Below are positions 1 to 45,934 of a stretch of 45,934 bases of DNA, piece after piece. The notes under the pieces are model-generated. The model saw only the letters and a program-made list of their open reading frames with translations, was not told the origin of the DNA and searched no databases. The stretch spans positions 1 through 45,934 of the forward strand of contig JAFYAT010000020.1 in assembly GCA_017540585.1 (NCBI GenBank), given 5' to 3'. A program made the translations under genes and the position numbers. This stretch comes from Bacteroidaceae bacterium (lineage in GTDB: Bacteria > Bacteroidota > Bacteroidia > Bacteroidales > Bacteroidaceae). How positions within the stretch are numbered: position 1 is the first letter of the stretch; each line of letters starts with the position of its first letter.

Positions 1-50
1 ACGAAGTTAGGACTGCCATGTGTTGATACCCCCTGATTGTTCCGCAGCAA

Positions 51-91
51 AAAAGAGATTTGGTGTACGAACACCAAATCTCTTTTACTTT
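51..91. terminator. Strong hairpin terminator, possibly bidirectional
   Basis: Positions 51-66 pair perfectly with 71-86 (16 bp, loop ACGA). Read on the minus strand the stem runs into a T tract; on the plus strand it is followed by ACTTTTT. It could end a plus-strand gene lying left of the window or the minus-strand transcript of the beta-barrel gene that stops at 314. Confidence 0.8.
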
Positions 92-313
92 TTCGAAACT
101 ACAATAATTTGTGTGGGGGTATTTTTACCACGAACCTTTAGCTCGGCATAGCCAATGACACGACACGAACTTCAAGTCCTCTTATTGTATTATACAAAGA
201 CAACTCGTTGTTTTTTTAATCTCCCACAGAGGCACAAAGTTTTTTCAACTTCTTTTACTACTCTTTACTACAAGTGAGGTAATTCCGAAACTTGAATCCA
301 AGAACTAAAAGAA
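92..313. other. Intergenic stretch at window start
   Basis: AT-rich sequence between the terminator and the stop codon of the first gene. I see no convincing open reading frame, RNA gene or long repeat in it. Confidence 0.5.
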
Positions 314-1849
314 TCAGAACTTGACTCCGAATGTCATGTGAAGACGACTTCTGTTAGCCTTAATCTCTGTTGGTGGGAAATATATTCCACCATTATCTTT
401 TATATAATCGTTGAAAGCATAGAAGTCACCCTTCTGCATCTGATACTGGTAAGCTACATCAAGATAGCACTTGTTAAAACGGAAACCGATACCAGCACAT
501 ATTCTCTGAATATCCTTCCAGTTTACCCAATCTGTCTCTGTATGTGGAGAAGCATAGTCAAGATTTTTCTCTGCTGTCAAATCGTAAGGCGAAGTAACAT
601 AGTTGTAACCAAAACGAAGACTAACATTATCTACAGGTTTAAACTCTGCACCAATCTTGTAAGTGTGCTGCGACTTACCAATTGCCATTATACCTCTGTT
701 CATATTGCGGAAGTACTGGTCATCATCAGAGTACAAAGAAGTGTACTTAGCATTAGAGAAGTCCTGATACTCATACTCAGCTCCGATTGCGAAGTTCTTG
801 CCAATAGTATAACCAAGACTTACACCCAAAGACCAAGGGTCTGAATAGTCATATTCATAGTCAGAAGAATACCTTGAATAAGTGTCCTGTCTATCACTAT
901 AAATTTTGGTCATATCATAAAACAGCGTAGAACTGTTCCTGTCAGTCAGTCTATATGATGTAGGCGACTTCCAGTTCACTCCGATACGGAATGGAGAATC
1001 CTCGAAAGGACGGACTATTGCACCAACCTTAACGTCAAATCCATAACCTGATGTCTCATACATATTCTCAAACATATATTGATAACCGTCAGTAGAAACC
1101 TCAGAATATGCACTCTCACGAGTCATGTTCAACCAAGAGAAACCAAGTCCAGCACCAATGAACCATCTATCTGAAAGATTCAATGACACATTCAAGTCCC
1201 ATACAGTATTTGAGCCATGAACAGAACGGAAGTATTCAGCAGACTGAGCAGGGATACCATTCCATAACGTAGTAGGCTGACCATCTATAACAACATCCTT
1301 TTTACCTAAAATACCAGGATGAGGATTATCTTCTGATGTATTCTCAGCAGCTAATTCTGCCAACATTCCCCACTCATTAAACTCCTGTGCTGTATTTGCG
1401 TAATCTGCAATCTGCATTGTCTGTGAGAATGGATACTTATCAAATCCACCCACATCAGTACCGATATTGTTAAAGAAATTACGGTTATTCTTTACTCCTA
1501 TACCAAAATTGAAGAACATAGGTTCATCACCATCGTTGTCGTAAGAGAAAACTGCGCCTATATAGTCAAAGTTCAGCTTTGACTTATTCTGATACAAAAC
1601 GCTTTGGTCAACAGACACAAGGCTTACACCAACAGCAAAGTCATTACGCTTGTAAAGACCTATACCAGCTGGATTGACGTGCATCACAGACACATCGCCA
1701 CCGAGTGCGCTGAGTGCGCCACCCATGCTGACATATCGGGCAGTACCTGCAAGGTCTTTTGCTCCTAAATCAAGAGCATCGAAAGGGTCCTGTGCACTGG
1801 CAGTCAACGAAAGTGAAGCCAAGAGTGCAAAAGAATATATTGTTTTCAT
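314..1849 (-). CDS. Outer-membrane beta-barrel protein, OmpP1/FadL-like
   Basis: The product has 511 residues with a clear signal peptide (cut after the ASAQ near residue 20). The mature N-terminus contains a region reading GTARYVSMGGALSALGGD followed by NPAGIGLY, which is typical of FadL/OmpP1-like transport porins of Bacteroidetes. The chain ends in an alternating strand with terminal Phe, as expected for an outer-membrane barrel. The cargo is unknown; FadL relatives pass hydrophobic molecules. The ATG at 1849 is chosen over an in-frame TTG two codons upstream because it opens directly into the signal peptide. Only 43 bp separate it from the gene at 1893-2996, so the two are probably co-transcribed. 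Family assignment is fairly secure, substrate is not. Confidence 0.8.
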   Translation of the reverse strand: MKTIYSFALLASLSLTASAQDPFDALDLGAKDLAGTARYVSMGGALSALGGDVSVMHVNPAGIGLYKRNDFAVGVSLVSVDQSVLYQNKSKLNFDYIGAVFSYDNDGDEPMFFNFGIGVKNNRNFFNNIGTDVGGFDKYPFSQTMQIADYANTAQEFNEWGMLAELAAENTSEDNPHPGILGKKDVVIDGQPTTLWNGIPAQSAEYFRSVHGSNTVWDLNVSLNLSDRWFIGAGLGFSWLNMTRESAYSEVSTDGYQYMFENMYETSGYGFDVKVGAIVRPFEDSPFRIGVNWKSPTSYRLTDRNSSTLFYDMTKIYSDRQDTYSRYSSDYEYDYSDPWSLGVSLGYTIGKNFAIGAEYEYQDFSNAKYTSLYSDDDQYFRNMNRGIMAIGKSQHTYKIGAEFKPVDNVSLRFGYNYVTSPYDLTAEKNLDYASPHTETDWVNWKDIQRICAGIGFRFNKCYLDVAYQYQMQKGDFYAFNDYIKDNGGIYFPPTEIKANRSRLHMTFGVKF

Positions 1850-1892
1850 AAGCAATCAATATTAGGTTTATGTTTATATTGAAATAAAGTAA

Positions 1893-2996
1893 TCATCGGC
1901 GTCTTGCACCACCGCCTCCGCCACCTCGGCTACCACCACCGCTGTAGCTACCGCCACCACGGCTTCCTCCGCCACTGTAGCTTCTACCACTGCTGTAACT
2001 ACGTGAACTGCTTGAAGAGCTTGAGCTTCTCGTTGTATTCACGCTATTTGAAGTACTTGAACTTCTTGAGTAGTTCGTAGATTGAGTACGTGAACTTACA
2101 CTATGAGAATCATAGTAGTTTGAATTGCTGTTACGGCTGCTTGTACTTCTCACATTTGAAGAAGAAGCTGACGTACCATTACGATTGTAGCCATATCGTG
2201 ATGCTGCAGAAGTTCCACGTCCACCCTCACGAATACCATTGCTGGCAGCACCTCCTCTTCCTCGTATTCCGGCGTATGCCTGTGAACCACGTGATCCACT
2301 ATTGACGCCAGATGACCTATAGTGGAAGTTCGGACTGTTTGTTACAACATGACCCGGATAATATCCGCCGCCATAATAGTAGTCGTGATAGTGGTGATGG
2401 TATCTCCAGTAGTGAGGGCCATAGCCTGCATACCATCCGTCATACCAGTAGTTCCATCCGTACCATGAGTAGCCATAGAAGTAAGGGTCGTACCATGAAT
2501 TGTACCAGCCCCATCCATGATGATAGAACCAAGGGTCGTACCATGGATCATACCAGTAGGAACCACAATACAAATCCCAATAATATGGAGAATGTGCGAA
2601 ACGATGCAGACGAGCCATACGACGAGAATAGTAATAATCCTCGAGGTCGTCGATGTCCGAATATATCTTTACCTTCTTTGACTTGTGTACAAGTGAATCT
2701 GTCGTACCAGCAAGTCTTACGGAGTCTGAAGTTACAAACAATGTATCCATATCAGAACCGCCAGACGTCTGATACTTTGCATTTGACAGCACACCCCTGC
2801 GATTGTAGTCATCGTCAGAGACGGAGCTATTGCCATACACACTATATTGTCTGTCAGGGTCTTTCCTGAAAGAGTCATAGAGTTTCTTATCAGCATTCTT
2901 GGCAGCCTGCTTTCTTGAAACGAAATACATATCATCGTCCTGAGCCATTGAGAATAATGGAACGAATGATAATGCTATTAACAAAAATCTTTTCAT
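1893..2996 (-). CDS. Exported aromatic- and glycine/serine-rich protein of unknown function
   Basis: The 367-residue product starts with a signal peptide ending at SMAQ. Residues of about 135-215 are extraordinarily rich in Tyr, Trp, His and Gly, with repeated WYDPW- and YYGY-like units. The rest, to the C-terminus, is low-complexity Ser/Asn/Arg, then Gly/Ser/Arg repeats ending in ARRR. No enzyme motif is visible. The composition suggests an extracellular or periplasmic structural or adhesive protein, but that is inference. It lies upstream of the outer-membrane barrel gene in the same direction. A TATATTTG box (3026-3033, complement) may be its promoter element. Confidence 0.75.
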   Translation of the reverse strand: MKRFLLIALSFVPLFSMAQDDDMYFVSRKQAAKNADKKLYDSFRKDPDRQYSVYGNSSVSDDDYNRRGVLSNAKYQTSGGSDMDTLFVTSDSVRLAGTTDSLVHKSKKVKIYSDIDDLEDYYYSRRMARLHRFAHSPYYWDLYCGSYWYDPWYDPWFYHHGWGWYNSWYDPYFYGYSWYGWNYWYDGWYAGYGPHYWRYHHHYHDYYYGGGYYPGHVVTNSPNFHYRSSGVNSGSRGSQAYAGIRGRGGAASNGIREGGRGTSAASRYGYNRNGTSASSSNVRSTSSRNSNSNYYDSHSVSSRTQSTNYSRSSSTSNSVNTTRSSSSSSSSRSYSSGRSYSGGGSRGGGSYSGGGSRGGGGGGARRR

Positions 2997-3025
2997 AACT
3001 CTGTCGGTTTTTGTGATTAACGCTG

Positions 3026-3033
3026 CAAATATA
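3026..3033 (-). promoter_or_regulatory. Possible -7 box for the 1893-2996 / 314-1849 pair
   Basis: On the minus strand this reads TATATTTG, a match to the Bacteroidetes TAnnTTTG box, 30 bp upstream of the ATG at 2996. No clear TTTG -33 element is seen at the right distance, so confidence is low. Confidence 0.35.
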
Positions 3034-3110
3034 AATATAATAAAAATAAGGGAACGTCCTTAAATCCCTAAAACGGGTAGGAAATTCCCTATTTCAATTC
3101 AAAACCAAGT

Positions 3111-3821
3111 TTAGTCAATTCCCAGAATCATAGAAATTATGATAACAAGCATATAGTTGAGGAATACGACTGCAAGGAACATATCCATGTCACTCTTTAG
3201 ATATGAAGTAGATGTAAACTGCATCGATATAAACTTGTTCTGCACGATATTCATTTTCTTCTTTGCCATATTCATAAGATAATATGACACACAACCGATG
3301 GTATTACCGATAAAGAAACCTACGGTCACATCACCAAGGTAGTGAACACCGAGATACAATCGCGTGAATGTGGTAGTTGCAGCCCAGAAGAACAAGGCAC
3401 AAGCAACCTTTCCACTCCTGAATAACAGCGACAGGAACATCGCCATACAGAATGTGTTGCACGAATGACCTGAGAAGAAGCCGAAGCTGCCGCCACGATA
3501 ACCTCGTACGACATCAACCATGTACATCAATTCTGGGTCTTGCGTAGGACGCCATCTTCCCACACCCGGTTTGACAAGTCCCGAACAGAGTCGGTCTGCA
3601 AGGGCAATCATCAAGGCGATAGTGATTATAACGACAAATGCCTCCTTTGGGCTGTTGTTTTTAAAGATGATATACAGAAGGAACGCAATGACTATAGTCC
3701 ACGAAAAAGTATTGGTGACAGTGTACATCACATTGTCCCAGAATATTGAATCACTACCATTGATGGCAAGTGTCAAACTATGATCCAGTTCGTTCAAGTC
3801 CTGTATATCCATATCGTTCAT
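3111..3821 (-). CDS. PAP2-family membrane phosphatase (undecaprenyl-diphosphatase-like)
   Basis: The 236-residue membrane protein has all three phosphatidic-acid-phosphatase type 2 motifs: K84-(6 residues)-R91-P92, S117-G118-H119, and R154 ... H160 ... D164. Several hydrophobic segments surround them. Members dephosphorylate lipid pyrophosphates such as undecaprenyl diphosphate, or lipid A and phosphatidate, at the outer face of the inner membrane; which substrate applies cannot be read here. The ATG at 3821 overlaps the batE stop by one base (TGATG), so it is probably translationally coupled and forms the last gene of the Bat operon. The in-frame TTG at 3824 is an unlikely start. Confidence 0.88.
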   Translation of the reverse strand: MNDMDIQDLNELDHSLTLAINGSDSIFWDNVMYTVTNTFSWTIVIAFLLYIIFKNNSPKEAFVVIITIALMIALADRLCSGLVKPGVGRWRPTQDPELMYMVDVVRGYRGGSFGFFSGHSCNTFCMAMFLSLLFRSGKVACALFFWAATTTFTRLYLGVHYLGDVTVGFFIGNTIGCVSYYLMNMAKKKMNIVQNKFISMQFTSTSYLKSDMDMFLAVVFLNYMLVIIISMILGID

Positions 3822-4567
3822 CAAATTTCTTCGATAGCTTCCTTAGGAACCCATCCCTGTTTACCTTCTTCAAACTTCACCTCTCGCCATCCCTTCATCT
3901 GGTTGTCGAGAATCTCCACCTTTGTTCCCTCATGAATGACAAAGAGGTCTGTACTGTTGATGGCTGGTGAACTCTTTACAGTCACGGCTGGTGCCATGAC
4001 AATGGCTGTCATACGATTCTCAATCAACTCATTCTGTGAATAAGCAGCTATGTTTGAGATGAGGACAAGGAACAGCATTACAAATGCTCCATACACACCA
4101 ACCTTTCGTACTTCAATCTTTGGTACGAAGCAATATACGAGTATTCCGATGAGCATGAGGATGAATGAAGCAACAGCAACAACCACCCATGCATGAACAC
4201 TCATAGAGTTGACGAGAGCTCTCCACCATGTCACGAAGAACATCTCTGAAGCTACAGTCGTCTTATCTATTGTCTTACTACGTGCAAGTACAAGGTTGGC
4301 ACGTATATCCTCATCACCAGGACTGAGAAGGAGAGCACGCTCATAATTGAGTACGGCACGTGGAATCTCATCCATCTTGTAGTAACAGTTGCCAAGATTA
4401 TAATACAATGCAGCAGCAACACCATCCTTCTTGAGTATCTTCTCATACATGGCAGCAGCCTGTTCGTACTTTTCCTTCTTGTACAATTCGTCTGCCTGTG
4501 ACTTTGTCTGTGCATTCACAGTGAGACAAACCAAAGAGAATAATATGTATTGAATAAATCTTTTCAT
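3821..4567 (-). CDS. batE: BatE: TPR and SH3-like domain membrane protein
   Basis: The 248-residue protein has a signal peptide (to about VNAQ), two to three tetratricopeptide units in residues of about 22-100 (YYNLGNCYYKMDEIPRAV and flanks), two membrane segments in the middle, and a C-terminal bacterial SH3-like domain (about 185-245, containing VKSSPAINSTDLFVIHEG). This layout matches BatE of the Bacteroides aerotolerance operon. It is thought to act as a scaffold for the Bat complex in the envelope. It starts 6 bp after batD and overlaps the PAP2 gene by one base. Confidence 0.85.
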   Translation of the reverse strand: MKRFIQYILFSLVCLTVNAQTKSQADELYKKEKYEQAAAMYEKILKKDGVAAALYYNLGNCYYKMDEIPRAVLNYERALLLSPGDEDIRANLVLARSKTIDKTTVASEMFFVTWWRALVNSMSVHAWVVVAVASFILMLIGILVYCFVPKIEVRKVGVYGAFVMLFLVLISNIAAYSQNELIENRMTAIVMAPAVTVKSSPAINSTDLFVIHEGTKVEILDNQMKGWREVKFEEGKQGWVPKEAIEEI

Positions 4568-4573
4568 AAGACC

Positions 4574-6409
4574 TTACAGATAATCTTCAATTTTACTTAT
4601 TGCAGCCTCCGCACTATCATATACTGCCTGCATGTTCTGTGCAGCATCACCTGGTGCGTATCTTGCAAACTCACAATCATTGAGTGCCTTGATGAACAAC
4701 TCTGAAGCCTCTGGAGCCACATTTCGTGAAGTAAGTTCACTAAGCACATTATCCTTATTAAGATTCTCCTGTGGCATATTGAGCTTGTCAGCAATATATC
4801 CCCAGAGAGCACGCATAACCTCGTCATAGAACTCGTTCTGGTTCTGAGTCTTGAGAAGCTTTGATGCATTCTTGAGACGCTTGATAGCCATCTTGTTTGC
4901 CTTCTTACCTCTTGACTTGGCAATATTGGCATTATCCTTGAGCTGTTTACGTCCGATGAACAAGGCAACAAGGAACAAGAGGAACGGAACGACATAGCAC
5001 ATAACATAGCTTGTTGTACCAAAGAATGACTTGCCTTGTCTCTCAAGAGCAACGTCACCAATCTTGATGTAACGGATATCCTGATCAAGTTCCTTGACAT
5101 CCTGCTGCTGAGAAGAATAGTCGTTGACAGTACGTGCAGACGAGCCACTACCCTTCTTCACGTTAATAGTATATTCCTCAGACTTGAGAGTCTTGTATGT
5201 CTTAGATGAAGGGTCAAAGTAAACAAAGCTGATAGAAGGAATCTTATACTCGCCACCATGACGTGGAACGACTATATACTCAAACTCCTTAGTACCAGAG
5301 AGACCGTTCTTTGTAAGGCTGAACTTATCGTTTACCTTTGGGTCATATACTTCAAAATCCTTAGGGAAATCAACCTTAGGTGCGTTGATAAGCTTCATGT
5401 TACCCACACCCTTCACGTTGAGACGGAGCGTAACGGCATCATTTGCCACCACTTCCTGTGGAGAACATGAGGATGATATTGTAAACTCACCTACTGCACC
5501 AGAGAAATTATCTGGCTTATTAGGAAGCGGAGATACATGAATAGTCAACTTAGGAGTTGATATTCTCTTTTTGAATTCCTGATACCCACCACCTCCATTA
5601 AAGAAGTCATTTATTGTTATGACACGCTTTCTTTGCAATATCGTTGCATCATACGAAACGGAAGGTATGACAAGATTACCAGACTTCTGTGGGAAAAGAA
5701 CATACTGACACCATACGACAGTCTGATATTCCTTTCCATTATATGTTTCATATTCCGCCTGGAGGTTGCTGGATTGTGGTATCTGCTGAACCTGAAAACC
5801 ATCAAGCGATGGGAGTTTACCATCAAGGTCCTGAACCTGCACCTGAGTGTACAACTTATATGTAAGCAATATTGCTTCCTGCTCATGTACATTTGTACGA
5901 CTTGCAGTAGCCGTCATGAACAACTGGTCAGAACCAATATTGCCTGACGAAACGCTACCAGACTGACGTCTGTCAACGCCTGCATTACCAGATGACTGTG
6001 AGGAGCGCTGAGAAGAACCACCCTGTCCGCTTGGAAGCACCTTGATGTTAATAGGATTAGACTTGACAGCTTTGCCATCCACATGAACCGTTGCACTTGA
6101 CACCTTATAAGTACCTGGCTTATTGGCAAGAAGAATATAAGTATAAGTGATGGAACTTGACTGAGAAGTGTGACCATTTATAATCTGGTAACTACTCTGT
6201 GTAGAGAGTGTTGGACCATATATAACCTCAAAGCCAGAAAAATCCGGACCTTGAAAGTTAGACACATCCTGAGTGTTGACCATAAACTGAACACGGAATC
6301 TGTTACCCGCTTCCACATTTGAAGGGGCATAGACTTCAAGTTTCACGTCTTCGGCAAACGCTACAAATGAAATGAATAAAACTATAAGAAAAGTCAGATA
6401 TCTTTTCAT
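4574..6409 (-). CDS. batD: BatD: oxygen-tolerance family membrane protein
   Basis: The 611-residue product has a signal peptide, then a long periplasmic part of repeated Ig-like beta domains. The N-terminal part carries the BatD hallmark (YAPSNVEAGNRFRVQFMVNT), and a Ser/Gly-rich linker lies near residue 135-160. A single transmembrane segment follows near residue 465-490 (TSYVMCYVVPFLLFLVALFI). The cytoplasmic tail is helical. BatD proteins are required with BatA-C and E for aerotolerance or envelope stress resistance in Bacteroidetes; the molecular mechanism is not established. Position between batC and batE, with gaps of 23 and 6 bp, supports the call. Confidence 0.9.
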   Translation of the reverse strand: MKRYLTFLIVLFISFVAFAEDVKLEVYAPSNVEAGNRFRVQFMVNTQDVSNFQGPDFSGFEVIYGPTLSTQSSYQIINGHTSQSSSITYTYILLANKPGTYKVSSATVHVDGKAVKSNPINIKVLPSGQGGSSQRSSQSSGNAGVDRRQSGSVSSGNIGSDQLFMTATASRTNVHEQEAILLTYKLYTQVQVQDLDGKLPSLDGFQVQQIPQSSNLQAEYETYNGKEYQTVVWCQYVLFPQKSGNLVIPSVSYDATILQRKRVITINDFFNGGGGYQEFKKRISTPKLTIHVSPLPNKPDNFSGAVGEFTISSSCSPQEVVANDAVTLRLNVKGVGNMKLINAPKVDFPKDFEVYDPKVNDKFSLTKNGLSGTKEFEYIVVPRHGGEYKIPSISFVYFDPSSKTYKTLKSEEYTINVKKGSGSSARTVNDYSSQQQDVKELDQDIRYIKIGDVALERQGKSFFGTTSYVMCYVVPFLLFLVALFIGRKQLKDNANIAKSRGKKANKMAIKRLKNASKLLKTQNQNEFYDEVMRALWGYIADKLNMPQENLNKDNVLSELTSRNVAPEASELFIKALNDCEFARYAPGDAAQNMQAVYDSAEAAISKIEDYL

Positions 6410-6432
6410 ATTCCTTTATGTATTAACTCACT

Positions 6433-7140
6433 TTACCAATCTTTTTCGAGAGATCTGCGACGATTCTGCTGTACATTTACCTTCTTTTGTACATCCTTCT
6501 CGTCTTGCTGAGCAGAACGCAGAAGCTGTTCTACAACCTCGTCAGACATTTCGTCTTTCTTCTGCTGTTGTTCCTTCTTCTGCTGCTGTTGTTGCTGTTG
6601 CTCCTGCTGTTGCTGATCCTGTTCTTGCTGTTGTTGCTGCTGTTGCTTACCTTCTCCGAAATGAGAGTTTTTCTTGAACCACTGAGCAACGGCAAGGTTA
6701 TATCTTGTCTCATCGTCATTAGGATTGCAACGAAGAGAACTCTTATAATTCTCTATTGCAGCATCAATGTACTTCTCAATATTAGGGTCATTGCTTCTTA
6801 TCTGTGCCATACAAGTCATGAACCATATATTTCCCATATTATAGAAATTCATGGCACGCTTACCCGCATTTCTGAAGCCGAGAGACTCAGCCTTCATGTA
6901 TGACTCAATAGTAGTTGAGTCCTGCGAAGCACATCCAAGATTATAGTATGCCTCTACGGTAGGATGCTTTTCTATCGCCTTCTGATAAAAAGTGACAGCC
7001 TTATCCATTTCTCCTGCCCTGAAGTATCTGTTACCTTGACGGATACAGTCTCTGTCTGTCTGCTGTGCATTGGCAACAGCAGTAAAAGCAAGAGCCGTAA
7101 CAAATAAGCTATATCTAATAATATTCATTTTCATCACCAT
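6433..7140 (-). CDS. batC: BatC: TPR protein with polyglutamine tract
   Basis: The 235-residue product has a signal peptide (ending near NAQQ) and TPR units in residues of about 28-150 (RYFRAGEMDKAVTFYQKAIE is one). A Gln-rich stretch of about 35 residues near 165-200, interrupted by Glu, Asp and Lys, precedes a charged tail ending in RRRSLEKDW. TPR proteins between the two VWA genes and batD are BatC. The Gln tract is encoded by a CAG/CAA trinucleotide repeat (about 6570-6650) that may vary in length. The ATG at 7140 is used; ATGs two and four codons later are also possible. Confidence 0.85.
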   Translation of the reverse strand: MVMKMNIIRYSLFVTALAFTAVANAQQTDRDCIRQGNRYFRAGEMDKAVTFYQKAIEKHPTVEAYYNLGCASQDSTTIESYMKAESLGFRNAGKRAMNFYNMGNIWFMTCMAQIRSNDPNIEKYIDAAIENYKSSLRCNPNDDETRYNLAVAQWFKKNSHFGEGKQQQQQQQEQDQQQQEQQQQQQQKKEQQQKKDEMSDEVVEQLLRSAQQDEKDVQKKVNVQQNRRRSLEKDW

Positions 7141-7160
7141 TTATTGAAATCACAACCGAT

Positions 7161-8180
7161 TTACTTGAACAACTTGAAGTTCTTGAACAAAGGATTCTTA
7201 CGCTCAAGAATACACATCTCAACAAAGAGAACTATGATAAGCAGGATTGCTACTGCCACAAACTGCTCGTCATACTCGGAGAACATAGACTCGACAATAT
7301 CCTCCTTCTGCATCTTGGCAATCTCCTCTTCAAGGATTGACTGTGCCTGACCAGTCTGGTCAACATGAATATAAAGACCATTACCTGCCTGAGCAACACT
7401 CTTACCAATCTCTTCATTTACACGTGTAGTGACAACATTGCCTGCACGGTCTCTCTTATATTCGCCATTACCAAGAGGAATGAATCCACCTTCGGTAGTA
7501 CCAACTGAGAGAACGAATATCTTGATGCCTCTTTCCTTTGCTAACTTTGCAGCCTCAATAGCACCTTCCTCATTATCCTCTGCATCAGTAATAAGGATAA
7601 GTGCACGACCTACTGCCTTCTTCTTGTCAGAGAAACCAGCAACAGCCCTTGTGATGGCATCACTAAGGTTTGTACCCTGAACAGTCACGGTAGATGGCGA
7701 CATCTGGTCGAGGAACATCTTTGCACTTACATAGTCCGATGTCATAGGAAGAAGAGTAATTGATGTTCCCGCAAATGCCACAAGACCAATCTTATCGTCC
7801 TCAAACTGTTCTGTAAGTTTGGTAAGTATCATCTTTGACTTGTCAAGACGACTTGGACTAACATCCCTACACAACATTGAGTTGCTGACATCCATTGCAA
7901 TCATCACCTCTATACCTGAACGTTTCACTTCTTCATTACGTGTACCGTACTGAGGACGTGCCATAACGAAGATGATGAGAGCAAGAGCAAGCATCATGAG
8001 CGCAAACTTGGTATGACGACGAGCGTGTGAGACATCTGGCATGAGATGTGCAAGCAACTCTGGGTCACCAAATTTGCGAAGTTGCTTCTTCATACGTATC
8101 TGTATGAAGACATAGATAGCAGTAAATACTGGTATCAGCAACAAAAGATATAAATATGTATAATGTGCAAATCTAAACAT
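7161..8180 (-). CDS. batB: BatB: membrane-anchored VWA protein
   Basis: The 339-residue protein has two N-terminal membrane segments (about 7-27 and 58-75), a von Willebrand factor A domain from about 90 to 290, and a C-terminal membrane helix (about 307-327). The metal-ion-dependent adhesion site is intact: D97-V-S99-N-S101, with a later T residue in the VQGTNLSDA loop. This is the second of two tandem VWA proteins, the arrangement that defines batA-batB. The VWA domain presumably binds a partner through Mg2+. It follows batA after a 147-bp gap filled by an octamer repeat array. Confidence 0.9.
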   Translation of the reverse strand: MFRFAHYTYLYLLLLIPVFTAIYVFIQIRMKKQLRKFGDPELLAHLMPDVSHARRHTKFALMMLALALIIFVMARPQYGTRNEEVKRSGIEVMIAMDVSNSMLCRDVSPSRLDKSKMILTKLTEQFEDDKIGLVAFAGTSITLLPMTSDYVSAKMFLDQMSPSTVTVQGTNLSDAITRAVAGFSDKKKAVGRALILITDAEDNEEGAIEAAKLAKERGIKIFVLSVGTTEGGFIPLGNGEYKRDRAGNVVTTRVNEEIGKSVAQAGNGLYIHVDQTGQAQSILEEEIAKMQKEDIVESMFSEYDEQFVAVAILLIIVLFVEMCILERKNPLFKNFKLFK

Positions 8181-8190
8181 TTTCCTAAAT

Positions 8191-8327
8191 AAGTTTTTAG
8201 GTTTGTAAGTTTTTGAGTTTTTAAGTTCTTGAGTTTTTAAGTTTTTAAGTTTTTAGTTCTTGCAGAAATCCATTCTCCACGGAAACTAACAAACTCAAAA
8301 ACTTAAAAACCTAAAAACTCACAAATC
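8191..8327. repeat. Inverted octamer array, locus 1 (batA-batB gap)
   Basis: Positions 8191-8262 hold about nine tandem octamers of the type AAGTTTTT / GAGTTTTT / AGGTTTGT, all in register. Positions 8283-8327 hold five to six octamers of the complementary type (AAACTCAA, AAACTTAA, AAACCTAA, AAACTCAC). The two arms are complementary and enclose about 20 bp, so the RNA of the bat operon could form a long hairpin between batA and batB. The same architecture recurs at 18456-18670 and 24655-24821. Confidence 0.85.
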
Positions 8328-9317
8328 TTACGGCATTCGCTTCAAGACAATATAACGGAGAATAATCTCAAGCAACAGAGTTATGAGTGCAGCAAGTGCA
8401 AATGGTTCATACTTCTCTGTACGCTGTGTATATTGCTTGACGCTGAACTTAGTACGCTCCATCTTGTCAATATCGTCATAAATTGCACCGAGGTCGGCAT
8501 TCTTCTGAGCACGGAAATACTGTCCTCCAGTCATATTAGCAATCTTTGAGAGTGTCTCCTCATCAATCTCGACAGGAACCATCACTGTACCACCTTTTGG
8601 ATGTGGGAACGGTGCCAAGCCCTTACGACCGATACCGATAGTATAGATACGTATCTTATACTTTGCTGCTATCTCAGCTGATGTGATTGGGAATATCTCA
8701 CCACAGTTGTTCACACCATCAGTAAGCAGAATGATGACCTTTGACTTTGCCTTGCTGTCCTTGAGACGGAGTATGGAATTCATGATACCATCACCGATGG
8801 CAGTACCATCATCAATGATACCCTTCATTGCCATATTACCATCTACAGAATTATAAAGATTCATAAGGACGGAATGGTCGGTAGTTGGCGGACACTGAGT
8901 ATATGCATCACCAGCAAAGACCGTAAGACCGATATTGTCATTAGGACGCTTCTCGATGAATCGTTCAGCTATCTCCTTGAGTGCCATGACACGATTAGGC
9001 TTGAAGTCCTGCGCCAGCATACTTGTTGACACATCGACAGCAAGCATTATGTCAACACCCTCAACATCCGTATCGTTCCAGTCGTGCCTGCTCTGTGGAC
9101 GTGCAAGGATACAGACAACGAGAATGATGAGCAATGTCCTAAGGAAGAATGGCACATGCATGAAATACAAGCGCCAACTCTTTGCCACATATCTGTACTT
9201 TATTGTTTCAGGTACTTTTACAGAAGGCAAACTCTTCTTGAATCGTAACACATACCACACCATGTATGGGATAAGTGCTACAAGCAGAAGGAAAAATGCC
9301 GGATTCTTAAAATACAT
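8328..9317 (-). CDS. batA: BatA: membrane-anchored VWA protein
   Basis: The 329-residue product has two N-terminal membrane helices (about 4-24 and 53-72), an LARPQ turn, and a VWA domain with intact metal site D95-V-S97-T-S99. A further acidic loop follows (VFAGDAYTQCPPTTD), and a C-terminal membrane helix ends the chain (about 308-325). It is homologous to BatB in the next gene, so the pair probably arose by duplication and may form a heteromeric complex. It begins 28 bp downstream of the 9346-10422 gene. Confidence 0.9.
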   Translation of the reverse strand: MYFKNPAFFLLLVALIPYMVWYVLRFKKSLPSVKVPETIKYRYVAKSWRLYFMHVPFFLRTLLIILVVCILARPQSRHDWNDTDVEGVDIMLAVDVSTSMLAQDFKPNRVMALKEIAERFIEKRPNDNIGLTVFAGDAYTQCPPTTDHSVLMNLYNSVDGNMAMKGIIDDGTAIGDGIMNSILRLKDSKAKSKVIILLTDGVNNCGEIFPITSAEIAAKYKIRIYTIGIGRKGLAPFPHPKGGTVMVPVEIDEETLSKIANMTGGQYFRAQKNADLGAIYDDIDKMERTKFSVKQYTQRTEKYEPFALAALITLLLEIILRYIVLKRMP

Positions 9318-9345
9318 CTGATTACTAATTTTACAAGTTTATAAT

Positions 9346-10422
9346 TTACATCATAATATATACCATCCTATATGCCAAGTAGCCAACTACACAGACAAGG
9401 ATGATTGTCGTAATGATGGTGAGGGCTAAGAGCACACGCTTTATCTCCTTAGAGTGCTGTTCCTCTACAACAATCTCTTCTGGCTGAGCCTTAACCTCCT
9501 CCTCTACCTTTGTCTGGTTGATATACTCGATAGCATTAACAAGGTTCTGGTCATTCTCATTGATAAGAGTGCTGTACTTGGCAAACTTGACAAGGTCAGC
9601 AGTCTCAAAGAGTTCACGAAGTTCCTTAATAGCCTCGTCATCATTAACCTCCTGAAGATGCTGGATGATTTCATCCGTAGTCATCTCCGTGGCATTGAAA
9701 CCATAACGCTCCTTGATGTACTGACGAAGAGTGTCGGTAAGCTGAGTATAATACTCCTTTGAGTCTTCACTCTGCCATATCTTTTCCTCCTTGATATGGT
9801 TAATCTTACTCATAGCCATCTTATGAGGAGCTATATGCTGCTTGAACTTGATACGACGGATGATAGGCTTGTTGTCCTTAAGACGGATGATGACATAGAG
9901 AAGTACAATACCTACAAGCACCACAATCAAAGACAGCCAAATCATAAGACTCCACTCTGACCACATAAAAGGAGGACTCATGACAGGCTTGTTTGGAAAT
10001 ATCTTTGCATTGGAAGAGTCAATATCAAAAGTGACGACCTTGAGTGCAAGATGTTTTGCCTTATAAGCCTTGCCATCAACCTTTACCTCCATGGCAGGAA
10101 GGTAATAGAGAGCAGAATCATAGGAAGTGATATAATACTTCTTCTTCAGCACCATCCTCTTTCCTTCGTTGACATATTGCGTATCAGGCTTAGTGGAAGA
10201 AAGGTATTCCACTCCAGGAATGATTTGCTGAAGCGAATCATACTTTGGCAGTTCAACTTTCTTACCCTTATCTGCTGTAACCTCAAGAGTGATACCCATA
10301 CGCTTACCGATTGGTATAGACACAGAGTCGAGCTTGTTTTCAACAATCACACTCTGTGCATCAGCCATCAGACATGCAAGAAAGGCAATCACCATGAGTG
10401 ATACAAATCTTATCAATCTCAT
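9346..10422 (-). CDS. Bat-operon membrane protein of unknown function
   Basis: The 358-residue product has a signal peptide (to about ADAQ), a beta-rich periplasmic part to residue 155, a membrane helix (about 158-180), a charged helical cytoplasmic part with acidic stretches (about 195-325), and a second membrane helix near the C-terminus (330-352). The layout resembles a short BatD-like protein or the DUF4381 proteins that sit between DUF58 and batA in many MoxR operons. No catalytic motif is visible. It starts 5 bp after the DUF58 gene. A role in assembling the Bat VWA proteins is inferred from position only. Confidence 0.75.
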   Translation of the reverse strand: MRLIRFVSLMVIAFLACLMADAQSVIVENKLDSVSIPIGKRMGITLEVTADKGKKVELPKYDSLQQIIPGVEYLSSTKPDTQYVNEGKRMVLKKKYYITSYDSALYYLPAMEVKVDGKAYKAKHLALKVVTFDIDSSNAKIFPNKPVMSPPFMWSEWSLMIWLSLIVVLVGIVLLYVIIRLKDNKPIIRRIKFKQHIAPHKMAMSKINHIKEEKIWQSEDSKEYYTQLTDTLRQYIKERYGFNATEMTTDEIIQHLQEVNDDEAIKELRELFETADLVKFAKYSTLINENDQNLVNAIEYINQTKVEEEVKAQPEEIVVEEQHSKEIKRVLLALTIITTIILVCVVGYLAYRMVYIMM

Positions 10423-10427
10423 ATCTT

Positions 10428-11297
10428 TTAACTACGCTTTTTGAACATACTCATAAGAGCCTTGACATAATCCTCGTCTGTTCGGATTGATACCCAATCA
10501 ACATTTGACCTTGTCATGAGGTTCTTTACCCATTTCTGGTACTTGACCCACCATTCATGATGAGCCCTGCGCACGGCACTTGAAGAAGTATCAACAAATA
10601 CCTCGTCACCAGTTTCAGCATCACGCATCTTGATGATACCTACATCAGGCATCTCTGCCATGCGCTGGTCATACACCTGAAGTGCTATGACATCATGCTT
10701 ACGGTTGGCTATAGTCAATTGATTCGTATAATCTTTCTGGTCGAAGAAGTCGCTCAGGATAAACATCGTGGAACGTTTCTTGGTTGCATTAGTCATGAAC
10801 TCAATTGCTGCACCGATATCCGTCTTCTGACTCTCTGGTTGGAAGTCGAGCAACTCACGTATGATGAACAGGATATGTTTGCGTCCCTTCTTTGGAGGAA
10901 TAAACTTCTCAATCTTGTCAGAGAAGAATATGACACCAATCTTATCGTTGTTCTGGATAGCAGAGAAAGCAAGCGTTGCCGCAATCTCTGTAACCATCTG
11001 ACGCTTAGTCTGCACCACAGTACCGAAGTCAAGACTGCCTGACACATCCACAAGAAGCATCACGGTCAACTCACGTTCTTCCTCAAATACCTTTATATAA
11101 GGTTTGCCAAGACGTGCCGTCACGTTCCAGTCAATGTCACGTACATCATCGCCATACTGATATTCACGAACCTCCGAGAAAGCCATACCACGACCCTTGA
11201 AAGCAGAGTGATACTCTCCAGCAAATATATTGTTGGAGAGTCCCCTTGTCTTTATCTCTATCTTTCTGACTCGCTGTAATAATTCTTCTGTTTCCAT
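10428..11297 (-). CDS. DUF58 / VWA-like protein of the MoxR-Bat operon
   Basis: The 289-residue soluble protein has the DUF58 core signature (EVREYQYGDDVRDIDWNVTAR, about residues 42-62) followed by a VWA-type metal-site segment, D84-V-S86-G-S88. DUF58 proteins are constant partners of MoxR ATPases and BatA/B. They are thought to act as adaptors in MoxR-driven protein activation, but the reaction is unknown. The gene lies between moxR (90 bp upstream) and the membrane protein gene (5 bp downstream). Confidence 0.88.
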   Translation of the reverse strand: METEELLQRVRKIEIKTRGLSNNIFAGEYHSAFKGRGMAFSEVREYQYGDDVRDIDWNVTARLGKPYIKVFEEERELTVMLLVDVSGSLDFGTVVQTKRQMVTEIAATLAFSAIQNNDKIGVIFFSDKIEKFIPPKKGRKHILFIIRELLDFQPESQKTDIGAAIEFMTNATKKRSTMFILSDFFDQKDYTNQLTIANRKHDVIALQVYDQRMAEMPDVGIIKMRDAETGDEVFVDTSSSAVRRAHHEWWVKYQKWVKNLMTRSNVDWVSIRTDEDYVKALMSMFKKRS

Positions 11298-11386
11298 GAA
11301 TCTTTTTATTAGTAGAAGTTTACCTGCACTATTTGCAAAATAAGCCCCTATGACTTCTTACATTGCGAAGAATAAGCAATGCAAGA

Positions 11387-12382
11387 TTATGGCACCTCAA
11401 CCTTGTTGATAATCTTACTTACGATTTCCTCACTTGTCACGTTACTTGCCTCTGCCTCGTATGTAAGACCAATACGATGACGGAGCACATCGTGAGCAAC
11501 AGCACGTACATCCTCTGGGATGACGTATCCTCTGTGCTTGATGAATGCGTATGCACGAGCAGCAAGTGCAAGGTTGATAGAAGCACGTGGAGAACCACCG
11601 AAACCAATAAGTCCCTTGAGTTCCTTGAGGTTGTACTTCTCAGGATAACGAGTTGCAAACACGATGTCTGCAATATACTGTTCAATCTTCTCGTCGAGAT
11701 AAACCTGACGAACAACATCACGAGCCTCCTCGATTTCCTTTGTTGTCATGATAGGACGGATGACAGTCTTCTCGCCAGTGATGTTCTGACGGATAATCTT
11801 CTTCTCCTCCTCAAGCTTTGGATAGTCGATGACAACCTTGAGCATGAAACGGTCAACCTGTGCCTCTGGAAGAGGATAAGTACCTTCCTGCTCAATTGGG
11901 TTCTGAGTAGCCAATACGAGGAATGGCTTAGGAAGTTCGTATGTATTTGTACTGATAGTAACCTGACGCTCCTGCATTGCCTCAAGAAGTGCTGACTGAA
12001 CCTTAGCTGGAGCACGGTTAATCTCATCTGCAAGTACGAAGTTTGCGAATACTGGACCTTTCTTAGCAACGAACTCACCATCCTTCTGGCTATATATCAT
12101 AGTACCGATAACATCGGCAGGAAGAAGGTCTGGAGTAAACTGGATACGGCTGAACTGAGCATCGATAAGTGAAGAAAGAGTCTTGATAGCCTTTGTCTTA
12201 GCAAGACCAGGTACACCTTCGAGGAGTACGTGTCCATCAGACAAAAGACCGATAAGAAGTGATTCGACAAGATGCTTCTGACCAATGATAGCCTGATCCA
12301 TTCCTGTCATAATATTTGTAACGAAAGAGCTATGTCTTTCGATTCGCTCATTTAACTCGCGAATATCAATAGCGTCTGCCAT
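11387..12382 (-). CDS. moxR: MoxR-type AAA+ ATPase
   Basis: The 331-residue product starts MADAIDIREL at the ATG at 12382; the longer reading begins at a TTG with no supporting features and is rejected. Walker A is G56-V-P-G-L-A-K62-T63, Walker B ends in D119-E120, and the MoxR box NRAPAKVQSALLEAMQER follows, then a sensor segment (LATQNPIEQEGTYPLPEAQVDRF). MoxR ATPases act as chaperones that activate VWA-domain partner complexes, here BatA/BatB. It is the first gene of a run of about 9 kb in one direction. A TAAATTTG box 48 bp upstream may start the operon. Confidence 0.92.
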   Translation of the reverse strand: MADAIDIRELNERIERHSSFVTNIMTGMDQAIIGQKHLVESLLIGLLSDGHVLLEGVPGLAKTKAIKTLSSLIDAQFSRIQFTPDLLPADVIGTMIYSQKDGEFVAKKGPVFANFVLADEINRAPAKVQSALLEAMQERQVTISTNTYELPKPFLVLATQNPIEQEGTYPLPEAQVDRFMLKVVIDYPKLEEEKKIIRQNITGEKTVIRPIMTTKEIEEARDVVRQVYLDEKIEQYIADIVFATRYPEKYNLKELKGLIGFGGSPRASINLALAARAYAFIKHRGYVIPEDVRAVAHDVLRHRIGLTYEAEASNVTSEEIVSKIINKVEVP

Positions 12383-12429
12383 AATGTTTTTACGATTTTG
12401 GTTTCGTTTGTAGTTTTTAAATTTGGGCA

Positions 12430-12437
12430 CAAATTTA
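12430..12437 (-). promoter_or_regulatory. Possible -7 box of the moxR-bat operon
   Basis: The minus strand reads TAAATTTG, a full match to TAnnTTTG, 48 bp before the moxR ATG. The nearest TTTG upstream is only 14 bp away instead of about 20, so the -33 element is not convincing. Confidence 0.4.
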
Positions 12438-12550
12438 ACACTTTCATTCAACAAACTTTCTTAAAATATATTAAAAGGTTAGATTACACCCATATTTTAA
12501 GACATTTTAACCTGCAGTAATCAAAGTGTCAATTCACATTCCCCCGCTAA

Positions 12551-12594
12551 TCCTTCGTTAATGGTTCGTTAACCCTTCGTAATTCTTACGTAAA
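12551..12594. repeat. Four-unit 11-bp array, locus 1
   Basis: Four consecutive 11-bp units: TCCTTCGTTAA, TGGTTCGTTAA, CCCTTCGTAAT, TCTTACGTAAA. The (C/G)TTCG core recurs once per helical turn. Arrays with the same period and unit number lie at 19529-19572, 26484-26527 and 36731-36774. Confidence 0.8.
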
Positions 12595-12690
12595 TTTGCA
12601 GATGACAGAAAGAAAGCAGACATTCGGAACAGAATAACATAATGACACAATATATAAAAGAAACTCCACCACTCTATTATAGCCATCCAC

Positions 12691-12763
12691 TTATGTTTCC
12701 CTTACATTTCTGTACAAATCCGTACAGAAACAAACAGAAAACTAAGAGAAACATAAGGGAAAC
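12691..12763. repeat. Nested palindrome
   Basis: An inner inverted repeat TTTCTGTAC (12707-12715) / GTACAGAAA (12722-12730) with a 6-bp spacer sits inside an outer pair GTTTCCCTTA (12695-12704) / TAAGGGAAAC (12754-12763). CTTATGTTTC overlapping the left outer arm is also complementary to GAAACATAAG overlapping the right one, so two registers of pairing compete. Confidence 0.75.
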
Positions 12764-12813
12764 ACGTTATTTTGATTGATACACAACAAGCGTATAGTAT
12801 CCGAAAGTATATA

Positions 12814-12852
12814 ATTTACGCCTCGTAAACATGATAGTTACGAGGCGTAAAT
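12814..12852. terminator. Perfect 15-bp hairpin downstream of the HU-LysM gene
   Basis: ATTTACGCCTCGTAA (12814-12828) pairs perfectly with 12838-12852 across a 9-base loop. It lies 64 bp beyond the stop of the minus-strand HU-LysM gene and probably ends that transcript. There is no clear T tract on either side, so a role as an RNA 3' stabiliser or operator is also possible. Confidence 0.6.
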
Positions 12853-12915
12853 AGCATAGTTATAAACAAAAAATATAATTATTATAGTTTAATAGAATCC
12901 TTTTCATTCCCATTG

Positions 12916-14547
12916 CTATGGTAGAATCACTTCTGTTCCATAAGGGACATTATCTGGATCCTTGAATTTGTTTGCACGTATTATCGCTCTTACAGAGTCC
13001 TTGGTGCCATAGAACTTCCGAGATACTTTTGTAAGGGTTTCATCCCTTTGGAGTATATACGTCTTTGGCTTAGCCGTTGACTTGTTGTCAGCAGCCTTGC
13101 TCTTAGCTGGCTCTGTCGCTGTTGTCTCAGCAGGAACATTAGTATTTGACTGAATACTGTCCGTCTCTACCTTAGGTTTGACAACTGGAGCTTGCTTCTT
13201 GACAGGCGTTGCATGATTCTTTGGCTCAACAGGAAGCTGCTTGAGTTCTGTCTTTTCCTTGTCAGAATGAGCCTTGTACATAACAACAGAAACGCCAAAG
13301 ATAAGTATTACCAATATTGGAGTAAGAATCCATATCCAATAATGTCCGTCATCCTTCTTCTTGCGCACTGGCTCAGGAGTAGCGGCAGACTTGTCCGAAA
13401 GCAGTCTGTTGAGTGCTTCTGCTTGTGCATCCTTATTTTCCTCTGCACCTTCAGCAGTTACGTCTTCTTGCTTAACCTCAGCATCAGTTGACTGTACTGC
13501 TTCTTCCGCAGCAGACTTAGTGTCTTCTTCCGCAGGTGCAACATCTGTTGATTCTTCCTGTTCGGAAGAAGGTTCTTCAGTTGTTGCTTCAAGATTAACA
13601 GTTACGTTTTCATCCTCTGCAGTTTCAACTACAGAAGGAGTCTCAACTGTCTCCAATGATTCTTCAACAGGTTCAACTGGAGTCTGTGCAACTTCCTCAG
13701 CCTTCTGACCTTCGTCAGCAGTCTCAACTGCACTTTCTTCCTTAGCTACAGATGGTATATCCTCATAAATAGTAAGATTCTCCTTAGCCACAGACTCAGC
13801 AACCATTGCAGGTACCGGCTCAGCCTCTGTCTCTGGAGTCTGCTCTTCTTCCGCACATTCTGGCACCATGCTTTTCTCCATCTTATCAAGGAGTGCTTCA
13901 AGACGGAGGACTTCACGATGTGCCTCTTTAGCAGCTATGAGCTTACGCTCTGCATCCGCACGAGCCTGTTCAAGTTCGAGACGAATCTCCTCTACACTCT
14001 CAGGAGTACAGATAAGCATATCTATGCCAGAGAACTCATCCTCCTGCACCTCCACCTTCTCAGGAACCTCAACCATATTGACTTCTGCCTCTACGGCATC
14101 AATAGGTTCCTCATCCTCGGATGTAGTAATATCTTCGCTAACGTCTTCAGTTTCATCATCCACCTCTGACGTCTCTTCAATGTCTGTTTCGTCTGTATCG
14201 TTGGAAACATCCGTTTCCTCGTCATCAGCAACTACATCCTCACGAACATCAGGCATATCGCTGACAAGATTAGAGACAAGCAAACCATCTTCTGGTATAA
14301 AATTTACTTTCTTATATCCAGCTATGACAATACGCTCGCCATTGGTTACATTTATACTTTCTCTACTTGCAACCTCAACCACACGGAACGTACCAAGACC
14401 ATCAATCTTCACGCTCTCATCATTAGAGAGGCCATCGACAACCGTATCAAAGAATGCTCTGGCAAGTTGCTCAGCCACCTTCTTTGGTACACCACACGCT
14501 CTTGAAAACGATTCTGCAACGGATTGCAATGTTACTTTATCACTCAT
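12916..14547 (-). CDS. HU-domain / transmembrane / LysM fusion protein
   Basis: The 543-residue product combines three parts. Residues 1 to about 100 form an HU/IHF-like DNA-binding domain (LQSVAESFSRACGVPKKVAE at the start, IDGLGTFRVVEVASRE in the middle). Residues of about 105-395 are a very acidic, Glu/Asp/Ser/Thr-rich probably disordered region with one helical, coiled-coil-like stretch (about 185-230). A single membrane helix lies at about 403-425, and a LysM peptidoglycan-binding domain at about 496-543 (YILQRDETLTKVSRKFYGTK onward). Positive residues just before the helix (RKKKDD) predict the HU part inside and LysM outside. The HU arm reads NVTNGE where most HU proteins have N-P-x-T-G, so the DNA-bending proline is missing. 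It lies 40 bp downstream of a stand-alone HU gene. A tether between DNA and cell wall is inference. Confidence 0.85.
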   Translation of the reverse strand: MSDKVTLQSVAESFSRACGVPKKVAEQLARAFFDTVVDGLSNDESVKIDGLGTFRVVEVASRESINVTNGERIVIAGYKKVNFIPEDGLLVSNLVSDMPDVREDVVADDEETDVSNDTDETDIEETSEVDDETEDVSEDITTSEDEEPIDAVEAEVNMVEVPEKVEVQEDEFSGIDMLICTPESVEEIRLELEQARADAERKLIAAKEAHREVLRLEALLDKMEKSMVPECAEEEQTPETEAEPVPAMVAESVAKENLTIYEDIPSVAKEESAVETADEGQKAEEVAQTPVEPVEESLETVETPSVVETAEDENVTVNLEATTEEPSSEQEESTDVAPAEEDTKSAAEEAVQSTDAEVKQEDVTAEGAEENKDAQAEALNRLLSDKSAATPEPVRKKKDDGHYWIWILTPILVILIFGVSVVMYKAHSDKEKTELKQLPVEPKNHATPVKKQAPVVKPKVETDSIQSNTNVPAETTATEPAKSKAADNKSTAKPKTYILQRDETLTKVSRKFYGTKDSVRAIIRANKFKDPDNVPYGTEVILP

Positions 14548-14587
14548 TTGTATCTTTTACCATTTAGATTCCAACGGAATAACCTAA

Positions 14588-14863
14588 TCACGAGTTAATC
14601 TTATCCTTGAGGGTTGCACTCATCTTGAAATTGAGCGTAACCTTCTTTGGGATAATCTTGTATGACTTAGTCGTAGGATTATACATCTTACGCTCTGCCT
14701 TTTCACGAGACTCGAAGTTGCCAAATCCCTGGACAGACACTACCCTACCCGATGCCAGCTCACGTGCAAAGGCACCAATGAACTGCGCTACCATCGGCTC
14801 AAGCTGTTCTGCCGTCATACCGGTCTTTTCAGACAAGCTCTTTATGAATTCAGTATTTGTCAT
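14588..14863 (-). CDS. HU-family DNA-binding protein
   Basis: The 91-residue protein covers a full HU/IHF domain: an N-terminal helical dimer part (TEFIKSLSEKTGMTAEQLEP), the GFGNFESREK turn, and the arm with the conserved N-P pair in YNPTTKSYKIIP. Such proteins bind and bend DNA as dimers and organise the nucleoid. It sits between rimO (70 bp upstream) and the HU-LysM fusion (40 bp downstream). It may form heterodimers with the fusion's HU domain, which would recruit the fusion to DNA, but this is inference. Confidence 0.9.
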   Translation of the reverse strand: MTNTEFIKSLSEKTGMTAEQLEPMVAQFIGAFARELASGRVVSVQGFGNFESREKAERKMYNPTTKSYKIIPKKVTLNFKMSATLKDKINS

Positions 14864-14933
14864 ATATATTAAATTATTCCGTTACAAGTCAATTAAGAAT
14901 TCAGAATATAAAATCAAGTACAAATCTTAACTC

Positions 14934-16238
14934 TTAATTCTTTTTTTTCTCCGCATATAGGTCGAAGTCGTCGCTGTCCGTGATAGTCATATCGTAGAAA
15001 CAACCTGTACGGAGTATTCCGTTTGCCACAGGAACAAGTACCTCTGGGTCAACCTCAGGAGAGTCAAACTCGGTACGTCCCACGTAATATTCGCCTTCCT
15101 TACGGTCAATAATCACCTTCATAGTCGTACCGACCTTCTTTGCCTGAACCTCAGCAGAGATACCCTGCTGGATGTCCATTAACTCACTAAGGCGTGCCTG
15201 CTTGACTTCGTGTGGAATATCGTCCTTGAAGTTCTTGGCTGCGTATGTTCCTTCTTCCTCTGAATAGGCGAAAGCGCCCATACGCTCAAACTTTGCCCAA
15301 CGGACAAATTCCTTTAGTTCTTCAAATTCCTTCTCACCCTCGCCTGGGAAACCGACCATAAGTGTAGTGCGAAGATGAATGCCAGGAACCTCACGACGGA
15401 GCATCTCTATAAGCTCGTAAGTATCCTCCTTAGTCACATGACGTTGCATATTGGTAAGCACATTTGTGCTGACATGCTGAAGGGCGATGTCAAGATACTT
15501 GCACACATTCTTCCTCTCACGCATCACACGAAGCAAATCCATAGGGAAGTTCTTAGGATAAGCGTAATGAAGACGAATCCACTTCACGCCATCAATGTCG
15601 GAGATACGCTCCACAAGTTCAGCTATCTTCTGCTTGCCATAGAGGTCAACGCCATAGTATGTAAGCTCCTGTGCAATAATCTGAAACTCCTTCACGCCCT
15701 CGCTGACGAGGTGCTTGACCTCCTCAACGATATCCTCCATAGGACGGCTCTGGTGCTTACCCGTAATGATTGGTATGGCACAATAAGCACAATGGCGGTC
15801 ACATCCCTCAGATATCTTGAGATAAGCATAATGCTTAGGAGTGGTTATACGACGTTCAAACTGGTACTCTGTCTGGTACGTCTTGCCAAGGTCCTTGAGG
15901 AGCTCTGTCCAATTGAACTTGCCATAGAACTTGTCAACCTGAGGAATCTCCTTGCCAAGTTCCTTGAAGAAACGCTCTGAAAGACATCCCATGACATATA
16001 CTTCACGAATCTTGCCCTCTTCCTTTGCCTGACAGAGTTCGAGAATCATATTGATACTCTCTTCCTGCGCATCGGCAATGAAACCACAAGTATTGACAAC
16101 AGCAATCTCACCCTGAGGGTTCTCGCTGTCATGTGTCACCTTGTAGCCGTTAAGTTCCAACTGACGGATAAGTCTTTCCGAGTCAACAAGGTTCTTGGAA
16201 CATCCAAGAGTGATTATATCTATTGTATTCTTTCGCAC
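14934..16238 (-). CDS. rimO: Ribosomal protein S12 methylthiotransferase RimO
   Basis: The 434-residue radical-SAM enzyme adds a methylthio group to a conserved Asp of ribosomal protein S12. The N-terminal methylthiotransferase domain has the three cluster cysteines C13 (TLGCSKNLVDSE), C51 and C85. The radical-SAM motif is C146-(3)-C150-(2)-C153. A C-terminal TRAM domain (from about 365) follows, containing VIIDRKEGEYYVGRTEFDSPEVD. The TLGCSKN start is diagnostic of RimO over MiaB. The length is normal. It lies 244 bp downstream of ftsY in the same direction. Confidence 0.95.
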   Translation of the reverse strand: MRKNTIDIITLGCSKNLVDSERLIRQLELNGYKVTHDSENPQGEIAVVNTCGFIADAQEESINMILELCQAKEEGKIREVYVMGCLSERFFKELGKEIPQVDKFYGKFNWTELLKDLGKTYQTEYQFERRITTPKHYAYLKISEGCDRHCAYCAIPIITGKHQSRPMEDIVEEVKHLVSEGVKEFQIIAQELTYYGVDLYGKQKIAELVERISDIDGVKWIRLHYAYPKNFPMDLLRVMRERKNVCKYLDIALQHVSTNVLTNMQRHVTKEDTYELIEMLRREVPGIHLRTTLMVGFPGEGEKEFEELKEFVRWAKFERMGAFAYSEEEGTYAAKNFKDDIPHEVKQARLSELMDIQQGISAEVQAKKVGTTMKVIIDRKEGEYYVGRTEFDSPEVDPEVLVPVANGILRTGCFYDMTITDSDDFDLYAEKKKN

Positions 16239-16482
16239 TCTAAATTATTCTATTTGTCAATTTGACGACCATTAAACAACATTTTGGCACAAATATAGTT
16301 TTTGTCTTTACACAAATTACCATAAATTTGCCACGAATTATCAAAAATTCCATCATCATTACATTTTGCAATTACCACAAATATATTTCGATATTATCGA
16401 AAAAAAAATTCATGACAATTCGTGGCAAATTCATGATAATTCGTGCTCAAAAACATATCAACTTTTTTTGTCTATTATATGT
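16239..16482. repeat. Intergenic inverted and direct repeats between ftsY and rimO
   Basis: AATTTGCCACGAATT (16325-16339) is perfectly complementary to 16417-16431 (15 bp, 77-bp spacer). Next to the right arm, ATTCATGAYAATTCGTG occurs twice in direct orientation, starting at 16408 and 16429, a 21-bp period. A TATATTTG box on the minus strand (16290-16297) is a possible rimO promoter element, without a clear -33. Confidence 0.7.
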
Positions 16483-17436
16483 CTACTCTCCGAACAGGCT
16501 ATCAACAAACGCCTTTCGGTTAAATGCCTGAAGGTCTTCCATACCCTCGCCAAGACCAATGTACTTTACAGGAATCTTGAACTGGTCAGAGATGCCTATC
16601 ACGACACCTCCCTTGGCAGTTCCGTCAAGCTTGGTGATGGCAAGCGAATTGACCTCCGTTGCCTTTGTAAACTGCTTTGCCTGTTCAAAAGCATTCTGTC
16701 CTGTAGAACCATCAAGCACAAGGAGGACATCATCAGGAGCATTGCCCGTAACCTTGCTGACAGCATTACGAATCTTGGTAAGCTCATTCATCAGATTAAC
16801 CTTGTTGTGGAGGCGACCTGCGGTATCAATAATGACCACATCCGCATTATTAGCCACGGCACTTGAAACAGTATCGTAAGCCACAGAAGCAGGGTCGCTG
16901 CCCATCTGCTGCTTGATTACAGGCACACCCACACGTTCACCCCAGATGACAAGCTGCTCAACGGCAGCCGCACGGAACGTATCAGCAGCACCAAGATAAA
17001 CCTTGTTGCCCGCCTGCTTAAACTGGTAGGCAAGCTTACCTATTGTAGTAGTCTTACCCACTCCATTGACACCTACCACGAGAATGACGTAAGGCTTGTG
17101 TCCCTGAGGAACGGTAAAACCATCAGTATCTTCAGTATTATTCTTAGTCAAGAGTTCTGCAATTTCTTCACGCAAGATAGCATTCAGCTCGGAAGTATTG
17201 ACATACTTATCCCTTGCCACACGCTCCTCTATACGCTGAATAATCTCAAGTGTCGTTTCCACTCCCACATCCGAAGTGATGAGTACCTCCTCAAGATTGT
17301 CAAGCACATCCTCGTCAACAGTAGCCTTACCAGCTACTGCACGGGCAATTTTTCCGAAGACACTCTCCTTAGTCTTAGCAAGTCCATTGTCAAGCGTCTC
17401 CTTCTTCTGTTTCGTAAAGAAATCGAAAAAACCCAT
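16483..17436 (-). CDS. ftsY: Signal recognition particle receptor FtsY
   Basis: The 317-residue SRP GTPase has the N domain (about 1-95) and the G domain with P-loop GVNGVGKTTT (122-131), DTFRAAAVEQL, the DTAGR switch, and TKLDGTAKGG near the C-terminus. The long acidic A domain of the E. coli protein is absent, as usual in Bacteroidetes. It receives the ribosome-SRP complex at the inner membrane for co-translational insertion. It has its own promoter (17477-17508), placed just behind the terminator of the rpmB operon. Confidence 0.96.
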   Translation of the reverse strand: MGFFDFFTKQKKETLDNGLAKTKESVFGKIARAVAGKATVDEDVLDNLEEVLITSDVGVETTLEIIQRIEERVARDKYVNTSELNAILREEIAELLTKNNTEDTDGFTVPQGHKPYVILVVGVNGVGKTTTIGKLAYQFKQAGNKVYLGAADTFRAAAVEQLVIWGERVGVPVIKQQMGSDPASVAYDTVSSAVANNADVVIIDTAGRLHNKVNLMNELTKIRNAVSKVTGNAPDDVLLVLDGSTGQNAFEQAKQFTKATEVNSLAITKLDGTAKGGVVIGISDQFKIPVKYIGLGEGMEDLQAFNRKAFVDSLFGE

Positions 17437-17476
17437 ATAATTAACTCTCTAAATGTAAAATTGATAAATTCATTTG

Positions 17477-17508
17477 CAAAGATACTATCATTTTGTGAAA
17501 AGCACAAA
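17477..17508 (-). promoter_or_regulatory. ftsY promoter
   Basis: On the minus strand TTTG (17505-17508) is followed after exactly 20 bp by TATCTTTG (17477-17484). This is a full match to the Bacteroidetes consensus TTTG-N19-21-TAnnTTTG, about 40 bp before the ftsY ATG. It overlaps the T tract of the upstream terminator. Confidence 0.8.
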
Positions 17509-17538
17509 AAAACCTACCCAAATAATTTGGGTAGGTTT
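17500..17538 (-). terminator. Intrinsic terminator of the rpmB-rpmG-DUF4295 operon
   Basis: Positions 17510-17522 pair with 17526-17538 (AAACCTACCCAAA and its complement). On the minus strand the stem is followed directly by a run of seven or more T. It lies 25 bp after the DUF4295 stop codon. Confidence 0.9.
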
Positions 17539-17563
17539 ATATTTTTGAGAGTAATATCTGATA

Positions 17564-17716
17564 TTACTTCTTCAAATACTCCTTAACTTCCTCAGCTGGA
17601 ACCATCTTCTCATCGAATGCATAAGCACCAGTCTTTGGAGACTTGAACATCTTGATGACCTTTGTGAAAGAGCGTCCATCCTTGTTCTGGAGTGTAGCGA
17701 CTGTTTTCTTTGCCAT
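17564..17716 (-). CDS. DUF4295 small protein of the ribosomal operon
   Basis: This 50-residue basic protein begins MAKKTVATLQNKDG and ends EEVKEYLKK. DUF4295 proteins of this size follow rpmB and rpmG in Bacteroidetes almost without exception, which suggests association with the ribosome, though I know of no proven role. It starts 9 bp after the rpmG stop. The operon terminator follows. Confidence 0.88.
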   Translation of the reverse strand: MAKKTVATLQNKDGRSFTKVIKMFKSPKTGAYAFDEKMVPAEEVKEYLKK

Positions 17717-17725
17717 AGTGTCTTA

Positions 17726-17914
17726 TTATTTAATCTCCTTATGAACTGTCATTCTCTTAAGGATTGGATTATACTTCTTCAACTCCAAGCGGTCTGGAGT
17801 GTTCTTACGATTCTTAGTAGTGATGTAGCGTGAAGTACCTGGAAGACCGCTGTCCTTCATCTCTGTGCACTCGAGGATAACCTGCACTCTATTTCCTTTA
17901 GCTTTCTTTGCCAT
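17726..17914 (-). CDS. rpmG: 50S ribosomal protein L33
   Basis: The 62-residue protein contains the L33 core ([20 protein letters not shown], then [16 protein letters not shown]). Only one cysteine is present, so it is the zinc-free type that lacks the two CxxC pairs. It is a small component of the large ribosomal subunit near the E site. It lies 25 bp after rpmB and 9 bp before DUF4295. Confidence 0.95.
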
Positions 17915-17939
17915 AGTCTTTTCTCCTTTATTAATTTAA

Positions 17940-18206
17940 TTAAGCGATAACCTGGCTCTCAAGAGTCTTAACATCGAGATAACCCTTAGCGAGTGCTTTA
18001 CGAATAGCTGCATCGAGACCGATACGGTTGATGATACGCAATCCTGCTGCACTTACCTTCAATACAATCCAGCAATCCTCTTCTACATAGTAGAATTTCT
18101 TTGTGAACAAGTTGACGTCAAATGTCCTCTTTGTTCTACGAAGTGAGTGCGATACATTATTACCTATCGCAGCCTTCTTACCTGTAATCTGACAAATTTT
18201 TGACAT
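17940..18206 (-). CDS. rpmB: 50S ribosomal protein L28
   Basis: The 88-residue protein starts [20 protein letters not shown] at the ATG at 18206; the longer reading frame to 18290 has no ribosomal similarity and is rejected. The [13 protein letters not shown] segment and the C-terminal [13 protein letters not shown] helix are typical of L28, a large-subunit protein. It is the first gene of the rpmB-rpmG-DUF4295 operon, with a strong promoter at 18324-18355. Confidence 0.95.
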
Positions 18207-18323
18207 ATCCTTTTCAAAAATGTATTTTTTATTATTCTTTATAAATTGTGGAGAAGAGTTGTGAGGGAACCCCAAATGTGCCAGCAACACATGCGAAATT
18301 AGGACTTACCCTCAAACAGCGTG

Positions 18324-18355
18324 CAAATTTAGCACTTTTTTACGAATTGGACAAA
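18324..18355 (-). promoter_or_regulatory. rpmB operon promoter
   Basis: The minus strand has TTTG (18352-18355), a 20-bp spacer, then TAAATTTG (18324-18331). It matches the Bacteroidetes consensus fully. It predicts a 5' leader of about 110 bases before the rpmB ATG, long enough for regulation. Confidence 0.8.
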
Positions 18356-18435
18356 CAATATTCAAATCTTTTTTCAAAAAATATTCTTTTTAGCATTTTT
18401 TCAACGTTTCAAGCGCTCATTTCGCCTATTATTCA

Positions 18436-18443
18436 TAACTTTG
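18436..18443 (+). promoter_or_regulatory. Possible -7 box for the HAD gene
   Basis: TAACTTTG on the plus strand is a full TAnnTTTG match. No good TTTG lies about 20 bp upstream. Transcription from here would place the whole octamer array of locus 2 into a 5' leader of about 225 bases. Confidence 0.4.
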
Positions 18444-18455
18444 CAAGCGTTTTTT

Positions 18456-18670
18456 GAGTTTTTAAGTTTTTAGGTTTATAAGTTTTTTAGTTTTCAAGGA
18501 AACAGACAACCACAAGAACATAAAATCCCATAAACTTAAGCCAAAGACACTCCGCGACAACTTATAAACTCAAAAACTCACGAACTTAAAAACTTAAGAA
18601 CTCACAAACTTACAAACTTAAGAACTTACAAACTCAAAAACTCAAGAACTCACAAACTTAAAAACTCATC
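18456..18670. repeat. Inverted octamer array, locus 2 (upstream of HAD gene)
   Basis: The left arm (18456-18495) has five octamers of the GAGTTTTT / AAGTTTTT type. The right arm (18559-18670) has fourteen octamers in unbroken register, consensus AACTYAMR (AACTTAAA, AACTCACA, AACTTAAG and so on). The arms are complementary, with about 63 bp of unrelated sequence between them. The right arm ends 3 bp before the start codon of the next gene. Confidence 0.9.
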
Positions 18671-18673
18671 ATA

Positions 18674-19450
18674 TTGGAAACAACGGAAATCAAAAAAGCT
18701 GTAGAGCTATATAAAAAGGAGCACGGATACCAGAAGATGGAGCTCCGCGCATCCATGTTCGACATGGACGGTGTCCTCTTCGACTCAATGAAGAATCACG
18801 CATACTCATGGCACAAGACGATGGCACACTTCGGACTTGACCTTCCTGAGTGGGAGGCTTACATGCACGAAGGCAGAACAGGAGCAGGTACCGTCAACAT
18901 CGTATCCAAGCGCCAGAGGGGAAAGGAAGCGACTAAGGAAGAGATTGAGGAAATATACAGATATAAATCCGACCTCTTCAACACCTTGCCACAGGCAGAG
19001 CGCATGCCTGGAGCATACGAACTGCTCTGCAAGGTAAAGGACTCAGGCGTCATCCCTTTGGTCGTAACAGGTTCTGGCCAGAAGACACTCCTCGAACGTC
19101 TCAACAAGAACTTCCCTGACATCTTCCGCAGCGACCTCATGGTAACCGCCTACGACGTCACTTTCGGCAAGCCAAATCCCGAACCATACCTAATTGGCAT
19201 GGAAAAGTTCTACACCTTTTCTAATAGAGAGTGTGAAAACAAGGCAAAAATAACACCTAACCACTTCATCGTGGTAGAGAACGCCCCACTCGGTGTACAG
19301 GCAGGTGTTGCAGCAGGAGTATTCACCATCGCTGTCAACACAGGTCCACTCCCCGACTCTGCCCTCCTTGACCAAGGTGCAAACCTCCTCTTCCACTCTA
19401 TGCAGGATTTCTGCGACAACTGGGAAAAAGTATTTGAGGAATTAAAATAG
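18674..19450 (+). CDS. HAD-superfamily phosphatase / beta-phosphoglucomutase-like
   Basis: The product has 258 residues from a TTG start. HAD motif I is D30-M-D32-G with the phosphate-accepting Asp; a helical cap with the beta-phosphoglucomutase-like HEGRTG segment follows (65-70). Motif II is VTGSG (131-135), motif III K166 in FGKPNPEP, and motif IV E202-N203, where many relatives have two acidic residues. It probably hydrolyses or isomerises a sugar phosphate in the cytoplasm; the substrate is unknown. No ATG exists in frame before 18737. I keep the TTG because the roughly 20-residue N-terminal helix (AVELYKKEHGYQ) looks like the family's normal start. The start codon directly follows an octamer repeat array. 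Confidence 0.85.
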   Translation: METTEIKKAVELYKKEHGYQKMELRASMFDMDGVLFDSMKNHAYSWHKTMAHFGLDLPEWEAYMHEGRTGAGTVNIVSKRQRGKEATKEEIEEIYRYKSDLFNTLPQAERMPGAYELLCKVKDSGVIPLVVTGSGQKTLLERLNKNFPDIFRSDLMVTAYDVTFGKPNPEPYLIGMEKFYTFSNRECENKAKITPNHFIVVENAPLGVQAGVAAGVFTIAVNTGPLPDSALLDQGANLLFHSMQDFCDNWEKVFEELK

Positions 19451-19476
19451 CACCAAGGATAAAAAAACAAGCATAA

Positions 19477-19522
19477 AAAGGCATTACACTTTGTCATCTA
19501 AAACAAGTGTATGCCTTTCTAT
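19477..19522 (+). terminator. Terminator of the HAD gene
   Basis: AAAGGCATTACACTT (19477-19491) pairs with AAGTGTATGCCTTT (19505-19518) with one bulged T, followed by CTATTTG. It lies 27 bp downstream of the stop codon. Confidence 0.7.
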
Positions 19523-19528
19523 TTGTCA

Positions 19529-19572
19529 CTTCCGATAATCCTTCGATAGTCCTTCGATAAGTGTTCGATAAA
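19529..19572. repeat. Four-unit 11-bp array, locus 2
   Basis: Four consecutive 11-bp units: CTTCCGATAAT, CCTTCGATAGT, CCTTCGATAAG, TGTTCGATAAA. The period and the TTCG core match locus 1 at 12551. The remaining sequence to the tRNA promoter (19573-19728) shows nothing I can name. Confidence 0.8.
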
Positions 19573-19728
19573 TCCTCATGAAAAAATTGAGCAATCAGAA
19601 AACAAGATGATACTGTTTACGCAATTATTCTTACAATTTATCAAATACAAATCAACGCAATCGAGGACATATCGACATCGAGCAACGCAAAGTCAAAACA
19701 AAAATTATATAAAATTATTATGATTTCT

Positions 19729-19760
19729 TTTGGTACTTTCCGAAAAAGTGCCTACCTTTG
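19729..19760 (+). promoter_or_regulatory. tRNA-Arg promoter
   Basis: TTTG (19729-19732), 20-bp spacer, TACCTTTG (19753-19760): a full match to the Bacteroidetes primary sigma factor consensus, 22 bp upstream of the tRNA. Confidence 0.88.
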
Positions 19761-19782
19761 CACCCGCTAACGCAAAAAGGAT

Positions 19783-19857
19783 GGTCCGGTAGCTCAGTTG
19801 GATTAGAGCAACAGCCTTCTAAGCTGTGGGTCAAGGGTTCGAATCCCTTCCGGATCA
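19783..19857 (+). tRNA. tRNA-Arg, anticodon UCU
   Basis: The cloverleaf is clear. The acceptor GGTCCGG (19783-19789) pairs with CCGGATC (19850-19856) with one G-U, and A is the discriminator base. The D arm contains AGCTCAGTTGGATTAGAGC. The anticodon stem ACAGC/GCTGT encloses loop CTTCTAA with anticodon TCT, which reads AGA. The T arm is AGGGTTCGAATCCCT. The 3' CCA is not encoded. It has its own promoter and terminator, so it is a single-gene transcript. Confidence 0.96.
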
Positions 19858-19876
19858 CACATTTTTGAAACATCCG

Positions 19877-19915
19877 ATAGAGAAAATGAAATCATTTTCA
19901 TTTTCTCTATTTTTT
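19877..19915 (+). terminator. Terminator of tRNA-Arg
   Basis: A 15-bp perfect stem (19877-19891 with 19896-19910) and 4-base loop TCAT, followed by TTTTTG, starting 19 bp after the tRNA. Confidence 0.92.
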
Positions 19916-19956
19916 GTTTAGTCGAGATTCAAGATTTTGATATCGCACATCTTTTT

Positions 19957-20583
19957 ATGAATAATAAAATAACACGTATAGTTCTGACAGGAGGACCATG
20001 CGCAGGTAAGACAAGCGCATTGGAACTTATTGTTGACCATTTCACAAACAAGGGATACAAAGTATTTACCATCCCTGAGATGCCAACATTATTCACACAA
20101 TCCGGAATGAACTATCTCACGAAGAACAAGGATTTCTTCTACGAGGGAGAAAAGGCAACACTCGAAATGCAACTTGCCTTTGAGGATCGTTTTACACTTA
20201 TGGCAAAGACTCTCGACAGACCTTGCCTTATAGTATGCGACCGAGGCACGATGGACATATCTGCATACATGACAGAAGATATGTGGAATCACCTTATGGA
20301 ACTTGCAGGAACAACTTCCGAGTCACTTCGTCGTCGCTACGATGCAGTTCTCCATCTCACTACCACAGCTTGTGGCAGCGAAGAATTCTATACAACAAGT
20401 ACCAACGCTCAGAGATATGAGCAGGCAAACGAGGAAGGTATGCGCATCGCACGTGAACTTGACCGCAAGGTTTACGAGGCATGGACAGGGCATCAATACT
20501 TGAAAGTCATAGACAATCAGGAATATTTCTCACAAAAAGCACAGAAAGTGGTAGAAGAAATTGAAACCTTACTCGCAAAATAA
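19957..20583 (+). CDS. AAA_28-type ATPase/kinase (NadR/TTD14-like)
   Basis: The 208-residue soluble P-loop protein begins with TRIVLTGGPCAGKTSALE: Walker A is G12-G-P-C-A-G-K18-T19. A second motif, LIVCDRGTMDISAYM (about 87-101), resembles the Walker B/lid region of the AAA_28 family, relatives of nucleotide kinases and of the NadR kinase domain. The biological substrate is unknown. It follows tRNA-Arg by 100 bp and ends at a shared bidirectional terminator. Confidence 0.8.
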   Translation: MNNKITRIVLTGGPCAGKTSALELIVDHFTNKGYKVFTIPEMPTLFTQSGMNYLTKNKDFFYEGEKATLEMQLAFEDRFTLMAKTLDRPCLIVCDRGTMDISAYMTEDMWNHLMELAGTTSESLRRRYDAVLHLTTTACGSEEFYTTSTNAQRYEQANEEGMRIARELDRKVYEAWTGHQYLKVIDNQEYFSQKAQKVVEEIETLLAK

Positions 20584-20630
20584 TAAAGAGAGCATTTTGG
20601 TTGATTTGACATCCAAAATGCTCTCTTTAT
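20583..20630. terminator. Bidirectional terminator between the ATPase and mscS
   Basis: An 18-bp perfect stem (20583-20600 with 20613-20630) with a 12-base loop lies between convergent genes. Its AT-rich base supplies ATAAA/TTTAT ends on both strands. Confidence 0.9.
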
Positions 20631-20650
20631 CACTTTTTGCATTAACTAAA

Positions 20651-21505
20651 TCACTTCATGTGTACGTCTATCTGCTGGAAAGGTATCTCGATGCCAGCAG
20701 CAGTAAGTTCAGAGTAAATCTTCTCAGTACAGTCAAATCGTACTGCCCAGTAATCAGGAGAGTTGACCCATACTCGGAAAGAAAAAACGATACTTGAAGA
20801 GGACATCTCCGTCATAGGAAGATTAGGTTCATATCCCACACTTGTAAGAATACGTGAGTCGGCTGAAATAATCTTACGAAGAACAGCACGTACATCCTCT
20901 GGATTAGTTCCGTATGCCACTTCCACATTTATATCCACTCGTCTTTGCTGAGCGGTAGTAAAGTTCTTGAGCGACCCAGTTGCAAGTCCTCCATTAGGAA
21001 TAATTATTGTCTGGTTATCAGGAGTAGCTATAATAGTATTGAATATCTGTATCTGCTTTACCGTTCCTGAGAAGCCTTGTGCTTCAATAAAATCTCCAAC
21101 CTTATAAGGCTTGAAGACAAGTATCATCACGCCACCTGCAAAGTTCTGGAGAGTACCAGAAAGTGCCATACCGACAGCCATACCTAATGCAGCAAAGAGA
21201 GCAGCAAACTCAGTAGTGGCTATACCAAGAATTGTTACGATAGAAAATCCAAGTACAAAGTATAAACCGATGCTAAGGAAACTATCTGCAAACGAACGGA
21301 GAGATGGGTCAATATGACGCTTATTCATCACCGTCCTTGCAAACTTGAGAACCTTCTCAATGACGAATCGACCTACAAAATAAACTATAACAGCCATCAG
21401 GATTCGTGCTCCGAGTCCCATCACATAATCTGTGATGTTGTTGATGGCTCTTTCACCAAATAACTTCGTGAGTTCCGAAGTCAAACTTGTCTGTGGTATT
21501 TCCAT
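20651..21505 (-). CDS. mscS: MscS-family small-conductance mechanosensitive channel
   Basis: The 284-residue protein has three membrane segments and the MscS pore helix rich in Gly and Ala (ALGMAVGMALSGTLQNFAGG). The beta domain follows (KVGDFIEAQGFSGTVKQIQIFNT, then DNQTIIIPNG), and a C-terminal alpha/beta vestibule ends the chain. It opens under membrane tension to release solutes after hypo-osmotic shock. The length is close to the 286 residues of E. coli MscS. TAACTTTG at 21536-21543 (complement) is a likely -7 box. Confidence 0.93.
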   Translation of the reverse strand: MEIPQTSLTSELTKLFGERAINNITDYVMGLGARILMAVIVYFVGRFVIEKVLKFARTVMNKRHIDPSLRSFADSFLSIGLYFVLGFSIVTILGIATTEFAALFAALGMAVGMALSGTLQNFAGGVMILVFKPYKVGDFIEAQGFSGTVKQIQIFNTIIATPDNQTIIIPNGGLATGSLKNFTTAQQRRVDINVEVAYGTNPEDVRAVLRKIISADSRILTSVGYEPNLPMTEMSSSSIVFSFRVWVNSPDYWAVRFDCTEKIYSELTAAGIEIPFQQIDVHMK

Positions 21506-21535
21506 TTTATAAATAAATTATAATTTTTAGCCGTG

Positions 21536-21543
21536 CAAAGTTA
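21536..21543 (-). promoter_or_regulatory. -7 box of mscS
   Basis: The minus strand reads TAACTTTG, 31 bp before the ATG. No exact -33 TTTG is present at about 20 bp, so the promoter is likely but incomplete. Confidence 0.5.
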
Positions 21544-21605
21544 GGTAAAAACCGTGAAAAAACACATATCTTTGCACTTATCTTCATTGTGTCAATAATT
21601 ATTTG

Positions 21606-21613
21606 TACCTTTG
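21606..21613 (+). promoter_or_regulatory. -7 box of lysS
   Basis: TACCTTTG followed by CAAGG, 45 bp before the lysS ATG, identical to the box of the tRNA-Arg promoter. The upstream TTG (21587-21589) is spaced only about 16 bp away. Confidence 0.6.
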
Positions 21614-21657
21614 CAAGGTAAAATGAATTTGTAATTAAAGATAGATATAGAAAAAAA

Positions 21658-23409
21658 ATGAACGTATTAGAATTATCTGAACAGGAGATTAACCGTAGAA
21701 ACAATCTTCAGGCTCTGAAGGATATGGGCATTGACGCATATCCTGCTGCTGAATATCCAACAAATGCTTTCTCTACAGACATCATTGCTGAGTTCAAAGA
21801 CCCAGCTGTAGATGCAGAGGGAAACCCAACAGAACCTCTCCGTGAGGTTTGCATCGCTGGTCGTATGATGAGTCGCCGTGTGATGGGTAAGGCAAGCTTC
21901 GTTGAGCTTCAGGATTCAAAGGGTCGTGTTCAGGTATATATAACTCGTGATGATATCTGTCCGGGAGAGGACAAGGAACTTTATAATACTGTTTTCAAGA
22001 AGCTTCTTGACCTTGGTGACTTCATTGGAGTAACAGGTTTTGTATTCCGTACTCAGACAGGTGAGATTTCTGTTCATGCTAAGTCTCTTACTGTTCTTGC
22101 AAAGTCACTCAAGCCACTTCCAATCGTGAAGGAGAAGGATGGACAGGTGTTCGACGCATTTGAGGATCCAGAACTCCGTTACCGTCAGCGTTATGTTGAC
22201 CTTATCGTCAACAATGGCGTTAAGGACACATTCCTCAAGCGTGCAACAATCCTCCGCACAATGCGTCAGGTATTTGACGAGGCAGGATTTACAGAGGTTG
22301 AGACTCCAATCCTTCAGCAGATTGCAGGTGGTGCAAGTGCACGTCCATTCATCACTCATCATAACGCTCTCAATGTTGACCTCTATCTCCGTATCGCTAC
22401 AGAGCTTTACCTCAAGCGTCTTATCGTAGGTGGTTTTGAGGGCGTTTACGAGATTGGTCGTAACTTCCGTAACGAGGGTATGGACCGTAGCCACAACCCA
22501 GAGTTCACATGTATGGAGCTTTATGTTAGCTACAAGGATTACAACTGGATGATGACATTCACAGAGCAGTTGCTCGAAAAGATATGTATTGCTGTAAACG
22601 GTACTACAGAGGTCAAGATTGGCGACAACATCGTTTCATTCAAGGCTCCTTATCGTCGTCTCCCGATTCTTGAAGCAATCAAGGAGAAGACAGGTTACGA
22701 CCTTGAAAAGATGACTGAAGAGGAGATGCGCGAAGCTGCAAAGAAGTGTGGCGTAGAGGTTGATGACACAATGGGTCGCGGTAAGCTTATCGACGAAATC
22801 TTTGGTGAGACTTGTGAGGGCACATTCATCCAGCCAACATTCATCACAGACTACCCAGTTGAGATGTCACCACTCACTAAGATGCACCGCAGCAAGCCAG
22901 GACTTACAGAGCGTTTCGAGCTTATGGTTAATGGTAAGGAGCTTGCAAACGCTTACTCTGAGCTCAATGACCCAATCGATCAGGAAGAGCGTTTCATCGA
23001 GCAGATGAAGCTTGCTGACAAGGGTGATGACGAGGCAATGGTAATCGACCACGACTTCCTCCGCGCTCTCCAGTACGGTATGCCTCCAACATCAGGTATC
23101 GGTATCGGTATCGACCGTCTCGCAATCCTTATGACTGGCCAGCCAACAATTCAGGAGGTACTTCTCTTCCCTACTATGAAGCCAGAGGTAAAGGCTCCAA
23201 AGGATGCTGTAAGCAAGTATGTTGAGGTAGGCTTCAGCGAAGATATTGTTCCTGTACTCCAGAAGGCTGGTTACAACCTTGTCGAGTCACTCGCAGGAGC
23301 AAATGCTCAGAAGGTTCAGCAGCAGATAGGTGAAATAATCAAGAAATACAAGCTCGACATCCAGAAGCCATCGGTAGATGAACTGAACTCTATAATTTCA
23401 AGTCTATAA
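21658..23409 (+). CDS. lysS: Lysyl-tRNA synthetase, class II
   Basis: The 583-residue enzyme charges tRNA-Lys. It has the OB-fold anticodon-binding domain (about 60-160, with [19 protein letters not shown]) and the class II core with motif 2 ([20 protein letters not shown]) and motif 3 ([12 protein letters not shown]). It is about 75 residues longer than the E. coli enzyme at the C-terminus. The extra segment ([20 protein letters not shown] onward) looks like a small helical domain; I believe it is usual in Bacteroidetes LysS. Codon use suggests high expression. A structured repeat starts 29 bp after the stop. Confidence 0.96.
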
Positions 23410-23437
23410 TTTCAAATCGGCTTGTCAGCATAGTGTT

Positions 23438-23560
23438 CTTGCACCATGTGCCAATTAGAAAAACCTTAAAGAAACAGAACAAAAACAAGAAAAAAACAGG
23501 TTTTCTTTTGTTTTCTTTGGTTTTCCCCATGTTTTTCTAACTGGCCGCTTGGCGGCAAAA
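23438..23560 (+). repeat. Structured interspersed repeat, copy A (lysS-gpsA)
   Basis: This 123-bp element matches the complement of 34767-34877. It starts with a CTTGCAC...GTGC hairpin and has a long A-rich arm (AACAGAACAAAAACAA) complementary to a T-rich arm (TTTTCTTTTGTTTTCTT). It ends CTGGCCGCTTGGCGGCAAAA, whose GCCGC/GCGGC forms a short hairpin. It begins 29 bp after the lysS stop and ends 87 bp before gpsA, in the gene direction. Confidence 0.85.
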
Positions 23561-23616
23561 ACCACAATACAGGATTAAAACGAACAGGTTGGAATTATCC
23601 GCCGTAGGCAAAATTA

Positions 23617-23624
23617 TAAATTTG
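23617..23624 (+). promoter_or_regulatory. Possible -7 box of gpsA
   Basis: TAAATTTG, 23 bp before the gpsA ATG. The only TTGG upstream is 24 bp away, so the match is partial. Confidence 0.35.
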
Positions 23625-23647
23625 AGATTTGAGATTTATTAAATGTT

Positions 23648-24649
23648 ATGAAATTTACAAATACAGGCAGAGTAGCGGTACTTGGTGGAGGCAGTTGGGC
23701 AACTGCCATTGCAAAGATACTGTTGCATCATGAAGAAAGCATAAACTGGTATATGCGCCGAGATGACAGAATCGAAGAATTCAAGCGTCTCGGTCATAAC
23801 CCTGCTTATCTCACAGGTCTGCATTTTGATGTAGATAGAATCAATTTCTCAAGTGACATAAACGATGTCGTGAAGAATTCGGACACTCTCGTGTTCGTCA
23901 CTCCTTCGCCTTATCTCAAGAGTCATCTCAAGAAACTCAAGACAAGCATGCGCGAGAAACTGGTGGTGACTGCCATCAAGGGTATCGTTGCTGACGAGGG
24001 ATGCACCGTGAGTCGTTTCTTTGAAAAGATTTATGGTGTGCCAGAGGAGCAGGTATGTACTATAGGTGGACCTTCTCATGCAGAGGAAGTTGCTCTTGAC
24101 CGTCTTTGCTACCTCACGGTAGGATGTCGCGACCTCGACAACGCACAGGTCGTTGCCGACCTCCTGACTAATAAGTTTGTCAAGACATCTGTCTCAACGG
24201 ATATTGAGGGCATAGAATACAGTTCCGTTCTCAAGAACGTGTATGCTATCTGTGCAGGTATCTGCCATGGACTGAAATGCGGTGACAACTTCCAGGCTGT
24301 GCTTGTAGCCAACGCTTTGCAGGAGATGGAACGTTTCCTCACGGCCGTTCAGCCAGAGGACAGACGTGTCATCAATACTGCCTACATGGGTGACCTTCTC
24401 GTTACGATGTACTCCAACTTCTCACGTAACCGAGTGTTCGGTACGATGATTGGTCAGGGCTATTCAGTTAAGTCAGCTCAGCTTGAGATGGAGATGATTG
24501 CTGAGGGTTACTACGGTACAGAATGTATGAAGCAGATTAACAAGATGTATCACGTTAATATGCCTATCCTCGATGCTGTGTATAACATACTATATGAGAA
24601 GATAAATCCTCAGGTAGAGATAAAGATACTAAGCGATTCGTTCAGGTAG
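23648..24649 (+). CDS. gpsA: Glycerol-3-phosphate dehydrogenase [NAD(P)+]
   Basis: The 333-residue enzyme reduces dihydroxyacetone phosphate to sn-glycerol 3-phosphate for phospholipid synthesis in the cytoplasm. The N-terminal Rossmann motif reads VAVLGGGSWATAIAKIL, the substrate loop GGPSHAEEVAL, and the catalytic Lys region EYSSVLKNVYAICAGICHGL. The length is normal. It lies 238 bp after lysS, with a structured repeat in between. Confidence 0.95.
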   Translation: MKFTNTGRVAVLGGGSWATAIAKILLHHEESINWYMRRDDRIEEFKRLGHNPAYLTGLHFDVDRINFSSDINDVVKNSDTLVFVTPSPYLKSHLKKLKTSMREKLVVTAIKGIVADEGCTVSRFFEKIYGVPEEQVCTIGGPSHAEEVALDRLCYLTVGCRDLDNAQVVADLLTNKFVKTSVSTDIEGIEYSSVLKNVYAICAGICHGLKCGDNFQAVLVANALQEMERFLTAVQPEDRRVINTAYMGDLLVTMYSNFSRNRVFGTMIGQGYSVKSAQLEMEMIAEGYYGTECMKQINKMYHVNMPILDAVYNILYEKINPQVEIKILSDSFR

Positions 24650-24654
24650 GAATT

Positions 24655-24821
24655 AAGTTTGTGAGTTTTTAGGTTTTTAAGTTTTTTAGTTCTTGCGGAT
24701 ATGGGGGTATGATAAAACAAACAGTCCTCCCAGAAACCAAAAACTCAAGAACTTAAAAACTCAAAAACTCACCACCACGAGAACTAAAAAACTCACAAAC
24801 TTAAAAACTTACAAACTAAAA
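24655..24821. repeat. Inverted octamer array, locus 3 (gpsA-pgi)
   Basis: The left arm (24655-24694) has AAGTTTGT, GAGTTTTT, AGGTTTTT, AAGTTTTT and TAGTTCTT in register. The right arm (24742-24821) has ten octamers of the AACTCAAG / AACTTAAA / AACTCACA type. The sequence TTAGTTCTTGC at the inner end of the left arm is shared with locus 1. It begins 5 bp after the gpsA stop and ends 35 bp before the pgi ATG. Confidence 0.9.
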
Positions 24822-24856
24822 TAGAACTCATAAACTTAAAATATCAATAAATCATT

Positions 24857-26191
24857 ATGAAACTTAATATTTCTGCAGCAAGCCAGTTCTTGGCTGCTGG
24901 TGCTGTTGAGGCACTTGAGCCTCAGGTAAAGAGCGCACAGGCTGCTCTTGAAAATGCAACATGTCCAGGTAATGATTTCCTTGGTTGGCTTCACCTCCCA
25001 AGCTCAATCACACCAGAGTTCATCGCTGAGATTAATGCTACAGCAAAGACTCTTCAGGAAAATTGCGAAGCTGTCGTAGTTGCCGGTATCGGTGGTTCAT
25101 ACCTCGGTGCACGCATGGTCATCGACTCTCTCTCAAACTCATTCGGTTGGCTTCAGCCATCAAATATGCCACGCATCCTCTTTGCTGGTAATAACATCGG
25201 TGAGGATTACCTCTCAGAGCTTATCGACTACCTCAAAGGCGTTAAGTTCGGTGTAATCAATATCTCTAAGTCTGGTACTACTACTGAGACTGCCATCACA
25301 TTCCGTCTTCTCAAGAAGATGTGTGAGGAGCAGCGTGGTAAGGAAGTGGCAAAGAAGGTTATCGTTGCCGTTACAGACGCTAAGAAGGGTGCTGCACGTA
25401 CAACAGCAGACAAGGAAGGCTACAAGTCATTCATCATCCCTGACAATGTAGGTGGACGTTTCTCAGTACTCACTCCAGTAGGTCTTCTCCCAATTGCAGT
25501 AGCAGGATTCGATATCGCAGCTCTTGTTAAGGGTGCTCAGGACATGGAGAAGGAGTGCGACATCAACGCTCCATACGCTTCAAACCCAGCAGCAGTATAT
25601 GCAGCAGTACGTAACGCAATCTACCAGAGCGGTAAGAAGATTGAGATTCTCTGTAACTATCAGCCAAAGCTTCACAACTTCGGTGAGTGGTGGAAGCAGC
25701 TCTATGGTGAGTCTGAGGGTAAGGACGGAAAGGGTATCTTCCCAGCAGCTGTTGACCTCACTACAGACCTTCACTCTATGGGTCAGTGGATTCAGGATGG
25801 TGAGCGTACTATCTTCGAGACAGTCATCTCTGTTGAGAAGCCAAACACTAAGCTCGAAGTTCCATCTGACGAGGAGAACCTTGACGGTCTTAACTTCCTC
25901 GCTGGCAAGCGAATCGATGAGGTGAACAAGATGGCAGAGCTTGGAACACAGCTTGCACACGTTGACGGTGGCGTTCCAAACATCAAGGTATCTATCGAGA
26001 AACTTGACGAGTACAACCTCGGTCAGCTCATCTACTTCTTCGAGAAGGCTTGCGGTATCTCAGGTCTTATCCTTGGAGTTAATCCATTCAACCAGCCTGG
26101 TGTAGAGGCATACAAGAAGAATATGTTTGCCCTCCTCAACAAGCCAGGCTACGAGAAGGAGAGCGAAGCTATCCGTGCAAAGTTGAAGTAA
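24857..26191 (+). CDS. pgi: Glucose-6-phosphate isomerase
   Basis: The 444-residue enzyme interconverts glucose 6-phosphate and fructose 6-phosphate in glycolysis and gluconeogenesis. Visible signatures are [11 protein letters not shown] (substrate binding), [11 protein letters not shown] (phosphate binding), [19 protein letters not shown], and [21 protein letters not shown]. The length matches the short bacterial type (about 445) rather than the 550-residue E. coli type. Strong codon bias suggests high expression. It ends with a clear intrinsic terminator. Confidence 0.96.
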
Positions 26192-26213
26192 ATAATAAGA
26201 TATTTACATAATG

Positions 26214-26253
26214 AAAAAAAACCGTTCAGACGATTTGTCCGAACGGTTTTTTT
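26214..26253 (+). terminator. Terminator of pgi
   Basis: An A-rich left arm with ACCGTTC (to 26227) pairs with GAACGGT plus seven T (26241-26253). An inner GAC/GTC pair is separated by one A-C mismatch. It lies 22 bp after the stop codon. Confidence 0.92.
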
Positions 26254-26483
26254 AGACTTTAAACCAAGGAAATTACCCTGATTCTATAATCTATTACATG
26301 TAAATTCAAATCACTAATGCTAATGTAGAATACGAAATAAATATTGGCAGTTTAGTTTTGTCCTAATTTCACGTAATTTCAGCTTATACAAATTTAAGCA
26401 TCAGCACGGACGATAAAGGACACTTATAGCATAGAAGCAACGTAATCCGGAAAGTATTTTAACACTTTTTTCAAAATTTTTCC

Positions 26484-26527
26484 TTTGGGATTCCTTCGCC
26501 TTTTGTTCGCTTTTTCTTCGGTTTATC
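26484..26527. repeat. Four-unit 11-bp array, locus 3
   Basis: Four 11-bp units: TTTGGGATTCC, TTCGCCTTTTG, TTCGCTTTTTC, TTCGGTTTATC. TTCG recurs at 26495, 26506 and 26517, exactly 11 bp apart. Confidence 0.75.
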
Positions 26528-26653
26528 ATTTATGCAATAGCGTGAGACTACTATAACAAAATGGTGTTGTTTACTTTTGTCCTACTTTTTCAGTTTTTGA
26601 ATATAAACTATCATAAAAAATGAGATAAATGAAAACGTGTATAAACAATCAAT

Positions 26654-26679
26654 GCGTAGGCGGTTTTACTCGCCTACGC
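26654..26679 (-). terminator. Terminator of the small-peptide / exported-protein operon
   Basis: GCGTAGGCG (26654-26662) pairs perfectly with CGCCTACGC (26671-26679) around an 8-base loop, 30 bp beyond the stop codon of the minus-strand peptide gene. The following sequence (ATTGATTGTTTAT) is T-rich but interrupted. Confidence 0.65.
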
Positions 26680-26709
26680 TATATGATTAACAGAATATTT
26701 CCTATACAA

Positions 26710-26889
26710 TTACCAAAGGGAACCAAAGTCACCTCCACGCTGACGAGATTCCATATCCTCATCGCCACCAGCAACAGGAGCATCAACAGGATCATCAATC
26801 TGACCACCTGTGAATGGAGATGTACATACCATTGAAGCAATTTCAATAGTAGTTACCTTTACATTAGGAATTACATAACACTTTTTCAT
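26710..26889 (-). CDS. Small peptide (59 aa), Bacteroidales type, unknown function
   Basis: The 59-residue frame runs from an ATG at 26889 to TAA. It begins MKKCYVIPNVKVTTIEIASM, then VCTSPFTGG, an acidic Asp/Pro/Gly middle, and the tail ESRQRGGDFGSLW. The pattern, with a MKKxYxxPxxxVxxI opening, a small hydrophobic segment, an acidic Gly-rich middle and a tail with SR and Trp, is one I recognise from many short unannotated Prevotella and Bacteroides proteins. No function is established to my knowledge. It starts 11 bp after the stop of the 762-residue exported protein, so they are almost surely co-transcribed. It has two cysteines (4 and 22). Secretion or processing is possible but not shown. 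Confidence 0.75.
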   Translation of the reverse strand: MKKCYVIPNVKVTTIEIASMVCTSPFTGGQIDDPVDAPVAGGDEDMESRQRGGDFGSLW

Positions 26890-26900
26890 ATATCAATTAT

Positions 26901-29189
26901 TTATTTGTTTACAACGACTTTCTTACCGTTCACAACATAAACACCTGGCTGAACCTTGATTGTCTTTGTTCCATTTACTACACCATCGAAGAGGACAGCA
27001 CCATTAACAGAAGCAACAACAACATTAGAATTTGAAGCGGTTACGTTGATTACGCCATTACCTGCGCTAACAGATGAAAGTGAAAGAACAGAATCGAGAC
27101 CTGTTATATCATCATCGTTAACCAAGAAACGAACATTAGCCTCAGAAGCACCATTAGCCTTGTTGTGTACGAAATATGCAGAGAATGGTTTGAATGTTGC
27201 ACCTTCTACCTTCTTAAGAACATTCTTTGAGAAACCGTAGATAGAGCAATCAGTTCCATTATTTGTAACAGTAAGATATGTACCATTCATCAACCATCCG
27301 TCAGCAGGGAAATCAGAAACTGTAGTTGGAGTAGAAGCGATTGTCACATTCTTAGCAGAAAGTGGCTGATCTGCAACATCATCCTTCTTGCGAGCGACAA
27401 ATGGAGTGTTAGCAGGAATTGTTGTTACAGTGTTATCAAAGTTGAGGGCACCGTTTGAGAATCCTGTGTATGTAGCCAACTTGACATTGTCATTTGAATA
27501 CTCGAATGGAAGAATAAGTCCTACAATGTTTGCACCAATATTGTAATTAGTAATTGATACATTCTCAGCTACGAAGTTGTAAGGAGAGAAGAATGGGAAT
27601 CCATTTGCACGTTCCAATGTAAGATTTTCACAAGTACGAACACCATTCTTAAATGTAACAACATTATTTCCACTTGCACTAATACCTTCTGGCAAGAACA
27701 ACAAGCAGTTAGGACCAACAATACTCATATCAATCTCACCCATATCTCCATTGTCTGTACCATCAATTGTACAATTAGTCAAATCAATGTAGCATACAGC
27801 ACTATTATTGCTTAGAGTACCAACACTTGCTTTAGCCTCACTGACAGAGATAGTACTTTGTGGTTGAACAATTCCGTATGATCCATTACTCTTAGCAGAC
27901 TTGATGTATGAAGCTGGTACTTTGATATAATTCATTTCAGGACTCAAACCTGTTTGAATCTTGATAGAGTTAACATCACGACCTTCTTTACTTGAATATG
28001 TTACGAATCCAGATCCTTCAGCAACCTTAAATTTTGAATTTTGAGTTACAAGCTTAAGACCTTGAGCATCATAAGTTACTGCATTAGGAGCGATTGAATC
28101 GACAGTCAAAGGAAGATCAATTTCGCCTTCGCCCTGTGCAACAGCAATTATAGTTCTTGGATTACCATCCTCATCCTTTGTACAAAGAACTTGACCACCA
28201 CATATAGAAATATAATATGCATTCTGAGCGTCAACATAGAAATCAGAGACCTTACAATTCTGAAAAGATGGTAACATCTCAAAAATTGGGGCAAAACCTA
28301 AAGACAGAGGTACCATCGTACGTAGTATACCTTCTGTTTTATAACGGCTATTACTTTCTGAAAAATCAAAAACTTCAGGCTCAATCTCTGTAGAAAAATA
28401 CAACTTCGTACAATTCTCAGCCTTAAAAGTAAACTCAAAATCGCCATAACTTGCTAATCTATCAGCAAAACCTTCTTCTGCCCAACCATCCACTTCATCA
28501 TCACGAACAGAAGCTATAACAGCACTATTGGAACCAGAGATTTCTGCTCTAAGAACAGGAAAATATGACTTAGCTCCATTTTCTCCCTCAGAAACGAAAT
28601 AAAACAACTCATTTCCATATTTTGCATGTTCAATTGGGAATCCCTGGGCATCAAGCACATCACCAATAATCTCAGAACCACGTTCAAAACGATAAGTTGA
28701 AGGATTCTCAGCTTCAAGGCGCTTTGCAGCACGCCAAGTCAACCAGTAATATCTCAACATATCGTCTAAAGAATAATAATGTGGCTCAGACCAATCTTCG
28801 GTATCTTCATCCCATTCTGGTTCAGTGACTGAATATGACAACTTATTTAGAGTCGTATCATCAGGTGAGATATATGAACCTTCAAAATAATATGAATTAT
28901 AATTCAAAGGATCAATAGTATAAATGGTTGATGGAATTTCACGATATCTTCCAACAACTTTCAATGTGCCAGATGCATAGATAGTCAAACGAGAAAATCC
29001 GAATTTATCATTAACAAACAAATTGACTTCCTTGACTTGATAATCATCACCAAAAACCACCTCACCCATATGATCATCAGTGGCACCATAATGAGAGTCA
29101 TCAAAAGTGTAAGAAACTCCACCCCACTGCGCAAAAGAAGAAAGGCTGAAGAAACATCCAGCAATAAATGATAGTATATATTTATTCAT
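26901..29189 (-). CDS. Large exported protein with C-terminal sorting-like domain
   Basis: The 762-residue product has a signal peptide (to about SSFAQ) and no enzyme motif I recognise. Residues of about 520-640 hold a beta-rich segment (FPFFSPYNFVAENVSITNYN, then IPANTPFVARKKDD) that occurs in many Prevotella surface proteins. The last 70 residues (ending GVYVVNGKKVVVNK) look like a type IX secretion C-terminal sorting domain, although this family in Prevotella is divergent. It is probably surface-exposed or secreted. It lies between two small-peptide genes (11 bp before one, 93 bp after the other). Confidence 0.8.
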   Translation of the reverse strand: MNKYILSFIAGCFFSLSSFAQWGGVSYTFDDSHYGATDDHMGEVVFGDDYQVKEVNLFVNDKFGFSRLTIYASGTLKVVGRYREIPSTIYTIDPLNYNSYYFEGSYISPDDTTLNKLSYSVTEPEWDEDTEDWSEPHYYSLDDMLRYYWLTWRAAKRLEAENPSTYRFERGSEIIGDVLDAQGFPIEHAKYGNELFYFVSEGENGAKSYFPVLRAEISGSNSAVIASVRDDEVDGWAEEGFADRLASYGDFEFTFKAENCTKLYFSTEIEPEVFDFSESNSRYKTEGILRTMVPLSLGFAPIFEMLPSFQNCKVSDFYVDAQNAYYISICGGQVLCTKDEDGNPRTIIAVAQGEGEIDLPLTVDSIAPNAVTYDAQGLKLVTQNSKFKVAEGSGFVTYSSKEGRDVNSIKIQTGLSPEMNYIKVPASYIKSAKSNGSYGIVQPQSTISVSEAKASVGTLSNNSAVCYIDLTNCTIDGTDNGDMGEIDMSIVGPNCLLFLPEGISASGNNVVTFKNGVRTCENLTLERANGFPFFSPYNFVAENVSITNYNIGANIVGLILPFEYSNDNVKLATYTGFSNGALNFDNTVTTIPANTPFVARKKDDVADQPLSAKNVTIASTPTTVSDFPADGWLMNGTYLTVTNNGTDCSIYGFSKNVLKKVEGATFKPFSAYFVHNKANGASEANVRFLVNDDDITGLDSVLSLSSVSAGNGVINVTASNSNVVVASVNGAVLFDGVVNGTKTIKVQPGVYVVNGKKVVVNK

Positions 29190-29282
29190 ATTAATATACC
29201 ATTAAAATATAAACTTTAATTCAGAAATAGTTAAGGACAAAACTGTCACATACCATTTCCTTCAATAAATGTTCAAAGCAAA

Positions 29283-29459
29283 TTAAACATTCAAAAGATT
29301 AGATCTTCTACGTGCATCTGCATCACCGTCGGAACCTGGCTCCTGATCTTCTATTGGTTTATCGACAGGCTCACCATTAGTACCTGGAGCACTACCACAG
29401 ATAAGATTAATTCTTAAGAACTTTGAACCGCTTTCGGGAATTTGATATTTTTTCTTCAT
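29283..29459 (-). CDS. Small peptide (58 aa), related type, unknown function
   Basis: The 58-residue frame starts MKKKYQIPESGSKFLRINLI at the ATG at 29459, then CGSAPGTNGEPVD and an acidic Gly/Asp region, and ends DADARRRSNLLNV. It shares the MKKxYxIP opening, a short hydrophobic segment with one Cys around 20, and an acidic middle followed by an Arg-rich tail with the peptide at 26710-26889. It lies 93 bp upstream of the 762-residue gene in the same direction. A TATATTTG box (29559-29566, complement) is about 100 bp upstream. Function unknown. Confidence 0.7.
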   Translation of the reverse strand: MKKKYQIPESGSKFLRINLICGSAPGTNGEPVDKPIEDQEPGSDGDADARRRSNLLNV

Positions 29460-29558
29460 AGTTAAATATATTTTTTCACCTTAGGAACCGTTACCAGTAT
29501 CCCTCGATATTGTTAATACTCAAATTATCTATTATGCATTTTCTATGCAAAATTTTTG

Positions 29559-29566
29559 CAAATATA
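29559..29566 (-). promoter_or_regulatory. Possible -7 box of the small-peptide operon
   Basis: The minus strand reads TATATTTG, about 93 bp before the ATG of the 58-residue peptide. There is no convincing -33. Confidence 0.4.
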
Positions 29567-29764
29567 AGAAAAAACTTTGAAACAGACTCAATAGTGTACA
29601 GCATACTCATGCTTTTTAACTTTTTTAACACATTTTTACATTTAAAAGTACAAAAACATAACACGTAAAGAGCAATTGCGATACTATAACGATCTCACAT
29701 ACTGGAGATGAGTAACGAGCAATCTACCGAGGCAAGACACTACATCTGTTATTTGAAATAATCA

Positions 29765-29788
29765 TAGGGAGGCATCACTGCCTCCCTA
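29765..29788 (-). terminator. Probable terminator of the 426-residue protein gene
   Basis: TAGGGAGGCA (29765-29774) pairs perfectly with TGCCTCCCTA (29779-29788), loop TCAC. It lies 60 bp after the stop codon. The T tract is weak on both strands. Confidence 0.6.
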
Positions 29789-29848
29789 ATCTTCTTTTAG
29801 TAGTATCTCTCGGTAAAGACACACTAAAAACATCGTATCAAAAAATAT

Positions 29849-31129
29849 TTATCTTATGTAAACTTTCTTTACGCCATTAGTTGTCTTTACAATATTGAGA
29901 CCTTTCTGAAGTTCATTGACCTTCTTACCATCAGATGTAAAAATGCCAATAATATCATCCTGTGTATCTGACTCTACAGATTCAACTGCTGTCACCTCAT
30001 TGTTATCAGCAAAGCCGAAGCCATCAACCACATTATCATTCTCGTCAAGAACATCGAATGTGAGACTTCTGACATTTGCAAGCCTTCTATATCTTGCACC
30101 TGAGAGGTCAGGAAGCATAAATGCTCTATAAGGCTTGATATTAACGTTAGCATTACCGCCACAATAAATCAACTTATCTTTAGAGACATAATATACGTAT
30201 TCATTTTCGTATCTAACCTTTTTAAGGTTGCCACATGCATAGAATCTCTGACCAGCAGCACCAATTCTTGTGATTTTACTTATACCATCTGTATAAAAAT
30301 CATCAGAAAGAAGTACATTCTTTGAATTAACTACAATTTCTGATTTATTTGTCCAGAAAACGATTGGTAAGCCAGCTGTAATTTTTTCTCCGTTTGCATA
30401 CTTCTTTATAGTAGCAAAACCTTCAGAAATATTAGACATGCTGTGTGTATAATAACCTGCAAAATTATCATCATTAAGAGTAAACTTGAATGGAAGACAG
30501 AGTGTACCCCAGTGATTTGTACCCATAGAACGAGTATATGTCACGTTCTTAGCATAGATATTTCTACCAGAATAAGGATAATCTTCACTATCAGAGAGAA
30601 TAACATTATCAACCAATTCACCATAAACCACTACAATACGAGTTATCTTTACCTCATTTTTAAGATTAACTTTATATGAGAAAGAATTATAATCCTGATA
30701 ATTATTCTCTACAGTCAAGAAACCACTCTCAGCATCTTCAACATAAAAATCATTGTCTGAATTTTCGACAACCTCACCACCCTTCAAAGGTGTTACATCT
30801 GAAGAGTAAACAGTAATACTCTTAATAATCTTATTGGAAGAGACATCGTTTGAATTAATAGAAGCAGTCAAAGTAAATTCAGCCTTAGAACTTCCTCTTG
30901 CAGCAAGTGTCTCACCGTTACCATATAAACCAAGAGTAGCTGTTCTACTATTCTTATATGTATCTGCAACTGTTACAGTTACATCTCCTATAGTAGCACT
31001 AATTGAAGCCTTACCTTTACCTGTTACAATCTGAGCAGTAAACTCCTGATATTCGAATGTAACACTTTGTGCATTAATACCGATAAATGCAACAAATAAA
31101 GCAATAAAAGTTGATACGATCTTTTTCAT
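29849..31129 (-). CDS. Exported protein with sorting-like C-terminus
   Basis: The 426-residue product has a signal peptide (to about INAQ) and a beta-rich body. Near residue 200 it has the segment TRSMGTNHWGTLCLPFKFTL, which is characteristic of many Prevotella surface proteins. The C-terminal 40 residues (GIFTSDGKKVNELQKGLNIV, then KVYIR) resemble a type IX secretion sorting tail. No enzyme motif is visible and the function is unknown. It has its own promoter (31286-31317) and a likely terminator, so it is a single-gene unit. Confidence 0.8.
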   Translation of the reverse strand: MKKIVSTFIALFVAFIGINAQSVTFEYQEFTAQIVTGKGKASISATIGDVTVTVADTYKNSRTATLGLYGNGETLAARGSSKAEFTLTASINSNDVSSNKIIKSITVYSSDVTPLKGGEVVENSDNDFYVEDAESGFLTVENNYQDYNSFSYKVNLKNEVKITRIVVVYGELVDNVILSDSEDYPYSGRNIYAKNVTYTRSMGTNHWGTLCLPFKFTLNDDNFAGYYTHSMSNISEGFATIKKYANGEKITAGLPIVFWTNKSEIVVNSKNVLLSDDFYTDGISKITRIGAAGQRFYACGNLKKVRYENEYVYYVSKDKLIYCGGNANVNIKPYRAFMLPDLSGARYRRLANVRSLTFDVLDENDNVVDGFGFADNNEVTAVESVESDTQDDIIGIFTSDGKKVNELQKGLNIVKTTNGVKKVYIR

Positions 31130-31505
31130 ACTTTCTAAATTTTTCCCGATTAATAATTTTGTTCACTATTCATATATAAGACTATGATTAAATAGCCCCA
31201 AACAAAAAAGATAGTTGAATAACTTATGTAAGAATAAGTTCTAAAAATTTTGTTACTTTCTTTCTTTTTCTTTAATTGTTCGCTGCAAATGTATGAGGTT
31301 ATTTTTAAATGACCAAGAGATTTTAAAGATTTTTTCAAAAAAAACATCATTATTTACATTTACACAGAAGCTACACGAAAAAAGGGCAATCATTTTGCAA
31401 AGCAGACATTACAAAATGGGGTATTTTATTTATAAGTGTATCAAAGACATACACCACTCGAAAAAGTGTAATAACGACACATATTTATGAGTTAATGACA
31501 TGAAA
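31130..31505. other. Intergenic region upstream of the 426-residue protein gene
   Basis: It holds the promoter at 31286-31317 and two weak stem-loops (CATTTTG/CAAAATG at 31391-31418; GTGTA/TACAC at 31436-31454) that could end the leu operon transcript. Nothing else is seen. Confidence 0.5.
31286..31317 (-). promoter_or_regulatory. Promoter of the 426-residue exported protein
   Basis: The minus strand has CTTG (31314-31317), a 20-bp spacer, then TACATTTG (31286-31293). The -7 box is perfect and the -33 has one mismatch. The leader is about 150 bases long. Confidence 0.65.
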
Positions 31506-32711
31506 TCAGGCATTAAATACAATAGAAAGTTGTTCATTGACAAGACGAGCACAAAAACCGCAAGAAGAGGAACCAGCAAGGAGGAAATAAGGACGAGAGG
31601 AAAGATGACGATAAAGGTCGAGAGCAAGAATACCCATATTGCGACGAAGATTAATCTCCACGCATGGATGAAGCTTTATCTGGTCGTCATGGCGACAAAC
31701 GAGCATATCAATGCCAACACATCCATGATAACGTCCATAAAGATGCTGAGCAAGATGCTGACGAGAATATTCAATAACCCAGTCGAGTAAGCAGGCATCA
31801 AGACCAGTGGAAAGAATACGCTGGCGAAGTACTGACTGTGATGCTACAATATTATAACCATAGTTACCGTTATCAGATGCACAAAAGACAGAGAAGCCAA
31901 GGAAACGGACAACAACACCTGAAGCGGACGCTTCAGGAAATGTGACGACATCGGACGAAGCAGGTAATACTTCAAACTCAAGAGCGAAATCGAGAAGCTT
32001 GTCCGAATAGAAGTCGTCAACAAGGATACTGCCCTGCTGACGGATAGTACGAAGAATGCGTTTCTCATCAAACGATTCGCCTGCATGAGACACCCATACC
32101 CCACGACCACTGGAAGACCATGGAGACTTAAAGATAAGGGCAGAATTAAATGAAGAGCGAGAAGCTGAAAGTGAAAAATCGAGTTCAGACAGATTACTTA
32201 ACATGTGCATGCCTTGTCCAACGAGAGAAGAAGAAACGCCGACACGCTCAGCTTCTGCAAAGAGTTCATGGAGGTACTCACAAGCAAAAGAACGTGAAGA
32301 AATCTGTCGATAATCATCAAGCACTTTTTCCGTTGGCATGACATCTGCACTAATACCAAGGCGAAGGAGACGACGACGCAAAGCTTTATTCCATCCCCAT
32401 GGAGCAGGGACAAGTTCCTTGCATACAGACGAAGCCTCTATGACAGGTATGGAGGCAACAAGATGAGACATGTCATTATCATCAAACGTAGCATGCAGGC
32501 AGGCATCATGAAGGGTGTCAAGAACATGAGCATCAACACGTCTGAGAGTATTATCAGGCATGAGAATACAGTCATCCTCCTCTGCCCACCACAAAGGAAG
32601 GAGCGAAAGGTCGCTTTCCATCCGTTGGATATGCAGAGGAGGAAGATATTCCAACGAATTGACGGCAAGTGCCATATCGTTGGAAGGGTTGAACAATAGT
32701 AATCTTGCCAT
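31506..32711 (-). CDS. ATP-grasp-like protein coupled to leuD
   Basis: The 401-residue soluble protein starts MARLLLFNPSNDMALAVNS. It has an ATP-grasp-like central part: IFKSPWSSSGRGVWV (about 190-205) resembles the ATP-binding Lys and Gly-rich loop, and a late HPCVEINLRRNMGILA resembles the metal-binding E-x-N of ATP-grasp ligases. The substrate is unknown. Its ATG overlaps the leuD stop by one base (TAATG), so it is translated with leuD. I know similar unnamed proteins from Bacteroidetes. A link to leucine synthesis is suggested only by the coupling. Confidence 0.7.
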   Translation of the reverse strand: MARLLLFNPSNDMALAVNSLEYLPPLHIQRMESDLSLLPLWWAEEDDCILMPDNTLRRVDAHVLDTLHDACLHATFDDNDMSHLVASIPVIEASSVCKELVPAPWGWNKALRRRLLRLGISADVMPTEKVLDDYRQISSRSFACEYLHELFAEAERVGVSSSLVGQGMHMLSNLSELDFSLSASRSSFNSALIFKSPWSSSGRGVWVSHAGESFDEKRILRTIRQQGSILVDDFYSDKLLDFALEFEVLPASSDVVTFPEASASGVVVRFLGFSVFCASDNGNYGYNIVASQSVLRQRILSTGLDACLLDWVIEYSRQHLAQHLYGRYHGCVGIDMLVCRHDDQIKLHPCVEINLRRNMGILALDLYRHLSSRPYFLLAGSSSCGFCARLVNEQLSIVFNA

Positions 32712-33325
32712 TACTTCTGTTCGTATGCTTCAATCTTATCTTGATTAGCAAGAAGGAAGTCGATGTCGTCGTAAGCGTTGAGAAGACAGTACTTCTTGTA
32801 AGAGTTTATCTCAAAATGCTCTGAGTGACCAGTAGCCAAGTTAGTAACTGTCTGGTTAGGCACATCAACTTTTACCTCTGTCTTGCTGTCCTTGGCAATA
32901 CTTGCAAAGAGTTCAAGCTGGAACTCACGTGACACGATGACAGGAAGCACGAAACAGTTGAGGAGGTTGTTGCGATGGATATCCGCAAATGAGTTAGAGA
33001 TTACCACACGTACGCCATAACCAGCAATTGCCCATGCAGCATGTTCACGGCTTGAACCAGAACCCCAGTTCTGACCACCGACAATAATCTCGTGTACACC
33101 CTTGCGTGGTGCTTCAGAGAACTCAGGCTTGTTCATCACGAAGTCAGCGATAGGCTGGTTGTTTGCGTCATAGCGAAGGTCGTGCATGAACGCGTCGCCA
33201 TAAAACTTAGGGTCACGAGTTGTGAATGCAAGATAACGAGCAGGAATGATGTTATCTGTATTGTTGTTGTCAATCTCGATTGGAATACAAGTTGACTGGA
33301 TTATATCCACTTTTTCTTTTGCCAT
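32711..33325 (-). CDS. leuD: 3-isopropylmalate dehydratase small subunit
   Basis: The 204-residue subunit of isopropylmalate isomerase carries the swivel domain: NIIPARYLAFTTRDPKFYG near residue 30-50 and GGQNWGSGSSREHAAWAI in the middle. With LeuC it converts 2- to 3-isopropylmalate in leucine synthesis. The start is MAKEKVDIIQS at 33325; the frame extends upstream to 33379 inside leuC and is not used. It begins 4 bp after the leuC stop and overlaps the ATP-grasp gene by one base. Confidence 0.95.
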   Translation of the reverse strand: MAKEKVDIIQSTCIPIEIDNNNTDNIIPARYLAFTTRDPKFYGDAFMHDLRYDANNQPIADFVMNKPEFSEAPRKGVHEIIVGGQNWGSGSSREHAAWAIAGYGVRVVISNSFADIHRNNLLNCFVLPVIVSREFQLELFASIAKDSKTEVKVDVPNQTVTNLATGHSEHFEINSYKKYCLLNAYDDIDFLLANQDKIEAYEQK

Positions 33326-33329
33326 GTCT

Positions 33330-34721
33330 TTACAATTTTCTTGGGTCAGTAATAACTCCTGTGATTGCTGATGCAGCAACTACGAGAGGTGAAGCAAGGA
33401 CGGTACGTGCACCAGGTCCCTGACGACCAACGAAGTTACGGTTGCTTGTTGAGATAGCCAACTTACCAGCAGGAACCTTGTCTGGATTCATTGCAAGACA
33501 TGCAGAACATGATGGGAGACGAAGTTCAAAACCTGCATCGGCAAGTATCTTGTAGATACCCTCATCGATAATCTGCTGACGTACGAGCCATGAACCAGGA
33601 ACAATCCATGCAACCACGTTGTCTGCCTTCTTCTTACCCTTGACAACAGATGCAAAGGCACGGAAGTCTTCGATACGACCATTGGTACAAGCACCAAGGA
33701 AGACATAGTCAACAGGTGTGCCCTCAAGTTTCTGTCCTGGCTTGAACTGCATATAGTCAATCATAGAGAGGAACTGGCCCTTGTCCTGCTCAGGAATCTG
33801 GTCAAGCGTTGGGATGCACTCATCAATAGCGATACCTGCACCTGGGTTTGTTCCGTATGTGATACGAGGAGTGATATCCTCAGCACGGAAAGTAACTTCC
33901 TTGTCAAACTTGGCATCTGGGTCGCTATAGAGTTGCTTCCACTTTTCTACAGCCTTGTCCCACTCTGCACCCTTAGGAGCATACTCACGTCCCATGAGAT
34001 ATGCGAATGTTGTCTCGTCTGGAGCAATGAGTCCTGCACGGCTACCCATCTCGATAGAGAGGTTAGAGAGTGTAAGACGTCCTTCCATAGACATATTGCG
34101 GATGGCACTACCAGCATACTCAACGGCATAACCAGTTGCACCTGATGTAGTCATCTGAGCCATGATATAGAGGGCAACATCCTTAGCGGTAGTCTTTTCA
34201 GGAAGAGTACCTTCGATGTTGATACGCATAGTCTTAGGCTTAGACTGGAGGATACACTGTGAAGCGAGCACCTGTGCCACCTCACTTGTACCAATACCCA
34301 TGGCAATGGCACCTACGGCACCATGAGTAGAAGTATGAGAGTCACCACACACGATAGTCATGCCCGGAAGAGAGAGAGCCTTCTCTGGACCTACCACGTG
34401 GATGATACCATTATCCTTTGTACCCATGGCAAAGTGCTTGATGCCAAACTCTGCACAGTTCTTGGCAAGAGTCTCCACCTGCTTGCGTCCAACTGGGTCG
34501 TCGATGCGCTCCTGCTGGTCAGAAGGTGTGTTGTGGTCAGGCATAGCCACGACATGGTCAGGACGGAAAGCCTTGATACCCTTGTCTCGGAGAGTGTCGA
34601 ATGCCTGTGGCGATGTCACCTCATGAGCATAGAGGCGATCAATGTATAATTGGGTAGGACCATCCTCCACGTTCTGAACAACGTGAGCGTCCCAAATTTT
34701 GTCGAAAAGTGTAGACCCCAT
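33330..34721 (-). CDS. leuC: 3-isopropylmalate dehydratase large subunit
   Basis: The 463-residue aconitase-like enzyme has the three cysteine ligands of the [4Fe-4S] cluster at C345 ([11 protein letters not shown]), C405 and C408 ([12 protein letters not shown]). The [24 protein letters not shown] signature region lies near residue 125. It forms isopropylmalate isomerase with LeuD. It starts 46 bp after a structured repeat that separates it from leuA. Confidence 0.96.
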
Positions 34722-34766
34722 TTTCTATTGTATAAATTTAATATTTAGAATTCAAGAAATATAATG

Positions 34767-34877
34767 TTTTGCCGCAAAGCGGCCAGTTTGAAAAACATAA
34801 GAAAACAAAAGAAAACATGTTTTTATTGTTTTTGTTCTGTTTCCATATAAGTTCTTCTTTTAAGCACATTGTGCAAG
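34767..34877 (-). repeat. Structured interspersed repeat, copy B (leuA-leuC)
   Basis: On the minus strand this 111-bp element reads CTTGCACAATGTGC, then an A-rich arm with GGAAACAGAACAAAAACAA, a T-rich arm TGTTTTCTTTTGTTTTCTT, and ends ACTGGCCGCTTTGCGGCAAAA. It aligns along its whole length with 23438-23560. It begins 34 bp after the leuA stop and lies in the direction of the leu genes. Confidence 0.85.
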
Positions 34878-34910
34878 ACCATTGACCATGCTGATCAAGA
34901 TGAGGGTCTT

Positions 34911-36413
34911 TTACTTAAACTTGTTTATTGCATCAATATATGCTTCTACGCTGGCAGTAACGATGTCGGTGTTGGCAGCAAAGCCATAGTAGGTACGACC
35001 AGCATGCTCAACTGTCTGGTGAACCTTGGCAAGGTCATCAGAACCCTTGTTGATTGCCTGAATGGTGAACTCCTTGAGAATCATCTCACGCTTGATAATA
35101 CTCTTGAGTGCCTTGATGGCAGCATCCACAGGACCGTTACCGCTTGCGGCAGCCTCAAAGTGTTCATTTGCAACCTGAAGACCGATACTTGCCACGCTAC
35201 GAGTACCCTTACCTGCTGTAACCTGAAGGTAGTCGAGCTTGATAGAGTGAGCCTCTGCACGCTCAGCACCAGCAAGTACGAGGATATCGTCATCCGTTAC
35301 CTCCTTCTTGCGGTCAGCAAGCTTAAGGAACTCCTGATAGATTGTGTCAAGCTTTTCACCCTCTATGTCCACACCGTTCACATGGAGACGATGCTTCAAG
35401 GCAGCACGTCCTGAACGGGCAGTAAGAACGATAGCGTTATCGTCGATACCCACATCCTTTGGGTCCATAATCTCGTATGTAGAAGCATTCTTGAGCACAC
35501 CATCCTGATGTATTCCAGATGAATGAGCAAAAGCATTCTTACCTACGATAGCCTTGTTTGGTTGAACAGGCATATTCATGAGGCTGCTCACCATTCGGCT
35601 TGTTGGATATATCTTAGTAGTGTTTATGTTTGTCTCAATTCCGAGGTCTGGGTGAGTCTTGAAAATCATGGCAACCTCTTCAAGTGAAGTGTTACCAGCA
35701 CGCTCACCAATACCGTTGATAGTCACCTCAACCTGACGCGCTCCACCGAGAACACCTGCTACGGTATTAGCTGTAGCCATACCGAGGTCATTGTGGCAAT
35801 GAGTAGAGAGGATGGACTTGCCCGCAGCAAAAGCATCAACGTGCTCATATAGATACTTTATCTTCTCATGATATTCGTTAGGCACACGGAAACCTGTTGT
35901 GTCAGGAATGTTACATACTGTAGCACCTGCCTTTGTAACAGCATCAATGACACGAGCGAGGTACTCATTGTCAGTACGACCGGCATCCTCTGCATAGAAC
36001 TCAACATCCTCCACGTACTTCTTGGCATACTTAACGGCAGCCACGGCACGCTCGATGATTTCCTCACGGTTACTGTTGAACTTATATTTAATATGTGAAT
36101 CCGAAGTTCCGATACCAGTATGGATACGTCCACGCTTAGCGTACTTTAGGGCTTCAGCGGCAACATCGATATCCTTCTGTACGGCACGAGTTAGCGCACA
36201 GATAGTTGGCCAAGTAACAGCCTTAGAGATTTCAACCACTGAATTGAAGTCGCCTGGACTTGACACAGGGAAACCAGCCTCAATGACGTCAACGCCAAGT
36301 GATTCCAACTGGCGAGCTACCTGAATTTTCTCTACAGTGTTTAACTGACAACCTGGGACTTGTTCTCCATCGCGTAATGTCGTGTCAAATATATAAAGTC
36401 TATCCATATTCAT
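34911..36413 (-). CDS. leuA: 2-isopropylmalate synthase
   Basis: The 500-residue enzyme condenses acetyl-CoA with 2-oxoisovalerate, the first step of leucine synthesis. The TIM-barrel catalytic part has [18 protein letters not shown] near the start and [17 protein letters not shown] with the metal-binding His pair. The region from about 370 is a complete LeuA regulatory domain, so leucine feedback inhibition is expected. Two ATGs (36413 and 36407) are equally good starts. A consensus promoter lies only 20 bp upstream, leaving no room for a leader-peptide attenuator. Confidence 0.95.
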
Positions 36414-36432
36414 TATGTTTTATTTTGGAGTG

Positions 36433-36463
36433 CAAAGTTATACTTTTTTTTGTTGCAAGCAAA
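36433..36463 (-). promoter_or_regulatory. leu operon promoter
   Basis: The minus strand has TTTG (36460-36463), a 19-bp spacer, then TAACTTTG (36433-36440), a full consensus match. The transcript would start about 13 bases before the leuA ATG. Confidence 0.85.
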
Positions 36464-36570
36464 GCATTCGGTAATAATTTACATCAAAAAACAAGCTTTC
36501 TTCTTACAAATAGCAAAAATCAACTCTTGTTTTTCTAAAATCTGTCACCAACTTATACTATTCTATGGGG

Positions 36571-36607
36571 AGTTAAGAGAAGTTAATGGGAGTTAAGAGG
36601 GAGTTAA
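36571..36607. repeat. Phased AGTTAA repeats
   Basis: AGTTAA occurs at 36571, 36581, 36591 and 36602, each preceded by G-rich sequence (GGGAGTTAAGA). The spacing of 10, 10 and 11 bp places all copies on one face of the helix. Confidence 0.7.
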
Positions 36608-36730
36608 CGGACGAATGACCTTTTATCAATTTCTAATCTGTGATGTCAAGTTTATGCCTTCGGTACATTTTCTTTTCAACACATAGGGAATAAAGAAACA
36701 ACTTTGCCGTACAATTGTACGAAAGCTCAT

Positions 36731-36774
36731 AGTCAGTACTTAGTCAGTAGTTCGTCGGTACTTAGTCAATACTT
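36731..36774. repeat. Four-unit 11-bp array, locus 4
   Basis: Units AGTCAGTACTT, AGTCAGTAGTT, CGTCGGTACTT, AGTCAATACTT. The core is less TTCG-like than at the other loci (GTTCG once, CTTAG elsewhere), but the unit length and number are the same. Confidence 0.75.
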
Positions 36775-36913
36775 CAACCATTCATTTAAGAATCCACAAC
36801 GGCAATAAGTATCATTTTCATATCCGAATATGACACTTAGGATAACAGGCAATCATAGCAAATATAATTAGCACTATTACATACAGATAGCATAGGGGTA
36901 CATCTTTTTTGAT

Positions 36914-36997
36914 TTACACCCATATCTTTCTGGTTTTACACCCATATCTTTTTACATTTATACCCATATCCGACGGGAATCAGATATGGGTATAAAT
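36914..36997. repeat. 22-bp iterated motif with inverted copy
   Basis: TTACACCCATATCTTT starts at 36914 and 36936, and TTATACCCATATC at 36958, exactly 22 bp apart. The third copy pairs with an inverted copy: ATTTATACCCATATC (36956-36970) and GATATGGGTATAAAT (36983-36997), a 15-bp perfect stem with a 12-base loop. It lies about 65-150 bp downstream of the GH2 stop codon as read on the minus strand, so the hairpin may also end that transcript. Confidence 0.85.
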
Positions 36998-37063
36998 ACA
37001 AGCGTATATTAGACGAATATCATGCGTAATAAGGAAAAGCGTTTCAAACCTTTCTTCCATCTG

Positions 37064-38977
37064 TTATTGCATTTCTGCCAATTCAATTTGTTCGGATGAA
37101 GAATTGATGACAAACTGATTGATACGAAAAAGAACGTCTTCATCCATCTTCATCTTTTTACGGTCATAAGTCATGATACCATTTATCTCTGACTCAACAT
37201 CCGTGAGCTGTGTATATACGGCAGCACAGAGCCCCTGATACTTGAGAGCATAGAGATATGAAGTATAGATTTCGTAGTATTTCTGCAACTGTGACAATGA
37301 ACCATAGTTCTGATATGACCAGAAAGAATTGCCCCATGTGTGACCAGCAGCAGCATAGCCGAGTCCACCGAACTCACCTATGGCAAGGACATAGTTACGG
37401 CTCGAAACACAGATAAATGGTGATGGATAATGATGAGAATCAAGTATGTCACCTGCATAATGGTAATTGCCACCACTTGCAGCATTGACATAGCGTGTAG
37501 GATCATATTCCTTAGTCCAACGGGCAATCTCCTTGGTATTGAACTGCCCTACTCCCTCATTGAACAATACCCACGTGCTAATGCAAGGATAAGGATTCAA
37601 CTGGTCGATAATGTCCTTCAGCTCATTCATATAGTCTTGTGCAGACTCTTCGGAACGCAGATTATAAGGAACCTTAGTAGGGAGATGGTTATCAACCGCG
37701 ATGGCAGAGTCACCACTCGGTATATCCTGCCACACGATAAGTCCAATACGGTCACAATATGTGTACCAGCGGGCAGGTTCAACCTTGAGGTGTTTACGTA
37801 CCATATTGAAGCCACAGTCCTTTATCTTCTGTATGTCGAATAACAAAGCACTGTCGGTAGGGGCCGTATAGAGTCCATCAGGCCAGTAACCTTGATCAAG
37901 AGGACCATACATAAACACAGGCGTATTGTTAAGGAGCATAATCTTACGTCCACTCCTATCCTTGCCGAACGAGTACTTACGCATAGCTGCATAGCTCTGC
38001 ACCACATCGAGAGTATCTTCACCACGCATCAACTCAATGCGAAGGTCGTAAAGATTAGGATTCTCAGGTGTCCACGTATAGAAATCATCGTGGAAATCAA
38101 TGGCAATAGAATCGGATGCAGTACCAGACACAGAGGTAACGAGTTCGTCATCATACATCACGTTTACATTGACTGTACAATCATCAGCTTCGCCAGTAGT
38201 AGCAGCAAAGACCCGAAGGATGCCGTTGTCAAAATCAGGAGTAGAAACGACACGAGAAAAGTGAATGTCATTGACAGGTTCAATCCATACCGTCTGCCAT
38301 ATTCCTGTGACAGATGTATAATATATGGTGCGAGGTTCCTTGACCTGCTTGCCACGTAACTGGAAACCATCATCTGTAGGATCCCACACACGTACAACAA
38401 GTTCCTGTACGCTGTCGCACAAAGCATCAGTTATATCAATACTGAATGACGTATAACCTCCTTCATGGCAAGTAAGATGATGATTGTTGACCCATACATC
38501 TGCACGCCAATCGACTGCACCGAAGTGAAGGATAAGACGTTTACCCAACCACTTTTCTGGTACAGTAAAAGTACGACGATACCATAATGACTGATTGCTG
38601 TCCAGCGACTGTTTGACGCCAGACAAATAAGATTCTAAGCAGAACGGAACGAGAATCTTGCCGTCATACTCAGTAGGAGCAACGGCATCGCTGTCGCAAA
38701 TAGCATAATCCCAATAGCCATTCAGATTCTGCCATTCAGATCGTTCCATAATAGGGCGTGGATATTCCCCGAGAACATTCTCCTTGTCAATCCTATTAGC
38801 CCACGGAGTAAGGAGACGACCACCACTGATAGAGGCACGTGTCGTCTGCTGCTCAGTCTCTGGATTGTAGGTGAAGAACTGTTCACGCAACAACTGTCCA
38901 CGCATGATGGACATAGAAAGTGAGAATATTACGCTAATTAAAATCCTTAATGTCATTACTCTTGTTATCCTGAACAT
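37064..38977 (-). CDS. Glycoside hydrolase family 2 (beta-galactosidase/glucuronidase type), exported
   Basis: The product has 637 residues from the ATG at 38977. An N-terminal hydrophobic stretch acts as a signal peptide; an ATG at 38956 is a second choice, and the TTG at 38986 is unlikely. The GH2 order is complete: sugar-binding jelly roll (about 60-235, with LILHFGAVDWRADVWVNNHH), immunoglobulin-like domain (about 238-335), and TIM barrel (from about 345). The acid/base is E474 in STWVLFNEGVGQ (N473-E474), and the nucleophile is probably E535 in YVLAIGEFGGLGY. It removes a beta-linked sugar from plant or host glycans in the periplasm; the exact sugar cannot be read. It stands alone, with no SusC/D neighbours. 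Confidence 0.9.
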   Translation of the reverse strand: MFRITRVMTLRILISVIFSLSMSIMRGQLLREQFFTYNPETEQQTTRASISGGRLLTPWANRIDKENVLGEYPRPIMERSEWQNLNGYWDYAICDSDAVAPTEYDGKILVPFCLESYLSGVKQSLDSNQSLWYRRTFTVPEKWLGKRLILHFGAVDWRADVWVNNHHLTCHEGGYTSFSIDITDALCDSVQELVVRVWDPTDDGFQLRGKQVKEPRTIYYTSVTGIWQTVWIEPVNDIHFSRVVSTPDFDNGILRVFAATTGEADDCTVNVNVMYDDELVTSVSGTASDSIAIDFHDDFYTWTPENPNLYDLRIELMRGEDTLDVVQSYAAMRKYSFGKDRSGRKIMLLNNTPVFMYGPLDQGYWPDGLYTAPTDSALLFDIQKIKDCGFNMVRKHLKVEPARWYTYCDRIGLIVWQDIPSGDSAIAVDNHLPTKVPYNLRSEESAQDYMNELKDIIDQLNPYPCISTWVLFNEGVGQFNTKEIARWTKEYDPTRYVNAASGGNYHYAGDILDSHHYPSPFICVSSRNYVLAIGEFGGLGYAAAGHTWGNSFWSYQNYGSLSQLQKYYEIYTSYLYALKYQGLCAAVYTQLTDVESEINGIMTYDRKKMKMDEDVLFRINQFVINSSSEQIELAEMQ

Positions 38978-39199
38978 AAACCGCAATTACTGGCCTCCAA
39001 GGCATGGGAGGCATGCGGATGTTAAATATATATTATATACAACTACCAATAATACAATTTAAGTATTGCAAGTATTCAACTTGCTTATTAGGGTGAGTAA
39101 AAGGGAGTTAGAGCAAGTGGTTATTAAAGGCTATTCCACACAAACATAATGATACTGACGCATCAGGAACCATGGTCAGAATTCATCCCCTTTGGGGAA

Positions 39200-39281
39200 G
39201 TTAACAGTTAAAAGTTAAAGATTTCTTCCATCCCATATTGAATAAAAATCGAGACTACGTAATAAACTTTTAACTGTTAAC
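39200..39281. repeat. 17-bp perfect inverted repeat
   Basis: GTTAACAGTTAAAAGTT (39200-39216) is perfectly complementary to 39265-39281, with a 48-bp spacer. Each arm is itself close to a GTTAAC palindrome. Confidence 0.85.
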
Positions 39282-39282
39282 T

Positions 39283-39300
39283 CCTGCAAAATATTGCAGG
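39283..39300 (-). terminator. Hairpin abutting the dsbD stop codon
   Basis: CCTGCAA-AATA-TTGCAGG forms a 7-bp stem directly next to the stop codon at 39301. It may be part of the dsbD terminator together with the neighbouring inverted repeat. No T tract follows. Confidence 0.45.
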
Positions 39301-41373
39301 TTAGAGCGGTGCTTTAAGCCACTCAATGAACTTAGCAACATCCTCATCGTATGAGTATGACTTGTTGAGAGGATTGCCATCAGCATCGATGAGTACATAG
39401 AATGGCTGTGCTGTTGCCCCGAATTTGCTTGACTGGAGATAGCTCCACTTGTCTCCTACAGTACGGAGTTTGCGAGTATTACCATTATCCACAACCTCTA
39501 TAGACTCAGGGAGAGCTGTCTTTTCATCCACATAAAGTTGGATAAGAACATAGTCATTGGTCATTATGTCTGCCACTGTAGGGTCAACGAATACTGCTGC
39601 CTCCATCTTACGACAGTTGACACAGCCATAACCTGTGAAGTCTATCATGACAGGCTTATTGTGAGCCTTGGCATAACGCATTCCCTCCTCATAGTCAGTG
39701 AACATAGGCTTTACTTCCTGTTCTTCGCAAAGATTGAAATCCTGAGTCTTCATTGGTGGAGCAAAGGCACTTACTGCCTTGAGTGGTGCACCCCAAAGTC
39801 CAGGAACCATATAGATGGCAAATGCAAATGCGACAAGCGACATGAAGAAACGTGGGATACTCGTCTTATGATTGACAATTACATTGCCCTCGTCATCATA
39901 TTCGTCCTCATCATGTGGGAAACGAATCCAACCAATAAGATATGCACCGAGAAGTGCGAAGAGAGTAATCCAAAGTGCAAGGAAAGTCTCACGGTCAAGG
40001 AGTCCCCATCCATACGCAAGGTCAGCTACAGAGAAGAACTTGAGAGAGAATGCAAGTTCTACAAAACCGAGTGTTACCTTCACGTTATTCATCCAGTTAC
40101 CACTCTTCGGTGCAGACTTCAGCATTGTTGGGAAGAGAGCAAAGAGTGTAAATGGCAAAGCAAGAGCAATGGCAAAGCCCAACATTCCGACAGTAGGACC
40201 AACAATGCTACTTGTTACCATCTCGACAAGAAGGAAACCGATGATTGGTCCGGTGCATGAGAATGAAACAAGTACAAGTGTGAATGCCATAAGGAAGATG
40301 CTGAGGAGACCACTTGTTGTGTTAGCCTTGCTATCTACGGCATTTGTCCAACTTGATGGAAGTGTGAGTTCAAATCCTCCAATAAAACTTGCTCCGAAGA
40401 GGAGAAGCATAAGGAAGAAAATGATGTTGAACACAGCATTTGTTGCAAGTGAGTTGAGTGCGCTTGCACCGAATAGACCTGTTACAATAAGTCCAAGTGC
40501 TACATAAATGACCACAATACTGAGACCGTATATGATAGCATCACGAATACCTCGTTTGCGTGCAGCAGCAATTTCCTCAGCAGAAGACTTCTTTGTTGTA
40601 CCCTTTTTGAGGAAGAAGCTCACGGTCATAGGTATGATTGGCCATACGCATGGAGTAACAAGAGCCACGAGTCCTCCTACGAATCCGAGGAAGAATATGT
40701 ACCAGAGCGGATTATCTGTAGCATTTGCATTACCACCCTTGTCAAATGCACTGAGCTTGTCGATGACAGGTGTCCAAAGTGCATCAACAGATGTTTCCTC
40801 TGTCACACTGTCGGCTTCGGTTGCCGCATCAACAACTGTATCAGATGGAACAACTGCTTCCGCAACAGGCTCTTCTACCTTAGCATCAGCGCTTTCAGCT
40901 TTGTCAACGGCCTTGGCTGCCTTTACTTCGCCATCGAACTTGAAGTCATGTGATGTAGGCGGAATACAGTTCTGATCATTGCAAGCACCGAACTGAAGAT
41001 AGCCTTCAACATCGTATTTGCCACCAGTAAGAACTACTTTCTGTGTGAATGTGGCAGAATGTTCAAAGAAATATACGTCTGCACCAAACATATCCTCATA
41101 TCGTTTGATAGGAGCAGACGCAGGCTTGAGAGCACCATCGAGACGTGCGCCCGAAATCTTTTCGATGTTGATAGTAGCTGGTGTAGGACCATCTTCAACC
41201 ACCTGAGTGGAATATACATGCCAACCACTCTCAATTGTAAGCTTGAAAGTAATCAATGCCTCAGTTGCACTTGTCTCCTTAATGGTACTTGTTACCTTGA
41301 CAGGATTAGAGAACTGGGCAGATGCGACAGCAAAGGAAATAACTGCCAATAAAGTCAAAAGGACTCTTTTCAT
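39301..41373 (-). CDS. dsbD: DsbD-like thiol:disulfide interchange protein
   Basis: The 690-residue membrane protein carries electrons from cytoplasmic thioredoxin to periplasmic partners. After the signal peptide (to about ASAQ) comes the DsbD alpha domain with C131 and C136 (GACNDQNCIPP). A low-complexity Glu/Ala/Val linker (about 150-200) leads to the membrane domain with its two cysteines in VTPCVWPIIPMT and SFSCTGPIIGF. The C-terminal thioredoxin domain carries C584-V-N-C587. All three redox pairs are present. It is a stand-alone gene with a TACATTTG box (41429-41436, complement) upstream. Confidence 0.93.
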   Translation of the reverse strand: MKRVLLTLLAVISFAVASAQFSNPVKVTSTIKETSATEALITFKLTIESGWHVYSTQVVEDGPTPATINIEKISGARLDGALKPASAPIKRYEDMFGADVYFFEHSATFTQKVVLTGGKYDVEGYLQFGACNDQNCIPPTSHDFKFDGEVKAAKAVDKAESADAKVEEPVAEAVVPSDTVVDAATEADSVTEETSVDALWTPVIDKLSAFDKGGNANATDNPLWYIFFLGFVGGLVALVTPCVWPIIPMTVSFFLKKGTTKKSSAEEIAAARKRGIRDAIIYGLSIVVIYVALGLIVTGLFGASALNSLATNAVFNIIFFLMLLLFGASFIGGFELTLPSSWTNAVDSKANTTSGLLSIFLMAFTLVLVSFSCTGPIIGFLLVEMVTSSIVGPTVGMLGFAIALALPFTLFALFPTMLKSAPKSGNWMNNVKVTLGFVELAFSLKFFSVADLAYGWGLLDRETFLALWITLFALLGAYLIGWIRFPHDEDEYDDEGNVIVNHKTSIPRFFMSLVAFAFAIYMVPGLWGAPLKAVSAFAPPMKTQDFNLCEEQEVKPMFTDYEEGMRYAKAHNKPVMIDFTGYGCVNCRKMEAAVFVDPTVADIMTNDYVLIQLYVDEKTALPESIEVVDNGNTRKLRTVGDKWSYLQSSKFGATAQPFYVLIDADGNPLNKSYSYDEDVAKFIEWLKAPL

Positions 41374-41428
41374 TATTGTTTATGTTGTGTTATTATTTGT
41401 TTCTTGTCCATCATTTAAAAATGCGCTG

Positions 41429-41436
41429 CAAATGTA
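41429..41436 (-). promoter_or_regulatory. -7 box of dsbD
   Basis: The minus strand reads TACATTTG, 56 bp before the dsbD ATG. A TTTG lies 24 bp further upstream, longer than the usual 19-21. Confidence 0.45.
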
Positions 41437-41635
41437 CTGATTATTTTTGGGATGAATAGACAAATAGGACGATTATTTGCAATAGCAAAGGCAAAAATGG
41501 ACATATCATCCAACAAGTGTTCATAATCGCCACTACAAAACATAAATAGCAGAGTCAACACATCGACTAAAACAATGCAGATATCGGCTATTAAAAAACG
41601 ACACATGGACATAGTACATCATATAAATATTTAGT

Positions 41636-41677
41636 TAAGTAGGTGTGCATAATTATTTTTACAATCCTTGCACCGCC
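41636..41677 (+). repeat. 42-bp direct repeat, copy 1
   Basis: Identical over 42 bp to 45795-45836. It starts TAAGTAGGTGTGCATAATT and ends CAATCCTTGCACCGCC. It lies downstream of the CotH gene; its partner lies upstream. Confidence 0.95.
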
Positions 41678-41724
41678 AACTTATATATACTGAGTATCGC
41701 ATATCCGTCTGACTACACATAAAG

Positions 41725-41760
41725 ATGCAAAAAAGAACCTGCATGAACACAGGTTCTTCT
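41725..41760 (-). terminator. Terminator of the CotH gene
   Basis: AAGAACCTG (41733-41741) pairs with CAGGTTCTT (41750-41758). On the minus strand the stem is followed by TTTTTTGC, a proper T tract, 21 bp after the stop codon. Confidence 0.88.
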
Positions 41761-41780
41761 TCGCAATTAGTATTTTGTTT

Positions 41781-44700
41781 CTAACGAATGACAATCTTGT
41801 GGGATGCACTATTGCCTGAAACATCAAGTACCCTGACTACATACACACCGCTTGCAGAGGCTGGCATTGTAATGGTAGCATATGTTCCGTTCAATGTTTT
41901 CTGAAGGGCAGTTCTGCCTGAGAGAGCAACGACAGACACGGACTTGAGTGTATTATCAGACTTAATATTGACGACACCATTTCCTACGTATGATATTGCG
42001 ATGCCAGAGTCTGATGTCATGTCAGCTATAGTCTCGATACCTGTATAGAACTTATCTGGAGTCATATATCTGAAAACATCTGACTGACAGATATTGCTTG
42101 CTCCCGGTGTCATCTTGTTCATAGTGAAGAGTGCAAGACCAGCTTCAGGATAACGTCCAAACGACTGTGTACCCTCATGTTCAACATAAGTGAGTGTATC
42201 GGAAAATGCTACGGCATCACCGTTATACATGGTAACCATCACACTACCCTCCTCATCACTGAGTTTGAAGTTTGTATGAATATCTGCTCCAATGATATCC
42301 TTCTTGTCACACCATATCACCTTGAATCCATGAGCAGGTATAATGGTGTTGAGCGTCAGATTATCCACAGGTATCTGGAACTTCTGTTCCATCTCGATAT
42401 TGTCTGTAACGTACATTCCAGCAATATTTATGTCTGCGTCAGTTGTGTTGTACAGCTCTATCCAGTCACTCTTCTTGAAATAGTCACTAACATACACATC
42501 GTTTGCTGCGCTTACCTCATTGATGACCACTGGTTTCTGGTGCTGACCTACCGCAGCAAGTTCTGCCTCATCCATCTTGACCCAGTTGGCAACATAACGG
42601 TTGGAAGTAGCAGTAAGAGTAAAAGACAACTCGCCTTTAGTGATATCACCGCCTGAGAACATTGACCATCCAAGGAACTTATAACCCTCAGGAGCAGAAG
42701 TAGAAATAGTGACATCATCATAAACCTTTCCGCTGTAATATCCGTATGGAACCTCAACATCATTGATGAAAATCTTAGCCTCAGGAATATTTGTGGATAG
42801 GTTGGCTGTACGCTCCTTCTTAATCTTCATCTTTGAATAAGATTTAAGATAAGAATACTTGATATTGTTGTTATCCTGAGAATACTTGTTCTTAATACTG
42901 TTGTAGCTATTATCACAGCTTTCACCAGTGAGCGACATTCCCTGATTCATATACTTACGCATTTCATCAAGGATAGGCTTTGTGAACTTAGGATTGAACA
43001 CAGAACCAGCCACAACACAATATGTGTCAATGAAACGGCGGCGGAACGAATCGTTCTCAAGCATATTGAGGAAGATAGGCACAAGCTTAATCTCTGCCGT
43101 AATGCGACTACCGTTCTTCCAAGGAGTACGGCTATCGCCCCTGAGGTTATCAAACATATATGTACGCTTCTGTTCAAACATAGTGAACGGAGAGCCACCC
43201 AACTGTTCATAGAGGTCAAGGTCAAAGAGTACAAAGTGGAACTTGCCGTCATCCACAGAGCGGAATGCCTTAACATTGTTCTGAGGCCAGTCTCTATTAC
43301 AAATAAAGAACTCTACAGCCATATAATTGATGAACTCATCAATATCAACAAGCTTGTCAATTTCTGCATATATTGCAGGGTCAGCAGCCGAAGCAGACAA
43401 TTCGTACCAGCGATTGTAGGCATCAGGAGTGCCAACCTTCTGCACATAACCAGAGTCTGGCGACATCTCAAACTGGTCTATATCGTCAGTATCATAACCA
43501 TAGTTGGAATAAGCATAATGCTTGTTGTTTGGCTCACGCATATTGAGCACATACTGATACTTACCATTTATGAAGATATGGCATGGCTGCCAAGCTTGAG
43601 TGTTTACATTTAGACCAGACCTACGTACAATCTCTTGAAGTGCAGGGTCAACAAAACGACACACATTGTCATTGCCACCATTACGTATTTGGAGAGCCTT
43701 GTGACGGATATTAGGCTTACTGTCGAAGAAAGCATAATCCATCGTATTGAGCCCCATATAGTATTTATTGGCTTTCAGCTTGAAAGAATGAGGTTCCCAT
43801 GCTCGGCTCCATCCTCCACAAGTAGAGACATCAACCTCCTGACTGAGTACATACTCACCATCGGCAGTAATGTACTCAAAGTTAGCTGGACGATCCCAGT
43901 CAGCATTCCAATTACGAGGAGTTTCTATTCCATTACCAGGACGGCCGTATTTACCACCAGCAACAAAGATTCCGTAGTCATAGCCATAAAAGTTGGGTTC
44001 GTCAGTTACCACACTGATTACAGGGAATACATAACGTTTATCCTTCAAAATATATGTCCTTGTTACGACATCACTATTAAGATAACCGTCCTTGAATGCT
44101 ACAGCACGGAATGGTACACTCGTCTTGATTTCAAAGTCTGTATCAACCACATATTGTGTACCATTATAACGTGTAGGAACAGAGCCATCAGTTGTTACAC
44201 TAACGATAGTTCCCTCTGGTACATGAAGGGTTACATTCTTGGTACCTGTAAAGAAACCTCCATCCTCAGAAAACGAAGGAGCAGGCACACGCTCTTCGCC
44301 AAACAAGTAACTATACTTTTCTATATCAAGCATACTATTCATAGTAGGCCATGCACATGAACGCCACTTGTCTGTATTGAGGTCTCTCACATAAGAAGTA
44401 CGAGCTACAGCCTGTGGATAAGCCACACTGTCAATCACAGCCTTACCATCAGTTACATAAATAGTACCACCTGTGTATGAGAGTTTGAAATCAATCATAT
44501 CTGGTGCAAAAACACCGTCATAATGATCAAAGCCAATTGTACGGAAGCCAAAAGGATCAATAAGATTATTGTTTCCAAGATAATCATTCTTGAGCTTTAC
44601 AGCTGCCTTCTTGAGATTGGTCTTGTCATCAGTCACATATATTCCATCAAGTTTGACATAATCCTCTGTCATATTGCATAGTTCAATCCATGAACCATAG

Positions 44701-45656
44701 TTACCAGACACATCAAGTACCCAATCAAGATTTGAAACAAGTACCTCAGATATCTTGATATTGTTCTTGTTGGCAATGACAGGAGACTTAACCACTAAAT
44801 GATAAGAACCTTGCACACCACTTCCGTCAAGAGCCTTGAGAATAATATCAGCCTCACCTTCAGTAAGTCCAGTCACCTCACCGTTGGCATTGACAGAAGC
44901 CACCTTTGGATTGGTTGATACCCATTCGTACTTGGCTAATGTTACTTTCTCTGGTGAAATCGTAAAATCATTATACACAACTGCATTAGGCGCAATCCTT
45001 ACTATGCTATGTTCAAAAGTAATGCTCTTGTGGAAGGCAAGAGACCCCTTATACTCAAGTTTTATACCACCGAACACAAATAGTCCTGCGGAATTATTTG
45101 TATTAACAATAGGTTCTACATACAAATGTTCATCATCAGCAGCATCAAACTCGACCACTTTCGTATAGTAGCCTTCCTTGAACCATTTAACAGCAGCATT
45201 AACACTATTAGGGACATAGTATGTGCCACCCACCTTCACATCAGAGTTATCAAGTTTCTCCGTACGAGCACATGACGATGCACAAGGAATCTGGAAGGAG
45301 TGTTCCGCTCCACTGTAATAAAGGACATAATTGGCACTGACATTTGAGTATGAGCCAGATTTATAATTTGTCCAGTCATTGTTTGCGCTACCATTACGAT
45401 AATAACCATAAACCGTAAGACGATAGTGTCCAGCAGACAAGCCACTCGTAACATCATATGTCAAGACATAGTTTCCCGTGTTCCATGCCACAGCACCATC
45501 CGTCTTCTGCGAAGGGCCAGAGAACAAAAACCATGGCTCAAGTTTTCCTTGACTGAAATTAGGATTACTAAAGTAGAACTTTGTAACATCCGTCCACTCT
45601 TGTGCATTTGCCATTAATGCAAAAGTGAGAAGCAATAAAGATAAAATTCTTTTCAT
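41781..45656 (-). CDS. CotH-kinase / lamin-tail multidomain surface protein
   Basis: The 1291-residue product has a signal peptide (to NAQ, about 19), then in order: a beta-rich N-terminal domain (20-205); an Ig-like group-2 domain (about 212-290, with WVSTNPKVASVNANGEVTGL); a lamin-tail domain (298-415); a chitobiase-like C-terminal domain (460-535, VSVTTDGSVPTRYNG); a CotH kinase-like domain (about 545-950) with N787-R-D-W ... NN and the DxD pair D812/D814; a small beta repeat; a second lamin-tail domain (starting VVINEVSAANDVYVSDYFKK); and a C-terminal sorting-like tail (ending GNSASHKIVIR). CotH proteins are atypical kinases in spore coats, but Bacteroidetes versions are unstudied to my knowledge. 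It is probably exported by type IX secretion. A 42-bp direct repeat flanks the gene. Confidence 0.88.
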   Translation of the reverse strand: MKRILSLLLLTFALMANAQEWTDVTKFYFSNPNFSQGKLEPWFLFSGPSQKTDGAVAWNTGNYVLTYDVTSGLSAGHYRLTVYGYYRNGSANNDWTNYKSGSYSNVSANYVLYYSGAEHSFQIPCASSCARTEKLDNSDVKVGGTYYVPNSVNAAVKWFKEGYYTKVVEFDAADDEHLYVEPIVNTNNSAGLFVFGGIKLEYKGSLAFHKSITFEHSIVRIAPNAVVYNDFTISPEKVTLAKYEWVSTNPKVASVNANGEVTGLTEGEADIILKALDGSGVQGSYHLVVKSPVIANKNNIKISEVLVSNLDWVLDVSGNYGSWIELCNMTEDYVKLDGIYVTDDKTNLKKAAVKLKNDYLGNNNLIDPFGFRTIGFDHYDGVFAPDMIDFKLSYTGGTIYVTDGKAVIDSVAYPQAVARTSYVRDLNTDKWRSCAWPTMNSMLDIEKYSYLFGEERVPAPSFSEDGGFFTGTKNVTLHVPEGTIVSVTTDGSVPTRYNGTQYVVDTDFEIKTSVPFRAVAFKDGYLNSDVVTRTYILKDKRYVFPVISVVTDEPNFYGYDYGIFVAGGKYGRPGNGIETPRNWNADWDRPANFEYITADGEYVLSQEVDVSTCGGWSRAWEPHSFKLKANKYYMGLNTMDYAFFDSKPNIRHKALQIRNGGNDNVCRFVDPALQEIVRRSGLNVNTQAWQPCHIFINGKYQYVLNMREPNNKHYAYSNYGYDTDDIDQFEMSPDSGYVQKVGTPDAYNRWYELSASAADPAIYAEIDKLVDIDEFINYMAVEFFICNRDWPQNNVKAFRSVDDGKFHFVLFDLDLYEQLGGSPFTMFEQKRTYMFDNLRGDSRTPWKNGSRITAEIKLVPIFLNMLENDSFRRRFIDTYCVVAGSVFNPKFTKPILDEMRKYMNQGMSLTGESCDNSYNSIKNKYSQDNNNIKYSYLKSYSKMKIKKERTANLSTNIPEAKIFINDVEVPYGYYSGKVYDDVTISTSAPEGYKFLGWSMFSGGDITKGELSFTLTATSNRYVANWVKMDEAELAAVGQHQKPVVINEVSAANDVYVSDYFKKSDWIELYNTTDADINIAGMYVTDNIEMEQKFQIPVDNLTLNTIIPAHGFKVIWCDKKDIIGADIHTNFKLSDEEGSVMVTMYNGDAVAFSDTLTYVEHEGTQSFGRYPEAGLALFTMNKMTPGASNICQSDVFRYMTPDKFYTGIETIADMTSDSGIAISYVGNGVVNIKSDNTLKSVSVVALSGRTALQKTLNGTYATITMPASASGVYVVRVLDVSGNSASHKIVIR

Positions 45657-45708
45657 TACTGATTAAGCCTAAAAGTAGTTAACCAATGATTCGATTAATT
45701 GTAGGCTA

Positions 45709-45738
45709 CAAAGATACGTTTTTTCTTTAACAAGCAAA
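45709..45738 (-). promoter_or_regulatory. Promoter of the CotH gene
   Basis: The minus strand has TTTG (45735-45738), an 18-bp spacer, then TATCTTTG (45709-45716). The -7 box is perfect and the spacer is slightly short. The leader is about 45-50 bases. Confidence 0.65.
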
Positions 45739-45794
45739 AAAAATCACAAACTTTTATATGCGTCAACGCATATTATTTACACATATCCTATTTA

Positions 45795-45836
45795 TAAGTA
45801 GGTGTGCATAATTATTTTTACAATCCTTGCACCGCC
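45795..45836 (+). repeat. 42-bp direct repeat, copy 2
   Basis: Perfect copy of 41636-41677, same orientation, 4.16 kb away. The 98 bp from here to the window end show nothing I can name. Confidence 0.95.
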
Positions 45837-45934
45837 TACTGCGCATCTTCAACGCCTAAAAACAATCGAGTAGGAGTCACTACACTCATTTATTTTATGC
45901 GCTGAACCTACATCATTAATCAATACAATCATTA

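Follow-up and report, generated by a model that had tools for sequence, protein, structure and literature searches.

How a bacterial chromosome might be held to the cell wall is the question raised by one gene in contig JAFYAT010000020.1 (assembly GCA_017540585.1) of a member of the Bacteroidaceae, whose 45,934 nucleotides are referred to here as the window. To our knowledge, chromosome positioning in Bacteroidota has been little studied, and we know of few proteins able to touch both DNA and peptidoglycan in one molecule. The product of this gene has an HU-like domain at one end and a LysM domain at the other, and a preliminary description made from the sequence alone suggested that it could reach from nucleoid to wall. 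The analysis reported here leads us to lean, by a modest degree, towards a tether mechanism in which an HU heterodimer would link DNA to peptidoglycan, this protein being its membrane-anchored subunit.

The gene is an intact ORF with an ATG start and no internal stop, and the layout originally described (HU, one membrane helix, C-terminal LysM) is borne out by Pfam, hydropathy and the structural model (Table 1). The HU profile PF00216 matches residues 10–87 (E 4.3e-15, 56.2 bits for a cut-off of 22.4), residues 11–80 are modelled with a pLDDT of 80–87, and all 35 Foldseek matches of the modelled domain at E<=0.001 are HU/IHF-type by title, indicating an HU fold. At the other end, PF01476 matches residues 497–543 with 18.2 bits, under its cut-off of 20.9, and the modelled domain aligns with LysM structures; it is classed as a LysM fold and not as a Pfam-certified LysM member. 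In an alignment of the window protein with 22 same-genus homologues (A1, n=23), both PF00216 and LysM are matched by 23/23 members at E<=0.01, the best LysM value being 2.3e-9. The membrane segment of the window protein has a hydropathy of 2.68 and lies in a helix modelled over residues 402–436. Mean majority fractions in A1 are 0.78 for the HU domain, 0.78 for a mid segment (residues 161–230) and 0.79 for LysM, as against 0.16–0.47 for the linkers and the membrane helix. The roughly 290 residues between HU domain and membrane had been taken as acidic and probably disordered. This does not hold for the mid segment, which equals the HU domain in conservation and is in part predicted to be helical (pLDDT 88–89 for residues 191–220); the linker at residues 91–160 has a pLDDT <50 over most of its length. 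The preliminary description further suggested that the acidic stretch could be a spacer or a DNA mimic. The mid segment, with its 42-residue helix, is confined to close relatives.

Table 1. Features of the window, and of two gene pairs with an armless membrane HU from other loci (coordinates of the locus named).
Feature	Coordinates	Strand	Basis or remark
Complete ORF of the 543-aa HU-TM-LysM protein, stop codon included	12916..14547	(-)	
HU/IHF-like domain, residues 1-90, arm NVTNG without intercalating proline	14278..14547	(-)	PF00216, model, Foldseek
Acidic variable linker, residues 91-160 (31 D+E, 1 K+R)	14068..14277	(-)	conservation, low pLDDT
Mid segment, conserved, residues 161-230 (IDMLI.TPES followed by a long helix at 185-226)	13858..14067	(-)	alignment, model
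Variable linker, residues 231-401, acidic then juxtamembrane basic (RKKK)	13345..13857	(-)	alignment
Single transmembrane helix, about residues 402-424	13276..13344	(-)	hydropathy, model
Predicted periplasmic linker, residues 425-494 (13 K+R, 9 D+E, 8 P)	13066..13275	(-)	model, alignment
LysM domain, residues 495-543, reaching the very C-terminus	12919..13065	(-)	Pfam, model, fold match
Gene for the partner HU (91 aa), which retains the arm proline (YNPTTK)	14588..14863	(-)	
rimO, upstream neighbour	14934..16238	(-)	
moxR-type AAA gene, downstream neighbour	11387..12454	(-)	
L159, upstream HU	4304-4582		
L159, membrane HU	3207-4304		
L160, upstream HU	4607-4948		by eye
L160, membrane HU	3315-4607		15.2 bits

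Does such a protein act alone? The small HU gene placed upstream of it in the preliminary description is confirmed by the coordinates, ending 40 bp before its start codon, and whether the two genes always go together was asked of 78 distinct ORFs, namely those of 43 of 47 loci in a first set, those of 34 of 40 regions in a second, and the window. Four loci (L084, L086, L087 and L089) were dropped for want of an ORF >=200 aa with an HU match, and six regions (L155–L160) that are fused, armless or very divergent were set aside and are considered separately below. The 78 ORFs are not independent, since the 43 from the first set are mostly close relatives; six have no LysM match to the genus profile (L071, which is cut by a contig end, L090, L137, L143, L151 and L153), and in L126 no segment exceeds the hydropathy threshold (best 1.53). 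In 78/78 the next gene upstream, in the same orientation, is a small HU gene, so that the answer among the ORFs counted is yes. From its stop to the start of the HU-TM-LysM gene the median distance is 3 nt (range -11 to 144), with 34 overlaps and 77/78 at <=50 nt. Same-strand matches to rimO and moxR are found near the pair in 56/78 and 53/78 counted loci, respectively, several loci stopping before the neighbour position is reached; set against 78/78 for the partner HU, this means that the pair stays together where further neighbours change. Between the HU-TM-LysM gene and moxR, the window carries two inverted repeats (12690-12757 and 12805-12861) with 24-nt arms that are 88% and 83% complementary, which could be terminators or a repeat element.

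The same set of proteins bears on topology. When K+R were counted in the 12-residue flanks of the most hydrophobic 19-residue segment, they were more numerous on the HU side in 62 of the 78, fewer in 7 and equal in 9. No N-terminal signal sequence is apparent by eye, and together with this bias that makes an orientation with HU cytoplasmic and LysM periplasmic likely. The cytoplasmic N-terminus first proposed is in this way supported by the family, the window protein on its own being weak evidence with a nearly balanced count (4 vs 3). A periplasmic HU domain was set aside on the same two grounds.

In the HU/IHF superfamily, an intercalating proline at the arm tip is typical, although not universal. 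The window pair has valine at this position in the membrane HU, and proline in the partner. The lack of proline in the arm NVTNGE, remarked on from the outset, proves to be a lasting trait, as the corresponding column in the 78 membrane HUs has V 71 times, I five times, and E and P once each. In the partner, it is P in 78/78, within NP or HP in 77. The sole counted membrane HU with an arm proline (RNPRTG) is that of L153:3564-4601, where the partner has LP instead of NP. Net charge is also uneven: in the window the membrane HU has -2 and its partner +6; over the 78, the medians are 0 (-6 to +11) and +4 (-3 to +12), and the partner is higher in 63. A Bacteroidota family outside the order, f142, likewise encodes two subunits in adjacent genes, and in 25/25 loci examined both have the proline (NP in 25 membrane HUs; NP in 22 partners and SP in 3). 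From these sequences we infer that the simplest history would be an ancestral pair with two proline arms, one of which lost its proline in most Bacteroidales.

Several lines of evidence suggest that the two HU domains are made for each other. In a tree of 34 membrane and 34 partner HU domains with two free HU proteins of the window genome, each type falls on one side of a branch (100/98), the alignment having few columns and the inner order being poorly resolved. A mirror-tree comparison that controlled for rimO and moxR gave the two subunits a partial r of 0.42, the values under matching controls being 0.18 (membrane HU–rimO) and 0.16 (membrane HU–moxR). Of 36 eligible loci, 16 entered the comparison once near-copies, the window itself among them, had been removed, and although 0/2000 permutations reached 0.42, the result is given little weight because permutation breaks phylogeny. 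Alignment A3 was built from 16 of 18 in-frame loci, without L064 and L068. A tandem single-chain model of both HU domains has a pTM of 0.75, run without a control model, and resembles single-chain IHF (scIHF2); a heterodimer fold for these domains is a prediction of that model only.

Nature appears to have made a comparable construct. In L155:3788-4858, from the same family as the window, one ORF encodes a partner-type HU, an armless second HU, a membrane helix and LysM, in which Pfam finds two PF00216 stretches together with sub-threshold HU-CCDC81_bac_2 and sub-threshold LysM. Two further ORFs, L156:3492-4862 and L157:3912-5231, are by eye very divergent HU-HU-TM-LysM chains, their TM-LysM parts matching A1 (E 4.1e-12 and 3.8e-7, respectively) and their HU parts being sub-threshold by Pfam in L156 (18.4 bits) and without match in L157. 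The L158 protein begins with an HU-like stretch that lacks the arm (25.1 bits), and simple inspection of its locus found no upstream HU. L159 and L160 have kept two genes, with a membrane HU that lacks the arm and an upstream HU that lacks the arm proline (DLSTG). At the level of sequence, fusions and armless pairs support the notion that the two HU domains work jointly, and the early suggestion that the protein dimerizes with the HU encoded upstream is supported by adjacency, natural fusion, tree and tandem model alike.

The family is not a curiosity of one assembly. Matches were found in 46/61 genomes (own included), of which 35/36 from the same genus and 10/24 from elsewhere in the order, where several matches are short HU ORFs only. 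A chance ORF was set aside in view of the same-genus homologues, and a fusion artefact of a single assembly in view of the recurrence of the layout in many separate contigs. In an order sample of 295 genomes, 114 match A1 at E<=0.001, most of them HU-only or LysM-only, and at least 38 (own included), from at least 15 families by hand count, are matched on the HU side (E<=1.1e-17) within an ORF >300 aa. Among the matches listed for a phylum sample of 395 genomes, strong long-ORF matches outside the order come from f142 only, and most of the others are short HU ORFs. Judged by these sequence matches, the HU-TM-LysM family is real and widespread, but not universal at the search sensitivity used. 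The named loci are nearly all from Bacteroidaceae, Prevotellaceae or Bacteroidales metagenome assemblies, with ruminants and horses frequent. A contig titled Roseburia sp. (L089), which encodes a homologue of this family (best segment 52% identity), is probably mis-binned. In a 30-member order-wide alignment, Pfam at E<=0.01 finds PF00216 in 30/30 and LysM in 9/30, so LysM is more divergent outside the genus.

In the mechanism that we favour, the products of the two genes would together form an HU/IHF-type heterodimer. Its soluble, basic, proline-armed subunit would be the product of 14588-14863, and its second subunit the 543-aa protein, in which an arm with valine in place of the intercalating proline is followed by an acidic tether that includes a predicted helix, then by one N-in membrane helix and, in the periplasm, by a LysM domain that is expected to bind peptidoglycan. 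With such a layout, one complex would keep chromosomal DNA close to the inner membrane and attached to the wall, and would not kink it sharply on two sides as IHF does. That the pair binds DNA, that LysM binds peptidoglycan, and that the complex acts as a tether or has any part in positioning the chromosome is what we infer from this architecture. A more ambitious version is tentative, and we would give it slightly less than an even chance: the pair would be a dedicated two-gene chromosome-to-wall tether of Bacteroidales, an asymmetric HU heterodimer with one intercalating arm whose membrane-crossing subunit grips peptidoglycan via LysM. It would parallel, with its functions split between two genes, the HU-CCDC81–SPOR proteins compared below, and loss of the arm proline would have tuned the complex from kinking DNA to plainly holding it. 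If true, the pair would offer gut lineages' simple, testable physical link between DNA and wall, and nature would have set up an experiment on HU heterodimers with one, two or no intercalating prolines.

The most serious competitor, which we nevertheless regard as unlikely, is that the HU pair has been repurposed, its domains dimerizing but binding proteins instead of DNA, as in the envelope-scaffold role proposed for CCDC81-type HU domains. Arms have been lost or reduced in L155, L159 and L160 (and by eye in L156 and L157), which suggests that DNA binding is not kept everywhere, and a protein scaffold has to be entertained because of these lineages. However, the arm tip of the membrane HU (RES.NV..G.R..I.GYKK) ranks with the best conserved parts of the protein within the genus, the partner arm has NP or HP almost throughout and the partner's net charge is positive in 76/78, and f142 has proline in both subunits. 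An envelope sensor, in which LysM engagement would alter membrane-proximal proteolysis or conformation and so release or activate the HU pair for gene regulation, appears improbable: no protease site or partner was identified, and the mid segment is confined to close relatives. Least probable of all is that the membrane HU acts alone or as a homodimer next to a general nucleoid protein co-transcribed by chance, since, although HU is homodimeric in most bacterial species (PMC5683647) and the heterodimer is a proposal from sequence and model, the unbroken adjacency, separate clades, complementary arms and natural fusion speak against it, as does a separate NP-arm HU elsewhere in the window genome (L031).

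How does the proposed tether compare with known systems? Among open-licence PMC papers, judged by title and the opening of the abstract, none was found that describes an HU-TM-LysM protein, which is no proof of absence. The nearest known design is that of the HU-CCDC81_bac_1/bac_2–SPOR proteins of Bacteroidota (PF18174, PF18175 and PF05036), which like the window pair combine two HU-type domains with a hydrophobic segment and a C-terminal wall-type domain, SPOR being a peptidoglycan-binding kind of domain. A 2017 paper on HU clades reportedly proposed a chromosome-partition role for this clade. These proteins are, however, encoded by a single gene with tandem HU domains and SPOR, whereas the window pair has two genes and LysM. 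Membership was rejected: the window protein has no PF18174, PF18175 or SPOR match at E<=0.1 and carries LysM instead, the partner HU scores 14.6 bits with PF18175, under the cut-off of 35, the HU domains of both window proteins belong to PF00216, and a true member lies elsewhere in the same genome (L165:1321-2493), with both HU-CCDC81_bac domains and SPOR above cut-off and a hydrophobic segment of 1.74 at 226-244. The L165 gene sits just after a small SecG-like ORF (SecG by eye). PF18175 is matched in 113/119 sampled genomes of the order, 93 of them above cut-off, the weaker matches including ordinary short HU ORFs.

IHF alpha/beta is similarly an HU-fold heterodimer of two distinct subunits, which the tandem model resembles, but unlike in the window pair both subunits are soluble and each has its arm proline. 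The HU_bacL clade is a Bacteroidetes-only group of HU proteins with a long, highly charged C-terminal extension that averages 238 residues, and with N-termini extended by 1 to 4 or by about 30 residues (PMC5683647). It probably includes the HU-TM-LysM family, the two being likened by description and not by sequence; the main text of that account does not use the word 'membrane', and its description of the clade names no membrane helix, LysM or paired HU gene (PMC5683647). If right, the proposed tether may give a function to these Bacteroidetes 'HU proteins with long charged tails' of 2017 (PMC5683647). Rv3852 of Mycobacterium tuberculosis is also nucleoid-associated; a C-terminal membrane helix anchors it, and it has been linked to the organization and growth of the cell wall, but neither LysM nor HU is described for it in that source and it is limited to M. 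tuberculosis and close relatives (PMC8233713). HubP/FimV differs in its opposite domain order, its C-terminal TPR region and an account that names no HU domain (PMC8789113); the window protein has no TPR match at E<=0.1 and its LysM is C-terminal, a layout distinct from that of HubP/FimV. Yet HubP/FimV shares with it a periplasmic LysM, one membrane helix, a long acidic cytosolic region and a link to the chromosome, and is in these respects the closest working analogue of the HU-TM-LysM protein. In HubP, LysM is necessary and sufficient for polar targeting and the protein is linked to ParA1 and the origin, contacting the chromosome through ParA1 (PMC8789113).
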